Assembly (NCBI RefSeq): GCF_014884385.1
Contig: NZ_WKFH01000003.1
Coordinates: 3,566,001-3,630,000 of the forward strand
DNA: 64,000 bases
From: Phycobacter azelaicus
Lineage (GTDB): Bacteria > Pseudomonadota > Alphaproteobacteria > Rhodobacterales > Rhodobacteraceae
Direction: 5' to 3'
Position numbers and translations under genes: made by a program. Positions 1-64,000 of the stretch are shown piece after piece. Every line of letters begins with the position of its first letter. Position 1 is the first letter of the stretch. Under the pieces are notes generated by a model. That model did no database searches. It was not told the origin of the DNA and saw only the letters and a list, made by a program, of their open reading frames with translations.

Positions 1-825
1 GGACACACCCTGCCACCAGTTGCCGACAAAGTAGGTATGGTCATCGTCAGGCTGCCCCAAAAATCCGCCTTCGGTCACCTCAAATCCGTTCAATTGCCGC
101 TCAAGCCAGTCCTGCCAGACCTGCGGCACCTCGGCGCCCGCATAGGTCAGCGCCACAGCCACTTCGGCCAGCAGATCCGCATCCTGATCAAGAAACGACA
201 CCAACCCCAGATACGTGAGGCTTAGCAGGGCCGCATGCGACAGGCCTGGATCGCGACGCCCGTATTCCGAGAGGTAAAAGACAATATGAGTCAGTTCATA
301 ACCGATCTTCTTGTTCGGAAGCGCGAAGTGATGCGATGCCTCGGTGAAAGCGCGCAGACGGTCATCCAGGCCTGAGATTGTCAGCTCGACACCGCGCCGG
401 GCCAAAAGCCGCCGCGCCTCAGCGCGCTGAAGGTCGGACAGCTCAGCCTCCGGCAGCCCCTGAGCCTTCACCCAATGGGCCAAAGACTCCCCCTTGTTTT
501 CGGCAGAGAACCCCAAATCCTCGAGATCGAGACAGATTGAAAGAAGGAAACGGTAGTATGGGCGGAAGAAACTCATCCGCCGATCGACGGTTTCATAATA
601 ATCCGTGTAGGGCGCAAGGGCCAACGGGTCCACCGGGGCACCCGTGCACTCGAGAATATTCAACAACTCGGCGTTTTCCTTGAGCCAGAACACGCTTTCG
701 GCAGAGTGTCTGCCGTTGGCAAAACTGGCGCAAAGATCAACTTTCCCATTCGCCCGTGCCAGTGCCGCGGCGCGCATGCGTCGACCTGGAAAGGACAGAA
801 TCTGGGCCGTCGATCTACGTGTCAT
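1..825 (-). CDS. Conserved helical protein of unknown function, 3' end outside window
   Basis: The reading frame is open from ATG at 825 to the left edge (275 codons), so the C-terminus is missing. An excellent ribosome site (AGGAGGTCAAGGG) sits just upstream of this ATG and fixes the start. The protein is rich in predicted helix, has no signal peptide or membrane segment, and contains the motif YELTHIVFYLSEYG near residues 195-208. From memory it resembles a Rhodobacterales family of unknown function (possibly DUF6902), which I cannot confirm. It lies 155 bases downstream of the FSSGSAP repeat protein on the same strand, with no U-tract terminator between them, so the two are probably cotranscribed and may act together. 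No enzyme motif is recognised. Confidence 0.75.
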   Translation of the reverse strand, partial: MTRRSTAQILSFPGRRMRAAALARANGKVDLCASFANGRHSAESVFWLKENAELLNILECTGAPVDPLALAPYTDYYETVDRRMSFFRPYYRFLLSICLDLEDLGFSAENKGESLAHWVKAQGLPEAELSDLQRAEARRLLARRGVELTISGLDDRLRAFTEASHHFALPNKKIGYELTHIVFYLSEYGRRDPGLSHAALLSLTYLGLVSFLDQDADLLAEVAVALTYAGAEVPQVWQDWLERQLNGFEVTEGGFLGQPDDDHTYFVGNWWQGVS

Positions 826-858
826 TCCCTTGACCTCCTGTTTGCCCCTGCTTGATGC

Positions 859-887
859 GCAAGGGCTTGGCTTGATCAGGCCCTTGC
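859..887 (-). promoter_or_regulatory. Intercistronic hairpin, no U-tract
   Basis: GCAAGGGC (859-866) and GCCCTTGC (880-887) form an 8-bp stem with a 13-base loop. It lies between the repeat-protein gene and the downstream gene. No run of T follows in the direction of transcription, so it looks more like an mRNA-stability or attenuation element than a classical terminator. Confidence 0.35.
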
Positions 888-980
888 CACACCGCGAGGA
901 ACGCGGCGCCCTTACAAGCTTCCGGTTGGGGGCAACTCCGGGCGCACCCGAAGCCACCCCGTTTTCAAGGTCAGCCTTGC

Positions 981-1340
981 TCAGCTGCCCGAGGAGAACA
1001 GCCCGGTTGCCTCGCCCTGGTCGCGGCGTGCTTCGGCACGCGGCGCGGAGCCTGAGGAGAACAGACCTGTCAGAACGCCACCGGACTGGCACCCCGACGC
1101 AATTGGCGCAGAGCCGGAAGAGAACAACGAAACAGCCTCTCCGCTCATGCTGTCCGCGTTGCGGGGTGCGGAACCCGAGCTGAACATTTCGGCGCCGCCA
1201 CCGCTGACAAGCTCCTGAGCAGGCGCAGAGCCCGACGAAAACATCTCGGCTCCCTGGCCTGCGAACAGGTCGGCAGATGAGGCGGCCTCGGTGTGTGCCA
1301 ATGCGGATGCGGTGTGGTTTTTCTTGAGCAATGCAGTCAT
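981..1340 (-). CDS. Five-repeat FSSGS(AP) protein, candidate multi-core peptide precursor
   Basis: The start is ATG at 1340, preceded by GGAGGG 8 bases away; a longer frame to 1448 has no ribosome site. The product has 119 residues. After a roughly 30-residue N-terminal part, the motif [ML]FSSGSAP occurs with its Phe at residues 34, 53, 73, 94 and 115, spaced 19-21 residues by Gly/Ala/Ser-rich linkers. The last copy ends exactly at the C-terminus as FSSGS. The five copies use different synonymous codons (TTT TCG TCG, TTC AGC TCG, TTC TCT TCC, TTC TCC TCA, TTC TCC TCG), so the peptide rather than the DNA is conserved. There is no signal peptide, and the single Cys lies outside the repeats. It could be a precursor of modified peptides, or a scaffold whose repeats bind a partner. 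Function unknown. Confidence 0.72.
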   Translation of the reverse strand: MTALLKKNHTASALAHTEAASSADLFAGQGAEMFSSGSAPAQELVSGGGAEMFSSGSAPRNADSMSGEAVSLFSSGSAPIASGCQSGGVLTGLFSSGSAPRAEARRDQGEATGLFSSGS

Positions 1341-1725
1341 GGAACCCTCCAACGTTTTTGCGTGATTGCTCCAAAACGCTGGCATGGTCGATCCGGACTC
1401 CAAAACAGGAATCTTCAATTTCAGGTTGCTTTTTTGCACCCACAACATGAACTATTACTCACAAAATTTTGTTACTTTTCAATGTTTTAATGCCATGCAC
1501 ACCTTGTTCCCACTGTTATCCACACACACAGTATTGCACAGCACCAAACCTCAACTCAAGGTAGATATCCACAAAGTCGCAAAGCGATCCCTCCGGCACA
1601 CACAACAGTTGATTCGAATCGCTTCCAAGGTCGGCGGGTGCTCTTGCCCTGAGAGACGCTTTGGGTGATAGAGCATCTACGCCGAAACACTGCGCCAGCG
1701 GGCCTGCCTACGTCGGAGACCGGAC
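1341..1725. other. Divergent intergenic region with AT-rich core and DnaA-box-like 9-mers
   Basis: This 385-base region separates the repeat-protein gene (minus) from xth (plus). Bases 1440-1500 are strikingly AT-rich and include the 12-base palindrome ACAAAATTTTGT (1461-1472). TTATCCACA, an exact DnaA-box consensus, is at 1516-1524, and a one-mismatch copy, ATATCCACA, is at 1565-1573. It probably carries both divergent promoters. I see no convincing coding sequence in it. Confidence 0.4.
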
Positions 1726-2532
1726 ATGAAAATCGCCACTTTCAACATCAACGGCATCAAGGCACGCGCCAAGGCGCTGCCCGATTGGCTGGATGAGGCG
1801 CAGCCGGATGTCGCCGTCCTGCAGGAAATCAAGTCGGTAGACGAGGCCTTCCCGCGCGAGATATTCGAAGAGCGCGGATACAATGTGGAAACCCACGGGC
1901 AGAAAAGTTTCAATGGTGTCGCGATCCTGTCCAAGCTGCCGTTGGAGGATGTGCGCCGCGGCCTACCCGGCGATGACAGCGACGAACAGGCCCGCTGGAT
2001 CGAGGCGACCGTGGTGGGCAAGCAGGCGATCCGCATCTGCGGGCTATACCTTCCCAATGGCAACCCGGTAGAGCTGGACGAGACCGGCGCACCCGTGTCC
2101 GGCGGCAAGTATGCCTACAAGCTGGCCTGGATGGAGCGGCTGCACAGGCGCGCCAAGGATCTGTTGGCCGATGAGATGCCAGCGCTGATGGCCGGCGACT
2201 ACAACATCATCCCTCAGCCCGAAGACGCCAAACGCCCGGAAGCCTGGGCCGAGGATGCCCTTCACCGCCCTGAAAGCCGTGCTGCGTTTCAGCGGATCGT
2301 GAATCTTGGCTTTACCGAGGCCTTCCGCGCCCGCCATCAGGGGCCCGGGCATTATTCCTTCTGGGACTATCAGGCAGGCGCCTGGAACCGCGATGATGGT
2401 ATCCGTATCGACCACTTTCTGCTTACACCGCAGGCGGCCGACCTTTTGCTGGATTGCCAGATCGACAAGGATGTGCGCGGGCGGGAAAAGCCGTCAGATC
2501 ATGTACCTGTCTGGCTCGAACTCGATCTCTGA
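1726..2532 (+). CDS. xth: Exodeoxyribonuclease III
   Basis: A 268-residue protein of the endonuclease/exonuclease/phosphatase fold. It acts at abasic sites and degrades DNA 3' to 5' in base-excision repair. The N-terminus MKIATFNINGIKAR, the LQEIK segment (metal-binding Glu, near residue 34), the GDYNI segment and the C-terminal SDHVPVW (catalytic His) are the family hallmarks, and the length is normal. GGAG precedes the ATG. The stop is only 7 bases from the stop of the convergent FAD monooxygenase gene, leaving no room for a separate terminator. Confidence 0.95.
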   Translation: MKIATFNINGIKARAKALPDWLDEAQPDVAVLQEIKSVDEAFPREIFEERGYNVETHGQKSFNGVAILSKLPLEDVRRGLPGDDSDEQARWIEATVVGKQAIRICGLYLPNGNPVELDETGAPVSGGKYAYKLAWMERLHRRAKDLLADEMPALMAGDYNIIPQPEDAKRPEAWAEDALHRPESRAAFQRIVNLGFTEAFRARHQGPGHYSFWDYQAGAWNRDDGIRIDHFLLTPQAADLLLDCQIDKDVRGREKPSDHVPVWLELDL

Positions 2533-2539
2533 GCCGCCG

Positions 2540-3709
2540 CTAACCAGCGGTCACATCGTGGCGATAGATCCAGTCGAACTGTCCCACCATGCGCCTCGGA
2601 GCAAAACGCCCACCGAGCTTCAGAATCTGATGCGCAGGCCAGCTGAACGGCGGGCGCAGGTGGTATTTCCAGGCATTGCTGTTGGCCGCTGCCACGACCT
2701 TTGCGGCACGTTCACTGCGACGACGCTGATAAAGCGCTAGAGCGGATGCCACATCCGGCGCTTCCTCCAAGCTGACTGAGAGAGCCCAGGCGTCTTCAAG
2801 CGCAAGGTTCGCCCCCTGCGCCATGAAGGGCAGGGTCGGGTGCGCCGCATCGCCCAGAAGAGCCACCGCTTCACCATACCAGTTTTCCGCCACCTTGTGA
2901 CGAAACAGCCCCCAAAGCGACACATCGTCAACAGCACGCAACAGATCGTCGGCAAGACCGCCAAATCCCGCAAAGGCACGGCGCAGGTTCTTGGGGTCAT
3001 CCTTGAGATTCCAGCCTTCCTCGGCCCATTCCTTGCGCTCCTGCGCGGCCACTAGGTTGACGATGGAGCCATCGCGCATCGGATACGCCACCAAGTGGCG
3101 CCCCGGCCCCATGAAGACCTGCGCCTCCGGCCCGAGACCGAACGAGTTAGGCACGATGGCCCGCCAAGCGACTTGCCCGGTGAAAAACGGCTGAGAAACC
3201 CCATTGAGCGCGGCCCGCAGGCGGGAATGCAAACCATCAGCGCCTACCACCAGATCGCCGCCGCATTGCGCGCCATTGGCCAGGTGCACCTTGGGCTGCG
3301 CGCCGAGTTCGACACGCTCGACCTTCTGCAGCAGACGCACCTTAACGCCTGCGCGCCGGGCCGCGTCGGCCAGAACACCGATGAGATCAGAGCGGTGCAC
3401 GAAGTAGTAACGCAGATCGGAGGCATATTGTTCCAGATCCAGGCGCAGCACCTCGTCGCTGCGCGCGTGACTGCGCAAAACCACGGCACGCGCGCGCTGG
3501 GAACACCAGGCCAGATCCTCAGCCAGATCCAGCGCCTTCAGCACCGCCAGCCCATTGGGCGTGACCTGCAGACCCGCGCCCACCTCGGAGATCGCCTCGG
3601 CCTGTTCCAGCACCGTCACATGGGCACCCTGCCGACGCAAAGCGATCGCAGCCGTGAGACCACCTATTCCAGCGCCTATGATGGTGACTGTCTTGTCTTT
3701 GAGTTGCAT
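2540..3709 (-). CDS. FAD-dependent aromatic-ring monooxygenase
   Basis: A 389-residue class A flavoprotein monooxygenase of the UbiH/salicylate-hydroxylase type. The N-terminus has the FAD-binding GAGIGGL (residues 12-18). An ADGLHSRLR stretch near 157-165 is the second FAD/NADPH motif, and LLGDAAHPTLP near 285-295 binds the FAD ribityl chain. Closest recalled relatives hydroxylate salicylate or 3-hydroxybenzoate, but the substrate cannot be read from sequence. It follows dksA on the same strand after a strong terminator, so it is probably transcribed on its own. There is no ring-cleavage gene nearby to indicate a pathway. Confidence 0.85.
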   Translation of the reverse strand: MQLKDKTVTIIGAGIGGLTAAIALRRQGAHVTVLEQAEAISEVGAGLQVTPNGLAVLKALDLAEDLAWCSQRARAVVLRSHARSDEVLRLDLEQYASDLRYYFVHRSDLIGVLADAARRAGVKVRLLQKVERVELGAQPKVHLANGAQCGGDLVVGADGLHSRLRAALNGVSQPFFTGQVAWRAIVPNSFGLGPEAQVFMGPGRHLVAYPMRDGSIVNLVAAQERKEWAEEGWNLKDDPKNLRRAFAGFGGLADDLLRAVDDVSLWGLFRHKVAENWYGEAVALLGDAAHPTLPFMAQGANLALEDAWALSVSLEEAPDVASALALYQRRRSERAAKVVAAANSNAWKYHLRPPFSWPAHQILKLGGRFAPRRMVGQFDWIYRHDVTAG

Positions 3710-3753
3710 AAGGACCTGCAGATTCTCCGCTTGGCTTTTCCCTTAAACGAAAA

Positions 3754-3778
3754 ACGTCGGAGCCACAGGCCCCGACGT
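3754..3778 (-). terminator. Rho-independent terminator of dksA
   Basis: ACGTCGG pairs with CCGACGT, extended by GCC/GGC around an ACA loop after one mismatch. In the minus direction it is followed by five T (A run at 3750-3754). It lies 27 bases past the dksA stop. Confidence 0.8.
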
Positions 3779-3804
3779 CGCTCTTTTCCGAATCCTTGTC
3801 GCGA

Positions 3805-4227
3805 TCAGTCGTCGCGGTGGACCTTTTCGCGGCGCTCATGACGTTCCTGAGCCTCAAGGCTCATGGTTGCGATCGGGCGCGCATCCAGGCGTTTCAGGGA
3901 AATTGGCTCGCCGGTGACTTCGCAGTAACCATATTCGCCTTCATCAATACGGCGGATGGCTGCGTCGATCTTGGCAACCAGCTTGCGCTGGCGATCACGG
4001 GTGCGCAGTTCAAGGGCACGGTCCGTTTCTTCGCTTGCGCGGTCGGCAACGTCAGGAATGTTTCGGGTGTTGTCCTGCAATCCTTCGATTGTGTCGCGGC
4101 TCTCTGCCAGAAGTTCCTGCTTCCAGTTCAGCAGCTTGCGACGGAAATACTCGGCTTGCCTATCATTCATGAAAGGCTCGTCTTCGGCCGGACGATAGTC
4201 TTCCGGCAGAAACATTTCTTGCTTCAT
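3805..4227 (-). CDS. dksA: DksA-family RNA polymerase-binding regulator
   Basis: The start at 4227 has AGGAG upstream and gives 140 residues; a longer frame to 4278 is less likely. DksA binds in the RNA polymerase secondary channel and, with ppGpp, adjusts transcription in the stringent response. A long coiled coil (about residues 20-95) carries the tip motif DVADRA (59-64), matching the functional Asp-Ala tip of E. coli DksA. The C-terminal globular part keeps only one of the four zinc cysteines (C102 in YGYCEVTGEP). This matches the single-Cys DksA described in Rhodobacter sphaeroides, so it should be functional without zinc. It has its own terminator and a structured leader. Confidence 0.92.
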   Translation of the reverse strand: MKQEMFLPEDYRPAEDEPFMNDRQAEYFRRKLLNWKQELLAESRDTIEGLQDNTRNIPDVADRASEETDRALELRTRDRQRKLVAKIDAAIRRIDEGEYGYCEVTGEPISLKRLDARPIATMSLEAQERHERREKVHRDD

Positions 4228-4281
4228 TTCGGCTCCTTCGGTCTGGCCCATAATGCTGGTCTCTTCAATTGTTTCCAAGCA

Positions 4282-4302
4282 CTGCGGCTCCCCATGCCGC
4301 AG
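4282..4302. promoter_or_regulatory. GC-rich dyad in the dksA leader
   Basis: CTGCGGC and GCCGCAG form a perfect 7-bp stem with a 7-base loop between the dksA start and its upstream region. A second, wider dyad (CCTGCTGC at 4312-4319, GCAGCAGG at 4347-4354) lies just beyond. Neither is followed by a T run. They may be leader structure or an operator. Confidence 0.3.
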
Positions 4303-4425
4303 CGTTTATCGCCTGCTGCACGGATTGTCACTACACAATAGTAAACGCAGCAGGTTAAAAGCTCTCTAATCGCGCAAGGCCAGAGGTTCGGGCGCAGACG
4401 GATCAACAAGGGATGCAGGACAGAC

Positions 4426-5268
4426 ATGCAGTTTCAGGGCACCAAGGACTATGTTGCAACAGATGATCTGAAGGTCGCGGTCAATGCCGCGGTGACGCTG
4501 GAGCGCCCGCTTCTGGTCAAAGGCGAGCCCGGCACCGGCAAGACAGAGCTGGCCAAACAGGTCGCCGATGCCCTCGGCCTGCGCATGATCGAATGGAACG
4601 TGAAGTCCACCACCCGCGCCCAGCAGGGTCTTTATGAATACGACGCGGTCAGCCGCCTGCGAGACAGCCAGCTCGGGGATGAGCGCGTGCATGACGTCAA
4701 GAACTACATCAAGAAGGGCAAACTCTGGGAGGCGTTTGAGGCCGACGAGAAGGTCGTGCTGCTGATTGACGAGATCGACAAGGCAGACATCGAGTTCCCC
4801 AATGACTTGCTGCAGGAACTCGACAAGATGGAGTTCCACGTCTACGAGACCGGCGAGACGATCCGCGCCAAGCAGCGCCCGATCATGATCATCACCTCGA
4901 ACAACGAAAAGGAACTGCCGGACGCCTTTCTGCGCCGCTGCTTCTTCCACTACATCCGTTTCCCCGACGCCGAGACCATGAAGAAAATCGTCGAGGTACA
5001 CCACCCCGGCATCAAGGAAAGCCTGCTGACCACGGCGCTGACCCAGTTCTACGAGATCCGCGACACGGCCGGGCTCAAGAAGAAACCCTCGACTTCGGAA
5101 GTCATCGACTGGCTGAAACTGCTGCTGGCCGAAGATCTGACGGCTGAAGACCTGGCCCGCAACGGTGCCGACGCCCTGCCGAAACTGCACGGCGCTCTTC
5201 TCAAGAACGAGCAGGACGTGCATCTGTTCGAGCGGCTGGCCTTCATGGCGCGCGGGCGGCGCGGCTGA
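4426..5268 (+). CDS. MoxR-family AAA+ ATPase
   Basis: A 280-residue AAA+ protein. It has Walker A GEPGTGKTE (about residues 38-46), Walker B VVLLIDEIDKAD (about 110-121) and sensor-1 IITSNNEKELPDAFLRRC with its arginine pair. MoxR ATPases act with VWA-domain partners to insert metals or remodel enzyme complexes. The likely partner is the CoxE-like VWA protein encoded at 7047-8231, separated from it by a lipoprotein gene and a small membrane protein gene. It is distinct from the second MoxR/VWA pair at 60.4-62.6 kb. The client of this pair is unknown. Confidence 0.9.
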   Translation: MQFQGTKDYVATDDLKVAVNAAVTLERPLLVKGEPGTGKTELAKQVADALGLRMIEWNVKSTTRAQQGLYEYDAVSRLRDSQLGDERVHDVKNYIKKGKLWEAFEADEKVVLLIDEIDKADIEFPNDLLQELDKMEFHVYETGETIRAKQRPIMIITSNNEKELPDAFLRRCFFHYIRFPDAETMKKIVEVHHPGIKESLLTTALTQFYEIRDTAGLKKKPSTSEVIDWLKLLLAEDLTAEDLARNGADALPKLHGALLKNEQDVHLFERLAFMARGRRG

Positions 5269-5394
5269 CCCCTGTGCCCCCTTGCCTATGGGGCGCTCAC
5301 ATTTACTTCCTGCCGCAATCTACTATCGTACTCGGGACGCTGCCTGTACGGGCGGCGCCCTGCCCAGTCTGAGCCACGCCGGAGATCGCTGCTC

Positions 5395-6789
5395 TTGATC
5401 ACATCTGCGCCCCGTTTTTCGGTCCGGTCATTGCGGCGGGTCGTACTGACCCTCAGTACGGTTGCCCTGATAGGCTGCACGGGCATGACAACCGGCAGCC
5501 AGCCCAGCCGCGCTGCCATCGCTGAAAGTACCCTGCCCCCGGCCAAGGCCTTTGGCTCATCTCAGCCCGAACCGCCGCAGCGTGCCAACTCCGATATGGT
5601 GCGGGATTTTCTGGATCTGCATTTCAATCTGGAAGGCGGCGGCACCCTGCCCGTCCTGACCCGGTTTGAAACCCCGATATCGCTGCGGCTCACGGGCGCC
5701 CCCATGCCGAGCCTGCGGCAGGATCTGCGCCGCCTGCTGGCCCGGCTGCGCGATGAGGCCGGGCTGGACATCTCAGTCACGCAGAGCGCTGACGCCCAGA
5801 TCACCATCGAAACGGTCTCGCGCAAGGCAATCCGCAGAACCCTGCCGTCAGCCGCCTGTTTCGTGGTGCCGAATGTCTCGTCCCTCGCTGAGTTCCGGCG
5901 CAAGCGCCGCAGCCCGGACACCGACTGGACGCTGCTGCGCAGCCGCGAGCAACTGGCGATCTTCCTGCCCAATGACGTGAGCCCTCAGGAGGCCCGCGAT
6001 TGCCTGCACGAAGAACTTGCACAAGCCATCGGCCCCCTGAACGATCTCTACCGGCTGCCGGATTCGGTTTTCAACGACGACAATGTCCATACCGTACTGA
6101 CTGGCTTTGACATGCTGATCCTGCGTGCAACCTATGCCCCGGAACTGCAAACCGGCATGTCCCGAGACGAGGTTGCTGCCCGCCTGCCCGGTATCTTTGC
6201 CCGCCTCAACCCCGAAGGGCAGCGCGTTGCGCCCCGTCCGCTGGCGCGCACCCCGCGTTCCTGGATCGATGCCATTGAAACTGCACTTGGTCCTGACACC
6301 CGGTTGACACAGCGGCGCATTGCGGCCCGGACCGCAGTGGAAATTGCCCGCAGTCGTGGCTGGCGCGATCACAGGCTGGCCCAAGGATATTATGTGCTTG
6401 GCCGTCTGATCCAGTCCGAGGATCCCCAGGCCTCGCTTCAGCTGTTCTCAGCCGCCATGGACGTCCTGCGCAGCCAGCCCGGCACCGAGCTGCATCAGGC
6501 CCGCCTGCGTCCACGCATGGCCGCCGATGCCATCGCGCGCGGGCAACCCCGTCTGGCGCTTGATCTGCTTGGCCCGGTGCCCGCCATAGCCACCCGCCAC
6601 GAAAACGCGGCCCTATTGGCGACGGCCTTGATGATGCAGGCGGAAGCGCTAGACCTTTCGGGGCAATTCGACGCCGCTGCCTCGGTCAGGCTGGACAGCC
6701 TTGGATGGGCACGCTACGGGTTTGGCCCGGATTGGGCCGTTCGGGCCAAGCTGCAGGAAGTGGCCAGCCTGAGGCCCCGAAGCAACTGA
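5395..6789 (+). CDS. DUF2927-type lipoprotein
   Basis: The start is TTG at 5395, with GGAG about 9 bases upstream. The 464-residue product begins with a signal sequence (VVLTLSTVALIGC) whose LIGC is a lipobox, so it is probably a membrane-anchored periplasmic lipoprotein. The segment from about residue 65 to 270 resembles DUF2927 (SLAEFRRKRR, LHEELAQAIGPLNDLYRLPDSVFNDDN), which has a zinc-peptidase-like HEE arrangement. The C-terminal half is helical and TPR-like (GYYVLGRLIQSEDPQASLQLFSAA). It lies between the MoxR gene and its presumed VWA partner. Function unproven. Confidence 0.75.
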   Translation: MITSAPRFSVRSLRRVVLTLSTVALIGCTGMTTGSQPSRAAIAESTLPPAKAFGSSQPEPPQRANSDMVRDFLDLHFNLEGGGTLPVLTRFETPISLRLTGAPMPSLRQDLRRLLARLRDEAGLDISVTQSADAQITIETVSRKAIRRTLPSAACFVVPNVSSLAEFRRKRRSPDTDWTLLRSREQLAIFLPNDVSPQEARDCLHEELAQAIGPLNDLYRLPDSVFNDDNVHTVLTGFDMLILRATYAPELQTGMSRDEVAARLPGIFARLNPEGQRVAPRPLARTPRSWIDAIETALGPDTRLTQRRIAARTAVEIARSRGWRDHRLAQGYYVLGRLIQSEDPQASLQLFSAAMDVLRSQPGTELHQARLRPRMAADAIARGQPRLALDLLGPVPAIATRHENAALLATALMMQAEALDLSGQFDAAASVRLDSLGWARYGFGPDWAVRAKLQEVASLRPRSN

Positions 6790-6856
6790 GACTTTCGGGG
6801 ATCACAGTGTCAGGGGCAGCAGGCGCAGGAAACAGAATGAAACAGACGGACAACAC

Positions 6857-7024
6857 ATGATCGTAATCGCTGGTTTGGTACTGGGGGCGCTTCTGGGGGC
6901 GCTGAAAGCCCGGAAACGTAACGGCAATATGGCCGATATTCTGCAATATGCCGCTGTCTATGCCATCGCCTTTGGTATTGTCGGGTTGCTGGCCACCCTG
7001 ATCATTCACCGGATGGCCGTGTAA
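6857..7024 (+). CDS. Small membrane protein, 55 residues
   Basis: ATG at 6857 opens a 55-codon frame ending TAA at 7022-7024. The product has two hydrophobic segments (IVIAGLVLGALLGAL, and IAFGIVGLLATLIIH near the C-terminus) separated by a basic stretch (KARKRNG), so it is probably a two-span inner-membrane hairpin. It sits 22 bases upstream of the VWA gene and 67 bases after the lipoprotein gene in what looks like one operon. Codon use is typical of neighbouring genes. Function unknown; it could anchor the VWA protein at the membrane. Confidence 0.65.
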   Translation: MIVIAGLVLGALLGALKARKRNGNMADILQYAAVYAIAFGIVGLLATLIIHRMAV

Positions 7025-7046
7025 CCGCGAAAAGGATAGACGTCCG

Positions 7047-8231
7047 ATGTTCCAACCCTTTTTCGAAAACCTGCGAAAGGCCTCCGTTCCCGTTTCCTTG
7101 CGGGAGTATCTGACCTTTCTGGAGGGTATGAAACGCGGGCTGGCCACCTATGACATCGATGCCTTCTATTACCTTGCGCGCGCCGCCATGGTGAAGGACG
7201 AGCGCAATATCGACAAGTTCGACCGTGCCTTTGCCGCCACCTTCGAAGGGCTGGAGGCGCTACCTGCCACTGCCGTTCTGGAAGCCGTGGACATCCCCGA
7301 AGAGTGGCTGCGCAAAATGGCGGAGAAGCACCTTTCCGAGGAAGAACGCGCAGAGATCGAAGCGCTTGGCGGCTTTGACAAGCTGATGGAGACCTTGAAA
7401 GAGCGCCTTAAAGAGCAGGAAGGACGCCATCAAGGCGGCAACAAATGGATCGGCACCGCCGGGACCTCGCCCTTTGGCGCCTATGGCTACAACCCCGAAG
7501 GCGTGCGCATCGGCCAGAAGGAAAGCCGCCATCAGCGCGCGGTCAAGGTCTGGGACAAGCGCGAGTTTCGCAATCTGGATGGCGACGTGGAACTCGGCAC
7601 CCGCAACATCAAGGTTGCCCTGAAACGCTTGCGCCGCTGGGTGCGCGAGGGTGCGCAGGAAGAGCTGGATCTCGACCACACCATCCGCGCCACCGCCGAA
7701 CATGGCTACCTGGACGTCAAGACCCGCCCCGAGCGGCACAACGCCGTGAAAGTCTTGCTGTTTCTCGATGTGGGCGGCTCGATGGATCCGCATATCAAGG
7801 TGGTGGAAGAGCTGTTCTCAGCCGCACGCTCCGAGTTCAAGCACCTTGAATACTACTACTTCCACAACTGCCTTTACGAAGGGGTCTGGCGAGACAACCG
7901 GCGCCGCTGGGATGCGCAGACGCCCACCCACGAGGTGCTGCGCACCTACGGGCCGGACTACAAGTGCATCTTTGTGGGCGATGCCTCGATGTCGCCGTAT
8001 GAAATCGCCTATCCGGGCGGTGCAAACGAACATTGGAACCAGGAGGCGGGCCAGGTCTGGCTGCAGCGGGCACGGGAGCAGTGGAAATCCAACCTCTGGA
8101 TCAATCCTGTCCCTGAGAAATACTGGGACCACACCCATTCCATCGGCATGATCCGCGAGATCTTTGAGGACAGTATGGTGCCGATGACCCTGCACGGGCT
8201 GGAAAAGGGAATGCGCGAGCTGACCCGTTAA
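7047..8231 (+). CDS. CoxE-like VWA-domain protein
   Basis: A 394-residue soluble protein; AAGGA lies 10 bases before the ATG. The C-terminal half is a von Willebrand A domain. Its metal-ion site begins FLDVGGSMD near residue 248, with Gly-Gly where the classical DxSxS has a serine, followed by the FVGDASMSP segment near 311-319. The N-terminal half is a charged helical region. Such proteins pair with MoxR ATPases as chaperones for metal-enzyme maturation. The partner here is probably the MoxR protein encoded at 4426-5268. Confidence 0.88.
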   Translation: MFQPFFENLRKASVPVSLREYLTFLEGMKRGLATYDIDAFYYLARAAMVKDERNIDKFDRAFAATFEGLEALPATAVLEAVDIPEEWLRKMAEKHLSEEERAEIEALGGFDKLMETLKERLKEQEGRHQGGNKWIGTAGTSPFGAYGYNPEGVRIGQKESRHQRAVKVWDKREFRNLDGDVELGTRNIKVALKRLRRWVREGAQEELDLDHTIRATAEHGYLDVKTRPERHNAVKVLLFLDVGGSMDPHIKVVEELFSAARSEFKHLEYYYFHNCLYEGVWRDNRRRWDAQTPTHEVLRTYGPDYKCIFVGDASMSPYEIAYPGGANEHWNQEAGQVWLQRAREQWKSNLWINPVPEKYWDHTHSIGMIREIFEDSMVPMTLHGLEKGMRELTR

Positions 8232-8314
8232 GGAGCCGATTCCGCAGGAACAGGCTGCTTTCAAATTTCCTAAAACCGGCGGCATTTCCGGCCAGTTGAG
8301 CAAGAAATCTTAAA

Positions 8315-8336
8315 CAGGCATTAAGCCTGCCCTTTT
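8315..8336 (+). terminator. Possible short terminator after the VWA gene
   Basis: CAGGC-ATTAA-GCCTG forms a 5-bp stem, followed closely by CCCTTTT. It lies 84 bases past the VWA stop and upstream of the first HD-GYP gene. The stem is short, so this is tentative. Confidence 0.4.
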
Positions 8337-8382
8337 AGCGTCGCTGGTCAGTTAAGCGTCCCTTGCGAGTTCTGCTCAGTTT

Positions 8383-9825
8383 ATGATCACCAGCTTTGGA
8401 ACTGACGGCACCACTGTGCCCGAGTTGCGCCTAGGAGAAATCCTTGGCGCACTCAGCCATGCGTTGGACATGACTGAAGGCCAACCCAAGGGACATTGCA
8501 TCCGCTGCGCCTGGATTGGCATGCAGGTGGCCGAGGCACTGCACCTGTCCGCGGACACCCGCAAGGATCTCTATTTCACGCTTCTCATGAAGGATACCGG
8601 CTGCAGCTCGAATGCGGCGCGGATCAACCAGCTTTACATGATGGACGATCTGGCCTTCAAACGGAACTTCAAGCGCGTGAACGGATGCCGCCAGGGCATG
8701 CCCTTTGTCGTGCGTTCCACCGCAAAGGGCGCACCGCCCCTCACGCGGCTGAAAAGGCTGGGCCATGTCATCGCCAAGAAGGAAAGCATCAACGACGAAC
8801 TGATCCAAACCCGCTGTGGTCGCGGTGCCGAAATCGCCCGCCGCATGCGGTTTTCCGAGGAAGTCGCCGAAGCGATCGCCGCCCTGGACGAACACTGGGA
8901 TGGCGGCGGCCGTCCGCTCGGCATGAGCGAGGATCAGATCCCGTTGATGTCGCGTATTGCCCTGATGGCGCAGGTGACAGATGTTTTCGTTATGGATTTT
9001 AGCGCAGAAGATGCCGCCGCGGAGTTGGAAGCGCGATCCGGGATATGGTTTGATCCAGCCCTCGTCCCCGTGTTTACGCGGATCATCCGCCGCCCCGGGT
9101 TCGCCGAAGACCTGAAATCTCCCCAGCTTGAAAATGAAGTATTCTCCAGCGCCCACGCTTTGCAGATCGCAGCCGTTGACGAAGACTACCTCGATGAAAT
9201 CAGCCATGCCTTTGCGCTGGTCATTGATGCCAAAAGCCCGTTCACCCATGGCCATTCAGAGCGGGTCGCGCGCTACACCCGAATGATCTGCACACAGCTT
9301 GGCTTTGCGCCCGGCCACATCCGCTGGATGGCCCGCGCCGCGCTGCTGCATGACATTGGCAAGCTAGGCATATCCAACACACTCCTCGACAAGCCTGGAA
9401 AATTGACTTCGGACGAGATGGAGATAATCCGTCAACATCCCACCTGGGGCTACGAGGTTCTCAGCCGTGTGGGCGCCTTTGGTCAGATGGCCGATGTGAT
9501 TGTTGCCCATCACGAGCGCCCAGACGGCATGGGCTATCCCTATGGCCTCAAGGCAGAGGAACTGACTCTGGAAATGCGCATTCTGGCAGTGGCCGATATA
9601 TTCGATGCGCTGACTGCCGACCGCCCTTACCGCGATGCTCTCTCCCTGGATGAGGCCTACGGCATCATGGACAAGATGGCAGGCGCAGGTATCGATCCCG
9701 ATTGCTATGTCGCCCTTCAGGATGCCATCACGCAAAGCGGCTGGCCTGCGACCGAATTGGCGGGTGACACCGATTGGATTACCGAAACAGCAATGCCTTC
9801 GGGTTCGGGTCAACAAACCGGTTGA
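8383..9825 (+). CDS. HD-GYP domain protein, first tandem copy
   Basis: A 480-residue protein whose C-terminal half is a complete HD-GYP domain: HDIGK at 323-327 and HHERPDGMGYP at 376-386. HD-GYP enzymes hydrolyse cyclic di-GMP. The N-terminal half is a degenerate HD-GYP-like repeat, with MKDTGC in place of the HD motif and DEHWDGGGRP in place of the GYP motif, so it is probably regulatory. No membrane segment or receiver domain is seen. It is closely similar along its length to the gene at 10115-11548. No strong ribosome site precedes the ATG at 8383, so the start is less certain. Confidence 0.88.
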   Translation: MITSFGTDGTTVPELRLGEILGALSHALDMTEGQPKGHCIRCAWIGMQVAEALHLSADTRKDLYFTLLMKDTGCSSNAARINQLYMMDDLAFKRNFKRVNGCRQGMPFVVRSTAKGAPPLTRLKRLGHVIAKKESINDELIQTRCGRGAEIARRMRFSEEVAEAIAALDEHWDGGGRPLGMSEDQIPLMSRIALMAQVTDVFVMDFSAEDAAAELEARSGIWFDPALVPVFTRIIRRPGFAEDLKSPQLENEVFSSAHALQIAAVDEDYLDEISHAFALVIDAKSPFTHGHSERVARYTRMICTQLGFAPGHIRWMARAALLHDIGKLGISNTLLDKPGKLTSDEMEIIRQHPTWGYEVLSRVGAFGQMADVIVAHHERPDGMGYPYGLKAEELTLEMRILAVADIFDALTADRPYRDALSLDEAYGIMDKMAGAGIDPDCYVALQDAITQSGWPATELAGDTDWITETAMPSGSGQQTG

Positions 9826-9856
9826 GCGGGCGGGCCTGCCGCCCCATTTCCACTCC

Positions 9857-10024
9857 GTGCCGCATTTGCCCCCGTTCCCATCGGCCGGGATCTACGGTCT
9901 GATTTCCCACCGGATTTCCGTCTGGCGAACCCACACCGATCTGGACGCCCGCCTGGCACGACTTGCGAATCCGCGCCTGACAAGCCCCCCCACACCGGCA
10001 AAGCGGTCTTTTCCATTAATCTGA
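9857..10024 (+). pseudogene. Truncated duplicate of the M48 peptidase gene (5' end only)
   Basis: From 9855 the DNA aligns without gaps for about 130 bases with the start of the M48 peptidase gene at 11578. The start codon is now GTG. The translation keeps [19 protein letters not shown], against [19 protein letters not shown] in the intact copy. Similarity ends near 9985 and the frame stops at 10024 after 55 codons, with no catalytic HExxH. It follows the first HD-GYP gene just as the intact peptidase gene follows the second, so it is the decayed remnant of a duplicated HD-GYP/M48 unit. Confidence 0.75.
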
Positions 10025-10028
10025 CGTT

Positions 10029-10118
10029 ATGCCTCCCTGCCTAGACTGCGGCCCGTGTTGCCGGGTCTTCTGGTTTGGCCTTGCCGATGCAGCGATTGAG
10101 GTTATGCGGCGAAAATGA
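10029..10118 (+). CDS. 29-residue stub with a YkgJ-like cysteine cluster
   Basis: ATG at 10029 gives a 29-residue frame whose TGA overlaps the ATG of the second HD-GYP gene (ATGA at 10115-10118). It contains CLDCGPCCRVFWFGLADA, matching the CxxCGxCCxxF N-terminus of YkgJ-family metal-cluster proteins. The rest of a roughly 100-residue YkgJ protein is absent, so this is either a fusion-derived remnant of such a gene or a short translated leader coupled to the HD-GYP gene. Confidence 0.4.
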   Translation: MPPCLDCGPCCRVFWFGLADAAIEVMRRK

Positions 10119-11548
10119 ACACCCCAGATCCCGTCCATCCCTACCCCGCGGCCTCCAGCTTGCGTCTGGGGGAATTGCTCGGCGCACTCAGCCATGCGCT
10201 CGACATGACCGAAGGTCAGCCCAAAGGCCATTGTGTACGCTGCTGCTGGATCGGGCTGGAGGTGGCAGATGCGCTGGCGCTGTCCCACCAGCATCGCGAA
10301 GATCTTTATTTTGCGCTGCTGATGAAGGATCTGGGATGCAGCTCCAATGCGGCCCGGATCTGCCAGCTTTATCTGACGGACGATCTGAGATTCAAACGCG
10401 ATTTCAAGACCGTGCGCGGCACTCGCAAGGGGATCCGGTTTCTGACCAGCAATACTGCCGTGCGATCCTCGGTGATGCAGCGGATCAAGACGCTGGGCCA
10501 TGTTTTGTCCAACAATGACGCCATCGCGCAGGAGCTGATCCAGACCCGCTGCGACAGGGGGGCCGAGATTGCCCGCCAGATGCGGTTCTCCGAAGAGGTG
10601 GCCACGGCCATCGCCTGCCTTGATGAACACTGGGATGGCGCCGGGCGGCCCATGGGCCTGAAGGGCGCAGAGATCCCGCTGATGGCGCGCATTGCCCTGA
10701 TGGCGCAGGTCACGGATGTGTTCACGCTGGAACTAGGCGCCGAAGCCGCCGCACTGGAACTGGAAGCGCGCGCCGGTAGCTGGTTCGACCCGGATCTGGT
10801 GCCGGTCTTTTCCGAAGTGATCCGCCGCCCCGGTTTTGCAGAGGATCTGACCGATCCTGCCCGCGAAGAAGATGTCTTTGCCCGCGCGCCAGCCAGCCAT
10901 ACCCTAAAGCTGGATGAGGATTATCTAGATGAGATCAGCCATGCCTTTGCGCTGGTGATCGACGCCAAGAGCCCCTTTACCCACGGCCATTCGGAACGTG
11001 TCGCCCGCTATACGGGCATGATCTGCGAACAATTGGGACATGCCCCTGCCCACCGCCGTTGGATGGTGCGCGCTGCCCTGTTGCATGACATTGGCAAGCT
11101 GGGCGTCTCAAACAGCATTCTCGACAAACCCGGCAAACTGACGGACGAGGAATTCGCCCAGATCAAACGCCATCCCGTCCTGGGCCATGAAGTCCTGAGC
11201 CGCATCGCCGCCTTTCAGGAACTGGCAGACGTGGCCTCGGCCCACCATGAACGCCTGGACGGAAAGGGATACCCACATGGCGTGGGCGCAGACGCGCTCA
11301 GTCTGGACATGCGGATACTTGCGGTTGCGGATATCTTCGATGCGCTGACCGCCGACCGCCCCTATCGCGAAGCCATGCCCCTGGAAAAAACCTTCGCGAT
11401 CATGGACGATCTTGCTGGCACAGCGATAGATACGGACTGTTATACCGCCCTGCAGGATGCGATCTGCCTCAGCGGCTGGCCGGCGCGGCAGCTGACAACA
11501 GATGGCGCAATGGACGCCCCAGAGGAACAGGGCAAACATTCTGCTTGA
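10115..11548 (+). CDS. HD-GYP domain protein, second tandem copy
   Basis: A 477-residue paralogue of the preceding HD-GYP protein, alignable over nearly its whole length (for example LGALSHALDMTEGQPKGHC in both). The C-terminal HD-GYP has HDIGK and HHERLDGKGYP; the N-terminal half has the degenerate MKDLGC and DEHWDGAGRP. The catalytic half appears intact, so c-di-GMP hydrolysis is expected. Its ATG overlaps the stop of the YkgJ-like stub, suggesting translational coupling. The M48 peptidase gene follows 31 bases later in the same direction. Confidence 0.88.
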   Translation: MNTPDPVHPYPAASSLRLGELLGALSHALDMTEGQPKGHCVRCCWIGLEVADALALSHQHREDLYFALLMKDLGCSSNAARICQLYLTDDLRFKRDFKTVRGTRKGIRFLTSNTAVRSSVMQRIKTLGHVLSNNDAIAQELIQTRCDRGAEIARQMRFSEEVATAIACLDEHWDGAGRPMGLKGAEIPLMARIALMAQVTDVFTLELGAEAAALELEARAGSWFDPDLVPVFSEVIRRPGFAEDLTDPAREEDVFARAPASHTLKLDEDYLDEISHAFALVIDAKSPFTHGHSERVARYTGMICEQLGHAPAHRRWMVRAALLHDIGKLGVSNSILDKPGKLTDEEFAQIKRHPVLGHEVLSRIAAFQELADVASAHHERLDGKGYPHGVGADALSLDMRILAVADIFDALTADRPYREAMPLEKTFAIMDDLAGTAIDTDCYTALQDAICLSGWPARQLTTDGAMDAPEEQGKHSA

Positions 11549-11579
11549 GCGCAGGCCTGCGCAGCCCCATATCTAGGCC

Positions 11580-12266
11580 ATGCTGCGTTTGACCCCGATC
11601 CTTCTGGCCGTGATATATGGCCTGATTTCCTACCGGATTTCCGTCTGGCGGACCCACCGCGAGCTGGACGCCCGTTCGACCCGGCTTGCCGATCCGCGTC
11701 TGAAAAAGCTGACCGACCGCCTGGCCGCCGCGCTTGAGGTCGCGGACATTCCCGTCTTCATCTACGAGGTGGATCCGGTGAACGGACTGGCGGCTCCGGA
11801 CGGGCGAATCTTCATCACCCGTGGGTTTTACCGCAAGTATGAGGCGGGCGAGGTCACCGATGCCGAGCTGGCCTCGGTCATCGCCCATGAAATCGGCCAT
11901 GTGGCGCTGGGGCATTCGAAAAAACGGATCATTGATTTTTCCGGCCAGAACGCCCTGCGCACGGCGCTGATGATGATCCTGGGCCGTTACATCCCCTTTG
12001 TCGGCCCGTGGATCGCGGGGCTGCTCGCAAATCTGCTGGCTGCGCGCCTGTCGCGCGGCGATGAATACGAGGCAGATGAATATGCCGCCGCCCTTTTGAT
12101 GAAGGCAGGCATCGGGGTGGAGCCGCAGAAAAGCCTCTTTCTCAAGCTCGAAGAACTCACCCAGTCGCGCGCCGGCATGGCACCAGCTTGGCTGATGAGC
12201 CACCCAAAAACCGAGCAGCGCATCGCCGCCATTGAACGGCTCGAAGCAGACTGGGCCAGATCGTAA
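11580..12266 (+). CDS. M48 family membrane metallopeptidase
   Basis: A 228-residue protein with one N-terminal hydrophobic segment ([13 protein letters not shown]), the zinc motif HEIGH at 103-107, a downstream Glu in DEYEADEYA as third ligand, and a hydrophobic stretch between them ([19 protein letters not shown]). It resembles short Oma1/HtpX-type M48 proteases that degrade membrane or envelope proteins. It is downstream of the HD-GYP gene, and a truncated second copy lies at 9857-10024. The [11 protein letters not shown] element near the C-terminus is a common M48 feature. Confidence 0.9.
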
Positions 12267-12352
12267 CGCAGGGTCACGCCCCCAGCCGACACCTTGCTTC
12301 CCGTGACTGGAAGGGCCACATCTGGGCAAAGACATCGCGACCGAGGCTCCCC

Positions 12353-13345
12353 ATGCGCTATTCTCTGCTCGATCTTGCCCCTGTGCCCGAAGGCTCCGAC
12401 ATTCCCCAGGCGCTGAAGAACAGCACCGAGCTCGCGCGCCACGCCGAAAGCCTTGGCTATCACCGCTACTGGCTGGCCGAGCATCACAACATGCCGGGGA
12501 TCGCTAGCGCCGCAACTGCCGTGTTGATCGGCCATATCGCAAATCACACCAGCACGATCCGCGTTGGCGCGGGGGGCATCATGCTACCCAATCACGCGCC
12601 CTACATGGTGGCCGAGGCCTTTGGCACGCTGGCCTCCCTTTATGGCGACCGCATCGATCTGGGATTGGGCCGTGCGCCGGGCACCGATATGCAGACCGCC
12701 CGCGCCCTTCGCCGGGGCATGGGCGCTGCCGCCAGTGGCGATAGTTTCCCGCAGGATGTGATCGACCTCATCGGCTTCATGGCGCCCGAGGATGAAAAGG
12801 CCCCCGTGCGCGCCTTTCCGGGGCAAGGCACCAATGTGCCGGTCTGGATCCTCGGATCCAGCCTTTATGGGGCGCAGCTGGCCGCGCATCTGGGCCTGCC
12901 TTATGCCTTTGCCTCGCATTTTGCACCGCAAGCGCTTGAAGAGGCGCTGGAGGTCTATCGCCGCAGTTTCCAGCCTTCGGTGTTTCTGGAAGGGCCTCAT
13001 GCGATGATGGCGATCAACGTCTTTGCCGCCGACACCGACGCCGAAGGGGTCCGCCTGCGCACCTCGATGCAGCAGGCCTTTGCACGGCTGCGTCTGGGCC
13101 GCCCCGGCAAGCTGCCCGCGCCGGTGGAGAACATCAATGACCATCTGCAGCCGCATGTGCTGGCAGGCGTCAACGAGGCGCTGCGCATCACCGCCGTCGG
13201 CAGCCCTGAAACCGTGCGCAGCCAGCTGTCAGAGATCATCGCCCGCTATCAGCCGGATGAGGTGATCCTCACCGGGCAGATCCACGACCATCGCGCCCGG
13301 ATGCGCTCTTTCGAGATTGCTGCTGGTATCCTGAAAGATCTCTGA
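12353..13345 (+). CDS. LLM-class flavin-dependent oxidoreductase
   Basis: A 330-residue luciferase-like TIM-barrel monooxygenase; GAGG precedes the ATG. Characteristic segments are [15 protein letters not shown] (about 43-57), [12 protein letters not shown] (about 73-84) and [11 protein letters not shown] (about 101-111). Such enzymes use reduced FMN supplied by a reductase to oxidise small organic substrates. The protein resembles the group of uncharacterised single-gene luciferase homologues. No flavin reductase is adjacent, and the substrate is unknown. Confidence 0.9.
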
Positions 13346-13348
13346 GGC

Positions 13349-13891
13349 TTAGCCCGCCAGCGCCTTGGCCAGACGTGGCAGGCGCGCCTTTTTCAGCAAG
13401 GGACGCATCTGCCAGCCGCCACCCGACAGGCGGTTGGCCTCGGCCAGAACAGCCTCCCCGACGGCCTCCATCCCCGCTTGCTCCTTGAGCCACAAATCAT
13501 AGAGCAGTTCATCCGGGCCGATCCGTTTCAGCCCTTCTTCGGACAGTGTATGGCGGGGGAAATCCTTGGCATTCATGGTGACAATGCCATCGGCATGGCC
13601 CGCAATGGCCGCCGCCAGCACATGCACATCCGCCGTATCCGGCAGCCACAGCCGCGCCTCCACGCCCGGGGCGGGCGGCACCACGGCACCCGGCCAACCC
13701 GCCTGCAGCATAGCCACTTCGGCCTGGGCCTGCGCGGCCCCTTCAGGGCCAAGTTTCAGCGCCGCGCGGCGCCATTCCTCCAGGATACGCTCGGACCACA
13801 GCGGTGCGTAAAGCCCAAGCCGCGCCGCACCCAATAGCATCTCCCGCATCACGGTGGGGTAGAGAACGCAAGTGTCGAGAAGCAGCTTCAA
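13349..13891 (-). CDS. PIN-domain protein
   Basis: The frame starts with TTG at 13891, 4 bases after the rRNA methyltransferase stop, implying cotranscription. The 180-residue product starts KLLLDTCVLYP, giving the first PIN acidic residue (Asp6), followed by a conserved Glu in LEEW near 38-41 and Asp residues in LPDTADVHVLAAA and ADGIVTMNAKDFP. PIN domains are Mg-dependent ribonucleases. Unlike VapC toxins, it has no small antitoxin gene next to it, and it matches my recollection of the RSP_2648-type PIN family of Rhodobacterales. A role in RNA processing is possible but unproven. Confidence 0.75.
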   Translation of the reverse strand: MKLLLDTCVLYPTVMREMLLGAARLGLYAPLWSERILEEWRRAALKLGPEGAAQAQAEVAMLQAGWPGAVVPPAPGVEARLWLPDTADVHVLAAAIAGHADGIVTMNAKDFPRHTLSEEGLKRIGPDELLYDLWLKEQAGMEAVGEAVLAEANRLSGGGWQMRPLLKKARLPRLAKALAG

Positions 13892-13895
13892 AGGC

Positions 13896-15119
13896 TCAGT
13901 CCAGCCGGAAGAATACGGCCTTCAAGTATCCGCTTTCCGCGAGCTGCGGCATCTGCGGATGGTCGGGGCCTGCGTAACCGGTGTGAATTAGCTGCCCGCG
14001 CCGCCCCGCCTTGCCAATCCCGCGGGCCGAAGCATTGCGGAACCGCGTCAGGTCTGCCGCATGAGAGCAGGAGCAGAGGCCCAGATAGCCACCCGGCGCG
14101 ACAAGGGGGGCCGCCAGCTTGGCCACCCGCTCGTAGGCGCGAAGGCCTGCCTCAAGTGCGTTCTTTGACGGCGCAAAAGCAGGCGGGTCGCAGATCACCA
14201 CGTCGAATTGCGCGCCCTCCGCACCAAGGGCCGTCAGCACGTCAAAGGCATCGCCCTGACGCGCAGTAAAGCGATCTTGCCAACCAGCGGCGGCCGCGCC
14301 CTGCCCCGCCAGTTGCAGCGCCGCGGCCGAGCCGTCAACACAAGTCGCCTCCCCCGCACCGGCGGCCAGCATGGCAAGACCAAAGCCGCCCACATGGGAA
14401 AACACGTCCAGCACCTTGGCTCCCGGCGCCACCAGCCGCGCGGCGAAAGCGTGGTTTTCGCGCTGATCGAAGAACAGGCCCGTCTTTTGCCCACCGGTGA
14501 GGTCGGCCATATAGGTCGCACCATTCATGACCACCGGAACCGGCACGGTGGGCGCTTCGCCCAACAGGGTCGCGTTCTGATCGTCAAGCCCTTCAAGGCT
14601 CCGCGTACGACCCGAGGCGTTCTTGAGGATCACTTCGGCGCCCGTGACCTCGGCCAAAGCTGCCGTCAGCGCGTCAAGATGCGCCTCGGCCCAGGCAGCA
14701 TTCGGCTGCACCACGCAGGCCGCGCCAAATCGGTCGATCACAACGCCGGGCAGACCGTCCGCCTCGGCATGGACCAGACGGTAACAAGGCGCATCATAAA
14801 GCTGGGCCCGCATATCCTGCGCCCGTTTCAGCCGGGCCGCGAACCAGGCTTGATCGATCACCGCTTCGGGGTCGCGATCCAGCATCCGGGCGATGATCTT
14901 GCTTTCAGAATTTACCGCGACCAGCCCCAAGGGGCGCATCGCCTCATCCTCCAGCACCGCCAAAGTGCCCGGCGCCAGCTTGCGGGTGCGCCGGTCGGTG
15001 ACCAGCTCATTGGCATAGACCCAAGGGAAGCCGTGGCGGATCGCACGGGCGTTCGCCTTGGGCTTCAGTTTTACGCGGGCGCGCTGGGGCGCAGAGGGGG
15101 TGGAGGCTGTATCTGTCAT
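13896..15119 (-). CDS. RlmI-like class I SAM-dependent rRNA cytosine methyltransferase
   Basis: A 407-residue protein. An N-terminal PUA-like domain (KLKPKANARAIRHGFPWVYANEL, then GTLAVLEDE) precedes a Rossmann methyltransferase domain with the SAM motif VLDVFSHVGGFGLAMLAAGA near 233-252 and the catalytic-type motif VICDPPAF near 305-312. This architecture is that of RlmI, which makes m5C in 23S rRNA, but specificity is not certain from sequence. It shares an operon with the PIN gene downstream, and a 92-residue conserved protein gene lies upstream on the same strand. Confidence 0.85.
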   Translation of the reverse strand: MTDTASTPSAPQRARVKLKPKANARAIRHGFPWVYANELVTDRRTRKLAPGTLAVLEDEAMRPLGLVAVNSESKIIARMLDRDPEAVIDQAWFAARLKRAQDMRAQLYDAPCYRLVHAEADGLPGVVIDRFGAACVVQPNAAWAEAHLDALTAALAEVTGAEVILKNASGRTRSLEGLDDQNATLLGEAPTVPVPVVMNGATYMADLTGGQKTGLFFDQRENHAFAARLVAPGAKVLDVFSHVGGFGLAMLAAGAGEATCVDGSAAALQLAGQGAAAAGWQDRFTARQGDAFDVLTALGAEGAQFDVVICDPPAFAPSKNALEAGLRAYERVAKLAAPLVAPGGYLGLCSCSHAADLTRFRNASARGIGKAGRRGQLIHTGYAGPDHPQMPQLAESGYLKAVFFRLD

Positions 15120-15172
15120 GCCCCCTCATAGCCCCGCAAGCGACCCGAGGGAAGTGGTCTGGTCAAAGGGGG

Positions 15173-15451
15173 CTAGCGATCGCGGCTACGCCATCCGCCA
15201 CGCCTACGCGGGCGGGCCATCTCTGCCAGGCCTTCGCTCAGAACCGAGCACATGGGGTGCTGTGGCTGGGCTTCGCTATATCGCCCAAGCAGCGCACGGA
15301 TGGCCTCGCGGTTGTCAAATTCAGCCGACAGGCTCAGCGCCCAGTCAAGAAAGATGCTGCGACACTGGCTGGCGTCGATGCCCTCGATGCGAAAGGCCTC
15401 GCGGATCAGCCCCTTAGGATCCAGCGGATCCTGATCATTGCGTGCTGGCAT
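15173..15451 (-). CDS. Conserved hypothetical protein, 92 residues
   Basis: The start at 15451 overlaps the 3' end of glnE by 17 bases, so it is probably translated from the glnE transcript. The product is acidic and helical in the first 70 residues (LIREAFRIEGIDASQCRSIFLDWALSL) and ends in a very basic tail (RPRRRGGWRSRDR). I recall similar proteins in other Rhodobacterales in the same place but know of no function. The conserved operon position suggests a link to nitrogen control or to the downstream rRNA methyltransferase. Confidence 0.65.
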   Translation of the reverse strand: MPARNDQDPLDPKGLIREAFRIEGIDASQCRSIFLDWALSLSAEFDNREAIRALLGRYSEAQPQHPMCSVLSEGLAEMARPRRRGGWRSRDR

Positions 15452-18233
15452 CGGCCCCTTCCCGTTTCAAAGCCGCATCTATTATGTCTGCGCAGGCGGT
15501 GTAACGCGCAGCGAGGTCCTGCTCAAGCGCCACGAGCGTGTCGAACCCGCTGCTGCGACACAGGAACATAGCGACGCCCTCCCCCAATGTTGCCGCATCG
15601 AGCCCCTTGGGAGACAGCAGCCGCGCCGCCGTCTGCACCGACCAATATAGGGCGTAGGCACCGCGCAGGGCATCACTTTCTGCGGCACTCAGCCAACCAC
15701 AGGCGACAGCCGCCTGCAGACCACCTGCCACATCCCGCACGCCCGACGCCGACAAGAGCGCCCCTGCCTGTGCCACTAGCTCGATATCCATCATCCGCCC
15801 GGCGCCGGTCTTGGCATCCCAGATCCCGGCTGGCGCCTTGGCTGCAGCGATGCGGGCCCGCATGTTAGAAACCTCGGTCAGGATCTGCGTCTTGTCGCGG
15901 CTACGCGACAGAACCTGATCGCGGATCGCTTCGATGTCGGCGCACAGGTCATCCGGCCCCGCGATGGCACGGGCGCGGGTCAGGGCCAGATGCTCCCAGA
16001 CCCAGGCCTCGTTCTGCTGATAGTTGGTAAAGCTGGCAAGGCTGGTCGCCACAGGCCCCTGGTTGCCCGAGGGGCGCAGGCGCATGTCCACCTCGTAAAG
16101 CCGTCCCTGCGCCATCGGCGCGGTCAGCGCGGTGATCAGAGCCTGGGTCAGGCGCGCGAAATAGGGCCGCGTCGCCAGCGGGCGTTTGCCGTCCGATGCC
16201 TCCACCTCTTGCGGGTCATAGATCACGATCACATCCAGGTCGGACTGCGCGTTGATCCGTCCCGCGCCCAGCGAGCCCATGGCGACGACCGCCGCCCCGC
16301 GCCCGGGGGCGGCCCCGTGTTTCGCCGCAAACTGCGCCTCGACGCAGGGCACCAGGGCGGCGATCACCGCCTCGGCCAGCTCGGCATACTGCACGCCTGC
16401 GGCCTCTGCATCGATCAGCCCGCGCAGGTGATGCACCCCGATGCGGAAATGCCATTCCTTGCACCAGCGCCGAGCGGTATCCAACTGCGCCTCATAATCA
16501 CCTTCCGCCTCCAGCAAGGCTTCAAGCTGCTGGGTGAGGGCCTCCCGCCCCGGCCAGGGATCGAAGAACGAGCCGCCAATCACCGCATCAAAAACGCCGG
16601 AATTGCGCGACAGGAAGGTGGCCAGTTCCGCCGAGGTGCCGACGATATCCACAAGAAGATCCATCAGCTGCGGGTTGGCCTCGAACAGGGAAAACAGCTG
16701 CACTCCAGCGGGCAGACCGGCCAGGAACCCATCGAGCGCCAAGAGCGCCTCTCCGGGCTTGGCGGTACGGGCAAGTCGAGCCAAAAGCTCCGGCTTCAGC
16801 CGTTCGAAGATCTGTGCCCCTCGCGCCGAGCGCAGCGCAGGATAGGTGGGCCAGCGGGCGATGACGCTCTCATCCAGCCCCTCGGGCACCGCAGGCGCTG
16901 CAGCCGGAGCGGCATCGGGCGCAAAGAAATCCTCGGTCAGCTCATGCACCTCTGTCAGACGGCTGCGGATCTCGTCTTGCAGATCCTTCGGATCGCGCCC
17001 CATGAGGCAGGCAACACGGGCAATGCCGTCTTCGGATTGCGGCATTCGGTGGGTCTGGGCGTCATGGACCATCTGGATGCGATGCTCCACCTCACGATGG
17101 AAGCGGTAGTGATCGGTGAGGGTTTCGGCCACATCACCGGGGATCCAGCCTTTGCCGGCAAGCGCCGCAAGCCCTTCGACGGTGCCGCGCAGGCGCAGGC
17201 TTTCATCGCGCCCGCCCGCGATCAACTGCCGGGTCTGAGTAAAGAACTCGATCTCTCGAATGCCGCCACGCCCCAGTTTCATGTCATGGCCGGGCACGGT
17301 AATGGCGCCGCCGGTGCCCTTGGTTTCGCGGATCCTGAGGCGCATGTCGTGGGCGTCCTGAATGGCGGCAAAATCCAGGTGCCGCCGCCAGATAAAGGGT
17401 CGCAGGGAAGCGAGGAACTTTTCCCCCGCAGCGATATCCCCAGCGCAGGCGCGGGCTTTGATATAGGCGGCGCGCTCCCAGGTGCGGCCCAGGCTTTCGT
17501 AATAGCGTTCGGCCGCCTCCATCGCGAGTGCAACAGGCGTGACGGAGGGATCGGGTCGCAGACGCAGATCGGTGCGGAACACATAGCCATCACCGGTCTT
17601 GTCGCTGAGCAGCGCGCACATATTTCGGGTCGCACGCACCATGCCCTGCCGCGCTTCGTAAAAGTCTTCAGGCGCGAACCGGGTTTCGTCGAAAAGGCAG
17701 ATCAAGTCGATATCCGAGGAATAGTTGAGCTCATGGGCGCCCATCTTGCCCATGGCAAGGATGCTGAGGCCACCCGCCGTTTCGACATCGTCCTCACACA
17801 GCCCCGGAAGCTTCTTGCGCCGAATCAAAGCGGCAATCTCTGATTTGATCGCCACATCAGCGCAAAGCGCCCCAAAATCCGTCAACGCACCCGTCACCTC
17901 TTCAAGTGGCCAGACACCGCCAAGATCACACAGGGCTGTCAAAAGCGCGACCCGCCGCTTTGCCTGACGCAGACCGGGTTTAAGCTGGTCGCGAGGTAGT
18001 TGGCGACAATCGGCAAACACAAGATCCAATGCACGACGCGGAGCGGCAAGAGCCTCGGCCAACCAGTCCCCTTCCCGAGAGATCAATCCCATCAAATAAG
18101 GGCTGGAGCCTCCTGCCCCGGCGACAAGGTCAGCTGCCTCATTGGCAAGCCCTGGAACAAGAGCGCGCGCCTCTTTGCCAAGCACGGGATCAAAGGCATG
18201 AGGCAGGCGGCTGATATCGAATGCATCGGTCAT
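15435..18233 (-). CDS. glnE: Glutamine synthetase adenylyltransferase/deadenylase
   Basis: The protein has 932 residues from ATG at 18233; the frame extends to 18368 but that part is not family-like. GlnE attaches AMP to and removes it from glutamine synthetase, lowering or restoring its activity according to nitrogen status through PII. The two nucleotidyltransferase halves are visible: GKMGAHELNYSSDIDLICLF in the N-terminal half (deadenylylation) and GSLGAGRINAQSDLDVIVIY in the C-terminal half (adenylylation), each with its metal-binding DxD. The length is normal. It overlaps the downstream 92-residue gene by 17 bases. Confidence 0.95.
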   Translation of the reverse strand: MTDAFDISRLPHAFDPVLGKEARALVPGLANEAADLVAGAGGSSPYLMGLISREGDWLAEALAAPRRALDLVFADCRQLPRDQLKPGLRQAKRRVALLTALCDLGGVWPLEEVTGALTDFGALCADVAIKSEIAALIRRKKLPGLCEDDVETAGGLSILAMGKMGAHELNYSSDIDLICLFDETRFAPEDFYEARQGMVRATRNMCALLSDKTGDGYVFRTDLRLRPDPSVTPVALAMEAAERYYESLGRTWERAAYIKARACAGDIAAGEKFLASLRPFIWRRHLDFAAIQDAHDMRLRIRETKGTGGAITVPGHDMKLGRGGIREIEFFTQTRQLIAGGRDESLRLRGTVEGLAALAGKGWIPGDVAETLTDHYRFHREVEHRIQMVHDAQTHRMPQSEDGIARVACLMGRDPKDLQDEIRSRLTEVHELTEDFFAPDAAPAAAPAVPEGLDESVIARWPTYPALRSARGAQIFERLKPELLARLARTAKPGEALLALDGFLAGLPAGVQLFSLFEANPQLMDLLVDIVGTSAELATFLSRNSGVFDAVIGGSFFDPWPGREALTQQLEALLEAEGDYEAQLDTARRWCKEWHFRIGVHHLRGLIDAEAAGVQYAELAEAVIAALVPCVEAQFAAKHGAAPGRGAAVVAMGSLGAGRINAQSDLDVIVIYDPQEVEASDGKRPLATRPYFARLTQALITALTAPMAQGRLYEVDMRLRPSGNQGPVATSLASFTNYQQNEAWVWEHLALTRARAIAGPDDLCADIEAIRDQVLSRSRDKTQILTEVSNMRARIAAAKAPAGIWDAKTGAGRMMDIELVAQAGALLSASGVRDVAGGLQAAVACGWLSAAESDALRGAYALYWSVQTAARLLSPKGLDAATLGEGVAMFLCRSSGFDTLVALEQDLAARYTACADIIDAALKREGADASTQ

Positions 18234-18608
18234 GGCGCAACTCTGTTCCGCACGGCCCCAAGGGTCAATGCGCTTTTCATTCAATGGGTTCTGAGACGTG
18301 ATTTGCCGCGGGCGGGTGAGGCCTGCAAGCCTCGCTAGGTGGCCCGCCGCGACACGGCGCAGAGACATTTAAGAAAATCAGCTCTATTATTAACGGAAAC
18401 TTGGCGCATGGCCCGGCCGGTGCCATAATGCCGTCGAGTTTCTTGCTAATGATACCCACAGAGCGCGATGAATGGTCCATTGGCGCGATCGGCTTGCAGA
18501 ATGCAGGCTTCAGGCAACACGGATCAGCCTCCCACCTGAATCCAGACCACCACGTTGGGGTGGTCCGTAAATTGCACTCAGACTAAGCACGCAGGAACGG
18601 AGAAGACC
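18234..18608. other. Divergent intergenic region with a hairpin
   Basis: This 375-base region separates glnE (minus) from the DUF6455-type gene (plus) and must hold both promoters. GACCACC and GGTGGTC at 18545-18565 form a 7-bp stem with a 7-base loop, 44 bases before the TTG start of the plus-strand gene. This may be an operator or leader hairpin. No coding sequence in it is convincing. Confidence 0.35.
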
Positions 18609-18899
18609 TTGTCGAACACGGCTCCTAAGAAAACAGCACCGCCTGGATACCTGAGCAGATCCATCGGACTCGTTTCATCTGCCGCCCGCTCTGCAGGTGT
18701 AGACCTGGGCGCGGCCATGAAGAATGGCCAGATCACTGCCGTGGACTACGCGCACATGATTCACCGATGCAATTCATCAACCTGTGCGCTGAAATGCCAG
18801 CACTGGAGCCGTTCTGACCATGACAAACCCGGCGTCCCTTCATTCTGTTCCAACTTCGACATTCTGGAGAGCCTAAGGTCCCAAACCCAAAACCGTTGA
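18609..18899 (+). CDS. DUF6455-like small cysteine protein
   Basis: I choose TTG at 18609, with CGGAG about 11 bases upstream; the frame extends to 18555 but lacks a ribosome site there. The 96-residue protein has the pattern LGAAMKNGQITAVDYAHMIHRC followed by C-x4-C-x3-C and a final FCSNFDILESLR. From memory this matches DUF6455, a small family common in Rhodobacterales with conserved cysteines, possibly metal binding. Function unknown. It is monocistronic. Confidence 0.6.
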   Translation: MSNTAPKKTAPPGYLSRSIGLVSSAARSAGVDLGAAMKNGQITAVDYAHMIHRCNSSTCALKCQHWSRSDHDKPGVPSFCSNFDILESLRSQTQNR

Positions 18900-19026
18900 C
18901 CAACCGGTTGATCGCAAAGCTCTGAAAAATTGTCGTAAAGCCTGTCTGCCCCATTAACCAAATATTGGCCTATTTAGGGCCATCGTTGCCGCAGCACCGA
19001 CACCAAAAGCTCAGAGATGTTGCGCT

Positions 19027-19596
19027 ATGAAGATCAAAAGCCTCCTTGCCCGCCTCGCGCTTACTTTCGCAGCAAGCGCTGCCATTTCTGCCGAGCTGCA
19101 GCCCGGCGACCCGATGTCCGCCAAGATCTTCCTGCAGCTTCATGGGATTGAAAAACTTGCCGGCCAGATCACGCCGCTGGTGTCAGGAACCGGGCGCGAC
19201 TTCCGGGTCATTGATGGGGACTCCCTGGCGGTGGGAAACTATAACATCCGTTTGTTAGACATTGATGCGCCGCGCACTTCTCAAAGATGCACAACAGCCC
19301 AAGGCATCTATTGGGATTGCGGCGCCGAGGCGCGCCAACGCATGCGAGACCTTGTGGAAAGCGCCGCAAGCGTCGAATGCTACAGCTCTGAACAGGATGT
19401 CTATGGCCGCCATCTGGCCACATGCGATGTGGACGGCGTGGACGTAGGTGCCATGCTGGTGGAAGAAGGACTGGCCTGGCCACACCTCAATCAGGGACGT
19501 TATGTGCCCGAAGCATCCAGTGCTCAGGCCCATTCCCGCGGCATCTGGCAGGCTGACAATATCGCACCTTGGGAAGTGGCAGACGATCAGAACTGA
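19027..19596 (+). CDS. Secreted thermonuclease-family protein (SNase domain)
   Basis: A 189-residue protein with an N-terminal signal peptide (LLARLALTFAASAAISA) and a staphylococcal-nuclease-like domain. Motifs are RVIDGDSLAVGNYNIRLLDIDAP (about 58-80), with the metal-binding Asp residues, and DVYGRHLATCDVDGVDVGAMLVEEGLAWP, with the catalytic-type Arg. The arginine and glutamate of the active site appear conserved, so a secreted calcium-dependent nuclease is likely. The four cysteines around residues 89-139 could form disulfides. It stands alone and is followed by tRNA-Val on the other strand. Confidence 0.82.
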   Translation: MKIKSLLARLALTFAASAAISAELQPGDPMSAKIFLQLHGIEKLAGQITPLVSGTGRDFRVIDGDSLAVGNYNIRLLDIDAPRTSQRCTTAQGIYWDCGAEARQRMRDLVESAASVECYSSEQDVYGRHLATCDVDGVDVGAMLVEEGLAWPHLNQGRYVPEASSAQAHSRGIWQADNIAPWEVADDQN

Positions 19597-19736
19597 TCCC
19601 CGACAACCACTCTGCGGCGCCCTTGGCCAGCACTGTCCGCCACGTCATTCGGCTGAACGGAACAGACACGCCCGCAACGCGCCGTCTCGCGGTTTGTTAC
19701 GGCGTGAAATGTCAATTATCCGCGTCACGTAAAAAA

Positions 19737-19811
19737 TGGTGGGTGATAAGAGATTTGAACTCCTGACATCTTCGATGTGAACGAAGCGCTCTACCACTGA
19801 GCTAATCACCC
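19737..19811 (-). tRNA. tRNA-Val (anticodon CAC)
   Basis: On the minus strand the sequence folds as a full cloverleaf. The acceptor stem is GGGTGAT/ATCACCC, the D-arm contains AGCTCAGTGGTAGAGC, and the anticodon arm is CTTCG-TTCACAT-CGAAG with anticodon CAC, reading GUG. The T-arm contains GTTCAAATC, and CCA is encoded. Six T follow immediately, which could end transcription. Confidence 0.95.
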
Positions 19812-19953
19812 GTAGGACGAGGTATTATCGCCTGTTCCCAGCTGCTGCAAGAGGTCGATTGCAAAAATCCTCCCGTCTTTTCGCCTTCTGCCAACAGCCT
19901 GTTGAACCGAGATCGCAGCCCATGGGTCTACTCTCCCATGCAGCAGATCGCCC

Positions 19954-20409
19954 CTACCGGGTCGGCAGCACATCTCGCTGTATCATGGTTCGCAGCGTAA
20001 AGCTGGAGCGGGTATTGCGGATTCCCGGAACCCGCATCAGCTGCTCTTCCAGGAAGCGGTCAAAATCCGTCAGATCACCCGCCACCACGCGCAAGAGAAT
20101 ATCGCGGCTTCCGGTCATCAGATAGCACTCCATTACCTGATCGAACTGCCGGACCGCATTTTCGAAAGCTTGCAAAGCATCCTTGGACTGCCGCTCCAGC
20201 TCAACCGCGACGAATATCGTCACTGCAAGGCCCTCCTGCGTCTGATCAACCCGTGCAGAATAGCCAGTAATCACACCAGCCTCTTCAAGCATGGCAACCC
20301 TGCGGGCACAGGGAGTAGGCGACAACCCAACCTGCTCTGACAGCTGTGCGAGTTTGATGCGACCATTACGCTGCAATGCGGCAACAATCTTACGGTCCAT
20401 GGCATCCAT
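19954..20409 (-). CDS. Lrp/AsnC-family transcriptional regulator
   Basis: A 151-residue protein. It has an N-terminal winged helix-turn-helix (MDAMDRKIVAALQRNGRIKLAQLSEQ..., with recognition helix LSPTPCARRVAMLEEAGVI near 30-48) and a C-terminal ligand-binding RAM domain (AVRQFDQVMECYLMTGSRDILLRV). Lrp-type proteins sense amino acids. The gene is divergent from the leucine-type dehydrogenase gene, with a 147-base shared promoter region, so it probably controls that gene in response to a branched-chain amino acid. Confidence 0.9.
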   Translation of the reverse strand: MDAMDRKIVAALQRNGRIKLAQLSEQVGLSPTPCARRVAMLEEAGVITGYSARVDQTQEGLAVTIFVAVELERQSKDALQAFENAVRQFDQVMECYLMTGSRDILLRVVAGDLTDFDRFLEEQLMRVPGIRNTRSSFTLRTMIQRDVLPTR

Positions 20410-20556
20410 GCTGAAATCCCCTATTATTTCCCCATTTTTTAGCCAGAATCTCTAAACGTTAATACCTATCAGGTGGATTTTGGAGAATCTACGTTACTCT
20501 CCTGCACTACGCTTCTGGATGTCCCCTTTATCCCCTCCCAGCAGGAGCCCGCCAGA

Positions 20557-21609
20557 ATGACCATGCGCCAGATTTCCTCTGCCACTCACGAAGCCATCTA
20601 CCGCGTTGAAGACGCCGCAAGCGGACTGACAGGTTTCATTGCCATCCATTCCACCCAGCTTGGCCCTGCGGCGGGCGGGCTTCGGATGCGCCCCTATGAA
20701 AGCGAGACGCAGGCGCTGGAGGATGTCCGCCGCCTGAGCGAGGGCATGACCTACAAGAACGCCGCGGCGGGCCTGCCGCTGGGCGGTGGAAAGGCCGTGA
20801 TCATCGGCGATCCCGCAACCCAGAAGACGCCCGAAATGCTGCGCGCCTTTGGCCGCGCGATCCACAGCCTGACCGGGCACTATATCACGGCCGAGGATAT
20901 GGGGATGAGCCCGGCCGACATGGGCATTCTGGCCGAGGAAACGCCCTTTGTTGCCGGTCTTGCGTCCGGCGAGTTTGCAAGCGGCGACCCCTCTCCCATC
21001 ACGGCGCGCGGCATCTTCAACACCATTCGCACTGCCAAGGCCCACAAGACGGGTAGTGCCGATCTCGAAGGCGTCACCGTCGCGGTGCAGGGACTCGGAC
21101 ATGTGGGCTGGCACCTGTGCCGCCTTCTGACCGATGCGGGCGCAGAACTGATTGTGACCGACGTGGACGCGTCCCGCCTCGAGAAGGCAAAAGCCGAGTT
21201 TGGCGCACGCCCCGTTGCCACTACCAAGATCTACAGCGTTCAGGCCCATATTTTTGCACCCTGCGCCATTGGCGGCATCCTGAACGAGGACACCATCCCC
21301 CAGTTGCAGGTGGGGATCGTCGCGGGCGGCGCCAACAACCAGCTTGCCGGGCCCGAGGATGCAAAGGCCCTACACGACCGAGGCATCCTCTACGCTCCCG
21401 ATTTCATCGCCAACGGCGGCGGCATCATCAACGTGGCGACGGAAATCCTGAAAATCGCAGACCGCGAGACCTATGTGGCGGACAAGCTGAGCGCGCTGGA
21501 CGCGACCATGTCAGAGGTGCTGAACCAGGCCCATCAGCAGGGAATCAGTCCCGATGCCGTCGCCATCGCGTCGGTAAGGAAAAGGATGGCACGGGCTGCT
21601 GCAGCATAG
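20557..21609 (+). CDS. Leucine-type Glu/Leu/Phe/Val dehydrogenase
   Basis: The start at 20557 has an AGGAG upstream; the frame reaches 20473 but the extra part is not family-like. The 350-residue enzyme catalyses NAD-dependent oxidative deamination of an amino acid, most likely leucine or valine. It shows the catalytic-lysine region KNAAAGLPLGGGKAVI and the Rossmann motif VAVQGLGHVGWHLCRLL. The length fits leucine dehydrogenase (about 350) rather than hexameric glutamate dehydrogenase (about 450). The divergent Lrp gene supports a role in branched-chain amino acid use. Confidence 0.9.
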   Translation: MTMRQISSATHEAIYRVEDAASGLTGFIAIHSTQLGPAAGGLRMRPYESETQALEDVRRLSEGMTYKNAAAGLPLGGGKAVIIGDPATQKTPEMLRAFGRAIHSLTGHYITAEDMGMSPADMGILAEETPFVAGLASGEFASGDPSPITARGIFNTIRTAKAHKTGSADLEGVTVAVQGLGHVGWHLCRLLTDAGAELIVTDVDASRLEKAKAEFGARPVATTKIYSVQAHIFAPCAIGGILNEDTIPQLQVGIVAGGANNQLAGPEDAKALHDRGILYAPDFIANGGGIINVATEILKIADRETYVADKLSALDATMSEVLNQAHQQGISPDAVAIASVRKRMARAAAA

Positions 21610-21651
21610 CTCCAAACAGGCCTGAAGGATACCAGGTGTCCGGTTGGCACC

Positions 21652-22173
21652 GTGCACGTTGACCGGACCTGGCTTCCTGGCAAATACTGGGCCACAATGA
21701 ATGCGGCTAGACCACCTGCGAGCGCCTTGATGACGGACATCTGGAAGAATGTACCTCGAAACTGGCCAGAGGCCCAACAGCCGTCGAAAGCTTCACTCTC
21801 CAACGCCGAACGCCTGCTCGTACGCCTGAGGACCATGAACCTGCTTCCAGACCATGCTTCACGCGGGTATTGGCCGACAACCATCCTGTCGTGGAGTTCG
21901 GTTCCGATGGACATCGAGGTGTTCGACGGCGACTTCGAACTGTACATCTATCCGCCTAAGGCCCCCGGCCCCTTATTTGACGTTCATTCGTTTGACGCAG
22001 AGGACGAGGTGGCCCTCAACGAACTGCTCGAGAACGTCAAGAGCCTTGCGATACAAGGTCGGGAATCGGTGCCCGGTAGTTCTGTCCATTCGTTCGCCCA
22101 ACATGGTGACAGGGCGGTTCCATACCACCCCCTGCCCGTTCTTGGCCCACGGAACTTGTCATCCCCACAATGA
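21652..22173 (+). CDS. Hypothetical protein
   Basis: The frame runs from GTG at 21652; an internal ATG (21835) is an equally plausible start. The product is up to 173 residues. The segment LLPDHASRGYWPTTILSWSSVPMDIEVFDGDFELYIYP is protein-like, with alternating hydrophobic and acidic residues, and is followed by an acidic helix (EDEVALNELLENVKSL). No known domain is recognised. Base composition is less GC-rich than its neighbours, and it sits in a weakly coding stretch next to a toxin-antitoxin-like pair, so it may be acquired or decaying. Confidence 0.45.
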   Translation: MHVDRTWLPGKYWATMNAARPPASALMTDIWKNVPRNWPEAQQPSKASLSNAERLLVRLRTMNLLPDHASRGYWPTTILSWSSVPMDIEVFDGDFELYIYPPKAPGPLFDVHSFDAEDEVALNELLENVKSLAIQGRESVPGSSVHSFAQHGDRAVPYHPLPVLGPRNLSSPQ

Positions 22174-22194
22174 GCGACTATCTGAAGTATCAGA

Positions 22195-22214
22195 CATGAG
22201 GCGGACGCCTCATG
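22195..22214. promoter_or_regulatory. 20-base near-perfect palindrome upstream of yjhX-like gene
   Basis: CATGAGGCG-GA-CGCCTCATG has two 9-base arms around a 2-base centre. It lies 140 bases upstream of the YjhX-like start and 21 bases past the stop of the hypothetical gene. There is no T run, so it could be an operator for autoregulation of the pair. Confidence 0.4.
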
Positions 22215-22354
22215 CTATGGAGATTTTATGAAAGAGACCCGGGCATAAGCCCGTTCCCGGCATCACGCTAGGGGAACGCAGAACAGACCAAGGACACTCA
22301 CGCGAGCGGCTGAGTGGCCTGTTGTTTTGTACTCTCATGAGATCGAGACCTCAG

Positions 22355-22612
22355 TTGAACATTTCAAAACACGAGCAACGCGTGTTGCATGAACTCGCCC
22401 TTGGCGGGGCAATCCACCATGAACGCTGCGAGAACGGCAAGATCGGCAGCATCACCTGTTACACCCGCGAAGGACATGTGCTGTCGGACTGCACATTCGG
22501 CGTCTTTCAGCGCCTCAGGAAGCGGCGCTTCATCCAATCGCGGGGCGGCCAGCCCTATCGCGCTTCGCGCCTTGGCATCAAAGCCGTGCGCGCGCAACTC
22601 AACCAACGATAG
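22355..22612 (+). CDS. yjhX: YjhX-family toxin-like protein
   Basis: With TTG at 22355 the product is 85 residues, the same length as E. coli YjhX as I remember it. It begins MNISKHEQRVLHELALGGAI and includes ITCYTREGHVLSDCTFGVFQRL and a C-terminal GGQPYRASRLGIKAVRAQL, all characteristic of the YjhX family. E. coli YjhX is described as a toxin paired with the acetyltransferase-like YjhQ. The next gene here, 25 bases downstream, encodes a GNAT protein, matching that arrangement. An earlier in-frame start at 22322 adds residues absent from the family. Confidence 0.75.
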   Translation: MNISKHEQRVLHELALGGAIHHERCENGKIGSITCYTREGHVLSDCTFGVFQRLRKRRFIQSRGGQPYRASRLGIKAVRAQLNQR

Positions 22613-22637
22613 CCTCCCATTCGGAAAGGACCGCATC

Positions 22638-23177
22638 ATGGGCTACACCTCCAACCACACAGAGCGGCGCGAGGAGATTTGCGCCCTTTTCACCGCTTCG
22701 TTCACCGATTCCGAAGGCGCCGGTGAAGGGAAACTGATCGGACAACTGGTGGCGGATATCTTCGATACCGTGGCCGAGGAGGATCTGTTTGCCTTCTCGG
22801 CCCTGGATGAGGGCAGGATTGTTGCCACGATCCTCTTTACCCGCATGAGCTACCCCGAGGACACGCGCACGGTGTTTCTGTTGTCGCCGGTGGCCGTTGC
22901 AACCGACCATCAGGGCAAAGGCATCGGACAGGATCTGTTGCGCCACGGGCTGATCAGCCTGCAACAGCGGGGCGTCGATGTGGTGCTGACCTATGGGGAT
23001 ATCAAATTTTATTCAAAAGTTGGCTTCAACCAGATCAGCGAAGATGACGCGGCTGCGCCCATGCCCCTGTCCTATCCGCATGGATGGCTCGGGCAATCTC
23101 TGCACTCAACCTCACTAGAGCCACTCAAGGGGGACGCAAACTGCGTTACAGCGTTTCGCCAACCCGATTTGTGGTGA
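22638..23177 (+). CDS. GNAT acetyltransferase, YjhQ-like
   Basis: A 179-residue protein with a good ribosome site (GGAAAGGA) before ATG 22638. It has the GNAT fold: motif A is SPVAVATDHQGKGIGQDLLRHGL near residues 79-101, with the acetyl-CoA-binding HQGKGIG. The C-terminal YGDIKFYSKVGFNQI segment is typical of the YjhQ/YhbS type. It directly follows the YjhX-like gene, so it is the likely antitoxin of that pair, acting by acetylation or direct binding. It could also be an unrelated acetyltransferase. Confidence 0.8.
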   Translation: MGYTSNHTERREEICALFTASFTDSEGAGEGKLIGQLVADIFDTVAEEDLFAFSALDEGRIVATILFTRMSYPEDTRTVFLLSPVAVATDHQGKGIGQDLLRHGLISLQQRGVDVVLTYGDIKFYSKVGFNQISEDDAAAPMPLSYPHGWLGQSLHSTSLEPLKGDANCVTAFRQPDLW

Positions 23178-23190
23178 ACCCAGCTGCAAA

Positions 23191-23217
23191 AAAGGCGGCC
23201 CGCAATGGGCCGCCTTT
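23191..23217. terminator. Bidirectional terminator between the GNAT gene and lon
   Basis: AAAGGCGGCCC and GGGCCGCCTTT form an 11-bp stem with a GCAAT loop, flanked by A and T runs on both sides. It lies between the convergent GNAT and lon genes and can end transcription in both directions. Confidence 0.9.
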
Positions 23218-23238
23218 CTTCTAACATGATGGTCGCGA

Positions 23239-25650
23239 TTAATGCGCGGTCGCAGTTGCCGAAGCGGTCTTGGCCTCCAGCGCGGCTTGGGCGGCGGCGG
23301 CCTCTTCGGCCTCCTCGTCCCATTCGATCGGCTCTGGGCTGCCAACCAGCGCGTGTTTCAGCACCTCGGAGACATGGCTCACCGTGATGATCTCCAGACC
23401 TTCCTTCACGTTGTCGGGAATGTCCGGCAGATCCTTGGCGTTCTCCTCGGGGATGAGGACGGTCTTGATGCCCCCGCGCAGGGCTGCGAGCAGTTTCTCC
23501 TTGAGGCCGCCAATGGCCAGCGCATTGCCGCGCAGGGTGACCTCACCGGTCATGGCGATGTCCTTGCGCACCGGGATCCCGGTCAGCACCGACACGATGG
23601 AGGTCACCATGGCCAGACCGGCAGACGGGCCGTCCTTGGGCGTGGCGCCTTCGGGCACGTGCACGTGGATGTCCCACTTGTCGAACTTCGGCGGCTTGAT
23701 CCCCAGCTGCGGCGCAACCGAGCGCACATAGCTGGAAGCAGCTTCGATCGACTCTTTCATCACATCGCCCAGCTTGCCCGTGGTCTTCATCCGGCCTTTA
23801 CCCGGCAGGCGAAGCGCCTCGATGGACAAAAGTTCACCACCGACCGAGGTGTAGGCAAGGCCTGTCACCACGCCGACCTGATCCTCCTTTTCGGCAAGAC
23901 CGAAACGGTATTTCGGCACGCCCAGGAATTCATCGAGATTGTCATGGGTGACCTTGACGCTCTCGGCTTCCTTCTTGACGATCTTGGTCAGCGACTTGCG
24001 CGCCACCTTGGCGATTTCACGCTCGAGGTTCCGCACGCCCGCCTCGCGGGTGTAGGTGCGGATGATGTCGGTCAGCGCCTCGTCGGTCAGTTCGAACTCC
24101 TTGGCCTTCAGACCGTGGTTCTTCACCTGTTTGGTCACCAAGTGCTGCTTGGCAATCTCGCGCTTTTCGTCCTCGGTGTAGCCCGACAGCGGAATGATTT
24201 CCATGCGGTCCAAGAGCGGTCCCGGCATGTTGTAGCTGTTGGAGGTGGTCAGGAACATTACGTTCGAGAGGTCATATTCGACCTCAAGATAGTGGTCCAC
24301 AAAGGTGGAGTTCTGTTCCGGATCAAGGACTTCCAGCATGGCCGAAGCCGGATCGCCACGGAAATCCTGGCCCATCTTGTCGATCTCATCGAGCAGGATC
24401 AGCGGATTGGTGGTCTTCGCCTTCTTCAGCGCCTGGATGATCTTGCCGGGCATCGAGCCGATGTAGGTCCGGCGGTGACCGCGGATCTCGCTCTCATCGC
24501 GCACGCCACCAAGGCTGATACGGATGAACTCGCGCCCCGTCGCCTTGGCCACAGATTTGCCCAGCGAGGTCTTACCCACACCCGGAGGGCCGACGAGGCA
24601 AAGGATCGGCCCCTTCAGCTTGGCCGAGCGCTGCTGCACGGCAAGGTATTCGACGATGCGCTCCTTGACCTTCTCAAGCCCGTAGTGATCCTTGTCGAGG
24701 ATATCCTGCGCGCGGCCCAAGTCCTTTTTGACGCGGGATTTTGTGCCCCATGGGATCGACAGCATCCAGTCCAGATAGTTGCGCACCACGGTGGCCTCGG
24801 CCGACATGGGCGACATGTTCTTGAGTTTCTTCAACTCGGCCTCAGCCTTTTCACGGGCCTCTTTGGACAGCTTTGTTTCGGCGATCTTCTCTTCCAGCTC
24901 GGCCACTTCGCCCGAACCTTCCTCGCCGTCGCCCAGCTCCTTCTGAATGGCCTTCATCTGCTCATTCAGGTAGTATTCGCGCTGGGTCTTCTCCATCTGG
25001 GATTTGACGCGGGTCTTGATCTTCTTCTCGACCTGCAGGACAGACATTTCGCCCTGCATCAGGCCATAGACCTTTTCCAGCCGTTCGCTGACCGACAGTG
25101 TCTCCAGAAGTTCTTGCTTGCGGTCCACCTCGATACCCAGGTGACCGGCCACCAGATCCGCCAGTTTGGCCGGTTCGGTGGTCTCACCCACGGCGCTTAG
25201 CGCCTCTTCGGGGATGTTCTTGCGCACCTTGGCGTAGCGTTCGAATTCATCACCAACGGTGCGCACCAGCGCCTCGGTGGTGGTGACATCGCCCGGCATT
25301 TCGCTGATCCGCTCAGCCCGAGCTTCGAAATAGTTGTCGTTTTCCAGGAAATCGGTGATCTTGACGCGGGACTGGCCTTCGACCAGCACCTTGACGGTGC
25401 CATCGGGCAGTTTCAGCAGCTGCAGCACATTGGCCAGCACGCCAACGCGATAGATACCATCCGACTGGGGATCATCCTCGGAGGGGTCAATCTGGCTGGA
25501 CAGGAGGATTTGTTTGTCATCGGCCATTACCTCTTCCAAGGCACGTACCGATTTCTCCCTGCCCACAAATAGGGGCACGATCATGTGCGGGAACACAACG
25601 ATGTCACGCAGCGGCAGCACAGGATAGGAAGAATTGAGTGGCTCTTGCAT
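23239..25650 (-). CDS. lon: ATP-dependent protease Lon
   Basis: An 803-residue soluble serine protease that unfolds and degrades misfolded and regulatory proteins. In order: N-terminal substrate-binding domain (YPVLPLRDIVVFPHMIVPLFVGR), coiled-coil region, AAA+ domain with Walker A GPPGVGKTS near 356-364 and Walker B LILLDEIDKMG, then the protease domain with the catalytic Ser in PKDGPSAGLAM and the Lys in the following helix. The C-terminus is an alanine-rich tail (EEAAAAQAALEAKTASATATAH). AAAGGAC precedes the ATG. No classical heat-shock promoter was recognised upstream. Confidence 0.97.
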   Translation of the reverse strand: MQEPLNSSYPVLPLRDIVVFPHMIVPLFVGREKSVRALEEVMADDKQILLSSQIDPSEDDPQSDGIYRVGVLANVLQLLKLPDGTVKVLVEGQSRVKITDFLENDNYFEARAERISEMPGDVTTTEALVRTVGDEFERYAKVRKNIPEEALSAVGETTEPAKLADLVAGHLGIEVDRKQELLETLSVSERLEKVYGLMQGEMSVLQVEKKIKTRVKSQMEKTQREYYLNEQMKAIQKELGDGEEGSGEVAELEEKIAETKLSKEAREKAEAELKKLKNMSPMSAEATVVRNYLDWMLSIPWGTKSRVKKDLGRAQDILDKDHYGLEKVKERIVEYLAVQQRSAKLKGPILCLVGPPGVGKTSLGKSVAKATGREFIRISLGGVRDESEIRGHRRTYIGSMPGKIIQALKKAKTTNPLILLDEIDKMGQDFRGDPASAMLEVLDPEQNSTFVDHYLEVEYDLSNVMFLTTSNSYNMPGPLLDRMEIIPLSGYTEDEKREIAKQHLVTKQVKNHGLKAKEFELTDEALTDIIRTYTREAGVRNLEREIAKVARKSLTKIVKKEAESVKVTHDNLDEFLGVPKYRFGLAEKEDQVGVVTGLAYTSVGGELLSIEALRLPGKGRMKTTGKLGDVMKESIEAASSYVRSVAPQLGIKPPKFDKWDIHVHVPEGATPKDGPSAGLAMVTSIVSVLTGIPVRKDIAMTGEVTLRGNALAIGGLKEKLLAALRGGIKTVLIPEENAKDLPDIPDNVKEGLEIITVSHVSEVLKHALVGSPEPIEWDEEAEEAAAAQAALEAKTASATATAH

Positions 25651-26045
25651 ACTCGGTCCTTTTCTTTGGCAAGACGTCCAGGCCCCAGGATAGGCAGCCG
25701 TCGTCGTCTCCTCTTGGAACTACTATTTGGGTCGGCGCCCGGGTCTTTTCAACCGCTGTGGCGCACAGGTGCCTCGTTGTTTGGACCACAGTTTGCCCTT
25801 GGCGACAGGGGACCACAAGAGCGCTTTTAGGCTTAAGGCTACCAAATCGTGACCATTCGCCGCTGCAGTCCCACAGCGCCATAGATGAAAGCGGCGAAGC
25901 AGCTTGTTAACAGTTTAGTGTAACTTGGTTACTCATTTATTAATCGGTGTATGCGGCGCTGCTCCTCACGCAGCTCCTTATGCGGGAGGCGTATGAAAAA
26001 AGCACCGAAGCCCTGGCACCTTTGCCTTTGATGACCGGCTTGCGG
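25651..26045. other. Intergenic region upstream of lon
   Basis: This 395-base region separates lon (minus) from the next gene (minus, ending at 26046). It should hold the lon promoter. Frames within it are short, mutually inconsistent and unlike any family I recognise. Bases 25900-25950 are AT-rich (TTAACAGTTTAGTGTAACTTGG). I could not identify a clear heat-shock or other promoter. Confidence 0.35.
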
Positions 26046-26663
26046 CTAGTCTTTGGAAAACGTGACCAACCGGTGCGAGAAGCGCCCCTCTCCTTCTTCG
26101 ATGCGCAACACACCGCTCATGTGGGACTCGTCAATCACATATAGCTCCATTCGCTGCACCTGTGGCTGACCGGTGGCAGAGGGCACCTGACTGTCAAAAC
26201 CGATCGCCAGCATTTCCGAGGCAGCGCATGTCGGTGCCTCGGTCAAAGCGGCCACGTCGATCAGAACGTTGGCGTCCTGCGGCAGATCCTCGCGTCCGGC
26301 CGCTGCGGCTGGCAATCCGGCCAGGCGCTCACCGTCGTCCAGGACAACAAGCCGGTGCACACCCAAAGTGGCGAAATGCATCTCGAGGCTGTCTTTTTCC
26401 GACAGGATTGCCAGCCCCTGACGTGCCCCCTGCGGCAGCGGCAGCATCATGATCTGATCGCCGACATAATTCGCAATCTCTCCGGGGCCATAAAGCATGG
26501 TCCAGCGCCCCTCGAAGGTCTTGAAGAGTTCGGGACCAAATGCATCGACCTTAAGGCCACAGCCATTCAGCACGTCTGCCTGCGCCGCACCGATCAAACA
26601 GGACAACGCCAAACCACCCGCCACAAGGCGGGATATCACCGGTTGGAATGCTGGTTTGTGCAC
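26046..26663 (-). CDS. Secreted protein of unknown function
   Basis: The GTG start at 26663 has GGGGAG upstream. The 205-residue product starts with a signal peptide (ISRLVAGGLALSCLIGAAQA), so it is periplasmic or exported. The mature part is mostly beta, with segments such as FEGRWTMLYGPGEIANYVGDQIMMLPL and QRMELYVIDESHMSGVLRI. This suggests a lipocalin-like fold, but I recognise no family. Two cysteines (one close to the mature N-terminus) may form a disulfide. It stands alone between lon and the Old Yellow Enzyme gene. Confidence 0.6.
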   Translation of the reverse strand: MHKPAFQPVISRLVAGGLALSCLIGAAQADVLNGCGLKVDAFGPELFKTFEGRWTMLYGPGEIANYVGDQIMMLPLPQGARQGLAILSEKDSLEMHFATLGVHRLVVLDDGERLAGLPAAAAGREDLPQDANVLIDVAALTEAPTCAASEMLAIGFDSQVPSATGQPQVQRMELYVIDESHMSGVLRIEEGEGRFSHRLVTFSKD

Positions 26664-26933
26664 TGGACTCCCCTTTTCAAGTCTTGCGAAGGACCGTCAG
26701 CTGACTGCGCATCATCTGGGCCCCGGTAACGTCACACCGCCACCCAGCCGACTGCAAACACCAATAAGGGCGGCGAAAAGAGTTTCTCATTTCAAATCAG
26801 CTCGGACAGCTGACCAAGCTACCGCACCGGGATTTTCAAGCCAATTCAAGGAGAAGCGCAAACAGGTTTTCCCCGTTCGCGCTCCAACCGGCACATAGAC
26901 CCAACGTTTTAAGGATATCAGGTCACGATCGGG

Positions 26934-28037
26934 TCAAACGGTTTCAGCCGCCCGTTCGGACAGGGTCGGATAATCGGTCAGCCCTTCTGCTCCCCCGCCA
27001 TAAAGCGTTTTGGAATCGAGCCTGTTCAATTCGGCCCCGCTCCGAAGGCGCTCTACCAGATCTGGATTCGAGATGAAGGGACGGCCAAATGCCACCAGAT
27101 CAGTGCTGCCGCTGTCGACCGCCTCCAGCGCCATAGCACGGTCATAGCCGTTGTTGACCATAAAGGTCCTCGTGTAGAGCGCGCGCAGCGCATCAAGGTC
27201 CTCGCCGTCTGCCAGATCGCGGCTGCCGCCGGTGGTACCCTCGATCATGTGGAGATAGGCCAAATTGAACCGATTGAGCTTTGGGATCAGGTAGGCAAAG
27301 GTCTCTTGCGGGTTTGCATCCGAAATGCCGTTGACGTTCGAGAAGGGCGACAACCGCAGTCCCACGTTGCCACCGTGCCAGGCTTCGGTCACCGCCTCCA
27401 GCACCTCCAGCAAAAGCCGCGCGCGGTTTTCGACTGATCCGCCATAGGCATCCGAGCGCATGTTTGATCCGGTCTTGAGGAACTGGTCCAGAAGATAACC
27501 GTTTGCGCCATGCACTTCGACCCCGTCAAAGCCGGCCTCCTTTGCCAGTCTCGTTGCATTCACGTAATCAGCAACGATGCGGGGCAGTTCATCGGCTTCC
27601 AGCGCGCGGGGCGCCGACGTGTCCACAAAACCTTCGGCGGTAAAGGTTTTTGCCTCAGCAGTAATGGCCGACGGCGCCACGGGCGCAGCCCCGCCCGGCT
27701 GCAAGGATACATGGCTGATCCGCCCCACATGCCAAAGCTGAATGACGATCTTGCCCCCCTCGGCGTGCACCGCATCTGTGACTTTCTTCCAGGCCTCTGC
27801 CTGCGCCTTGGTGTGGATGCCGGGGGTCTGTAGGTAGCCCTTGCCTTCGGGGCTGATCTGGGCAGCTTCGGTGATGATCAGGCCCGCGCCCGCACGCTGA
27901 CGATAGTACTCCACGTGCAACTCGTTGACTTCTGCGGTGTCGTTGTCCGCACGGTTGCGCGTCAACGGCGCCATGACAACCCGATTCTTGAGATCGATAT
28001 TTCCCGCCGAATAAGGTGTAAACAGTGCTTCGGTCAT
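26934..28037 (-). CDS. Old Yellow Enzyme-family alkene reductase (NemA-like)
   Basis: The start at 28037 has AGGA at the right distance; the longer frame to 28190 is not family-like. The 367-residue FMN barrel reduces activated C=C bonds or nitro compounds with NAD(P)H. It shows RVVMAPLTRNRA near the N-terminus, the FMN-contacting QLWHVGRISH, and GVEVHGANGYLLDQFLK, with the substrate-binding His-Asn pair characteristic of this family. The length is normal. The native substrate is unknown. The gene is transcribed alone, downstream of tgt on the same strand. Confidence 0.9.
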   Translation of the reverse strand: MTEALFTPYSAGNIDLKNRVVMAPLTRNRADNDTAEVNELHVEYYRQRAGAGLIITEAAQISPEGKGYLQTPGIHTKAQAEAWKKVTDAVHAEGGKIVIQLWHVGRISHVSLQPGGAAPVAPSAITAEAKTFTAEGFVDTSAPRALEADELPRIVADYVNATRLAKEAGFDGVEVHGANGYLLDQFLKTGSNMRSDAYGGSVENRARLLLEVLEAVTEAWHGGNVGLRLSPFSNVNGISDANPQETFAYLIPKLNRFNLAYLHMIEGTTGGSRDLADGEDLDALRALYTRTFMVNNGYDRAMALEAVDSGSTDLVAFGRPFISNPDLVERLRSGAELNRLDSKTLYGGGAEGLTDYPTLSERAAETV

Positions 28038-28128
28038 CTCGTGCATCCTTCCCGTCAAAGGGTCCAGTGATTGGAACGTTAGGGACCGAACATGTGCGCC
28101 ACGCCCACGTGCTTCAAGGGCAATGCCC

Positions 28129-29259
28129 TCACAACGGCGCGATATCGCCTTCAGCCCGCTGAGCATGGAAGTCTGCCTGCCAAGCATCAAATGAACCCGC
28201 TGCGATGGCCTCGCGCATGCCCGCCATGATCTCCTGAAAGTAATGCAGGTTGTGCCAGGTCAGCAGCATGCCCGAGATCATCTCGTTGGCGCGGAAGACA
28301 TGGTGCAGATAGGCGCGGCTGTAGTTGGAACAGGCCGGGCAGCTGCACTGTTCATCCAAGGGGCGCGGATCATCGGCATGGCGGGCGTTCTTGATGTTGA
28401 CCACACCGCGCCGGGTAAAGACCTGCCCCGTGCGCCCTGAGCGCGACGGCAGGACGCAGTCCATCATGTCGATGCCGCGCGCGACCGCACCGACGATATC
28501 GTCGGGCTTGCCCACTCCCATCAGGTAGCGCGGCTTGTCCTGCGGCAGCATGTCCGGCGCGTAGTCCAGACAACCGAACATCGCCTCCTGCCCCTCTCCC
28601 ACTGCAAGACCGCCCACAGCATAACCGTCAAAGCCTATGTTTTTCAGCGCTTCGGCGCTTTCTTCGCGCAGGTCCTGCTCCAGCCCGCCCTGCATGATCC
28701 CGAACAGCGCATGGCCGGGGCGATCGCCGAAGGCATCCTTGGAACGCTCCGCCCAGCGCATTGACAGGCGCATGCTTTCGGCGATGCGGTCGCGATCCGC
28801 AGGCAAGGCCGGGCATTCGTCGAAACACATGACGATATCACTGCCCAGAAGGCGCTGGATCTCCATCGAGCGCTCCGGCGTCAGCTCATGCTTGGAGCCG
28901 TCGATATGGCTTTTGAAGGTGACGCCCTTTTCCGTTAGCTTCCTGAGCCCCGCCAGGGACATCACCTGGAACCCGCCGCTGTCTGTCAGGATCGGGCGCT
29001 GCCAGTTCATGAACTTGTGCAGGCCGCCCAGACGGTCGATGCGTTCAGCCGTGGGGCGCAGCATCAGGTGGTAGGTATTGCCCAAGAGGATGTCGGCGCC
29101 GGTTTCCCGCACGCTTTCGGGCATCATCGCCTTCACGGTACCTGCAGTGCCAACCGGCATGAACGCAGGCGTGCGAATGTCCCCGCGCGGTGTCTGGATC
29201 ACACCGGTACGCGCTTTTCCGTCCGTTGCTTTCAGTTCAAACTTGAAAAGCTCTGACAT
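28129..29259 (-). CDS. tgt: Queuine tRNA-ribosyltransferase
   Basis: The start at 29259 (AGGAAGTCGAA before ATG) gives 376 residues; the extension to 29346 has no family similarity. Tgt exchanges guanine at position 34 of GUN-anticodon tRNAs for a queuosine precursor. Visible are [28 protein letters not shown] with the catalytic Asp region, [12 protein letters not shown], and the zinc site [16 protein letters not shown] near the C-terminus. It is divergent from the RimK fusion gene, with about 70 bases between them. Other queuosine genes are not nearby. Confidence 0.95.
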
Positions 29260-29328
29260 TTCGACTTCCTGCGTTAGTTCTGTCACCTTACGACGATAAG
29301 ATTCCCCTAATGCCAAGGAGCCAAGCGC

Positions 29329-30738
29329 ATGTCCACTGATGAACAAGCTGCAAAATTGACCCTAGGATGGGAAGAATGGGTCAGCTTGCCCGGACTTGGC
29401 CTGCCCGCAATGAAGGCCAAGGTTGATACCGGCGCGCGCACATCCGCGCTGCATGCTACCGAGATCGAAACCTTCGGCCCCGCATCGGCGCCCAAAGTGC
29501 GTTTCACGGTGCATCCGATTCCGGGTGAAAACCTGTCGATCCCCTGCTCGGCAGACATCATCGACCGGCGCGAGGTGACCTCCTCGAACGGGGAAAGCGA
29601 GATGCGCTACGTGATTTCGACCGATCTGGTGGTCGACGGTCACAGCTGGCCAATCGAAGTAACCCTGACCGATCGCCGAGGCATGGCCCTGCATATGCTG
29701 CTCGGCCGTCAGGCTTTGGGAGAGAACGTGGCGGTGTCCCCGTCCGAAAGGTTCTGCCAGCCGGAACTGGACTACTCGGTCTATGCATCCAAAAATATCC
29801 GCAAAACGGCACCGAACCGGGTGTTGCGCATCGCGGTCCTTAGCCGCGAAGACAATTACTCGACCCGCCGCCTGGTCGAGGAGGGCGAAAAACGCGGCCA
29901 CACGGTGGAGGTGATCGACACCACGCGCTGCTACATGGATATCAACGCCCTTGCCCCGGAAGTGCATTACGACGGCAAACGCCTGCCCCGCTATGACGCC
30001 GTGATCCCACGCATCGGTGCCTCGATAACCCAATATGGCACTGCCGTTCTGCGCCAGTTCGAAACCCTTGGCACCTTTTGCGTCAATGGCAGCGAGGGCA
30101 TCACCGCCAGCCGCGACAAGCTGCATGCCCATCAGGTGCTGGCGCGTCAGAAGATCGGAATGCCCGCCACGGCCTTTGCCGCCTCTCCCAAGGACACAAA
30201 GAACCTGATCGACATCGTCGGCGGCGCGCCTTTGATCGTGAAGCTGCTCGAAAGCACTCAGGGCAAGGGCGTGGTGCTGGCCGAAACCAAGAAGGCGGCT
30301 GAGTCTGTGATTACCGCCTTTCGCGGCCTAAAGGCGAACTTTCTGGTGCAGCAATTCGTGAAAGAGGCCAACGGCGAGGATATCCGCTGCCTCGTCGTGG
30401 GCTCCAAGGTGGTTGCGGCCATGAAACGCTCCGGCGCGGAGGGCGATTTCCGCTCGAACCTGCACCTGGGCGGCAGCGCGGTCGCGGTGCGCATCACCAA
30501 GGAAGAGCGCGCAACCGCAGTGAAGGCTGCCAAGGCCTTTGGCCTCAACGTGGCCGGGGTAGATCTTTTGCGCTCCGAAACCGGGCCCAAGGTGCTGGAG
30601 GTGAACTCGTCACCGGGTCTGGAAGGGATCGAACGCACCTCGAAAAAGAACATCGCCGGGCTCATTTATGACGAAATCGAAACCAACGTGCGCCCCGCCC
30701 CCTTGAGAATGCGCAGGCCCACAAACAGCCGCACCTGA
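29329..30738 (+). CDS. RimB-type protease fused to RimK-type ATP-grasp ligase
   Basis: A 469-residue fusion. Residues 1 to about 145 are a retropepsin-like zinc-protease domain of the RimB type ([13 protein letters not shown] with the catalytic-type Asp, LLGRQAL). Residues 160-460 are a RimK-type ATP-grasp ligase ([13 protein letters not shown] start, [30 protein letters not shown], and [15 protein letters not shown] as metal site). RimK adds glutamates to ribosomal protein S6, and RimB-like proteases trim them in systems I recall. Fusing them suggests a self-contained writer and eraser. AGGAG lies just upstream of the ATG. Confidence 0.88.
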
Positions 30739-30801
30739 TCGCAATATGGATGCGGGGCTTGACCCTGCCCCGTCCAATCCCGATCTTGGGATTAGATTTC
30801 A

Positions 30802-31710
30802 ATGCAGGATTTTACCCCCATGAGCGAAGACCAGATTATCTCCCTTATGTCCGGAAGCCTTCTTTATATCCTCGGGGCGGTTTTCCTGATCGTCGTAATC
30901 CTCAAGGGCGTGCGGATCGTGCCGCAGTCCGAGAAATTCGTGGTCGAACGCTTTGGCCGTCTGCAGGCTGTACTGGGGCCGGGTATCAACTTCATCATTC
31001 CCTTCCTCGATGCAGTGCGCCACAAGGTTTCGATCCTGGAGCGCCAGCTGCCCAATGCCACGCAGGATGCCATCACCAAGGACAACGTTCTGGTACAGAT
31101 CGACACCTCTGTCTTCTATCGCATCCTTGAGCCTGAAAAGACCGTCTACCGCATTCGCGATGTGGATGGCGCCATTGCCACAACCGTGGCCGGGATCGTA
31201 CGTGCCGAGATCGGCAAGATGGATCTCGACGAGGTGCAGTCCAACCGCGCGCAACTGATCGCACAGATCCAGAAAAGCGTCGAAAGTGCGGTAGACGACT
31301 GGGGCATCGAGGTGACCCGCGCCGAGATCCTGGATGTGAACCTCGACCAGGCCACCCGCGACGCCATGCTGCAGCAGCTCAACGCAGAACGCGCCCGTCG
31401 CGCTCAGGTGACCGAGGCCGAAGGTCAGAAACGCGCCGTGGAACTGGCCGCCGATGCCGAGCTCTACGCCGCCGAACAGACAGCCAAGGCCCGCAGGATC
31501 GAAGCCGAGGCGGAAGCCTATGCGACCGAGGTGGTGGCCAAAGCGATTGCCCAGAATGGGATCGAGGCCGCGCAATATCAGGTCGCCCTGAAACAGGTGG
31601 AGGCGCTCAACACCCTTGGTGCGGGGAGCGGCAAACAGACCATCGTGGTCCCCGCACAGGCGCTGGAGGCCTTTGGCGATGCCTTCAAGATGCTGAAAGG
31701 AGGCAAATGA
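30802..31710 (+). CDS. SPFH/Band 7 membrane-scaffold protein (QmcA-like)
   Basis: A 302-residue protein. The start could instead be ATG 30820. An N-terminal membrane segment (LLYILGAVFLIVVILKG) precedes the SPFH domain (FVVERFGRLQAVLGPGINFIIPF, then VRHKVSILERQLP) and a coiled coil (ARRAQVTEAEGQKRAVELAADAELYAAEQTAKARR). These proteins form membrane microdomains and work with NfeD partners. The NfeD-like gene overlaps its stop by 4 bases (ATGA), so translation of the two is coupled. Confidence 0.9.
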   Translation: MQDFTPMSEDQIISLMSGSLLYILGAVFLIVVILKGVRIVPQSEKFVVERFGRLQAVLGPGINFIIPFLDAVRHKVSILERQLPNATQDAITKDNVLVQIDTSVFYRILEPEKTVYRIRDVDGAIATTVAGIVRAEIGKMDLDEVQSNRAQLIAQIQKSVESAVDDWGIEVTRAEILDVNLDQATRDAMLQQLNAERARRAQVTEAEGQKRAVELAADAELYAAEQTAKARRIEAEAEAYATEVVAKAIAQNGIEAAQYQVALKQVEALNTLGAGSGKQTIVVPAQALEAFGDAFKMLKGGK

Positions 31711-31991
31711 TGGCGGCCCCCTTCTGGGCGCTCTGGTGGGTCTGGTGCGCCGCTGCTTTGGTGCTGGGTATCCTTGAGGTCCTGGCGCCGGGGTTTGTGT
31801 TCCTCGGCTTTGCCATCGGTGCGCTGGGAGTTGGTATCCTTCTTCTCGCGGTCGGCAGCGCGACCTTTGGCCTGCCTGCGCTAGTGTTTCTCTTTGCGCT
31901 GATCTCCCTCATCGCATGGCTCGTGCTGCGCCGCGTCTTTGCCCTGCCCCGCGGTCAGGTGAAGACCTTCGAGACGGATATCAACGACTGA
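31707..31991 (+). CDS. Short NfeD-family membrane protein
   Basis: Overlaps the SPFH gene stop by 4 bases. The 94-residue protein has three hydrophobic segments (MMAAPFWALWWVWCAAALVL; GFAIGALGVGILLLAVGS; LVFLFALISLIAWLVL) and ends with the family-typical QVKTFETDIND. Longer NfeD proteins continue into a soluble OB-fold domain, which is absent here. It is the usual SPFH partner and probably anchors or organises the microdomain. Confidence 0.85.
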   Translation: MMAAPFWALWWVWCAAALVLGILEVLAPGFVFLGFAIGALGVGILLLAVGSATFGLPALVFLFALISLIAWLVLRRVFALPRGQVKTFETDIND

Positions 31992-32022
31992 GCGAACCCA
32001 AATTGCGTGATCACGAAACAAA

Positions 32023-32050
32023 AAGACCTGCGACTTGAGCCGCAGGCCTG
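32023..32050 (-). terminator. Terminator-like hairpin on the minus strand
   Basis: On the minus strand CCTGCG-GCTCAAGT-CGCAGG is followed by TCTTTTTG. It lies about 140 bases past the stop of the binding-protein gene (32184), so it is probably its terminator. Confidence 0.6.
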
Positions 32051-32183
32051 CGTGGCCGAGAAGGTGAAGATCAAAGACAAGCAGAACTGACCAATCGCGT
32101 TTCAAAAGCGATACGATCAGCCTCAGGCCAGCAGTCGCAGAGCGGCGTTTCTTAAGAGCCTTCTTGCGGCTTTTCCTTCAGGA

Positions 32184-32891
32184 TTACCTGTATTTCGCTT
32201 TGATTTCATCGGCTCGCCCGCTGGCGATCACCTGATCTAGACCTTGCTGAATGCTGGCAATCGTTGCGTCATCGACGCTCAGGTTACAGGCGACGCCAGC
32301 CACTGTTTCGTCAACCATGAAAACCTCGACAAGTTCTGGATCATTCAGCAGCGTCAGACGCTCACGGAAAGTCACCCACAGATCGATGCGGCCTGCTTTC
32401 AGCTTTTTGATGTTCGACTCCTCATTGGAGGTCGAAACGATGTTCATGCCTGCATCCTTCATATGGGTTTCGGCAACATCGTCTTTATAAGTTCCAATGC
32501 TGTATGCACGGGCGTCATCAAGGGAGTTTATCGTTACTGGATTATCCGCGCGGGCCACCAATACCATTTGATTGGAAACCAGCGGAGAGATCCACTTGAA
32601 CAGCGGTCGACGCTTTTCAGTGATATTCGTGGTAAAGACGCAGGTGTCCGGGTCTTTTTGCGCAGTTGCGAATGCACGAGCCCAAGGGAGCGAAACAAGA
32701 GTGTAGGACACCCCAGCTGCCTCCATCGCTTCTTGGACCATCTCGGTTGCCGAGCCAACGATTTCACCGTTTTCAGTGTAGTTGAAAGGCGGGTATTCTT
32801 CGGTCAGCAATGTCAGTGACGAACCGGCCATTGACGATGAAGCAAAGCTGGCGAATGCTGCGGTATAGACCAAGGTTTTCAGAGAAGTCAT
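32184..32891 (-). CDS. Periplasmic solute-binding protein (amino-acid type)
   Basis: From ATG 32891 (GGAG upstream) the product has 235 residues; the frame extends to 32933. A signal peptide (TLVYTAAFASFASSSMAGSS) precedes a type II periplasmic-binding fold: LTLLTEEYPPFNYTENGEIVGSATEMVQEAM, then CVFTTNITEKRRPLFKWISP and SVDDATIASIQQGLDQVIASG. The family binds amino acids or similar small ligands. No permease or ATPase gene is adjacent, so it may work with a distant ABC system or act as an orphan sensor. Confidence 0.82.
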   Translation of the reverse strand: MTSLKTLVYTAAFASFASSSMAGSSLTLLTEEYPPFNYTENGEIVGSATEMVQEAMEAAGVSYTLVSLPWARAFATAQKDPDTCVFTTNITEKRRPLFKWISPLVSNQMVLVARADNPVTINSLDDARAYSIGTYKDDVAETHMKDAGMNIVSTSNEESNIKKLKAGRIDLWVTFRERLTLLNDPELVEVFMVDETVAGVACNLSVDDATIASIQQGLDQVIASGRADEIKAKYR

Positions 32892-33137
32892 ATTCAGGCT
32901 CCGTCCGTGGATAAAGGTATGGTCCCTTAACACTGCACCGTTAAGATACGCCTAAGCGGCCAGTGTCACCGGCTGCGGTGCCGGATGCCACGCTTCGCGT
33001 ACTGCCTGATCCCCCAAATACAGCATGCCGTGATGACCGATTCAGACCATGCAAATTATCGGCCTGTCCTCCGTTACTATGGACCTTCGCCGACGGGTTC
33101 CCTATATAAACGGTCGGATTAACTGTCAGGGACCGAC

Positions 33138-33500
33138 ATGACAAACGCTTCTGAACCTCTTGAAGGGGCGCCACTGATCGCACCGTCTTCCGTTTCCCAT
33201 CCGCTCTATGATGCGGTAGCTGACGCATGCCGTAGCGTCTATGACCCTGAAATTCCGGTCAATATCTATGAGCTGGGTCTGATCTACACAATCGACATCA
33301 ACGATGAGAACGACGTGAAGATCATCATGACCCTGACCGCGCCGGGCTGCCCTGTCGCCGGTGAGATGCCGGGCTGGATCGTCGATGCGATCTCACCCGT
33401 GCCAGGCGTGAAATCCGTTGATGTCGAACTCACCTGGGAGCCGCCCTGGGGCATGGAGATGATGTCGGACGAGGCGCGCCTGGAACTGGGGTTCATGTAG
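33138..33500 (+). CDS. SufT/MIP18-like iron-sulfur assembly protein (DUF59)
   Basis: A 120-residue protein of the DUF59/PaaD-like family: [17 protein letters not shown] near 37-53 and the signature [15 protein letters not shown] (about 73-87), whose Cys is functionally important in relatives. These proteins help mature iron-sulfur proteins. The SufA-like gene is 1.4 kb downstream on the same strand, with a GDPD gene between. It is divergent from the solute-binding protein gene. Confidence 0.88.
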
Positions 33501-33603
33501 GGGCGCCTGTCGCGCATCGTTACAATTGTTTCACAGGATCGCGGCACGGGCGTTACCCGACGCCGCGATTTTCTTTTCAGCCCTCATTTTCCGGAGAATA
33601 GTT

Positions 33604-34824
33604 TTGCGCATATCCTTGCCCGCCCTGATCCTGTCACTCGCCGCGTCGCCAGTTCTGGCCCTTGAGGTCGGCCTCACCTATGGGCCGCGCCCGGCCTATC
33701 TGATCGACAAGCTGCCTGAGGGTGCGCTAAAGGAAAAACTCCGCTCCTGCGCCGCGCAAACCCCTCAGCGCACGAATTTTTCCATCGGCCATCGCGGCGC
33801 GCCGCTCTTGTTCCCCGAACATACCGTCGAAAGCAATATGGCCGCCGCGCAGATGGGCGCGGGACTCCTGGAATGCGACGTAACCTTCACCAAGGATCTG
33901 GAGCTGGTCTGCCGCCATGCCCAGAACGATCTGCACACCACCACCAATATTCTGACCACTGATCTGGCCGAGACCTGCATCACGCCATTTACCCCCGCCA
34001 CCGGCAGCACGGAGGCCAAGGCCGAGTGCCGCACCTCCGAGATCACGCTGGAAGAGTTCCGCAGCCTTACCCCCAAGATGGACAGCCGCGACAAGAGCGC
34101 CACGACGCCCGAGGCCTATCAGGGCGGCACCGCGCCCTGGCGCAGCACGCTTTATTTGGATGGCGCCCGCAGCATGACCCATGCGGAGTCGATCTCCCTG
34201 TTCCGCTCTCTCGGCGCGAAATTCACGCCCGAACTCAAGGCACCGGCGTTCAAGATGCCCTTCAACGGCTTCACGCAGGAAGACTACGCGCAGAAGCTGG
34301 TGGTTGAGTACAAGGTGGCGGGCGTGCCCGCATCGGATGTTTGGCTGCAAAGCTTCGACCTCAGCGACATCCTGTACTGGATTGAGCACGAGCCGGCGTT
34401 CGGCGCCCAGGCGGTCTATCTAGACGATCGCTATTCGAAATCCGACGCCGATGAGGGCAAGGTGGATCCTGCAATTCCCGCGACCTTCAAACCGTCGATG
34501 CAAGAATTGGCGGATATGGGCGTGAACTATATCGCGCCGCCGATCTGGATGCTGCTGACTCTTGAGGATGGCAAGATGGTCCCCTCCCCCTATGCCATTG
34601 AGGCCAAGAAGGCTGGCCTCAAGATCATCACCTGGTCGATGGAACGCTCCGGCCCGCTGACGAATGGCGGCGGATGGTATTACAAATCTGTGAAACCGGC
34701 GATTTCGAATGCCTCGGCCTATTACCAGGTGCTGGACGTTCTGGCGCAGGATGTGGGCGTGGTCGGTGTGTTCTCCGACTGGCCTGCAACGGTGACTTAC
34801 TATGCCAATTGCATGGGCCTGTAA
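33604..34824 (+). CDS. Secreted glycerophosphodiester phosphodiesterase
   Basis: I choose TTG at 33604, with CGGAGAATAGTT just before it, giving 406 residues with a clear signal peptide ([15 protein letters not shown]); a longer frame starts at 33526. The GDPD active-site motif [16 protein letters not shown] appears near 61-76, with [18 protein letters not shown] further along. It hydrolyses glycerophosphodiesters, releasing glycerol 3-phosphate and an alcohol, in the periplasm or outside. The protein is longer than compact GDPDs (about 250), having extra segments such as [16 protein letters not shown]. Confidence 0.88.
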
Positions 34825-34936
34825 GTGAATTCCCAAGGACTGCACAGGCTTGTGTGCGATCCTTTCACGCTCGCCCCCTTGAGCCTGCGCGTATGCAGCC
34901 TTAAGTTAAAGTCAACGCGCGAAAATGGAGACGTTC

Positions 34937-35296
34937 ATGTTCGGTATCCCTGGGAAACAGGCGGTGACCATCACCCCAAAGGCGGCAGCGCAGATTTCGA
35001 AACTGATGCAGACAGCAGGCCATGCGGGCCTGCGTATCGGTGTGAAAAAGGGGGGCTGCGCGGGCATGGAATACACCATGGAATACGTGGAAGATACAGA
35101 TCCCAACGACGAGATCGTGGAACAGGACGGCGCGCGGGTGATGATTGCCCCAATGGCGCAGATGTTCCTCTTTGGCACCGAAATCGACTATGAGACCTCG
35201 CTGCTGGAAAGCGGGTTCAAGTTCAACAACCCAAACGTTTCCGAAGCCTGCGGCTGCGGCGAGTCGATCAGCTTCAAGGACATGCCGGGCACCTGA
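34937..35296 (+). CDS. SufA/IscA-type iron-sulfur carrier
   Basis: The start at 34937 uses the GGAG inside the preceding frame, giving 119 residues; ATG 34925 is an alternative. The A-type carrier signature is present: GVKKGGCAGMEY near 39-50 and the C-terminal ACGCGES, together the three cysteines that hold an iron-sulfur cluster. It passes clusters to target proteins. The SufT-like gene upstream supports a local iron-sulfur function. Confidence 0.9.
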   Translation: MFGIPGKQAVTITPKAAAQISKLMQTAGHAGLRIGVKKGGCAGMEYTMEYVEDTDPNDEIVEQDGARVMIAPMAQMFLFGTEIDYETSLLESGFKFNNPNVSEACGCGESISFKDMPGT

Positions 35297-35324
35297 ACCG
35301 GCACCTTTACTGGCACTTTTTGCG

Positions 35325-35345
35325 GGGCGGCCTTGGCCGCCCTTT
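35325..35345 (+). terminator. Terminator-like hairpin after sufA-like gene
   Basis: GGGCGGCC-TT-GGCCGCCC is followed by TTT. It lies 29 bases after the stop of the iron-sulfur carrier gene and upstream of tpiA. Confidence 0.6.
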
Positions 35346-35436
35346 CCTATCCCCGCCACCAGCGGCACCTTGCACAATTGCCCCGCCTGACGCTGAGTGA
35401 TACCACGGCGCCAAAGCAACAACGGGGACGCGACAC

Positions 35437-36189
35437 ATGCGGCAGAAACTGGCAGCGGGAAACTGGAAGATGAATGGCACCGGAGAGGCCCTGGCCGAAC
35501 TGGAAGCCATGGCAGGCAGCCACCCCGCCCCCAAGGGCACCGATATCCTGATCTGCCCCCCCGCAACGCTTCTCTATCGCGCAGCCCAGGTTGCCAAGGG
35601 CACGGCCATCACGATCGGCGGGCAGGATTGCCACACAGCAGCCTCGGGGGCGCACACCGGCGATCTATCGGCCGAGATGCTGGTCGATGCAGGTGCGACT
35701 GCGGTGATCCTTGGCCATTCCGAGCGACGCGCAGACCACGCTGAGACAGACGCAGATGTGCGCGCCAAGACCGAAGCCGCGATTGCGGCCGGGCTCACTG
35801 CAATTGTCTGCATCGGTGAAACGTTGGCGGAACGAGAGGGCGGAGAAACTCTGTCCGTAGTGGGCGAACAACTGGCGGGGTCTTTGCCCGATGGGGTTAC
35901 CGGCGCGACGCTGGTTGTCGCCTACGAACCGGTCTGGGCCATTGGAACTGGCAAGGTCCCGACGCTGGAGCAAATCGCCGAGGTGCATGATTTCTTGCGC
36001 GCCGAGTTGACCTCTCGGTTTGGCGCGCAACTGGCCGATGGCATTCGCCTGCTTTACGGCGGTTCGGTCAAACCGGGCAACGCGGCAGAGATCTTTGCGG
36101 TATCGAACGTCGACGGCGCCCTGGTGGGCGGCGCCAGCCTGACGGAGGCGGATTTCTCCCCCATCATCGCGGCGCTAGAAAAAGCCTAA
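35437..36189 (+). CDS. tpiA: Triosephosphate isomerase
   Basis: A 250-residue TIM-barrel enzyme that interconverts dihydroxyacetone phosphate and glyceraldehyde 3-phosphate. The active-site segments are AAGNWKMNG (Lys11), ILGHSERR with the catalytic His, and [14 protein letters not shown] with the catalytic Glu; the phosphate loop is [14 protein letters not shown]. Length and motifs are fully typical. It is followed by its own terminator. Confidence 0.96.
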
Positions 36190-36214
36190 CGCACCGCTTC
36201 GAAACAGACGTAAG

Positions 36215-36242
36215 GGCTCGGCCGCAAACGCCGGGCCTTTTT
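36215..36242 (+). terminator. Rho-independent terminator of tpiA
   Basis: GGCTCGGC and GCCGGGCC form an 8-bp stem (one G-T pair) with a 7-base loop, followed by five T. Confidence 0.85.
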
Positions 36243-36257
36243 GCTTGAGCGGATATG

Positions 36258-36286
36258 AAAAAGGCGCCCCGGTTGCCCGGAACGCC
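36258..36286 (-). terminator. Terminator of the TRAP transporter operon
   Basis: On the minus strand GGCGTTCCGG and CCGGGGCGCC form a 10-bp stem (two G-T pairs) around GCAA, followed by five T. It lies 30 bases beyond the large-permease stop. Confidence 0.88.
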
Positions 36287-36315
36287 CTTACTCGCCAAAT
36301 CGAACTTGCAAAAGC

Positions 36316-37734
36316 CTAGTTGGTTATGATCTCCGGACCCATTAGCGCGTTGGGGATCATCGTGCTGAGTGCCGGTATGTAGGTCACCATGATCAGGAAG
36401 ACGAAGAGCACGGCAAGGAAGGGCAGCGCCGCCCGAACCACGCCCATCATCGGCATCCCCGCAACGCCTGAGGTCACGAAGAGGTTCAGCCCCACCGGCG
36501 GAGTGATCATGCCGATTTCCATGTTCACAACCATGATGATGCCAAGGTGAATGGGGTCGATGCCCAGCTCGATGGCGATCGGGAAGACCAGCGGCGCGAC
36601 AATCACCAGCAGGCCCGAGGGCTCCATGAACTGACCGCCGATCAGCAGGATGATATTGACCACGATGAGGAACATGACCGGACCAAAGCCCGCCGACAGC
36701 ATCGCATTGGCGATATGCTGGGGCACCTGCTCGTCCGTCAGCACGTGCTTCAGGATCAGAGCATTGGCGATCACGAACATCAACGTGACGGTCAGCTTGC
36801 CCGCATCAAACAGCGCCTTCTTGGTGTCCTTGTGGATCCAGACTGAAAGCAGTGCTAGCGGAGCCTGCATCAGGGAGCGGCGCGGGCGACTGTCGGTGGC
36901 TGCCAGCGGGCCCATGTCACGGTAGACGAAGGTTGCCACGAGGAAGGCATAAACGGATGCCACGGCGGCAGCTTCGGTCGGGGTGAAGATCGCGGCTTCC
37001 TTGTAAAGTCCTTGTTCGGCGGAATACCAGGGGTAGCCATAGATGCCGACCATGATGATCACGATCAGGAACAGCCCCCAGAAGGCCTCGCGAAACGACG
37101 CGCCAACCTCGCCCCATCCGGCCCATTGCCCCTTGGGCATGTTCTTGATGCGGGCGATCACATAAATCGTCACCATCAGCATAAGGCCCGCCAGAAGGCC
37201 CGGAATAATGCCCGCAAGGAACATCCGCCCCACCGACACATCGACCGAAGCCGCATAGACCACCATCACGATGGAAGGCGGGATGAGGATGCCCAGGGTG
37301 CCTGCGTTACAGATCACACCAGCAGCGAATTCCTTGGTATAGCCAGCCTGGCGCATGGCCGCGATCACGATGGACCCGATGGCCACCACGGTCGCCGGAG
37401 ACGATCCTGAGAGCGCCGCGAACATCATGCAGGCAAAGACGCCCGCAATCGCCAGGCCGCCCTGGAAGTGCCCGACGCAGGCGATGGAAAAGCGGATGAT
37501 CCGCTGCGCGACCCCGCCTGTCGACATGAAGGTCGAGGCGAGAATGAAGAAGGGGATCGCCAGCAGGGTGAAATGTCCCTCAAAGGCTTCGAATAGAGTA
37601 CCCGCAACCGAGGCAAGTGAGCTATCGGAATAGATCAGCAGAAACAGGGTCGAGCTGAGGCCGAGGGACACCGCAATGGGCACCCCGATCAGCATCAGGC
37701 CCACGACCATGGCAAAGAGCAGAACCACTTCCAT
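36316..37734 (-). CDS. dctM: TRAP transporter large permease subunit
   Basis: A 472-residue membrane protein with about a dozen hydrophobic segments, the transport-catalysing DctM subunit of a tripartite ATP-independent (TRAP) carrier. It moves an organic acid with sodium, using the periplasmic DctP protein. Typical segments are MVVGLMLIGVPIAVSLGLSS at the N-terminus and GSSPATVVAIGSIVIAAM, with MVVNMEIGMITPPVGLNLFV near the C-terminus. The start overlaps the dctQ stop by one base (TGATG). Confidence 0.95.
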   Translation of the reverse strand: MEVVLLFAMVVGLMLIGVPIAVSLGLSSTLFLLIYSDSSLASVAGTLFEAFEGHFTLLAIPFFILASTFMSTGGVAQRIIRFSIACVGHFQGGLAIAGVFACMMFAALSGSSPATVVAIGSIVIAAMRQAGYTKEFAAGVICNAGTLGILIPPSIVMVVYAASVDVSVGRMFLAGIIPGLLAGLMLMVTIYVIARIKNMPKGQWAGWGEVGASFREAFWGLFLIVIIMVGIYGYPWYSAEQGLYKEAAIFTPTEAAAVASVYAFLVATFVYRDMGPLAATDSRPRRSLMQAPLALLSVWIHKDTKKALFDAGKLTVTLMFVIANALILKHVLTDEQVPQHIANAMLSAGFGPVMFLIVVNIILLIGGQFMEPSGLLVIVAPLVFPIAIELGIDPIHLGIIMVVNMEIGMITPPVGLNLFVTSGVAGMPMMGVVRAALPFLAVLFVFLIMVTYIPALSTMIPNALMGPEIITN

Positions 37735-38414
37735 CAGTTTTCTCCTTCGGTCGCGCGGGCGCGAGCCTCGTCCATTTCGTCTTCGACCTCGTGGCTTGCG
37801 ACCAGCCGATCGGCGCTGCCATGCCAGATGCGCACTGCGGCCTGGGCAAAGCGGATCACCAGCAAGAGCATCGACAGGGGCAGGATCAGGTAGGGCACCA
37901 CTTTTGGCAGTTTCTCGTAGGAATCGCCGTAGTTAATGAGGTCCTCAAGGAAGCGGAAAATGCCGATCATCGGCACGTCCTGCACCTCGTAAAAGCTTTG
38001 GCTGCGGGCCTTCATGTCAAAACCCGTCGGGAACCAACGCCCCGATGTGGGCGGCAGATCCGCAAAGACCGCCCAGTAGTCATAGGCCCCTTTGAGCAGC
38101 AGCAGCGAAAAAATGAGGCAGGCGCCCACCGCGATCAGCCCCAGCACCCGGCGTGCTGGCGCGGCCAGCGTGTTGACGATAGCATCGACCCCCAGGTGCG
38201 CATGGGTTTTCACCGCATAAGAGGCCCCCAGAAGAACCAGCCAGGCGAACAGGAACACGGTCAGCTCCAGCGCCCAGAGAATGTTGGAGTTGAAGACGAA
38301 GCGCGCCACCACATTGGCGAAGGTGATGATGGTCATCAGCCCGAGCAGAAGCGCGATCAGCGTTTCTTCGAGCGAATTGATAAACCCGGCCGGGCCGGTT
38401 CTTGCCGCCGACAT
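37734..38414 (-). CDS. dctQ: TRAP transporter small permease subunit
   Basis: ATG 38414, preceded by a GGGGGA ribosome site, gives 226 residues; upstream frames to 38495 lack one. Four hydrophobic segments are seen, including ALLLGLMTIITFANVVARFVF and GLIAVGACLIFSLLLLKGAY, the DctQ pattern. An insert with WRFP-like residues (LPPTSGRWFPTGFDMKARSQ) makes it longer than many DctQ proteins (about 170). A strong hairpin separates it from dctP. Confidence 0.92.
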   Translation of the reverse strand: MSAARTGPAGFINSLEETLIALLLGLMTIITFANVVARFVFNSNILWALELTVFLFAWLVLLGASYAVKTHAHLGVDAIVNTLAAPARRVLGLIAVGACLIFSLLLLKGAYDYWAVFADLPPTSGRWFPTGFDMKARSQSFYEVQDVPMIGIFRFLEDLINYGDSYEKLPKVVPYLILPLSMLLLVIRFAQAAVRIWHGSADRLVASHEVEDEMDEARARATEGEN

Positions 38415-38450
38415 GCCTGTGTCCCCCATGCTGTTGTTATGGAAAAAGGT

Positions 38451-38478
38451 GCAGGCGGCGGATCCCCACGCCGCCTGC
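38451..38478 (-). terminator. Intercistronic hairpin between dctP and dctQ
   Basis: GCAGGCGGCG and CGCCGCCTGC form a perfect 10-bp stem with an 8-base loop, followed on the minus strand by ACCTTTTTCC. Such a leaky terminator could keep binding-protein mRNA more abundant than permease mRNA. Confidence 0.7.
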
Positions 38479-38530
38479 AAAACAGAGCGCATCACCGTAA
38501 AGACGGGTGTCGCGCTCTGGGGTCGGGCTA

Positions 38531-39532
38531 TCAGTAGCCCGCGTTGATTGCCTGAGCAGCGTCGATCTTGTCCTGCCCCACGTCATCGGCAAACTGCGCC
38601 CAGACGGGTTTCATGGTGTCGACCCAGGCCTGGCGCTGCTCGGCTGTCAGCTGGCGCACGGTGCCGCCTGCGGCGATGATCGCATCCTTGGCCTCATTGT
38701 TCACCTTGGTGGACTCGGAGTTCCGCGCCTCGGTTACTTCCGAAAGGATGGTCAGGAACTGATCGCGCACCTCCGGCTCAAGGCTGTCCAGCCAGTCAAC
38801 CGAGGTCACCACCAGATAGTCGATGATGCCGTGGTTGGTTTCGGTGATACCGTCCTGCACCTCGAAGAACTTCTTGCCGTAGATGTTGGACCAGGTGTTT
38901 TCCTGACCATCCACAACGCCCTGCTGCAGCGCGCCGTAAACCTCGGAGAAGGCCATCTTCTGCGGGCTGCCACCGATGGCTTCCATCTGCGCAACCAGCA
39001 CGTCAGAGGACTGCACGCGGAACTTCAGGCCATTGGCATCGGTCGGTGCGACCAGCGGCTTGTTTGCCGACATCTGCTTCATGCCGTTGTGCCAGTAGGC
39101 CAGCCCTTGCAGGCCGCGCCGCTGCATGGAATCCAGAAGCGCCTGGCCATCGGGCGAGGCCTGGAACGCATCCACAGCGTCGATGTTCTTGAACATGAAG
39201 GGCAGATCGAACAGGCGGAACTGCTTGGTGAATTTTTCGAACTTGGAGAGCGAAGGCGCAGCCAGCTGCACATCGCCCTGCAGCATCGCTTCCAGCACCT
39301 TGTTGTCGTTGTAGAGCGTGGAGTTCGGATAGACCTCCAGGCACATGGTGCCGTTCATCTCTTCGTTGATCCGCTTTTCCAAGAGGCTTGCCGCAATCCC
39401 TTTCGGGTGCTTGTCAGTGTTGGTCACATGGCTGAACTTGACGACGATTTCGCCATCGTCACAAGCCGCTTGCAATGCGCCAGCGGATACAGTCATCGCC
39501 AGAGCGGCGGCGGTCGCAGTCAGGAATTTCAT
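38531..39532 (-). CDS. dctP: TRAP transporter periplasmic solute-binding protein
   Basis: ATG 39532 with GGGAGGATTACC gives 333 residues and an obvious signal peptide (FLTATAAALAMTVSAGALQA). The DctP fold is shown by VVKFSHVTNTDKHPKGIAA near the mature N-terminus, then LLDSMQRRGLQGLAYWHNGMKQM and KFRVQSSDVLVAQMEAIGGSP, where the conserved Arg binds the substrate carboxylate. Closest recalled relatives bind C4-dicarboxylates. The dct two-component genes upstream support this. Confidence 0.95.
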   Translation of the reverse strand: MKFLTATAAALAMTVSAGALQAACDDGEIVVKFSHVTNTDKHPKGIAASLLEKRINEEMNGTMCLEVYPNSTLYNDNKVLEAMLQGDVQLAAPSLSKFEKFTKQFRLFDLPFMFKNIDAVDAFQASPDGQALLDSMQRRGLQGLAYWHNGMKQMSANKPLVAPTDANGLKFRVQSSDVLVAQMEAIGGSPQKMAFSEVYGALQQGVVDGQENTWSNIYGKKFFEVQDGITETNHGIIDYLVVTSVDWLDSLEPEVRDQFLTILSEVTEARNSESTKVNNEAKDAIIAAGGTVRQLTAEQRQAWVDTMKPVWAQFADDVGQDKIDAAQAINAGY

Positions 39533-39586
39533 GGTAATCCTCCCAGGTTCCATTCCAATTCTATCTCCACAGCCCCGGCATCCTGC

Positions 39587-39601
39587 GCCAAGGCCCCGCC
39601 A
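39587..39601 (-). promoter_or_regulatory. Candidate sigma-54-like promoter of dctPQM
   Basis: On the minus strand TGGCGGGGCCTTGGC has GG and GC exactly 10 bases apart, as in -24/-12 elements, about 55 bases before the dctP ATG. The consensus match is only partial and the area is GC-rich, so chance is possible. The cognate regulator seems unable to contact sigma-54. Confidence 0.3.
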
Positions 39602-39730
39602 AAAGGATCACGAATCGAACTGCCCCCCTCAAGACTTGATTCGAGAATCACCGCATTTCGGAATTTTCACAAATTTTTCATAGAGATGCCGAGTGCTCAC
39701 AGAATAGGCGCCGATGCTGCATTTGCACGC

Positions 39731-39748
39731 TGTGCGAAAACCCGCACA
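39731..39748. promoter_or_regulatory. Operator dyad A upstream of dctP
   Basis: TGTGCG-AAAACC-CGCACA (extended by C and G to 20 bases) is an inverted repeat about 200 bases upstream of the dctP start. It matches the second dyad at 39763-39780, whose centre is 32 bases away, about three helical turns. The arrangement fits tandem binding of a DctD-like dimer. Confidence 0.65.
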
Positions 39749-39762
39749 GACCAGCTTCCCTT

Positions 39763-39780
39763 TGTGCGGAAATCCGCACA
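39763..39780. promoter_or_regulatory. Operator dyad B upstream of dctP
   Basis: TGTGCGGAAATCCGCACA is a perfect 18-base palindrome sharing TGTGCG/CGCACA arms with dyad A. It resembles, from memory, rhizobial DctD upstream activating sites. It lies between the dctD stop and the dctP promoter. Confidence 0.7.
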
Positions 39781-39833
39781 GTTCCCGGCACGACTGTTAG
39801 CGCGAACTTCTGCCGCAGGGAATCATGACCGGT

Positions 39834-41063
39834 TCAACGCCGGTAGTCCTCGGGGCGAATGCCATATCGGGCCAGCTTGTCATAGAAGGTCTTGCGCGGC
39901 AGTTTCAGCGCCTCAGCCGCCGCCGCAGCCCGCCCGTTCTGGCGCCCGAGGGCCGCAATCAGCAAGGAGCGCTCAACCTGCGCCAACTGCTCCGCCAACC
40001 CCAGATCCGCCCCGGCCGAGACCTCTTCTGGCATGCCAAGAACAAACCGCATCGCCGCCGACATCAGCGAGCGCGCATTGCCGGGCCAGTCCTGCGCCAT
40101 CAGCATGGCGAGGTGTTCCTGGCTGACCTCTGGCGCCTCGATCCCGGCCTGTTCTGCGGCCTGGGCGACGTAGTGACGGAACAGGACCGGAATATCACCG
40201 GGACGTTCCGCAAGGGACGGGATCCGCACGCGCATAACGTCGAGCTTGTAGAACAGATCAGCGTGAAAGCCTCCCTGCGATACGCGTTCGGCCAGATCAC
40301 TGGAGCTGCCCGCAATGACGCGGGTATCAGTGCCCTGCTCCAGTCCTTCGAGCACCGCATATTGCACGGCTTCGGGCAGGGCCGATACTTCATCCAGAAA
40401 CAGCGAACCGCCTGCGGCCTCCTGGCACAGCGCCTCGAACCCCTCTGCCGTCATGCCCGCAGCAGGTCGCTTGACAAAGGCGCCTTGGGCGCGCGGTGAC
40501 ATCAGGTGAATGACCTCGGCCACCTTGGAAATGCCGCTACCGGCGGGACCGCTCACCAGCACCTCGGCCCCAGTGGCGGCCACGGTGCGCACGCGCCTGC
40601 GAAGCTCTTCGGACTGGGGCGATGTGCCAAACAGCATTCGCGCCGCCGGATCGCCCAGTTCCAGCTGACGTTTCAGGCGGCGGTTCTCCAGCACCAGCGC
40701 ACGGGTCTTCAGCGCCCGTTCAACCACCGCCAGCAAGTCCACTGTCGCGCAGGGTTTTTCAAGGAAATCAAACGCGCCTTCAGACATGGCCCGCACCGCC
40801 ATGGGGATGTCTCCTTCCCCGGTCAAAAGGATCACGGGCAGTTCAGCATCGACCCCTTGGGTGTAGTGCAGCAAATGAAAGCCATCGCGCCCCGGCATAC
40901 GCATGTCCGACAGGATTACACCGTCGAATTCTGGGGTGATCAGGTCCTTGGCCGCAACGAAAGAGCCCGCCGTTACCGCCTCAACATCATTCAACTCGAG
41001 TGTCTGCGCCAGCGCCTCACGCACGGCGGCATCATCATCCACAAACAGCACCCGCCGGGTCAT
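39834..41063 (-). CDS. DctD-like response regulator lacking the sigma-54 loop
   Basis: A 409-residue NtrC-family regulator for dctPQM. The receiver domain has the phospho-acceptor Asp53 (LSDMRMPGRDG) and Lys103. The AAA domain has an unusual Walker A (GPAGSGISK, 172-180, in place of GETGTGKE) and an intact Walker B (LFLDE, 221-225). The stretch between them is too short and lacks GAFTGA, the loop that contacts sigma-54. A Fis-type helix-turn-helix ends the protein (QNGRAAAAAEALKLPRKTFYDKL). It overlaps the start region of the kinase gene. It may act like Rhodobacter capsulatus NtrC, which activates without sigma-54. Confidence 0.88.
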   Translation of the reverse strand: MTRRVLFVDDDAAVREALAQTLELNDVEAVTAGSFVAAKDLITPEFDGVILSDMRMPGRDGFHLLHYTQGVDAELPVILLTGEGDIPMAVRAMSEGAFDFLEKPCATVDLLAVVERALKTRALVLENRRLKRQLELGDPAARMLFGTSPQSEELRRRVRTVAATGAEVLVSGPAGSGISKVAEVIHLMSPRAQGAFVKRPAAGMTAEGFEALCQEAAGGSLFLDEVSALPEAVQYAVLEGLEQGTDTRVIAGSSSDLAERVSQGGFHADLFYKLDVMRVRIPSLAERPGDIPVLFRHYVAQAAEQAGIEAPEVSQEHLAMLMAQDWPGNARSLMSAAMRFVLGMPEEVSAGADLGLAEQLAQVERSLLIAALGRQNGRAAAAAEALKLPRKTFYDKLARYGIRPEDYRR

Positions 41064-42826
41064 GCGGCACCTTCCTCGCTCCAGGGATCCAGTTCGACGG
41101 TAAAGACCGCGCCGTGTTCGGTGTTGCTACCACGGATATGACCGCCGAAACTCTGTACCAGCCCATAAGAGATCGACAGGCCAAGGCCAAGCCCCTCGGC
41201 GCTGCCCACCGCCTTGGTGGAATAGAAAGGCTCGAACATCTTTTCCGGCTCCTTGATGCCGGGGCCGATGTCGCGCACCTCGACACGCAGGCGCGGCCCC
41301 GCGCGAAGCACGATTGCAATCGCACGGTCCTCTTGTCCCAGCATGGCATCGGCGGCGTTGTTGATCAGGTTCACGAATACCTGCGTCAGCCGTACCTCCC
41401 CGCCCCATGCTAAGACAGGCGTCCCGCCTGTCGGCGCTGTCCAGTCCAGCGTCACCTGATCGGCCTCCAGCCGCGCGGCGGTCAGCTCCACCGCCGCATC
41501 GATCACCTGCACCAGATCGACTCGCCCCATGGGTTCGCTTTCATTGCGGGCAAAGGCACGCAGGTTCTTGATGATCCGTGCCATTCGGTCGGCCATGCTG
41601 GCAATACGCCCAAGGTTGTCGGCTGCGCGGTCCGGGTTTTCCCGCTCAAGGAAGGCCGCGCCATTTTCCGCATATTGCTGGATTGCCATCAAAGGCTGGT
41701 TCAGCTCGTGACTGATGCCTGCAGACATCTGCCCCAGCGCCGACAGCTTACCCGCCTGTACAAGGTCTTCCTGGGCGCGTTTCAGGGCCGCCTCTGCCTC
41801 TTGTCGCTCGCGCACCTCGCGCCGCAGCTGGCTGTTCGTAACCTCCAAGGCTTCGGTGCGCGCGGCAACCCGTGTTTCCAGAACCGCATTGGCCCGGGCG
41901 AGGGTCCGCCGCCGCTCGGTTGCGAGGAACAGAAGCGTGCCAAAGGCAAGGCACAGCCCCGCCAGTGCCGCCGCCTGCAGCGCGGCAATGCGCCGGGCCG
42001 GCGCAACATCCACCAGGATTTCGCCCTGCAAGGCGATCACCGGCAGATCCACCGTCAGATGCAGCGCCTGACGGGGGAGATAGGCGCTGCCCGAGATCTG
42101 CCAGATCTCATGCGGGCCAACTCTGCGCTCTACAAACGCGACCGGCTCGCCCTGCTCGGCGTCTCCCCCGGGCAAAGCATCGCCCCTACGCCAGAACAAC
42201 AGCTCGGGGCGGTTGGAGATGAAGACCTCGCCGCTGCGATTGGTGAAGAACACTGCAGGAAGCGAACCACGCCAGGTCTGCTCCACATCCTCGACATCGG
42301 CGACGACCACCAGAGCGCCAAGCACGCCGCCACTGACCGCGAAAGTGGGTGCAGCATAGAAATAGGCACGCTTACCCTCGTTCAGCAGCACCGCCTGTCC
42401 GGTGCCGAGCGCACCCTGCATAGCGCGTTTGAAATACTCTTCTGTGGCGACCGACGCTCCTGCCACCCCCTCGGCCGAGGCCATGACTTGTCCGGATCGA
42501 TCCGCATAAAACACATCCAGCGCAGCGGTTTTGTCCGCCACTTCGCGCAGCCGCTGAGCGGCCGCACGGCGCCCCTCCTCGGTGTCCAGCGCATTCAGAA
42601 CCGGGTGGTCGGCCATCAATACCGCCAGTTCCTGGTAAATCTGAAGTTGCGTACTGACCCGATCAGAGGCCAGCGCCAGATCCGCCGCACTGCGTTCGGC
42701 CAGCGAGTCCAGCGCCTGCCGGTAGCCATAGACCCAAACCGCAGCCGCCAGACCGGCAACGGCCACGGCAAAGGCTAAAAGGACCGCTCCCCGGCGCCAG
42801 GATTGAAACGGGCTGTATTGCGTCAT
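41060..42826 (-). CDS. DctB-like sensor histidine kinase
   Basis: A 588-residue kinase. It has an N-terminal membrane segment (GAVLLAFAVAVAGLAAAVWVYGY), a periplasmic sensor region to about residue 270, a second membrane segment (IAALQAAALAGLCLAFGTLLFLA), a coiled coil, and a HisKA domain with ISHELNQPLMAI (His373). The ATPase domain has NLINNAADAM (N box) and DIGPGIKEPEKMF and GLGLGLSISYGLVQSFGG (G boxes). It overlaps the regulator by 4 bases (ATGA). It probably senses a C4-dicarboxylate. Confidence 0.9.
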   Translation of the reverse strand: MTQYSPFQSWRRGAVLLAFAVAVAGLAAAVWVYGYRQALDSLAERSAADLALASDRVSTQLQIYQELAVLMADHPVLNALDTEEGRRAAAQRLREVADKTAALDVFYADRSGQVMASAEGVAGASVATEEYFKRAMQGALGTGQAVLLNEGKRAYFYAAPTFAVSGGVLGALVVVADVEDVEQTWRGSLPAVFFTNRSGEVFISNRPELLFWRRGDALPGGDAEQGEPVAFVERRVGPHEIWQISGSAYLPRQALHLTVDLPVIALQGEILVDVAPARRIAALQAAALAGLCLAFGTLLFLATERRRTLARANAVLETRVAARTEALEVTNSQLRREVRERQEAEAALKRAQEDLVQAGKLSALGQMSAGISHELNQPLMAIQQYAENGAAFLERENPDRAADNLGRIASMADRMARIIKNLRAFARNESEPMGRVDLVQVIDAAVELTAARLEADQVTLDWTAPTGGTPVLAWGGEVRLTQVFVNLINNAADAMLGQEDRAIAIVLRAGPRLRVEVRDIGPGIKEPEKMFEPFYSTKAVGSAEGLGLGLSISYGLVQSFGGHIRGSNTEHGAVFTVELDPWSEEGAA

Positions 42827-42908
42827 AGACGGACCCTATGAAACTCGCCTAGCAAAGACCAGCCGCCAAGGCAAAAGTTGCGCCCCGAAGACCAAAGAAC
42901 GGAAACAG

Positions 42909-44090
42909 ATGAAAACCCTGCATCAATCCCCCACCGATCCGGCCTTTGTGCAGGATCCCTACCCGTTCTATGAAGAGGCGCGCGCTGCGGGTTCGTTGCA
43001 CTTCTGGCAGGATTACCAGATGGTGGCCGCGTTCCGGAAATCGGCCGTCCACATGCTGTTGCGGGACCGGCGTTTCGGCCGCGAGATCCCGCCTGAGATG
43101 GCCAGCGAAGGTCCCGCACATCTGGCGCCGTTCCTGCTGACAGAAGCCCATTCCATGCTGGAGGCCGAACCGCCTCGGCACACGCGCCTACGCAGACTGG
43201 TGATGCGGGCCTTCACCTCCCGCAGCATCGCTGACATGGAAGACGAGATTACCCGCCTTTGCCACGATTTGATCGATCGCTTCCCGAAACAACCGTTTGA
43301 CTTGATCGAGGCCTTTTGCACGCAGTTGCCCATCGTGACCATCTGCCGCCTGCTTGGCGTGCCCGAGGCGATGGCGCCGCAGCTTCTGGAGTGGTCGCAC
43401 CGCATGGTTGCCATGTACCAGGCCGGGCGCACCACCGAGACGGAACATGCGGCCGCCCGCGCCAGCCAGGAGTTTTCGGACTACCTACGGGCCTACATCG
43501 ATCAGCGCCGCGACGATCCGCAGGAGGATCTTTTAACCCGTCTCATCGCTGCCGAGGAAGACGGCGAGAGCCTTTCGATGGACGAGTTAATCGGCACCTG
43601 CATCCTGCTGCTGAACGCCGGGCACGAGGCCTCGGTTCATGCCCTCGGCAACGGCGTGAAAACCATGCTACAGCAGGGCTGGAAACCAGAGTGGCTCGCG
43701 CCCGACGGGATCGAAAGACTGGTGGAAGAGATCCTGCGCTACGACCCTCCGCTGCACATGTTCACCCGATACGCCTATGAAGAGGCCGAGGTCTTCGGCC
43801 ACACCTTCAAGCGTGGCGATCAGGTGGCGCTGCTGCTCGGCTCTGCCAACCGGGACGAGGCCGTTCTGGACGACCCCGAAGTGTTTGATCCGACCCGTCC
43901 AGCCACGCTGAACACCTCTTTCGGCGGCGGCATTCATTTCTGCGTCGGCGCGCCGCTGGCGCGGCTGGAAATGCAGATCGCCCTGCCGATCCTGTTCGCG
44001 CGCTGCCCGGACCTGCGCCTTGCAGAGGCGCCCGAGTATTCAAACAGCTACCATTTCCACGGGCTGATCCGGTTGATGGTGGAACGGTAA
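42909..44090 (+). CDS. Cytochrome P450
   Basis: A 393-residue soluble P450. The heme-binding motif FGGGIHFCVGAPLARLE has the axial Cys at 345. The I-helix segment is LLLNAGHEASVHAL, with Gly-His-Glu-Ala-Ser in place of the usual AGxxT oxygen-activation residues. An ExxR motif (EEILR) and a meander-region sequence (FDPTRPATLN) are present. No ferredoxin or ferredoxin reductase gene is adjacent, although fpr lies 5 kb downstream. The substrate is unknown. Confidence 0.93.
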   Translation: MKTLHQSPTDPAFVQDPYPFYEEARAAGSLHFWQDYQMVAAFRKSAVHMLLRDRRFGREIPPEMASEGPAHLAPFLLTEAHSMLEAEPPRHTRLRRLVMRAFTSRSIADMEDEITRLCHDLIDRFPKQPFDLIEAFCTQLPIVTICRLLGVPEAMAPQLLEWSHRMVAMYQAGRTTETEHAAARASQEFSDYLRAYIDQRRDDPQEDLLTRLIAAEEDGESLSMDELIGTCILLLNAGHEASVHALGNGVKTMLQQGWKPEWLAPDGIERLVEEILRYDPPLHMFTRYAYEEAEVFGHTFKRGDQVALLLGSANRDEAVLDDPEVFDPTRPATLNTSFGGGIHFCVGAPLARLEMQIALPILFARCPDLRLAEAPEYSNSYHFHGLIRLMVER

Positions 44091-44099
44091 AGCGTTGGA

Positions 44100-44128
44100 A
44101 AGGTGCGGTTAGTCTAATACAGCACCTT
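44100..44128. terminator. Possible convergent-gene hairpin
   Basis: AAGGTGC and GCACCTT form a 7-bp stem with a 15-base loop between the convergent P450 and Lrp genes. There is no clear T tract, so this is only suggestive. Confidence 0.35.
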
Positions 44129-44135
44129 GGCGCGC

Positions 44136-44609
44136 TCACACTTTGGGGTCCAAAGGCAGAAGCGTAGTGGACTTGATCTCCTCCATCGACAACAGCGCCG
44201 TTACATTGTGGACGCGCACCTCTGAAATCAGGGCCTGATAGAACTTGTCATAGGCCCGCGCGTTCTGCACGCGCACTTTGAGGATGTAATCGATGTCGCC
44301 CGCCAGCCGGTGCGCCTCCTGCACCTCGGGGCGGTCACGCAACGCCTTGAGAAAGGCCGCCTGCCACTCCGCTTCATGTTCCGACGTGCGGATCAGCACA
44401 AAGAAACAGGCCTCAAATCCCAGCGCCTCGGCATCCAGAATCACGGTCTGGCGCCCGATCACTCCTGCCTCGCGCAGCTTGCGAATGCGATTCCAGACAG
44501 GGGTCTTGGAACTGCCCACCTGCTTGGCGATTTCATCCAGTGACTGACTGGCATCCCTTTGAAGTTCGGCCAGGATTTTCCGATCCGTCGCATCAATCCG
44601 CACTGTCAT
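44136..44609 (-). CDS. Lrp/AsnC-family regulator, divergent from the sulfur operon
   Basis: ATG 44609 gives 157 residues. A winged helix-turn-helix (IDATDRKILAELQRDASQSLDEIAKQVGSSKTPVWNRIRKL) precedes an RAM-type sensor domain (EVQEAHRLAGDIDYILKVRV). The divergent gene is the first of the cobA-to-fpr sulfate-assimilation cluster, with 146 bases between, so this regulator probably controls that operon in answer to a sulfur amino acid such as cysteine. Confidence 0.88.
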   Translation of the reverse strand: MTVRIDATDRKILAELQRDASQSLDEIAKQVGSSKTPVWNRIRKLREAGVIGRQTVILDAEALGFEACFFVLIRTSEHEAEWQAAFLKALRDRPEVQEAHRLAGDIDYILKVRVQNARAYDKFYQALISEVRVHNVTALLSMEEIKSTTLLPLDPKV

Positions 44610-44755
44610 TCCAATTTTTCCCCTGCATCGAAACCGAGACTGCTGAACCCCGCCAACACTGGAACAAATGTCCTTATTTGGGCAGGCATATGGCGCTTGA
44701 TCGGGAATATTTCCTATATTGAGCATCAAGTCAAACAGCACGAATGAGGCGCCAA

Positions 44756-45586
44756 ATGTCCAGCTTTGCCCCGATCCTTCCCCCTGCCAGCACCCGGCAT
44801 GCGGACGGCATGTGCTGCCCTGCGCCGGGTGAGGTTGCCTTTGCAGGCTCTGGCCCGGGCGATCCGGACCTTCTGACCCTGAAGGTGCTGCGTGCAATGC
44901 AACAGGCGGGCGTGATCCTGTTCGACCGCCTTGTCAGCACCGAGATCCTCGCCCTCTCTGGCCCGGGCGCCACGCTAGAGGATGTGGGGAAGGAGGGCTT
45001 TGGCCCCTCCATGTCGCAGGAAGAGATCTGCGCCCGCATCGTGGCCCATGCCAAGGCTGGCAAGAAGGTGCTGCGCCTGAAATCCGGTGATCCCACCGTC
45101 TTTGGCCGCCTCGATGAAGAGCTGACCGCCTGCGACGAAGCCGGGATTGGCTACAGGATCCTGCCAGGGATCACCGCAGCCTCAGCCGCCGTGGCCGCCA
45201 TCGGCCAAAGCCTCACACAGCGCGGGCGCAATTCCTCGGTGCGGTTCCTGACGGGGCACGACATGCGCGGCTTTGCCGATCACGACTGGGCCGCGCTGGC
45301 GCGCCCCGGCGAGGTGGCCGCCATCTATATGGGCAAGAAATCCGCCCGCTTCGTGCAAGGGCGCCTGCTGATGCATGGCGCTGAGCGCGAAACCCCGGTG
45401 ACCATCGTCGAAAACGCCTCGCGCGCCGATCAGCGGGTGCTTGAGACCACGCTGGACCACCTGCCCGCCGATCTTGCCGCTGCCGGATTTGACGGCCCGG
45501 CCCTTACCTTCCTTGGTCTTGCACCGCGCCAAAGCATTGCCGCGCTGACCGACCTCACAAACACACTGAAAGCGGAGCTTGCCTGA
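44756..45586 (+). CDS. cobA: Uroporphyrinogen-III C-methyltransferase
   Basis: The start at 44756 uses GAGG in the preceding codons, giving 276 residues; ATG 44744 is an alternative. It adds two methyl groups to uroporphyrinogen III to make precorrin-2, the siroheme precursor. Motifs are GSGPGDPDLLTLKVLRAMQ (SAM-binding P loop), LKSGDPTVFGR and ILPGITAASAA. It lacks the dehydrogenase/chelatase half of CysG, so another protein must complete siroheme. The next gene starts at its stop codon. Confidence 0.93.
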   Translation: MSSFAPILPPASTRHADGMCCPAPGEVAFAGSGPGDPDLLTLKVLRAMQQAGVILFDRLVSTEILALSGPGATLEDVGKEGFGPSMSQEEICARIVAHAKAGKKVLRLKSGDPTVFGRLDEELTACDEAGIGYRILPGITAASAAVAAIGQSLTQRGRNSSVRFLTGHDMRGFADHDWAALARPGEVAAIYMGKKSARFVQGRLLMHGAERETPVTIVENASRADQRVLETTLDHLPADLAAAGFDGPALTFLGLAPRQSIAALTDLTNTLKAELA

Positions 45587-45906
45587 TGCCACGCCCCTTT
45601 ACCCCGAAAATCATCACCGCCAACGACCTTTTGGAAGGCGATGTGATTTACTTCACCGCAAACGGCAGCTGGAGCCGCAATCTGGCCGAGGCCGAGTTGA
45701 TCGTGGACGAGGCCGAAGCGCAGCTGCGCCTTCTGGAGGCTGAGCGTGACGCCCTCAGCGTGGTCGGCATCTACCTGACCGACGCAAAAGCAGGCCCGAA
45801 CGGCCCCGAGCCTGTGCATTTCCGCGAGGATTTCCGTCGCACAGGTCCATCGAACTATGCCCATGGCAAACAGGAAGCCAAGCTGGAGGCCCTCGAGAAT
45901 GTATAA
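45586..45906 (+). CDS. DUF2849 small protein
   Basis: A 106-residue protein of the DUF2849 type (FTPKIITANDLLEGDVIYFTANGSWSRNLAEAELI). It overlaps cobA by one base and the sulfite reductase gene by 8 bases, so translation is tightly coupled. DUF2849 occurs beside sulfite or nitrite reductases in alphaproteobacteria and may help mature the siroheme enzyme, but this is inferred from context. Confidence 0.85.
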   Translation: MPRPFTPKIITANDLLEGDVIYFTANGSWSRNLAEAELIVDEAEAQLRLLEAERDALSVVGIYLTDAKAGPNGPEPVHFREDFRRTGPSNYAHGKQEAKLEALENV

Positions 45907-47563
45907 GTACAACGACTTCGACACCGCCTTTCTGGCCGAGCGCAACGCCCAATTCCGTGCCCAGGTGGAGCGCCGCATCGACGGCTCCCTGACCGAGGAC
46001 GAGTTCAAACCCCTGCGCCTGATGAACGGGCTCTATCTGCAGCTGCATGCCTATATGCTGCGGGTGGCGATCCCCTATGGCACGCTCAGCAGCGCCCAGA
46101 TGCGCAAGCTCGCTCTCCTGGCCGAAAAGTGGGACAAGGGCTACGGCCATTTCACCACCCGGCAGAACATCCAGTACAACTGGCCAAAACTTCGCGATGT
46201 GCCCGATATGCTGGACGCCCTGGCCGAAGTGGGCCTGCACGCGATCCAGACCTCTGGCAACACTGTGCGCAACGTGACCTCTGATCACTTTGCCGCCGCC
46301 GCTAGGGAAGAGCTGGAAGACCCGCGCCCCTATGCCGAGCTGATCCGCCAGTGGTCCACCGACCACCCGGAGTTCCAGTTCCTGGGCCGCAAGTTCAAAA
46401 TCGCCGTGACCGGTGCCGAACAGGACCGCGCCGTGACCCGAGCCCATGACATCGGGCTGCGCATGGTCGCAAAGGACGGTGAAAACGGGTTCGAGGTGAT
46501 CGTGGGCGGCGGCCTTGGCCGCACGCCGATGATCGGCAAAGTCCTGCGGGAGTTCCTGCCGAAAGAAGACCTGCTGCCCTACCTTGAGGCGGTGCTCAGC
46601 GTCTATAACCTGCTGGGTCGGCGCGACAACAAGTACAAGGCCCGCATCAAGATCACCGTTCAGGAAAACGGCATCGACAAGATCCGCGAGCTGGTCGAGG
46701 AGCGTTTCATCGAACGCCGCGCCGAGTTCAACGGTGCTGACCGTGCGCTGCTGGAAGAGATCAAGGCGCATTTCACCCCGCCTGCCCTGCGCAGCGGTGA
46801 GATCGCCCTCTTCCAGGAGGCCTATGAAAGCGATCCGGTGTTCCGCGCCTGGGCCGACACCAACCTGGCAGAGCACCGCAAGGACGATCACGCCATCGTC
46901 ACCATCTCGATCAAGGCACATGGGGCAACGCCCGGTGATGCGACGGCCGAGCAGATGCGAGTGATGGCGGATCTGGCCGAGGAGTTCGCCTATGACGAGC
47001 TGCGTATCAGCCATGAGCAGAACGTGATCCTGCCGCATGTCCACAAATCAGACCTGCCCGCGATCCATGCCCGCCTGAAAGAGGTGGGGCTGGCCACCGC
47101 TAACATCGGGCTGATCTCGGATATCATCGCCTGCCCCGGCATGGACTATTGCGCGCTGGCCACGGCCCGCTCAATCCCTGTTGCGCAGGACATCGCCACG
47201 CGGTTCGAAGAGCTGAAGCTGGAGCATGACATCGGCCATCTGCAGATCAAGATCTCGGGCTGCATCAACGCCTGCGGCCATCACCACGTGGGCCATATCG
47301 GTATTCTGGGTCTGGATCGCGCCGGGGTGGAAAACTACCAGATCACACTTGGCGGGGATGCGACCGAAACGGCAGCCATCGGCACCCGGACCGGTCCCGG
47401 CTTTGCCTATGACGAAATCGTGCCCGCGGTTGAGCGCCTGATCGAGGCCTATCTGGACCTGCGGACCAGCACAGAGGAAACCTTTATCGAGACCTATCGC
47501 CGTGTGGGCATGGATCCTTTCAAGGCGGCGCTTTATCCCGAAGCCCGCAAAAAGGTGGCCTGA
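45899..47563 (+). CDS. cysI: Siroheme-dependent nitrite/sulfite reductase
   Basis: The ATG at 45899 gives 554 residues; the frame to 45857 is not family-like. The enzyme reduces sulfite (probably) to sulfide by six electrons at a siroheme/4Fe-4S centre. The two cysteine motifs that bind it are visible near the C-terminus: ACPGMDYCALATARS and GCINACGHHHVGHIG. The ferredoxin-like repeat motif HFTTRQNIQYNW is in the N-terminal half. The operon argues for sulfite rather than nitrite. Confidence 0.92.
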   Translation: MYKYNDFDTAFLAERNAQFRAQVERRIDGSLTEDEFKPLRLMNGLYLQLHAYMLRVAIPYGTLSSAQMRKLALLAEKWDKGYGHFTTRQNIQYNWPKLRDVPDMLDALAEVGLHAIQTSGNTVRNVTSDHFAAAAREELEDPRPYAELIRQWSTDHPEFQFLGRKFKIAVTGAEQDRAVTRAHDIGLRMVAKDGENGFEVIVGGGLGRTPMIGKVLREFLPKEDLLPYLEAVLSVYNLLGRRDNKYKARIKITVQENGIDKIRELVEERFIERRAEFNGADRALLEEIKAHFTPPALRSGEIALFQEAYESDPVFRAWADTNLAEHRKDDHAIVTISIKAHGATPGDATAEQMRVMADLAEEFAYDELRISHEQNVILPHVHKSDLPAIHARLKEVGLATANIGLISDIIACPGMDYCALATARSIPVAQDIATRFEELKLEHDIGHLQIKISGCINACGHHHVGHIGILGLDRAGVENYQITLGGDATETAAIGTRTGPGFAYDEIVPAVERLIEAYLDLRTSTEETFIETYRRVGMDPFKAALYPEARKKVA

Positions 47564-47566
47564 GCG

Positions 47567-48328
47567 ATGCTGAACCTCGCTGAAAGTGGTCCTGCCGGGG
47601 CTGCACAATCCACGGCCCTGGCCGACAAGGTGGAGGCGCTCAACGCACGCTACCGCCATCATTCGGCCACCGCCGTGATGGAGGGCGCCTTGCAGGATGC
47701 CGGTGAGATCGCACTGGTCTCCAGCTTTGGTGCGGAATCCGTGGTGCTGTTGCACATGGCAGCGGTGATAAACCCGGCGGTGCCGGTTCTGTTTGTGGAC
47801 ACAGAGCTGCTGTTCACCGAAACGCTGATCTACCAGCAGGAGGTAAGCGAGCGGCTGGGCCTGCGCAACGTGCAGATCATCCGCGCCGATGATATCGCCG
47901 AGAAGGACCCTTATGGCGCCCTGCGGTTCTCCGACACCGATGCCTGCTGCCACCTGCGCAAGACCGTGCCGCTGCAAAAGGCCCTCGCTGGGTTTGATGG
48001 CTGGATTACGGGCCGCAAGCGGTTCCAGGCCGGCAGCCGCGCCGCGCTCGAATTCTTCGAGGTCGAAGAGGGCACGGGCCGCATCAAGGTGAATCCGCTG
48101 GCTCATTGGGCGCCCGAGGACGTGCGCGCCTATATGGAGGAAAACCGCCTGCCGCGTCACCCGCTGGTGGCGCAGGGCTACCCTTCGATCGGCTGCGCCC
48201 CCTGCACCTCGAAAGTGGCAGAGGGCGAAGATCCCCGCGCCGGGCGCTGGCGCAACCAGAACAAGGAAGAATGCGGCATCCATATCGTGGATGGCAAACT
48301 CACCCGCACAGGAGCAATGGACAGATGA
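47567..48328 (+). CDS. cysH: APS/PAPS reductase with iron-sulfur cluster
   Basis: A 253-residue protein that reduces activated sulfate to sulfite. It has the PP-loop-like SSFGAESVVLLH motif, DACCHLRKTVPL and SIGCAPCT, together the four cysteines that hold a 4Fe-4S cluster, and the catalytic ECGIH near the C-terminus. The iron-sulfur cysteines favour adenylylsulfate (APS) as substrate over PAPS. The DUF934 gene starts in an ATGA overlap with its stop. Confidence 0.92.
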   Translation: MLNLAESGPAGAAQSTALADKVEALNARYRHHSATAVMEGALQDAGEIALVSSFGAESVVLLHMAAVINPAVPVLFVDTELLFTETLIYQQEVSERLGLRNVQIIRADDIAEKDPYGALRFSDTDACCHLRKTVPLQKALAGFDGWITGRKRFQAGSRAALEFFEVEEGTGRIKVNPLAHWAPEDVRAYMEENRLPRHPLVAQGYPSIGCAPCTSKVAEGEDPRAGRWRNQNKEECGIHIVDGKLTRTGAMDR

Positions 48329-48726
48329 CCGTAATCGTGACCGATACCGGATTTGGAACCGAGGACTGGACCGATGGATTTGATACGGAGACCGCACTGG
48401 ATCTGGCTCCGGATGCCGATCTGGCGACCCTCTCGAACCGCATCCCCGGCCTTGAGATGATCCGCATCCACTTCCCCAGCTTTGCCGATGGGCGCGGCTT
48501 TACCCTGGCGCGTCAGCTGCGGCACATGGGTTATGGGGGGCGCCTGCGCGCCTATGGGCACGTACTAGCCGATCAATACGCCATGGCGCGGCGCAGCGGC
48601 TTTGACGAGGTGGAGATCGACGAGGATCTGGCCGCGCGCCAGCCCGAGGCCCAATGGCTGGCCCGCGCCAACTGGCAGGCCCATGACTATCAGGCCCGCC
48701 TGGGCCGCGCCCGGGCAGCGAAATAG
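48325..48726 (+). CDS. DUF934 protein of the sulfate-assimilation operon
   Basis: A 133-residue protein starting in an ATGA overlap with cysH. The DUF934 signature is seen in MIRIHFPSFADGRGFTLARQLR and the later GHVLADQYAMARRSGFDEVEI. DUF934 proteins accompany cysH/cysI in many proteobacteria and are described as oxidoreductases or assembly helpers. The exact role is unknown. Codon use matches its neighbours. Confidence 0.85.
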   Translation: MTVIVTDTGFGTEDWTDGFDTETALDLAPDADLATLSNRIPGLEMIRIHFPSFADGRGFTLARQLRHMGYGGRLRAYGHVLADQYAMARRSGFDEVEIDEDLAARQPEAQWLARANWQAHDYQARLGRARAAK

Positions 48727-48867
48727 CCGCCCCAGCCCCTTCCTTCCCCGCGGGAAAACACGGCGGCCTGTCGCCATGCGGCAGGCCCTCATGCAAATCA
48801 GTGCTTTTCCTGACCTGTATCAAAGATTAATCAGAGGTGCCGGTTTAACAGACCGGCAGTGAAACCG

Positions 48868-49731
48868 ATGAACGAGATGACGCCCGTGACCGAGACTGCC
48901 CAAGACGCAAAACCTGCAAAGGCGACCCCGACCCTGCCGGACGCCCAGACCGTGACCGAGGTCAAGCACTGGACGGACCGCCTGTTTTCCTTCCGGGTGA
49001 CGCGGCCCGCCTCGTTGCGCTTCCGCTCGGGCGAATTTGTGATGATCGGCCTGATGGGCGATCCTGACCCCAAGACCGGCAAGCAGAAGCCACTTTTGCG
49101 CGCCTATTCCATCGCCTCGCCGTCCTGGGATGAAGAGCTGGAGTTTTACTCGATCAAAGTGCAGGACGGCCCGCTGACCTCAAAGCTGCAGCACATCCAG
49201 CCCGGCGACGAGATCATCCTGCGCCCCAAGCCCGTGGGCACCCTGGTGCATGACGCGCTTTTGCCGGGCAAACGCATCTGGTTCTTTGCCACTGGCACCG
49301 GTTTTGCACCCTTTGCTTCGCTGCTGCGCGAGCCGCAAACCTATGAGGATTACGACGAGGTGATCATCACGCACACCTGCCGCACCGCGGGCGAGCTGAC
49401 CTACGGACGGGAATTGATCGAAAGCCTGAAAGACGACGAGCTGCTCAATGAGCTGATCGGCGACGGCTTCTGGAAGAAGATCAAATACTACCCCACCACC
49501 ACCCGCGAAGAGAGCGCCAAGATGGGCCGCATCACCGACCTGATCAACTCAGGCGAAGCCTACAAGGATCTGGGCGTGGAGCCGCTCAATCCCGTGAGCG
49601 ACCGCGCAATGATCTGCGGCAACCTGGCCTTCAACCTTGAACTGAAGGACATGCTGGAAGTCGCCGGCCTTGAGGAAGGCGCCAACTCCAAGCCCGCGCA
49701 ATATGTGGTGGAAAAGGCCTTCCTTGACTGA
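48868..49731 (+). CDS. fpr: Ferredoxin/flavodoxin-NADP reductase
   Basis: I choose ATG 48868 (287 residues); GTG 48859 is an alternative. It is an FAD-dependent reductase that moves electrons between NADPH and ferredoxin. The FAD-binding segment is LLRAYSIASPSWDEELEFYS, and the NADP-binding part begins IWFFATGTGFAPFASLLR. The C-terminus ending AFLD is typical of the bacterial short type. Its place just after the sulfite-reduction genes suggests it feeds sulfite reductase, and it may also serve the P450. Confidence 0.9.
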   Translation: MNEMTPVTETAQDAKPAKATPTLPDAQTVTEVKHWTDRLFSFRVTRPASLRFRSGEFVMIGLMGDPDPKTGKQKPLLRAYSIASPSWDEELEFYSIKVQDGPLTSKLQHIQPGDEIILRPKPVGTLVHDALLPGKRIWFFATGTGFAPFASLLREPQTYEDYDEVIITHTCRTAGELTYGRELIESLKDDELLNELIGDGFWKKIKYYPTTTREESAKMGRITDLINSGEAYKDLGVEPLNPVSDRAMICGNLAFNLELKDMLEVAGLEEGANSKPAQYVVEKAFLD

Positions 49732-49763
49732 TCTCGGTATTGACCGATAGATCCAAAAATTAA

Positions 49764-49797
49764 GGCCGCGCCCCCGGTCGGGGAGCGTGGCCTTTTT
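49764..49797 (+). terminator. Terminator of the sulfur operon
   Basis: GGCCGCGCCCC and GGGGAGCGTGGCC form a long, slightly bulged stem followed by five T, 33 bases after the fpr stop. Confidence 0.8.
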
Positions 49798-49822
49798 GTA
49801 TCTTTGCGTCAGGTTCTGTGGC

Positions 49823-50512
49823 TCACAGTCCCAAGGCGGCCTTCACCTGATCAAGCGCAGCTGACAGCAACTCGGGGCTGTCCTTGGCCTTTTCCACAGT
49901 AGTGGTCAGGGCAGTCTTTTGAAACTGCGTCAGATCCGATGCTTCAATCGCCTCAATCACGGCATCATAGTCGAACCCTTCGGGCGTCAGCAGCGTGGCG
50001 ATATCGGATGAGTTGCTGCCGGGGGCCGCTTCTGCGGCCGCATCGGTGGCCGCTTCCATGGCGCCTTCTACGGCCTCGGTTGCGCTTTCTGCAGCCTCGG
50101 ATGCAGTTTCAGTTGCGCTGCCGACAGAGTCCTCAGCGGCCTCGGCGACTGCGCCCGCTTGTTCTGCTGCTTCGGCGCCAGCCTGCTCCACCACGTCCTT
50201 AACCGCGTCGGCGGCCTCTTTTACCGCGTCCTGTGCATTCTCAACGGCGTCTTCGGCGGCTTCTGTCGCCGTATCAACAGCGTCCTGTGCGGCTTCGGTG
50301 GTAGTCTCAACCGCGTCCTCAACCGCAGTTTCGACTTGCTCGACCGGGGTCTCGAGCGGCTCGGGCTGGGTCACAGGTTGCGGATCGGTGGCGGGCACCG
50401 ATACTGCATCGCTGGCCTGCTCGGGCGCAGGGTCCTCGCCTTGCGTGCTGAAGACATAGTAGGCGCCAAGCGCAACAACTGCGGCGGCAACCGTAACAAC
50501 AACGGGTTTCAT
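49823..50512 (-). CDS. Membrane-anchored alanine-rich helical-repeat protein
   Basis: ATG 50512 with GGAG gives 229 residues. An N-terminal hydrophobic segment (VVVTVAAAVVALGAYYVF) anchors it, followed by a Pro/Glu linker and about 110 residues of degenerate 11-residue-like repeats rich in A, E, T, D and V (ETTTEAAQDAVDTATEAAED and similar). The pattern resembles LEA or apolipoprotein-type amphipathic helices. The last 50 residues form a distinct domain (LLTPEGFDYDAVIEAIEASDL). It may protect or line membranes. Function unknown. Confidence 0.75.
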   Translation of the reverse strand: MKPVVVTVAAAVVALGAYYVFSTQGEDPAPEQASDAVSVPATDPQPVTQPEPLETPVEQVETAVEDAVETTTEAAQDAVDTATEAAEDAVENAQDAVKEAADAVKDVVEQAGAEAAEQAGAVAEAAEDSVGSATETASEAAESATEAVEGAMEAATDAAAEAAPGSNSSDIATLLTPEGFDYDAVIEAIEASDLTQFQKTALTTTVEKAKDSPELLSAALDQVKAALGL

Positions 50513-50802
50513 GAGGGTTCTCCTGTCCTGTCTGGGCATCCGCGACCGGTTTCCGACCGGGCAGAGCCTTCAATTCCGATGGCCATCATCTGTGGCGTAT
50601 GGCCTAGGTGATCTTCCACCATGCCATCCACAAGGGGGAAAAGCCGGACATGCGCTGCATCGGCCAACGACCGCCAGAGGCCAACCGCACGGGCGGCAGT
50701 CTTTCGCGCAAGGGTCATTGCCGACAGGTACGAATCGAGCCCGGGGCAGCGCTCCGACAAGGACGCGAGCGAACGCAGCAGCGACCCGCGGCCATTCGGC
50801 AT
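50509..50802 (-). CDS. Possible small protein upstream of the repeat protein
   Basis: A 97-codon frame whose TGA overlaps the ATG of the repeat-protein gene (ATGA). Third-position GC is high, and LARKTAARAVGLWRSLADAAH looks protein-like. However, no ribosome site precedes the ATG at 50802 and the open frame continues upstream without a start codon. Possibly a real gene or a decayed 5' end. Confidence 0.3.
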   Translation of the reverse strand: MPNGRGSLLRSLASLSERCPGLDSYLSAMTLARKTAARAVGLWRSLADAAHVRLFPLVDGMVEDHLGHTPQMMAIGIEGSARSETGRGCPDRTGEPS

Positions 50803-50958
50803 GCTGAAACAGCAGTCGGCCTTGCCGGGCGTTCCAGCCTCCAGATGGCCTCCGATCGCGTTTTTCGTGTTCCACCAATACGGTTCCGGCTTGAAAGACG
50901 CTTCCGTGCGGTTTAGGTTTCATGCTCGAAAATTGGCAACCATCAAAGGATTGAACCC

Positions 50959-51507
50959 ATAGCCCGCCGACCTCATAATGCGCCGCCGACCCGTGATACC
51001 GGCCCGCGTACAAACGAAAAGATCCGTGCACCCGAAATCCGCCTCATCGGCGCCGAAGGCGAGAACGTTGGCGTTGTCCACCCCGCCAAGGCGATGGAGA
51101 TGGCAGCGGAAGCGGGTCTGGACCTTGTGGAGATTTCGCCAAACGCGAACCCGCCGGTCTGCAAGATCATGGACTTCGGCAAGTTCAAGTACGAACAGCA
51201 GAAGCGCGAAAGCGAAGCGCGCAAGAAGCAGAAGATCATCGAGGTCAAAGAGGTCAAGTTCCGTCCCAACACGGACACCCATGACTATGACGTCAAGATG
51301 CGCAATGTGTTCAAGTTCCTTGAAAACGGCGACAAGGTGAAAGTGACCCTGCGGTTCCGTGGCCGCGAAATGGCGCACCAGAACCTGGGCCGCGAACTGC
51401 TGGAGCGTGTGGCCGAGGACGTCAAAGAGATCGGCAAGATCGAAAACATGCCCAAGATGGAAGGCCGTCAGATGATCATGATGATCGGCCCGCTTCCGCA
51501 GAAGTAA
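50959..51507 (+). CDS. infC: Translation initiation factor IF-3 (non-AUG start)
   Basis: The family-like sequence runs upstream of the first ATG (51094) to [20 protein letters not shown], with no ATG, GTG or TTG in frame. The only plausible starts are ATA at 50959 (AAAGGA about 8 bases before) or ATT at 50950. The product is then 182 residues. IF-3 binds the 30S subunit and discriminates against wrong start codons; infC genes often carry a rare start codon for autoregulation. A 10-codon frame (50922-50954) ends right at the start. C-terminal motifs such as [14 protein letters not shown] are typical. Confidence 0.9.
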
Positions 51508-51535
51508 GACCTTACCCAGCAGGTAGCGGTATTTG

Positions 51536-51562
51536 ACCCGTCCGGCCATCCGGGCGGGTTTT
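51536..51562 (+). terminator. Terminator of infC
   Basis: ACCCGTCCGG and CCGGGCGGGT form a 10-bp stem around CCAT with a short T run, 29 bases after the infC stop. Confidence 0.85.
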
Positions 51563-51660
51563 GCATTTTGTGACAATCCATTCTTAAGAACTATCAGCTC
51601 ATTGTCAGAAAAAAACCCGCGCAGGCTTCTCTGCGCCCTTTCAATATGACGGAATACTCC

Positions 51661-52206
51661 ATGCGCATTCTTTCTCTTGCCATCGGCACCTGCCTGGCCC
51701 TCTCACCCATTTGCGCTCCGGTTGCCCTTGCCCAGACCTATCAAAGCGGCAATTGGGCTGCGGCCAAGGTCGGGCAGGTTTGCTATGTCTTCACACAGCG
51801 CGCGGCGCGGGACACCTCGGGCGCCTTGGTCTTCTCGTTTGGCCCTGGCGGCTACAACGCAGGCTTTGCCTATGAATATGCCCCCTGGCCGGGCGAAAGC
51901 GGCGCCCCTTGGGATCGAGACGACTCCGTCATCCTTGAGATCGACGGACAGGAAATCTGGCTGGGGGAGGAAATGTTCACCGATGAGGGGCTCCATGGCT
52001 ACCGCGCCGACATGACCGGCGGTTTTGTGCCCGAGATGATCACGGCTCTGCAGGCCTCCCGATCCACCGTAAGCGTGAATTTCGATCGCCCAGCCAAGGG
52101 CGAGGTCTGGCTTTACGGCTCTTTCGCAAGCGAAGGCTTTTCTGCGTCTCTGAGCGAAGCCGGCGCCATGTGCGGCTTTGATCCAAACAGGCTGCCGGCC
52201 TCCTGA
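51661..52206 (+). CDS. Secreted protein, IalB-like
   Basis: From ATG 51661 the product has 181 residues and a signal peptide (ILSLAIGTCLALSPICAPVALAQ). The mature part is mainly beta (GQVCYVFTQRAARDTSGALVFSFGPGGYN, DSVILEIDGQEIWLGEEMF). This resembles, weakly, proteins of the invasion-associated locus B (IalB) type, with a two-Cys pattern. Function unknown; it may bind a small or surface ligand. It stands alone between infC and a methyltransferase gene. Confidence 0.6.
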   Translation: MRILSLAIGTCLALSPICAPVALAQTYQSGNWAAAKVGQVCYVFTQRAARDTSGALVFSFGPGGYNAGFAYEYAPWPGESGAPWDRDDSVILEIDGQEIWLGEEMFTDEGLHGYRADMTGGFVPEMITALQASRSTVSVNFDRPAKGEVWLYGSFASEGFSASLSEAGAMCGFDPNRLPAS

Positions 52207-52314
52207 CGCGGCAACCCGCCGAGCTGCCCGCCGACATGCCCCCGCCGCTTGACTGCGCCGGGGGCATGGTCATTGTGAAGCCTGAAAAGACGCAGATCGG
52301 GCGGAGTATTCGGC

Positions 52315-52914
52315 ATGTGGGAAGAACGGTATTCAAAGTCAGACGGGTATGTCTTTGGCACGGATCCGGCGCAGTTTCTGGTTGAACACAGCGCCTACCT
52401 GACTGCTGGTCACACAGCCCTCTCCGTTGCCGATGGAGAGGGGCGCAACTCGGTCTACATGGCTGAAAAAGGTATGGATGTCACCGCCTATGAGTTCGCC
52501 CCCACCGCCATTGCCCGCGCCCGTGATCTGGCCACCGAGCGTGGCGTTTCAGTGGATTTTCGCGAGGTGGATATCCTGAACCATGACTGGCCAGAGGGGG
52601 CCTTTGATCTGGTGGCTGGCATCTTCATCCAGTTCGTCGGCCCCGAGGCACGCAAGATTCAGTTCGAAGGCATGAAACGCAGCCTCAAACCCGGCGGAGT
52701 GCTGCTGTTGCATGGTTACACACCGGAGCAGCTGGAGTTCGGCACGGGTGGGCCGCCCTTTGCCGAAAACATGTACACAGAAGACCAGCTTGCCGATGAT
52801 TTCGACGGTTGGGAAATCCTTGAAAACCGCGCCTACGAGCGTGAAGTCCAAGAGGGGCGCGGTCACCAAGGCATGTCTGCCCTCATCGATTTCGTTGCCC
52901 GCAAGCCCGGCTGA
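52315..52914 (+). CDS. Class I SAM-dependent methyltransferase (TehB-like)
   Basis: A 199-residue methyltransferase. The SAM motif I is ALSVADGEGRNSVYMAEKG near 36-54 and motif II is FDLVAGIFIQFV near 96-107. It resembles the TehB/thiopurine-type group that methylates tellurite, thiols or similar small molecules. The C-terminus REVQEGRGHQGMSALIDFVARK is family-like. Substrate unknown. Confidence 0.82.
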   Translation: MWEERYSKSDGYVFGTDPAQFLVEHSAYLTAGHTALSVADGEGRNSVYMAEKGMDVTAYEFAPTAIARARDLATERGVSVDFREVDILNHDWPEGAFDLVAGIFIQFVGPEARKIQFEGMKRSLKPGGVLLLHGYTPEQLEFGTGGPPFAENMYTEDQLADDFDGWEILENRAYEREVQEGRGHQGMSALIDFVARKPG

Positions 52915-52969
52915 CCGAAACGAAAAGGGCCCCGCGCTGCGAAGCCCTTCCCGATTTTGAGAGTTGGAG

Positions 52970-53761
52970 TTAGCTGGCAGCCGCCACGGCGCGCTTGGTC
53001 AGAACGCCGATCAGATGGGCGCGGTATTCCTTTGTCGCGTGAATGTCGGCCATCATGTTTGACGGTTCCACCTGCAGCCCCTCCACGGCATCCGGGCTAA
53101 ACGAGCCGCCCAGCGCCGCTTCGGCCTCGCTCCAACGGAAGACGCCTTCCTCGGACGCACCGGTTACCGCCACGCGCACGCCATCAGCGAACCGAGCCAC
53201 AAAAACGCCCACCATGGCAAAGCGCGAAGCGGGTTGGACAAACTTCTGATAGTTCGCCGCCTCCGGCACCGGGAAGCGTACGCCGGTGATGATCTCACCC
53301 TCTTCCAAAGCTGTGGTGAACATGCCCTGGAAATAGTCATCCGCCGCAATCTCGCGGGAATTGGTGATGATGGTTGCGCCACTTCCCAGCGCCGCCGCCG
53401 GATAGCAGGCCGCCGGGTCATTGTTGGCGAGCGAGCCGCCAATGGTACCCCGGTTGCGCACGGCAGGATCGCCAATATGGCTGGCCAGATCCGCCAGCGC
53501 CGGGTAGTGGGCCGCGGCCTCGGCTGCGACGGTGGCATGGGTGGTGGCGCCACCGATCGAAAGGCTGCCGTCATCGTTGCGGCAGACACCCTGCATCTCT
53601 CCGATGCCGCTGAGCGAGACCAGTTTCGAGGGCATCGCAAGACGCTGTTTCATCGTCGGCAGCAGCGTCTGACCGCCGCCCAGCGCCTGGGCGTCCTCCG
53701 CGCCGAGCGCGGCAACCGCATCGGCAATGGTGGCCGGTTTTTCAAACTCGAAATTATACAT
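52970..53761 (-). CDS. coxM: CO-dehydrogenase-type FAD subunit
   Basis: ATG 53761 gives 263 residues. It is the medium (FAD) subunit of a molybdenum hydroxylase. FAD-binding signatures are [15 protein letters not shown] near the N-terminus and [23 protein letters not shown] in the middle. It passes electrons from the iron-sulfur subunit to an acceptor. It is third in the operon (order S-L-M) behind an intercistronic hairpin. The substrate of the whole enzyme may not be CO, because the large subunit is of form II. Confidence 0.93.
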
Positions 53762-53829
53762 TCCGTTTTCCTTCCCAAAGAATTCCAGGGCGTGGCCCCT
53801 TGTTCTTTTGTCCAAAACTATCGGGATGG

Positions 53830-53850
53830 AGGGGCGCAGCCTGCGCCCCT
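53830..53850 (-). promoter_or_regulatory. Intercistronic hairpin between coxL and coxM
   Basis: AGGGGCGCAG-C-CTGCGCCCCT is a near-perfect inverted repeat of two 10-base arms. There is no strong T run, so it may protect or partly end the mRNA. Confidence 0.5.
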
Positions 53851-53858
53851 GCCCCGGT

Positions 53859-56222
53859 TCAGCTGTTCAGCGCCGTCCAGACCCGGTTTGGGGTCAGCGG
53901 CATGTCGATATGGGTCACATCCTTGCCAGCGGCCTGCAGCGCATCCACCACCGCGTTGACCACCGCCGGGGGCGATCCGATGGCGCCGGCCTCACCGCAG
54001 CCCTTCACGCCCAATGGGTTGTGGGTGCAAGGCGTCTGGCAGGAGTGATCCACCTGGTAGAAGGGCACATCATCCGCACGCGGCATCGCGTAATCCATGT
54101 AAGACGCCGACAGCAGCTGGCCGTTCTCGTCATAGACACACCCTTCGAGCAGCGCTTGACCGATGCCCTGACCGATCCCACCGTGCACCTGGCCATCCAC
54201 GATCATCGGGTTGACGATATTTCCAAAGTCATCCGCCGCAGCGAAACGCTCAATGGTTACCTTTCCGGTTTCCGGATCGACCTCCACCTCGCAGGCATAG
54301 GCGCCCGAGGGATAGGTGAAGTTCGCCGGATCGTAGAAGGCGGTTTCCTCCAGCCCCGGCTCCATATCCTCAAGCGGGTAGTTGTGGGGGACATAGGCCG
54401 CCAGCGTGACATCACCCCATGCAAGGGATTTGTCCGTGCCCGCAACCGAGAATTGGCCATCCTTCAGCTCGATATCCGCATCAGACGCTTCCAGGATATG
54501 GGCGGCGATCTTCTTGGCCTTGGCGATGATCTTTTCGGTCGCACGCACCATGGCCGAGCCACCCACGGCGAGGGAGCGCGAGCCATAGGTGCCCATGCCC
54601 ATCGGCGTATTGGCAGTGTCGCCATGAACGATCTCGACCATGCTTTCGTCGATACCGATCATATCCGCGATCACCTGCGGGAAGGAGGTTTCATGCCCCT
54701 GCCCATGGCTGTGGCTGCCGGTCATCACCACCAGACCGCCGGTCGCATTGACCCGCACCGTGGCGCTTTCGTAAAGACCAGCGCGCGCACCAAGCTGCCC
54801 CACGAGGTTCGACGGAGCGATGCCGCAGGCCTCGATGTAGCAGTTGACGCCAAGGCCGCGCAGCTTGCCGTTCTTCTGGCTCTCGGCGCGGCGCGCCTCG
54901 AACCCGGCGAAATCGGCAACCTCTTCCAGCTTGTCCATGGTCGCGTTGTAATCACCGGTGTCATATTCCACCGCCACCGGGGTGGCATAGGGGAATTCGG
55001 TGATAAAGTTTTGACGGCGAAGCGCAACGGGATCCACGCCCAGCTCGCGCGCAGCTTTGTCAATCACCCGCTCCAGCTGGAAGGTCGCCTCGGGGCGGCC
55101 CGCACCGCGATAGGCATCCACCGGCACGGTGTTGGTGAAGACGGCCTTCACGTTCACATAGATCAGCGGCGTCTTGTAGTTGCCCGCCATCAGCGTGCCA
55201 TGCAGCCAGGTGGGGACCGAGGGCGCAAAGGTCGACAGATACGCACCCATATTGGCGTAGGTATCCGTGCGCAGCGCGGTGAAGTTGTTGTCTGCGTCCA
55301 GCGCCAATTCGATCTTGGTCACATGGTCGCGCCCGTGAGCATCGGTCATGAAGGCTTCTGACCGGGTGGAGGTCCATTTGACCGCCCGGTTCAGCGCCTT
55401 GGCCGCGAAGGTGCAGAAGGCCTCTTCGGCGTAGTGAAAGATCTTGGTACCGAAACCGCCGCCCACATCGGGGGCGATGACGCGCAGCTTGTGCTCAGGG
55501 ATGCCCAAGACGAAGGCGCCCATCAGAAGGCGGATCACATGCGGGTTCTGCGAGGTGGTATAAAGCGTCGATTCCCCGGTGGCACGGTTGAAATCGCCCA
55601 CCGCCACGCGCGGCTCCATCGGGTTTGCGACCAGACGGTTGTTGACCAGCTCCAGCGTGGTCACATGGGCGGCCTTGGCAAAGGCTTCCTCGACCGCCGG
55701 TTTGTTTTCTTCCACGAAACCCCAGTCATAGCAAAGGTTCGAGGTGAGATCGTCATGCACCTTGGGGGCGCCCTCCTTGACGGCCTCCTTCATGTCGATG
55801 ACGGCGGGCAGTTCCTCGATATCAAGCTCGATCGCCTCTGCCGCGTCGCGGGCCTGTTCGCGGCTTTCGGCCACGACGGCTGCGATGGCATCGCCCACAT
55901 AGCGGACCTTACCCTGGGCCAGCACCGGGTGGGCCGGTTCCTGCATCGGTTCACCATGGCGGTCTGTCACCTGCCAGCCGCAGGGGATGGATCCCACGCC
56001 TTCGAAATCGGCTCCGGTGAAGATGCGGATGACGCCGGGCATGGCAGCAGCCGCGGTGGTGTCGATGCCGTTGATCTTGCCATGGGCCACGTCCGAGCGC
56101 AGGAAATGCACATAGGCCTGGCCTTGCAGGTTGATGTCGTCGGTGTAATTGCCGGTTCCCGTCAGGAACCGCAGGTCTTCGCGCCGTTTGGGGCTGGCGC
56201 CGATGCCACTATCCTTTGGCAT
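53859..56222 (-). CDS. coxL: Molybdenum hydroxylase large subunit (CoxL form II)
   Basis: ATG 56222 gives 787 residues. The molybdopterin-binding catalytic subunit has the active-site loop [19 protein letters not shown], the form II signature; form I CO dehydrogenase would have AYXCSFR with the selenium- or copper-binding Cys. [21 protein letters not shown] and [14 protein letters not shown] segments support the fold. Form II enzymes oxidise uncertain substrates, possibly aldehydes, purines or CO at low rate. It is preceded by coxS and followed by coxM. Confidence 0.93.
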
Positions 56223-56326
56223 ATTCCAATTCTCCTCCCTGGATGATGCGTCTGATGCGCATCTCTTGGTCATGCAAATTCTTTTACCGGGGCAACGCCT
56301 CCCTGCGTGGCCCTCAGCCCATTGAC

Positions 56327-56812
56327 TTATTCGGCAGCAATGGCCGAGACGTCCTGACCGGATGCAGCCATGATCGCTTTCACAATGTTGTGGTAGCCGG
56401 TGCAGCGGCAGATATTGCCTTCCAGATAGGCGCGCACCTCAGCCTCGGTCGGCTTGGGGTTGTCTTTCAGCAGCGCCGCTGCCGACATCACCATGCCCGG
56501 CGTGCAGAATCCGCATTGAAGCCCGTGATGATCCTGGAACGCCTGCTGAATCGCGTTGAGCGTTCCATCCGGGGCAGCCTGCCCTTCGATGGTCGAAACC
56601 TCTGCGCCATCGGCCTCGGCGGCCAGCATGGTGCAGGATTTGACTGCCTTGCCGTTGACATGCACCACGCAGGCGCCGCACTGGCTGGTGTCACAGCCCA
56701 CATGTGTTCCCGTGAGACCCAGATCCTCGCGCAGAAATGACGACAGAAGCGTGCGCCCCTCGACATCACCGCTGGCGGATTTGCCGTTCACGGTCATTGA
56801 GACCTTCGCCAT
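56327..56812 (-). CDS. coxS: Molybdenum hydroxylase iron-sulfur subunit
   Basis: ATG 56812 (AGGAATTC upstream) gives 161 residues. Two [2Fe-2S] domains are seen: the N-terminal plant-ferredoxin type with [16 protein letters not shown] and the helical C-terminal one with [10 protein letters not shown] and [11 protein letters not shown]. It relays electrons from molybdenum to FAD. It is the first gene of the S-L-M operon. Confidence 0.95.
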
Positions 56813-56995
56813 GAATTCCTCCCATTCGCTACTTTTGTTGGCTGAGAGGGAGTTAAGCACGGGATCCCCTTTGCGCGAACCCCCTGAAATGCATTCGCCC
56901 CCAACATTTTTGTCAAACGGTCAAATCAGGCGTATAACCGCCTGAGCTTCCCGGACATTCTGAACATTAGAACGTCACGTCCGTGGCGCTTTCGG

Positions 56996-58006
56996 TCATC
57001 CTGTCCCGTTCCAGCCGGAGCGGCGCGGCAAGGGGCGGGTGGGAATCTCTTTCAGCAGTCCGCCGACTCCCATTGCGGCTATATCTGCCGATGTCACTTC
57101 AATCCCGCAAATCACCCGCTCAAGCACCCAATCGGCCCCATTGAGCGCCGGAGAGCGGGCACAGCCCGGCAGACCGATCACCGATTTTTCTCCAAGCTTG
57201 CCGATAAACAACAGATTGCCCGGATCCACAGGCATGCCAAAGCGCGTCACCTGCCCGCCCGCATCACGCAGGGCCTGCGGCGCGACGTCCATGGGATCGG
57301 ATGTGGCGGAGCCAGTAAGAATCAGGATTACCTCACCCGGAGCATATGCAATGGCCTCGGCCAACTCCCCTTCCCGGTGCGGAATCACCATGCGGTCTGT
57401 CAGTTCCATCCCCATACGCTCAAGCCGCCCGGCCATAGACCTACGCCCCTTGTCCGACGGGATCTCCTCGCTCACACGGGTTTCGATCAGGGTTGCCGTT
57501 CTGTAAACTGGCGGCAGCACGCGTAATGCGCCGCCCGCACCGGTTGCGGCATGAGACAGCTGCGCCTCGGGTACTCCGTAGGCAATAATCTTGATGGTGG
57601 CGACCATACCCTCCGCATCCACTCGGTGATACTCTGGCACCGTCGCGATAGAGATCATCGGATCCACGGCATTGACCGCCTCCAGCCGCGGGCGGTCCAG
57701 CGCGACGATGCCGCAGCTTTTCGCGTACAGGTTCACACGCCCGGCCCCGGCGCCGGAAATACGCAGTCCTTGCGCGGTCTCATCAGGAACAATGGCACGG
57801 GCAAGCGCCTGGGCGGCCACATCCTCGTGCAGGTCGCCTCTCTCAAGTCGGGCAACGGTCACCTCACCGAAGCCGCTCGCCGCCAGATTGGTCAGGTGCT
57901 GCGCGCTCAGCAACGTGCCCTTGGCGATCTTGCCCGTCGGAAGCTGCAGCGAATGCGCCAGGATGGTGCCTTCCGCCTGTTCCAGCGAAACAGGTCCGAA
58001 CCTCAT
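56996..58006 (-). CDS. MoeA/MogA-like molybdopterin-binding protein
   Basis: A 336-residue protein with a MoeA/CinA-type molybdopterin-binding domain in its second half (VILILTGSATSDPMDVAPQAL and VIGLPGCARSPALNG). Homologues beside cox genes, as I recall them, often continue into a MobA/MocA-type nucleotidyltransferase domain; that part is missing here. It overlaps the XdhC gene by 4 bases. It probably helps prepare the molybdenum cytosine dinucleotide for CoxL. Confidence 0.8.
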   Translation of the reverse strand: MRFGPVSLEQAEGTILAHSLQLPTGKIAKGTLLSAQHLTNLAASGFGEVTVARLERGDLHEDVAAQALARAIVPDETAQGLRISGAGAGRVNLYAKSCGIVALDRPRLEAVNAVDPMISIATVPEYHRVDAEGMVATIKIIAYGVPEAQLSHAATGAGGALRVLPPVYRTATLIETRVSEEIPSDKGRRSMAGRLERMGMELTDRMVIPHREGELAEAIAYAPGEVILILTGSATSDPMDVAPQALRDAGGQVTRFGMPVDPGNLLFIGKLGEKSVIGLPGCARSPALNGADWVLERVICGIEVTSADIAAMGVGGLLKEIPTRPLPRRSGWNGTG

Positions 58007-58986
58007 GGCCGTTTTCCCCGCAGAACTGCGGTCATTTCGGCCAGGATCGACACGGCGATCTCGGACGGGCCTGCAGCACCGATATCAAGGCCGATGGGGC
58101 CGTGGATGCGCGCGATCTGCTCTGTCGTAAAGCCACCTGCGGTCAGCCTATCCACCCGTTTGGCATGGGTGCGGGTCGAGCCCAGTGCACCGATATAGAA
58201 ACAGTCAGCGCCAAGCGCCGCCTCCAGCGCGGGGTCGTCAAGTTTCGGATCATGGGTCAGGAGCACCAGCGCGGTGCGCGCATCCAGGCCAAGCTTTTCC
58301 ACCGCCTCGTCGGGCCAGTCGTCCATCAGCCGCTCACCGGGAAAACGCGCGGCGGCGGCAAAGGCTTCACGCGGGTCGATCACCACTGGATCATAGCCCG
58401 CGATCCGCGCCATGGGCACCAAGGCCTGCGCGATGTGCACCGCGCCCACCACGATCAGCCGCAGCGGCGGGTTGTGCACGGCGACAAAAGTCTTGCCATC
58501 TTCCTCAACCCCTGAGCGATCCATGCGCAACCGGTCCGCATAGCCATCCCGCACCAGACGCCGCGCGCCGGTTTCCAGATCCACCTCATAGGCCAGCGCC
58601 TGACGCGCCTTGCGGGCCACGACCAGCTCTCCCAGCAGTTCGACCGGCAGGGCTCCGCCCACGGGTTCCACCAGCACCTTGATGGTGCCCCCACAGGCGA
58701 GCCCCACGGCAAAGGCATCATCATCACTGACCCCGAATTCCAAGAGGCGGTGCTGACCGTCCTGAATGGCCTCCAGCGCCTCGAAGACAACCGCGCTTTC
58801 GACGCAGCCGCCCGAAACCGAGCCTTCGATCCGGCCATCACCGCCCACGACCAGCTGCGATCCGGCCCGGCGCGGCGCCGAACCCCAGGTCTGCACCACC
58901 GTGGCCAGGGCTGCCCCCGTGCCATTCTGGTGCCAGTCCAGCGCCACCTCAGGCGCGTTCTCAAACCGCGCGAGTTCCCCTGTCAT
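58003..58986 (-). CDS. XdhC/CoxF-family cofactor-insertion protein
   Basis: A 327-residue protein. The N-terminal XdhC/CoxI domain carries SVSGGCVESAVVFEALEA and LACGGTIKVLVEPVGG with conserved Cys; a Rossmann domain follows (IVVGAVHIAQALVPMARIAGY, ALGADCFYIGALGSTRTHAKRV). XdhC proteins bind molybdenum cofactor, protect it and hand it to the apoenzyme. It overlaps the MoeA-like gene, and the operon includes coxSLM downstream. Confidence 0.92.
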   Translation of the reverse strand: MTGELARFENAPEVALDWHQNGTGAALATVVQTWGSAPRRAGSQLVVGGDGRIEGSVSGGCVESAVVFEALEAIQDGQHRLLEFGVSDDDAFAVGLACGGTIKVLVEPVGGALPVELLGELVVARKARQALAYEVDLETGARRLVRDGYADRLRMDRSGVEEDGKTFVAVHNPPLRLIVVGAVHIAQALVPMARIAGYDPVVIDPREAFAAAARFPGERLMDDWPDEAVEKLGLDARTALVLLTHDPKLDDPALEAALGADCFYIGALGSTRTHAKRVDRLTAGGFTTEQIARIHGPIGLDIGAAGPSEIAVSILAEMTAVLRGKRP

Positions 58987-59080
58987 GCAATCCTCCCGGC
59001 GTGTCTTCCGCCCCTATTGCCCCCAAGGTTGACGCGAAGGCCAGCGGTTTCAAGCCGAAAACGCATCCCAAAACGCAACA

Positions 59081-59102
59081 CGCCCGCCGGATCCGGCGGG
59101 CG
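59081..59102 (-). terminator. Terminator after the YeeE/YedE pair
   Basis: A 22-base perfect palindrome (CGCCCGCCGGA and its complement) is followed on the minus strand by TGTTGCGTTTT. It lies about 30 bases past the stop at 59133. Confidence 0.75.
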
Positions 59103-59132
59103 TCCTGGCCTGTCACAAGCGCGGGAGGGCGC

Positions 59133-59723
59133 TTATTCAGCCGGTTGCAGGTTCGATTTGGAGGGCGTCAGCCGCTCCGGCAGGGCAAAGGCCAGCGCGA
59201 CGAAACCGAGGCCCAGAACAATGCCGAGGATATCGCCCGGCAGGGCCGTGATCCCGTCGAACTTCGATCCCGGAACGGTGCCAATGGTGACCTTGCCGCC
59301 CGCGACAGAATCCAGAAGGCCGCTCGATTTCCACATCGGGTAGGTGACCATATAGGCCGCAGCCCCCAACAGGCCGCCCGCGATGAAGAACAGCGCATCC
59401 TTGCGCCCAGAGGCCGCTGCAACAACGCCGGTGCCGGGGCAATAGCCCGCCAGCGCCCAGCCCGCGCCCAGCATGAGGCCACCGATGAAGACGCCCACAT
59501 AGGCGGCCTTCACTGACATGTGGCCCACATCGACAAAGCCCAGCATCTGCCCTGCGAACATCAGCACCGATCCGGTACCGATCGCCAGAAGGATGGTCTT
59601 GGCCAGGTTGAGGTTGGTGAGGTTCAGCATCTTGCCGATCATGTTGGGGTTGGAGGCGCCGATACGGTCCAGAACCGCACCAAAGGCCAGACCGATAACG
59701 ATCGCGAGAACGATAGACATCAT
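59133..59723 (-). CDS. YeeE/YedE-family sulfur transporter, second half
   Basis: A 196-residue membrane protein with five or so hydrophobic segments. It carries the family's GYCPGTGVVAAASGRKDALFF Cys motif near the middle. Split YeeE/YedE pairs (PmpA/PmpB or DUF6691 type) are thought to import thiosulfate or another sulfur compound, each half supplying pore cysteines. It is 3 bases downstream of the other half. Confidence 0.85.
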   Translation of the reverse strand: MMSIVLAIVIGLAFGAVLDRIGASNPNMIGKMLNLTNLNLAKTILLAIGTGSVLMFAGQMLGFVDVGHMSVKAAYVGVFIGGLMLGAGWALAGYCPGTGVVAAASGRKDALFFIAGGLLGAAAYMVTYPMWKSSGLLDSVAGGKVTIGTVPGSKFDGITALPGDILGIVLGLGFVALAFALPERLTPSKSNLQPAE

Positions 59724-59726
59724 GGC

Positions 59727-60281
59727 TCAGTCCTCCTTCTTGAACAGCATCAGGGATACGGGCACAGCGGCGGCAAAGGCACCGGCGGCAAAGATGTAGC
59801 CAGACAGCGAGGTCTGCATCATGCCCGACATCATGTGCCCCGAGGTACAGCCGCCCGCAAGGCGAGCGCCGTAAAGAACGATGAAGCCGCCGACAAAGGC
59901 CGCGCCGTAGCGCAGGGCGACACCGTCACCCATGTTGGCGCGCCACAGATCGGGGATGCTGCGCTCCCGCTCAGGCAGGCCGCCACGGGCCAGCACCGAC
60001 AAGAAGCCGCCCACCGCCATCGCCAGCACGAAGACAAAGCTGTAGTTCAGCGGGTTCATCACGGATTTGGCGTATTTGCCGTTCGATTTCGCCAGATAGG
60101 CATTGGTCGAGGTGTATCCTTCCTCGGTCTTGGTCACCAATTCGCTGTTCACCGCATCGCCTATGATCCCGTCCAGGATCACGAATTGCGTGGACACGCC
60201 AATCGGTTTGACCAGCAGCACCGCCAGGAAGAAGACGAACCCCAGCAGGAGCCCTCCGGTTTTCCAGTTCATGGCCATCAT
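59727..60281 (-). CDS. YeeE/YedE-family sulfur transporter, first half
   Basis: A 184-residue membrane protein with hydrophobic segments and the motif GARLAGGCTSGHMMSGMM, containing the conserved Cys of YeeE/YedE sulfur-uptake proteins. With the adjoining 196-residue protein it probably forms one transporter. A perfect dyad lies in its promoter, suggesting local control. It lies between the cox chaperones and XdhC. Confidence 0.88.
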   Translation of the reverse strand: MMAMNWKTGGLLLGFVFFLAVLLVKPIGVSTQFVILDGIIGDAVNSELVTKTEEGYTSTNAYLAKSNGKYAKSVMNPLNYSFVFVLAMAVGGFLSVLARGGLPERERSIPDLWRANMGDGVALRYGAAFVGGFIVLYGARLAGGCTSGHMMSGMMQTSLSGYIFAAGAFAAAVPVSLMLFKKED

Positions 60282-60297
60282 CAGCCTCCCATTTTAC

Positions 60298-60313
60298 ATT
60301 CCATCGCTGGAAT
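60298..60313. promoter_or_regulatory. Operator-like dyad upstream of the YeeE/YedE pair
   Basis: ATTCCA-TCGC-TGGAAT is a perfect inverted repeat 17 bases before the start at 60281. It overlaps a TATATT sequence that could be the -10 element, as expected for a repressor site such as an ArsR/BigR-type sulfide sensor. Confidence 0.5.
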
Positions 60314-60375
60314 ATAGCAGGCTTGCATCGGACCACGCTTGACCCAGATCAATTACATTCAATTTTCGGAATTGA

Positions 60376-61629
60376 TCAGAGCAGCGCCATAAGGCGCGCC
60401 TTTTCGCCCTGATCCTGCGGAGAGGAGATCACCCGCGCCAGATCTTCGAGCGAAGCGATGGAATGCCCGGCCCGGAAGCTGTCCACATGGGGCAGCATGG
60501 CGCGGATGCCTTGCGCCTTGGGGGCGAAGCCTTCCCAACGCAAAAGCGGGTTCAGCCAGATCAGTCGCCGCGATGACAGGTGGAGGCGCTGCATCTCCCC
60601 CGCCAGCTGATCCGGATCGTCCCGGTCCAGCCCGTCGGTGATCAGCAGCACCACCGCCCCCTGCCCCATGACCCGGCGTGACCAGTCGCGGTTGAAGTCA
60701 TGTAGGCAGGACCCGATCCGGGTGCCACCCTCCCAATCCTGCGCCTCAGCGCCCGCTGCCGCCAGCGCCGCATCCACATCACGCGTTGCCAGATGCCGGG
60801 TGATATTGGTGAGGCGCGTGCCAAAGGTGAAGCCATGCACCTTGGCCCAGCCCGCCCCCTTTTGGTTGGCAACCGAATGCAGAAAATGCAGCACAATGCG
60901 GCTGTATTGGCTCATGGAGCCGGAAATATCGCAAAGCACCACCAGATTGGGCCAGCGGATGCGCCGCTTGGCGCGAGCGATTTCCTGAAGGTCGCCGCCC
61001 CGGCGTGCGGCATTGCGCAATGTGCGCCGCCAGTCGGCGCGCTGGCCGCGCGGGGCGGCCATCAGGCGGCGCGACTGGATCGGCTGCACCGGCAGGCGCA
61101 TCTGCGCAAGGATGCGTTTGGCGCTGGCAACCTCGTCGGTGCTCATCTGCTCAAAATCAAGGCTGCGCAGGCGCTCCTCCGAGGACATGGTGAGCGAGGC
61201 GTCGATCTCAAACTCAGTGCCCTCTTCATCCTGGCCTTCGGGGAGGTCAACCTGATCGTTGGCCCCATCCAAAAGCGCCTCGGCAGCGCGTTTTTCCGCC
61301 GGTTTGGCGGCGCGTTCTTCCTGCACGCCCCGAATGGCGGGCAGCATTGCCGCCATCATGTGTTCCAGAAACCGAGGGTCGCGCCAATAGAGGCGGAAAA
61401 CCTGCGTAAAGACCGTGCGATGTTCGGGGCGCGTGACGAAACAGGCATGCAGCGCCCAGTAGAAATCCTGCCTGCTGGTGAAGCCCGCCGCCGCCACCGC
61501 CTCAACCGCATCAATCACCCGGCCCGGGCCGATGGGCAGCCCCGCCTTGCGCAGGGCGCGTGCAAAATGGGTGATGTTTTGGACGAGCTTGGGCTCGTCC
61601 GGCAGCGAGAGTTCGGGCAGTTCAACCAT
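60376..61629 (-). CDS. coxE: CoxE-like VWA-domain protein
   Basis: A 417-residue protein. The C-terminal VWA domain has LVVLCDISGSMSQYSR, the complete DxSxS metal-ion site, and AVVLLITDGLDRDD. The N-terminal half is charged and helical. CoxE proteins act with CoxD ATPases to install the copper/molybdenum centre of carbon monoxide dehydrogenase. The CoxD-like MoxR gene lies 16 bases upstream, and the cox structural genes are downstream. Confidence 0.9.
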   Translation of the reverse strand: MVELPELSLPDEPKLVQNITHFARALRKAGLPIGPGRVIDAVEAVAAAGFTSRQDFYWALHACFVTRPEHRTVFTQVFRLYWRDPRFLEHMMAAMLPAIRGVQEERAAKPAEKRAAEALLDGANDQVDLPEGQDEEGTEFEIDASLTMSSEERLRSLDFEQMSTDEVASAKRILAQMRLPVQPIQSRRLMAAPRGQRADWRRTLRNAARRGGDLQEIARAKRRIRWPNLVVLCDISGSMSQYSRIVLHFLHSVANQKGAGWAKVHGFTFGTRLTNITRHLATRDVDAALAAAGAEAQDWEGGTRIGSCLHDFNRDWSRRVMGQGAVVLLITDGLDRDDPDQLAGEMQRLHLSSRRLIWLNPLLRWEGFAPKAQGIRAMLPHVDSFRAGHSIASLEDLARVISSPQDQGEKARLMALL

Positions 61630-61645
61630 CAGATCAGCGCCAAAG

Positions 61646-62557
61646 TCACGGCGTCTCCTCCAGTGTCTGCTTGGCCTTGTCGAGGATACGTTTCGCCTCC
61701 GATCCCTGCAATTGCGCGATATCGTCCTGGTATTTCAGGATCGCGCCCAATGTGTCGGCAATCACCTCGGGGCTAAGGTCGATCACATCGAGCGCCAGCA
61801 GGCAATTGGCCCAGTCGATGGTTTCGGCCACGCCCGGTTTCTTGAACAGATCCTCGGTCCGCAGGGTCTGCACAAAGGCGACCACCTCGCGGCTGAGCTG
61901 TTCTGCCGCCTCGGGCACGCGGGCGCGCAGGATCTCCACCTCGCGGATGAAATCAGGGTAATCCACCCAGTGATAGAGGCAGCGCCGTTTCAGCGCGTCA
62001 TGCACCTCGCGGGTGCGGTTGGAGGTCAGGATCACGATCGGCGGCTCGGGCGCCTTGATGGTGCCAAGCTCTGGGATGGTCACCTGAAAATCGCTGAGCG
62101 CCTCCAGAAGAAACGCCTCGAACGGCTCATCGGTGCGGTCCAGCTCATCTATCAGCAGCACTGGCGCGCCGTGTTCATCGGGGCGCATGGCTTCCAACAG
62201 GGGCCGCTCGATCAGGAACTCATCGGAAAACAGCTCGGTCTGAAGGGCCGCGCGGTCGGCGCCCCCAGCAGCCTCGGCGGTGCGGATTGCCACCATCTGC
62301 GCGGCAAAGTTCCATTCATAGACCGCGCTGGCGGCATCGAGCCCTTCATAGCATTGCAGGCGGATCAACCGACGGCCCAGCGCCGCCGACAGCGCTTTGG
62401 CGATCTCGGTCTTGCCAACGCCTGCCTCGCCTTCGAGAAACAGAGGACGTCCCAGACGCAGAGACAGGAACACCACAGTGGCCAGCGCCCGGCCGCAGAC
62501 ATAGCCTTGCTCTGCCAGCATCTTTTGCACCTGATCGATGGATTGCGCCTCTGTCAT
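61646..62557 (-). CDS. coxD: MoxR/CoxD-like AAA+ ATPase
   Basis: ATG 62557 (GGAGG upstream) gives 303 residues. Walker A GEAGVGKTE, Walker B VLLIDELDRTDEPFEAFLLE and sensor ILTSNRTREVHDALKRRC are seen. CoxD-type ATPases partially unfold or remodel apo-CoxL for metal insertion. With the VWA gene 16 bases downstream, and further on XdhC and coxSLM, this forms the usual cox maturation set. It is a separate family member from the MoxR gene at 4.4 kb. Confidence 0.9.
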   Translation of the reverse strand: MTEAQSIDQVQKMLAEQGYVCGRALATVVFLSLRLGRPLFLEGEAGVGKTEIAKALSAALGRRLIRLQCYEGLDAASAVYEWNFAAQMVAIRTAEAAGGADRAALQTELFSDEFLIERPLLEAMRPDEHGAPVLLIDELDRTDEPFEAFLLEALSDFQVTIPELGTIKAPEPPIVILTSNRTREVHDALKRRCLYHWVDYPDFIREVEILRARVPEAAEQLSREVVAFVQTLRTEDLFKKPGVAETIDWANCLLALDVIDLSPEVIADTLGAILKYQDDIAQLQGSEAKRILDKAKQTLEETP

Positions 62558-62883
62558 GCCTTGCCTCCCCGCTAGCTCGCCCCAAGAGGCCACGGGGGCA
62601 GCGCGCGGTCAAGGCTGGTCTGCCACCGTTCTTTGCGTGATGATTTCGGTTGTTGGGCAACACTTCGACAAGGGTTAACGCCTATACCCGTGGCAATGAT
62701 TGACGCAATGCCCCTGCCCTGCCATGGATCTTGGCAACAACAAAAGCCCCGACCGCGACAGGCACCTGAGCGGAAACGAGTGGCATATGCAGGCGACAAG
62801 GCAACAGATCGGATGATGTGCCACGGACCAACACAGCCCGGCAGCTCGCGCCGGGACACCGCCGGGACAGCGTGGGGGGATGC
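62558..62883. other. Divergent intergenic region
   Basis: This 326-base region between coxD (minus) and the glycosyltransferase gene (plus) should contain both promoters. I see no strong dyad, repeat or coding sequence. The GGGGGATGC just before 62884 is the ribosome site for the plus-strand gene. Confidence 0.4.
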
Positions 62884-63933
62884 ATGATGCGCATCACCGC
62901 CGTCACCTGTGTAAAGAACGAAGGGCCGTTTCTGCTGGAATGGATCGCTTTCAACCGGCTGATCGGCGTCAGTGATTTCCTGTTCTATTCCAATGATTGC
63001 AGCGATGGCACTGACAGATTGCTGGATTCGCTGGCCGCGCGGGGGCTGGTGCAGCACCTTCCGAACCCGGCCGAGGGGCGCAATTACCAGATGGAGGCGC
63101 TGAAGGATGCGCGCCGCCATGACATCATCACTAAGGCCGACTGGGTCTGGGTTGCCGATGTGGACGAATTCCTCAACATCCATGTGGGCGATCACACGAT
63201 TCCCGCTCTGATCGAAGCCTGCGGTGACCCCCAGGCGATTTCGGTCAGCTTCCAGTTCTTTGCCAATGCTGGCATTGAGGCCTATGAGGATCAGCCGGTC
63301 ATCAGCCAGTTCACCCGATCCCATAACCCCGACATCTGGTGCGCCGACCGGTCCATTGAGGTGAAGACCCTGGTGCGCCAGGACTTCCCACTGCAATACT
63401 ACGGCGCCCACCGACCGTTCTTTCGCAAGGCGCTCGCCAAGGACAGACGCCCCGCCTGGACGGATGGCGCGGGGCGGCAGGTGCCGTTCAAGTTCCTTGT
63501 GGCCGCAAACCGGGATCGCATCCGGAAATTCCCCGCCAAGGGCGCCCGTGCCTATGCCACGCTCAACCACTATGCGCTGCGGTCTTTGGACAGCTACTTG
63601 GTCAAGAACGACCGGGGCGATGTGAACCGTGAGAACCGCACCTTTGACGATACCTACTGGCGCGAGCGCAACGACGTCGCCTACGAGGATCAGTCGATCC
63701 AGCGACATCTGCCCGCACTGAAAGCTGCACTGGCAGAATTGAAATCCGATCCCGAAATCGCCGCCTTTCACGACGAATGTGTACGCCTGCACCGGGAAAA
63801 ACGGGATCAGTTGCTGACCCAACCTACCTATCAAGCGATGCGCGAGCAGTTGCGCGCCACGCCAACCCTGCCCCCGCAGGAAGAAGCGCTTTTGCGTGAC
63901 TTGGGCCTTTGGGATCAGGAGACAGCCCAATGA
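62884..63933 (+). CDS. Glycosyltransferase family 2-like protein
   Basis: ATG 62884 (or 62887) gives 349 residues. The N-terminus ITAVTCVKNEGPFLLEWIAFNRLIGV and the DVDEFLNIHVG motif (the DxD-like sugar-nucleotide and metal site) identify a GT-A glycosyltransferase of the GT2/GT92 type. QYYGAHRPFFRKA and RSLDSYLVKNDRGD are further family-like segments. The sulfotransferase-like gene overlaps its stop (ATGA), so the pair may build or decorate a surface sugar. Confidence 0.88.
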   Translation: MMRITAVTCVKNEGPFLLEWIAFNRLIGVSDFLFYSNDCSDGTDRLLDSLAARGLVQHLPNPAEGRNYQMEALKDARRHDIITKADWVWVADVDEFLNIHVGDHTIPALIEACGDPQAISVSFQFFANAGIEAYEDQPVISQFTRSHNPDIWCADRSIEVKTLVRQDFPLQYYGAHRPFFRKALAKDRRPAWTDGAGRQVPFKFLVAANRDRIRKFPAKGARAYATLNHYALRSLDSYLVKNDRGDVNRENRTFDDTYWRERNDVAYEDQSIQRHLPALKAALAELKSDPEIAAFHDECVRLHREKRDQLLTQPTYQAMREQLRATPTLPPQEEALLRDLGLWDQETAQ

Positions 63934-64000
63934 GCCTCAAGGTCATCAATCTGGGCCTGCCGAAATCGGGCACCACGACCCTGGGCAAGGCGCTGGCGCA
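63930..64000 (+). CDS. Sulfotransferase-like protein, 3' end outside window
   Basis: The frame starts in an ATGA overlap with the glycosyltransferase gene and runs off the window after 23 codons. LKVINLGLPKSGTTTLGKAL contains the PSB-loop motif (LPKSGTTTL) that binds PAPS in sulfotransferases. The rest is not visible, so the assignment rests on this motif and context. Confidence 0.6.
   Translation, partial: MSLKVINLGLPKSGTTTLGKALA

Follow-up and report, generated by a model that had tools for sequence, protein, structure and literature searches.

What is the product of a small bacterial gene whose protein spells the same five residues five times and ends on the last of them? The gene lies near the left end of the window, by which we mean the whole 64,000-nucleotide stretch of Phycobacter azelaicus DNA analysed here. 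Its neighbour encodes a protein of the family DUF6902. In the explanation that we consider best, to which we give a probability of roughly 0.57, the gene product is a multi-core peptide precursor made on the ribosome, and DUF6902 is a maturation protein dedicated to it. The features on which the argument draws are these.

1..825, minus strand: DUF6902 gene (PF21843, assigned by Pfam), first 275 of 368 codons, continuing past the left edge
981..1340, minus strand: multi-core repeat protein, candidate precursor, 119 aa (ORF and orthologues)
1242..1340, minus strand: leader, residues 1-33 (MTALLKK...)
1227..1241, minus strand: core 1 FSSGS, residues 34-38
1170..1184, minus strand: core 2 FSSGS, residues 53-57
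1110..1124, minus strand: core 3 FSSGS, residues 73-77
1047..1061, minus strand: core 4 FSSGS, residues 94-98
984..998, minus strand: core 5 FSSGS, residues 115-119, with the stop at 981-983 immediately after
1516..1524, minus strand: exact DnaA-box sequence TGTGGATAA, 184 nt upstream of the start codon
1565..1573, minus strand: one-mismatch box TGTGGATAT, 233 nt upstream
1611..1620, no strand: GATTCGAATC, two GANTC sites, in a stretch beside xth that is enriched in GANTC in cassette loci
1726..2532, plus strand: xth (exodeoxyribonuclease III), conserved divergent neighbour marking the site, outside the cassette

The repeat gene and its relatives

The gene is read from 1340 down to 981 (119 codons and a stop), and a ribosome-binding site, CCCTCC at 1345-1350 or GGAGGG on the coding strand, stands just ahead of its ATG. 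A sequence-only reading of this DNA had described five FSSGS copies spaced 19-21 residues apart with the final copy at the stop, a leader-like start of about 30 residues, Ala-Pro missing only after the final copy, and synonymous codons that differ in every copy. These descriptions hold on the 119-residue minus-strand frame: the cores are spaced by 19, 20, 21 and 21 residues, 33 residues precede the first of them, AP follows cores 1-4 and the stop codon core 5, and the five FSSGS codon strings are all distinct, with 32 of 50 same-residue codon pairs differing. The 12 residues ahead of each FSSGS are 23% identical among the copies. When the residues of the protein were shuffled 20,000 times, no 5-mer occurred five times, and the maximum of four copies was reached in 3 shuffles. 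Pfam and NCBIfam held no model matching the protein at E 1, and Rfam at its gathering thresholds gave no match in positions 1-6000 of the window or in four loci. The window's own genome returned one match to the protein at E 0.001, so the gene is single-copy at this sensitivity.

Relatives were collected in two partly overlapping sets. Set 1 comprises the best 80 of 343 DUF6902 relatives from a scan of GTDB contigs and spans Leisingera, Phaeobacter, Ruegeria, Shimia, Roseovarius and other Rhodobacterales. Set 2 comprises 82 further loci found with the Pfam HMM; 15 of its 76 DUF6902 sequences repeat set-1 members, which leaves 61, and the 156-tip tree used below includes these repeats. Three loci in which the core could not be assigned (L190, L225, L227) and three short or identical sequences were dropped before the 156 precursor/DUF6902 pairs were formed.

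All 80 set-1 loci have the repeat protein immediately upstream of DUF6902, and so do 81 of the 82 set-2 loci, all but G528. Among 147 relatives 28 carry DUF6902, 27 of them over the Pfam cut-off, and in 26 of these 27 loci, all but that of G042, the repeat protein is again immediately upstream; contig ends truncate three loci (L054, L059, L067). In a sample of nearly one genome per genus of the bacterial family, DUF6902 occurs in 108 of 394 genomes (107 of 393 genera), and 105 of the 107 with an examined locus have the repeat protein, G380 being excluded for its contig end. Searches with the precursor itself gave convincing matches in 16 of the 21 genomes matched, all 16 carrying DUF6902, and no match in six genomes without DUF6902. 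Weak matches in G025, G029, G037, G053 and G094 (E 0.002-0.01) were rejected; four contain internal stops, and the one in G094 is a 108-codon frame overlapping a longer ORF.

The surroundings are equally regular. DUF6902 follows directly downstream of the repeat gene on the same strand; beyond it come an EamA-type transporter, then an iron-sulphur gene on the other strand, which we call HesB-type from its sequence, dgt and argS. The cassette is chromosomal, between xth and the HesB-type gene and dgt, and the 80 set-1 loci share, to the extent that their genes could be located, one gene order: xth, repeat protein, DUF6902, (EamA), HesB, dgt. The EamA-type gene was found in 63 of 80 set-1 loci and in 59 of 82 set-2 loci, several of which are cut by their ends. 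Because it went undetected in 17 set-1 loci, in 16 of which HesB and dgt come next, the transporter cannot be essential; EamA, xth, HesB and dgt were located by tblastn with the proteins of the window genome, so that diverged ones may be missed. The sequence-only reading had proposed to look left of the window for a modifying enzyme or protease. A candidate partner, DUF6902, does lie directly left of the gene. The cassette holds neither a protease nor a known RiPP enzyme; a protease may be encoded at another site.

The anatomy of the family can be described from 601 repeat units of set 1, whose consensus is G-[DE]-[AGL]-[TV]-[EQ]-[ML]-F-[ST]-S-G-[SL]-[AGTS]-P. The G at position -6 is present in 574 of the 601 units, and the spacer G-[DE]-x-[VT]-x-[ML] ahead of the core is the part kept between species. 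Many relatives have a leader that begins with a form of M[TSN]A[LQ]. The 80 set-1 loci have 3-20 core copies per gene (median 8, some counts taking in one extra near-match); two-copy members also exist, and the range for the whole family is 2-20. Spacing in set 1 is mostly 20-21 residues, with 8-residue units in some genes, and the gene's own core forms the exact C-terminal end in 70 of 80 proteins. Pfam matches on the arrays of relatives (UBA_HYPK, CH, DUF7372 and others), some of them above their cut-off, were set aside as repeat noise, as no stretch passes alone. Masked N stretches lie within or beside the arrays of L190, L195, L223 and L225.

Which part of the unit is conserved depends on the scale of the comparison. 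When units were defined by the spacer (68 of 80 genes with at least three units, a few false units included), the within-gene identity was 0.958 for the five residues after the spacer and 0.281 for the six residues before it, and all 5-mers after the spacer were identical in 50 of the 68 genes. Units defined by the core gave 0.979 for the core, a value inflated by the choice of units, which could depart from the core of their gene at no more than one position, and 0.259 for the distal spacer. Between species the core changes: 43 cores occur among 141 non-redundant pairs, FSSGS in 52 of them, and others include FTSGS, FTSWS, FTSGL, FTTSM, MMCCS, MPTSN and AQSFS. The prediction that repeat number varies under a conserved FSSGS is thus correct for the number and, within most genes, for the retention of the core; FSSGS as the conserved part of the whole family has to be given up, the spacer taking that role. 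Homologues lacking repeat conservation would have spoken against the sequence-only reading, and the relatives keep their repeats, with a core about 96% identical within a gene.

A switch between near relatives is seen in L087 and L094, whose DUF6902 proteins differ by 15 substitutions (38 of 381 alignment columns differ, 19 from a start-codon difference at extraction and 4 from an indel). The six copies of L087 are all FSSGS, and the seven of L094 all FTSGS; at the last copy, ACT stands in place of TCT and the other codons are unchanged. Four of the seven copies in L094 carry one and the same codon string, and the uniformity of that array is therefore due in part to recent copying. Across 79 genes, 52% of same-residue core codon pairs differ (units by core). 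Selection, and in part copying, therefore keeps most copies of a gene to a single spelling, and an entire array can switch its spelling. Five genes (L096, L097, L120, L176, L185) mix cores. In L096, FTSGS alternates with FTTSA, and in L185 FCSWSGP alternates with FSSLSTP; these two arrays are possible two-product precursors.

Could the array be a recent DNA repeat, or a frame artefact, with no function as a peptide? Tandem arrays can expand, as the genes with up to 20 copies and the partly identical codon strings of L094 illustrate, and on the opposite strand an open frame of 179 codons spans most of the repeat gene. We regard this explanation as very improbable, given the synonymous divergence under identical cores, the ribosome-binding site and the place beside DUF6902 in nearly every examined DUF6902 genome (105/107). 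Translation of the window frame is supported by its codon pattern and its orthologues.

A second explanation is homotypic assembly, in which the cores stack together as a β-solenoid, a functional amyloid or a condensate. Stacking requires the copies of one protein to match but leaves them free to drift from species to species, which fits the observed uniformity and drift; the period of about 21 residues, the abundance of F, S, T and G in the cores, and the β strands of the AlphaFold model agree with it. These strands are weak and of low confidence in a model with a pLDDT of only 46, which makes an unstructured substrate likely. Two-copy members, 8-residue units and distal spacers of 26% identity are also difficult to reconcile with stacking, and assembly leaves the pairing with a toroid protein of polar interior unexplained. 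We consider it an improbable explanation.

The partner protein DUF6902

The partner is assigned to DUF6902 by Pfam at 5.1e-129, with 430.6 bits against a gathering cut-off of 27. It also matches PF21836 (DUF6895) weakly, as a distant relative, and Pfam lists both PF21843 and PF21836 as of function unknown; the full-length gene was read in L031. NCBIfam has no family for DUF6902. Neither it nor the repeat protein was matched in PHROGs or by any PADLOC family at E 0.01, which gives no sign of an anti-phage defence system, and no DUF6902 relative was found among viral contigs or in the plasmid and phage collections. The family databases searched show no link of DUF6902 or DUF6895 to a repeat peptide.

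The structural model of DUF6902 (pLDDT 90.8) is predicted to be an α/α toroid. Toroid-type matches, obtained in a comparison limited to families in the VIA-align list, were protein prenyltransferase β subunits, class II terpene cyclases, C3d and cobalamin binders; a few rows were translocon entries. Foldseek gave no match at E 0.001, and no PDB sequence was significant, the best being an antibody chain at E 0.56. The inner helices, which are alternate helices of the predicted toroid, hold most of the invariant positions (39 of 87, compared with 8 of 89 on the outer helices), and 20 charged or amide invariants are found on inner helices and 1 on an outer helix. The residues Glu-53, His-180, Asp-217, Glu-221, Asp-260 and His-263 are kept in all 156 DUF6902 proteins that accompany a precursor. 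The search patterns of set 1 (YELTH or DLL[AS]E) favour Glu-177, His-180, Asp-217 and Glu-221. The HMM-found subset of set 2 is free of that bias, and there the same six residues are kept in 76 of 76. The two homologues found without a precursor, in G042 and G528, have both lost Glu-53, His-180 and Asp-217, the former being diverged and uncertainly aligned (gaps at Asn-171 and Lys-173). The sequences themselves thus establish the architecture, the pairing, the uniformity of the core within a gene and its change between species, together with this loss of cavity residues in both precursor-less homologues. The two loci, L074 in G042 and L227 in G528, also have no EamA-type gene, and they are possible natural losses of the system, as judged from the replaced residues.

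Does DUF6902 change with the core that it accompanies? In a simple parsimony test over 297 columns the best co-variation had p 0.0031, which is not significant after correction. Because DUF6902 accompanies dozens of cores with no detectable co-change, another component probably reads the core.

This result also bears on the possibility that the repeat protein is an uncut scaffold, each repeat of which binds one DUF6902 or another partner, so that the array is multivalent. A regular period of 20-21 residues, a constant G-[DE]-x-[VT]-x-[ML]-F element and constant pairing with DUF6902 are what such a scaffold would show, and C3d and the cobalamin binders, which are binding domains, are among the toroid matches. 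Copy numbers of 2-20 and 8-residue units argue against it, and so does a core that is nearly identical within a gene yet does not track DUF6902. Moreover, the residues lost together with the precursor are acidic or histidine and look like those of an active site. We judge the scaffold to be unlikely, albeit the rival with the most in its favour among those that leave the protein uncut.

The distant family DUF6895 was searched across the class, and 7 of 240 genomes matched, 4 over the cut-off. In the only one of the latter that lies outside the bacterial family, G063, inspection by eye of ORFs of at least 50 aa over 3.6 kb revealed no repeat peptide. Its DUF6895-like protein (L159, 1108-2238) keeps LTH..FY and DVDLMLEL-like motifs, and a neighbouring frame resembles, by eye, a TauD-type dioxygenase.

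A candidate pathway and known peptide systems

How might precursor and partner work together? If the gene is a multi-core precursor, DUF6902 would dock on the leader and/or on the repeated G-[DE]-x-[VT]-x-[ML]-F element, and would act on every short core inside its central cavity, where a metal is possibly held by His-180, Asp-217, Glu-221, Asp-260 and His-263. The cores would then be cut out, with the [AGTS]-P after the core as the likely start of the spacer, and the EamA-type transporter, where present, would export the small product. Most simply, the core would be read by a receptor, in which case a species-typed signal is its most likely use.

Several observations count against maturation. 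No chemistry is evidently common to FSSGS, FTSWS, MMCCS and MPTSN, and most cores have no Cys. The very regular period and the strand hints of the AlphaFold model suit an assembled repeat protein, no enzyme for cleavage or of known RiPP type accompanies the pair in the cassette, and some genes mix cores. The earlier proposal of a precursor of modified peptides with several cores is partly supported: its two comparative predictions came true, and such a precursor, with its putative modification, cleavage and export, stays the leading inference.

Among known systems, the closest are the multi-core RiPP precursors, such as those of the cyanobactin PatE type and the fungal dikaritin UstA type. The cassette shares with them a leader, repeated cores between conserved stretches, a core that varies with the producer and a dedicated neighbour gene. 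It differs in the mostly uniform copies of each gene, in the lack of a Pfam or NCBIfam match for the repeat protein and of a known RiPP enzyme or protease in the cassette, and in having DUF6902 as the partner. A ribosomal precursor with leader and repeated cores was found, as was a conserved stretch adjoining the variable core, which would serve for recognition; DUF6902, with its conserved polar interior, is the candidate enzyme alongside. Because RiPPs are defined by modification and cleavage, we do not claim membership of that class for the cassette. On our best reading, the cassette looks like a new RiPP-like multi-core peptide system.

Toroid proteins with established chemistry were also considered for the partner. 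LanC, which is absent from the list of structural matches, is an α/α toroid with the zinc ligands Cys-Cys-His. DUF6902 has no strictly invariant Cys among 57 sequences; Cys-60 and Cys-223 are conserved in 90% or more and so are nearly invariant. A lanthipeptide cyclase was rejected, as FSSGS and most other cores have no Cys for thioether formation. The substrates of CaaX prenyltransferases carry a Cys near the C terminus. The precursor ends in FSSGS and most cores are without Cys, so this activity was rejected as well; the toroid-type match to the prenyltransferase β subunit is one of common fold, which shows no function.

Two further systems resemble the precursor in outline. Yeast pro-α-factor is a pheromone precursor with repeated copies, and like it the repeat protein carries several copies of a short, species-typed peptide, but no secretion signal is apparent by eye in its leader. 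The curli protein CsgA has a Sec signal peptide and is served by csg export genes. It too has about five repeats of some 20 residues with one repeat at the C terminus. Curli were rejected, since the leader has no hydrophobic segment by eye and the neighbours are xth, DUF6902, EamA, a HesB-type gene and dgt.

A shared and testable role is thereby offered for a repeat peptide that belongs to no curated family and for DUF6902. One core per gene, switching as a whole between species with no accompanying DUF6902 change, is an unusual natural experiment on how the copies of a peptide are kept uniform. A signal or modified peptide, should the gene yield one, would be a widespread chemistry of Rhodobacterales that has no name in the databases searched.

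Upstream sites and possible timing by replication

The region between the repeat gene and xth contains sites of two kinds. In a count of frequent 8-mers, TGTGGATA was found upstream of the precursor in 80 of 148 loci, and TGTGGATAA is the DnaA-box consensus. The density of exact boxes is 2.2 per kb over the 400 nt upstream, compared with 0.0014 per kb in the remainder of these loci. Of 79 loci, 47 have an exact box; 66 carry a box that departs from the consensus at no more than one position, 52 carry two or more, and 13 carry none. These counts are lowered by start codons that are mis-set for some precursors (e.g. L098). In many loci two boxes of one orientation lie near -186 and -110, about 76 nt apart; Leisingera has them near -186 and -163, and the window at -233 and -184, 49 nt apart.

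Are the boxes a property of xth? With at most one mismatch, a box is present within 500 nt outward of xth in 66 of 78 set-1 loci and outward of xth in 56 of 79 set-2 loci. At 21 control xth sites (20 genomes) without the full cassette there was none, the controls including G042 with its diverged DUF6902 and one second, 44% identical xth copy. The boxes are also not simply those of a replication origin, because dnaA lies at least 1.09 Mb from the cassette, circle included, in the eight genomes where the distance could be told (G000, G002, G058, G382, G428, G429, G555, G565); an origin was thus discarded as the reason for the boxes.

GANTC, the methylation site of CcrM in alphaproteobacteria, is enriched about seven-fold: the first 350 nt have 8.1 per kb and the loci as a whole 1.1 per kb. 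The 21 control sites have 8 in total. Sites of this kind were noticed some 230-330 nt upstream of the precursors in L076-L155. Control of xth or of the cassette by CcrM/GcrA through them is possible, and the putative DnaA and GANTC sites could serve xth as well.

The simplest reading of the boxes suggests expression of the cassette linked to replication or the cell cycle. DnaA and GANTC methylation would then control its timing by replication, a step read from consensus sequences only. If the product is a signal or modified peptide, the DnaA-box-like sites would tie the system to the replication cycle. Taken to its full extent, this leads to a new class of ribosomal peptide signals, in which DUF6902 toroid enzymes would mature many copies of one species-typed 5-residue core from a single precursor. 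DnaA and GANTC methylation would time the operon, and cells would announce or regulate their replication state with a peptide able to change its whole spelling between close species. We offer this extension tentatively and think it rather doubtful as a whole.

A further conserved element, TGCAAGCG, stands about 50 nt upstream of the precursor start in 23 of 78 set-1 loci. In L227 it is found just ahead of DUF6902, although the precursor is missing there.
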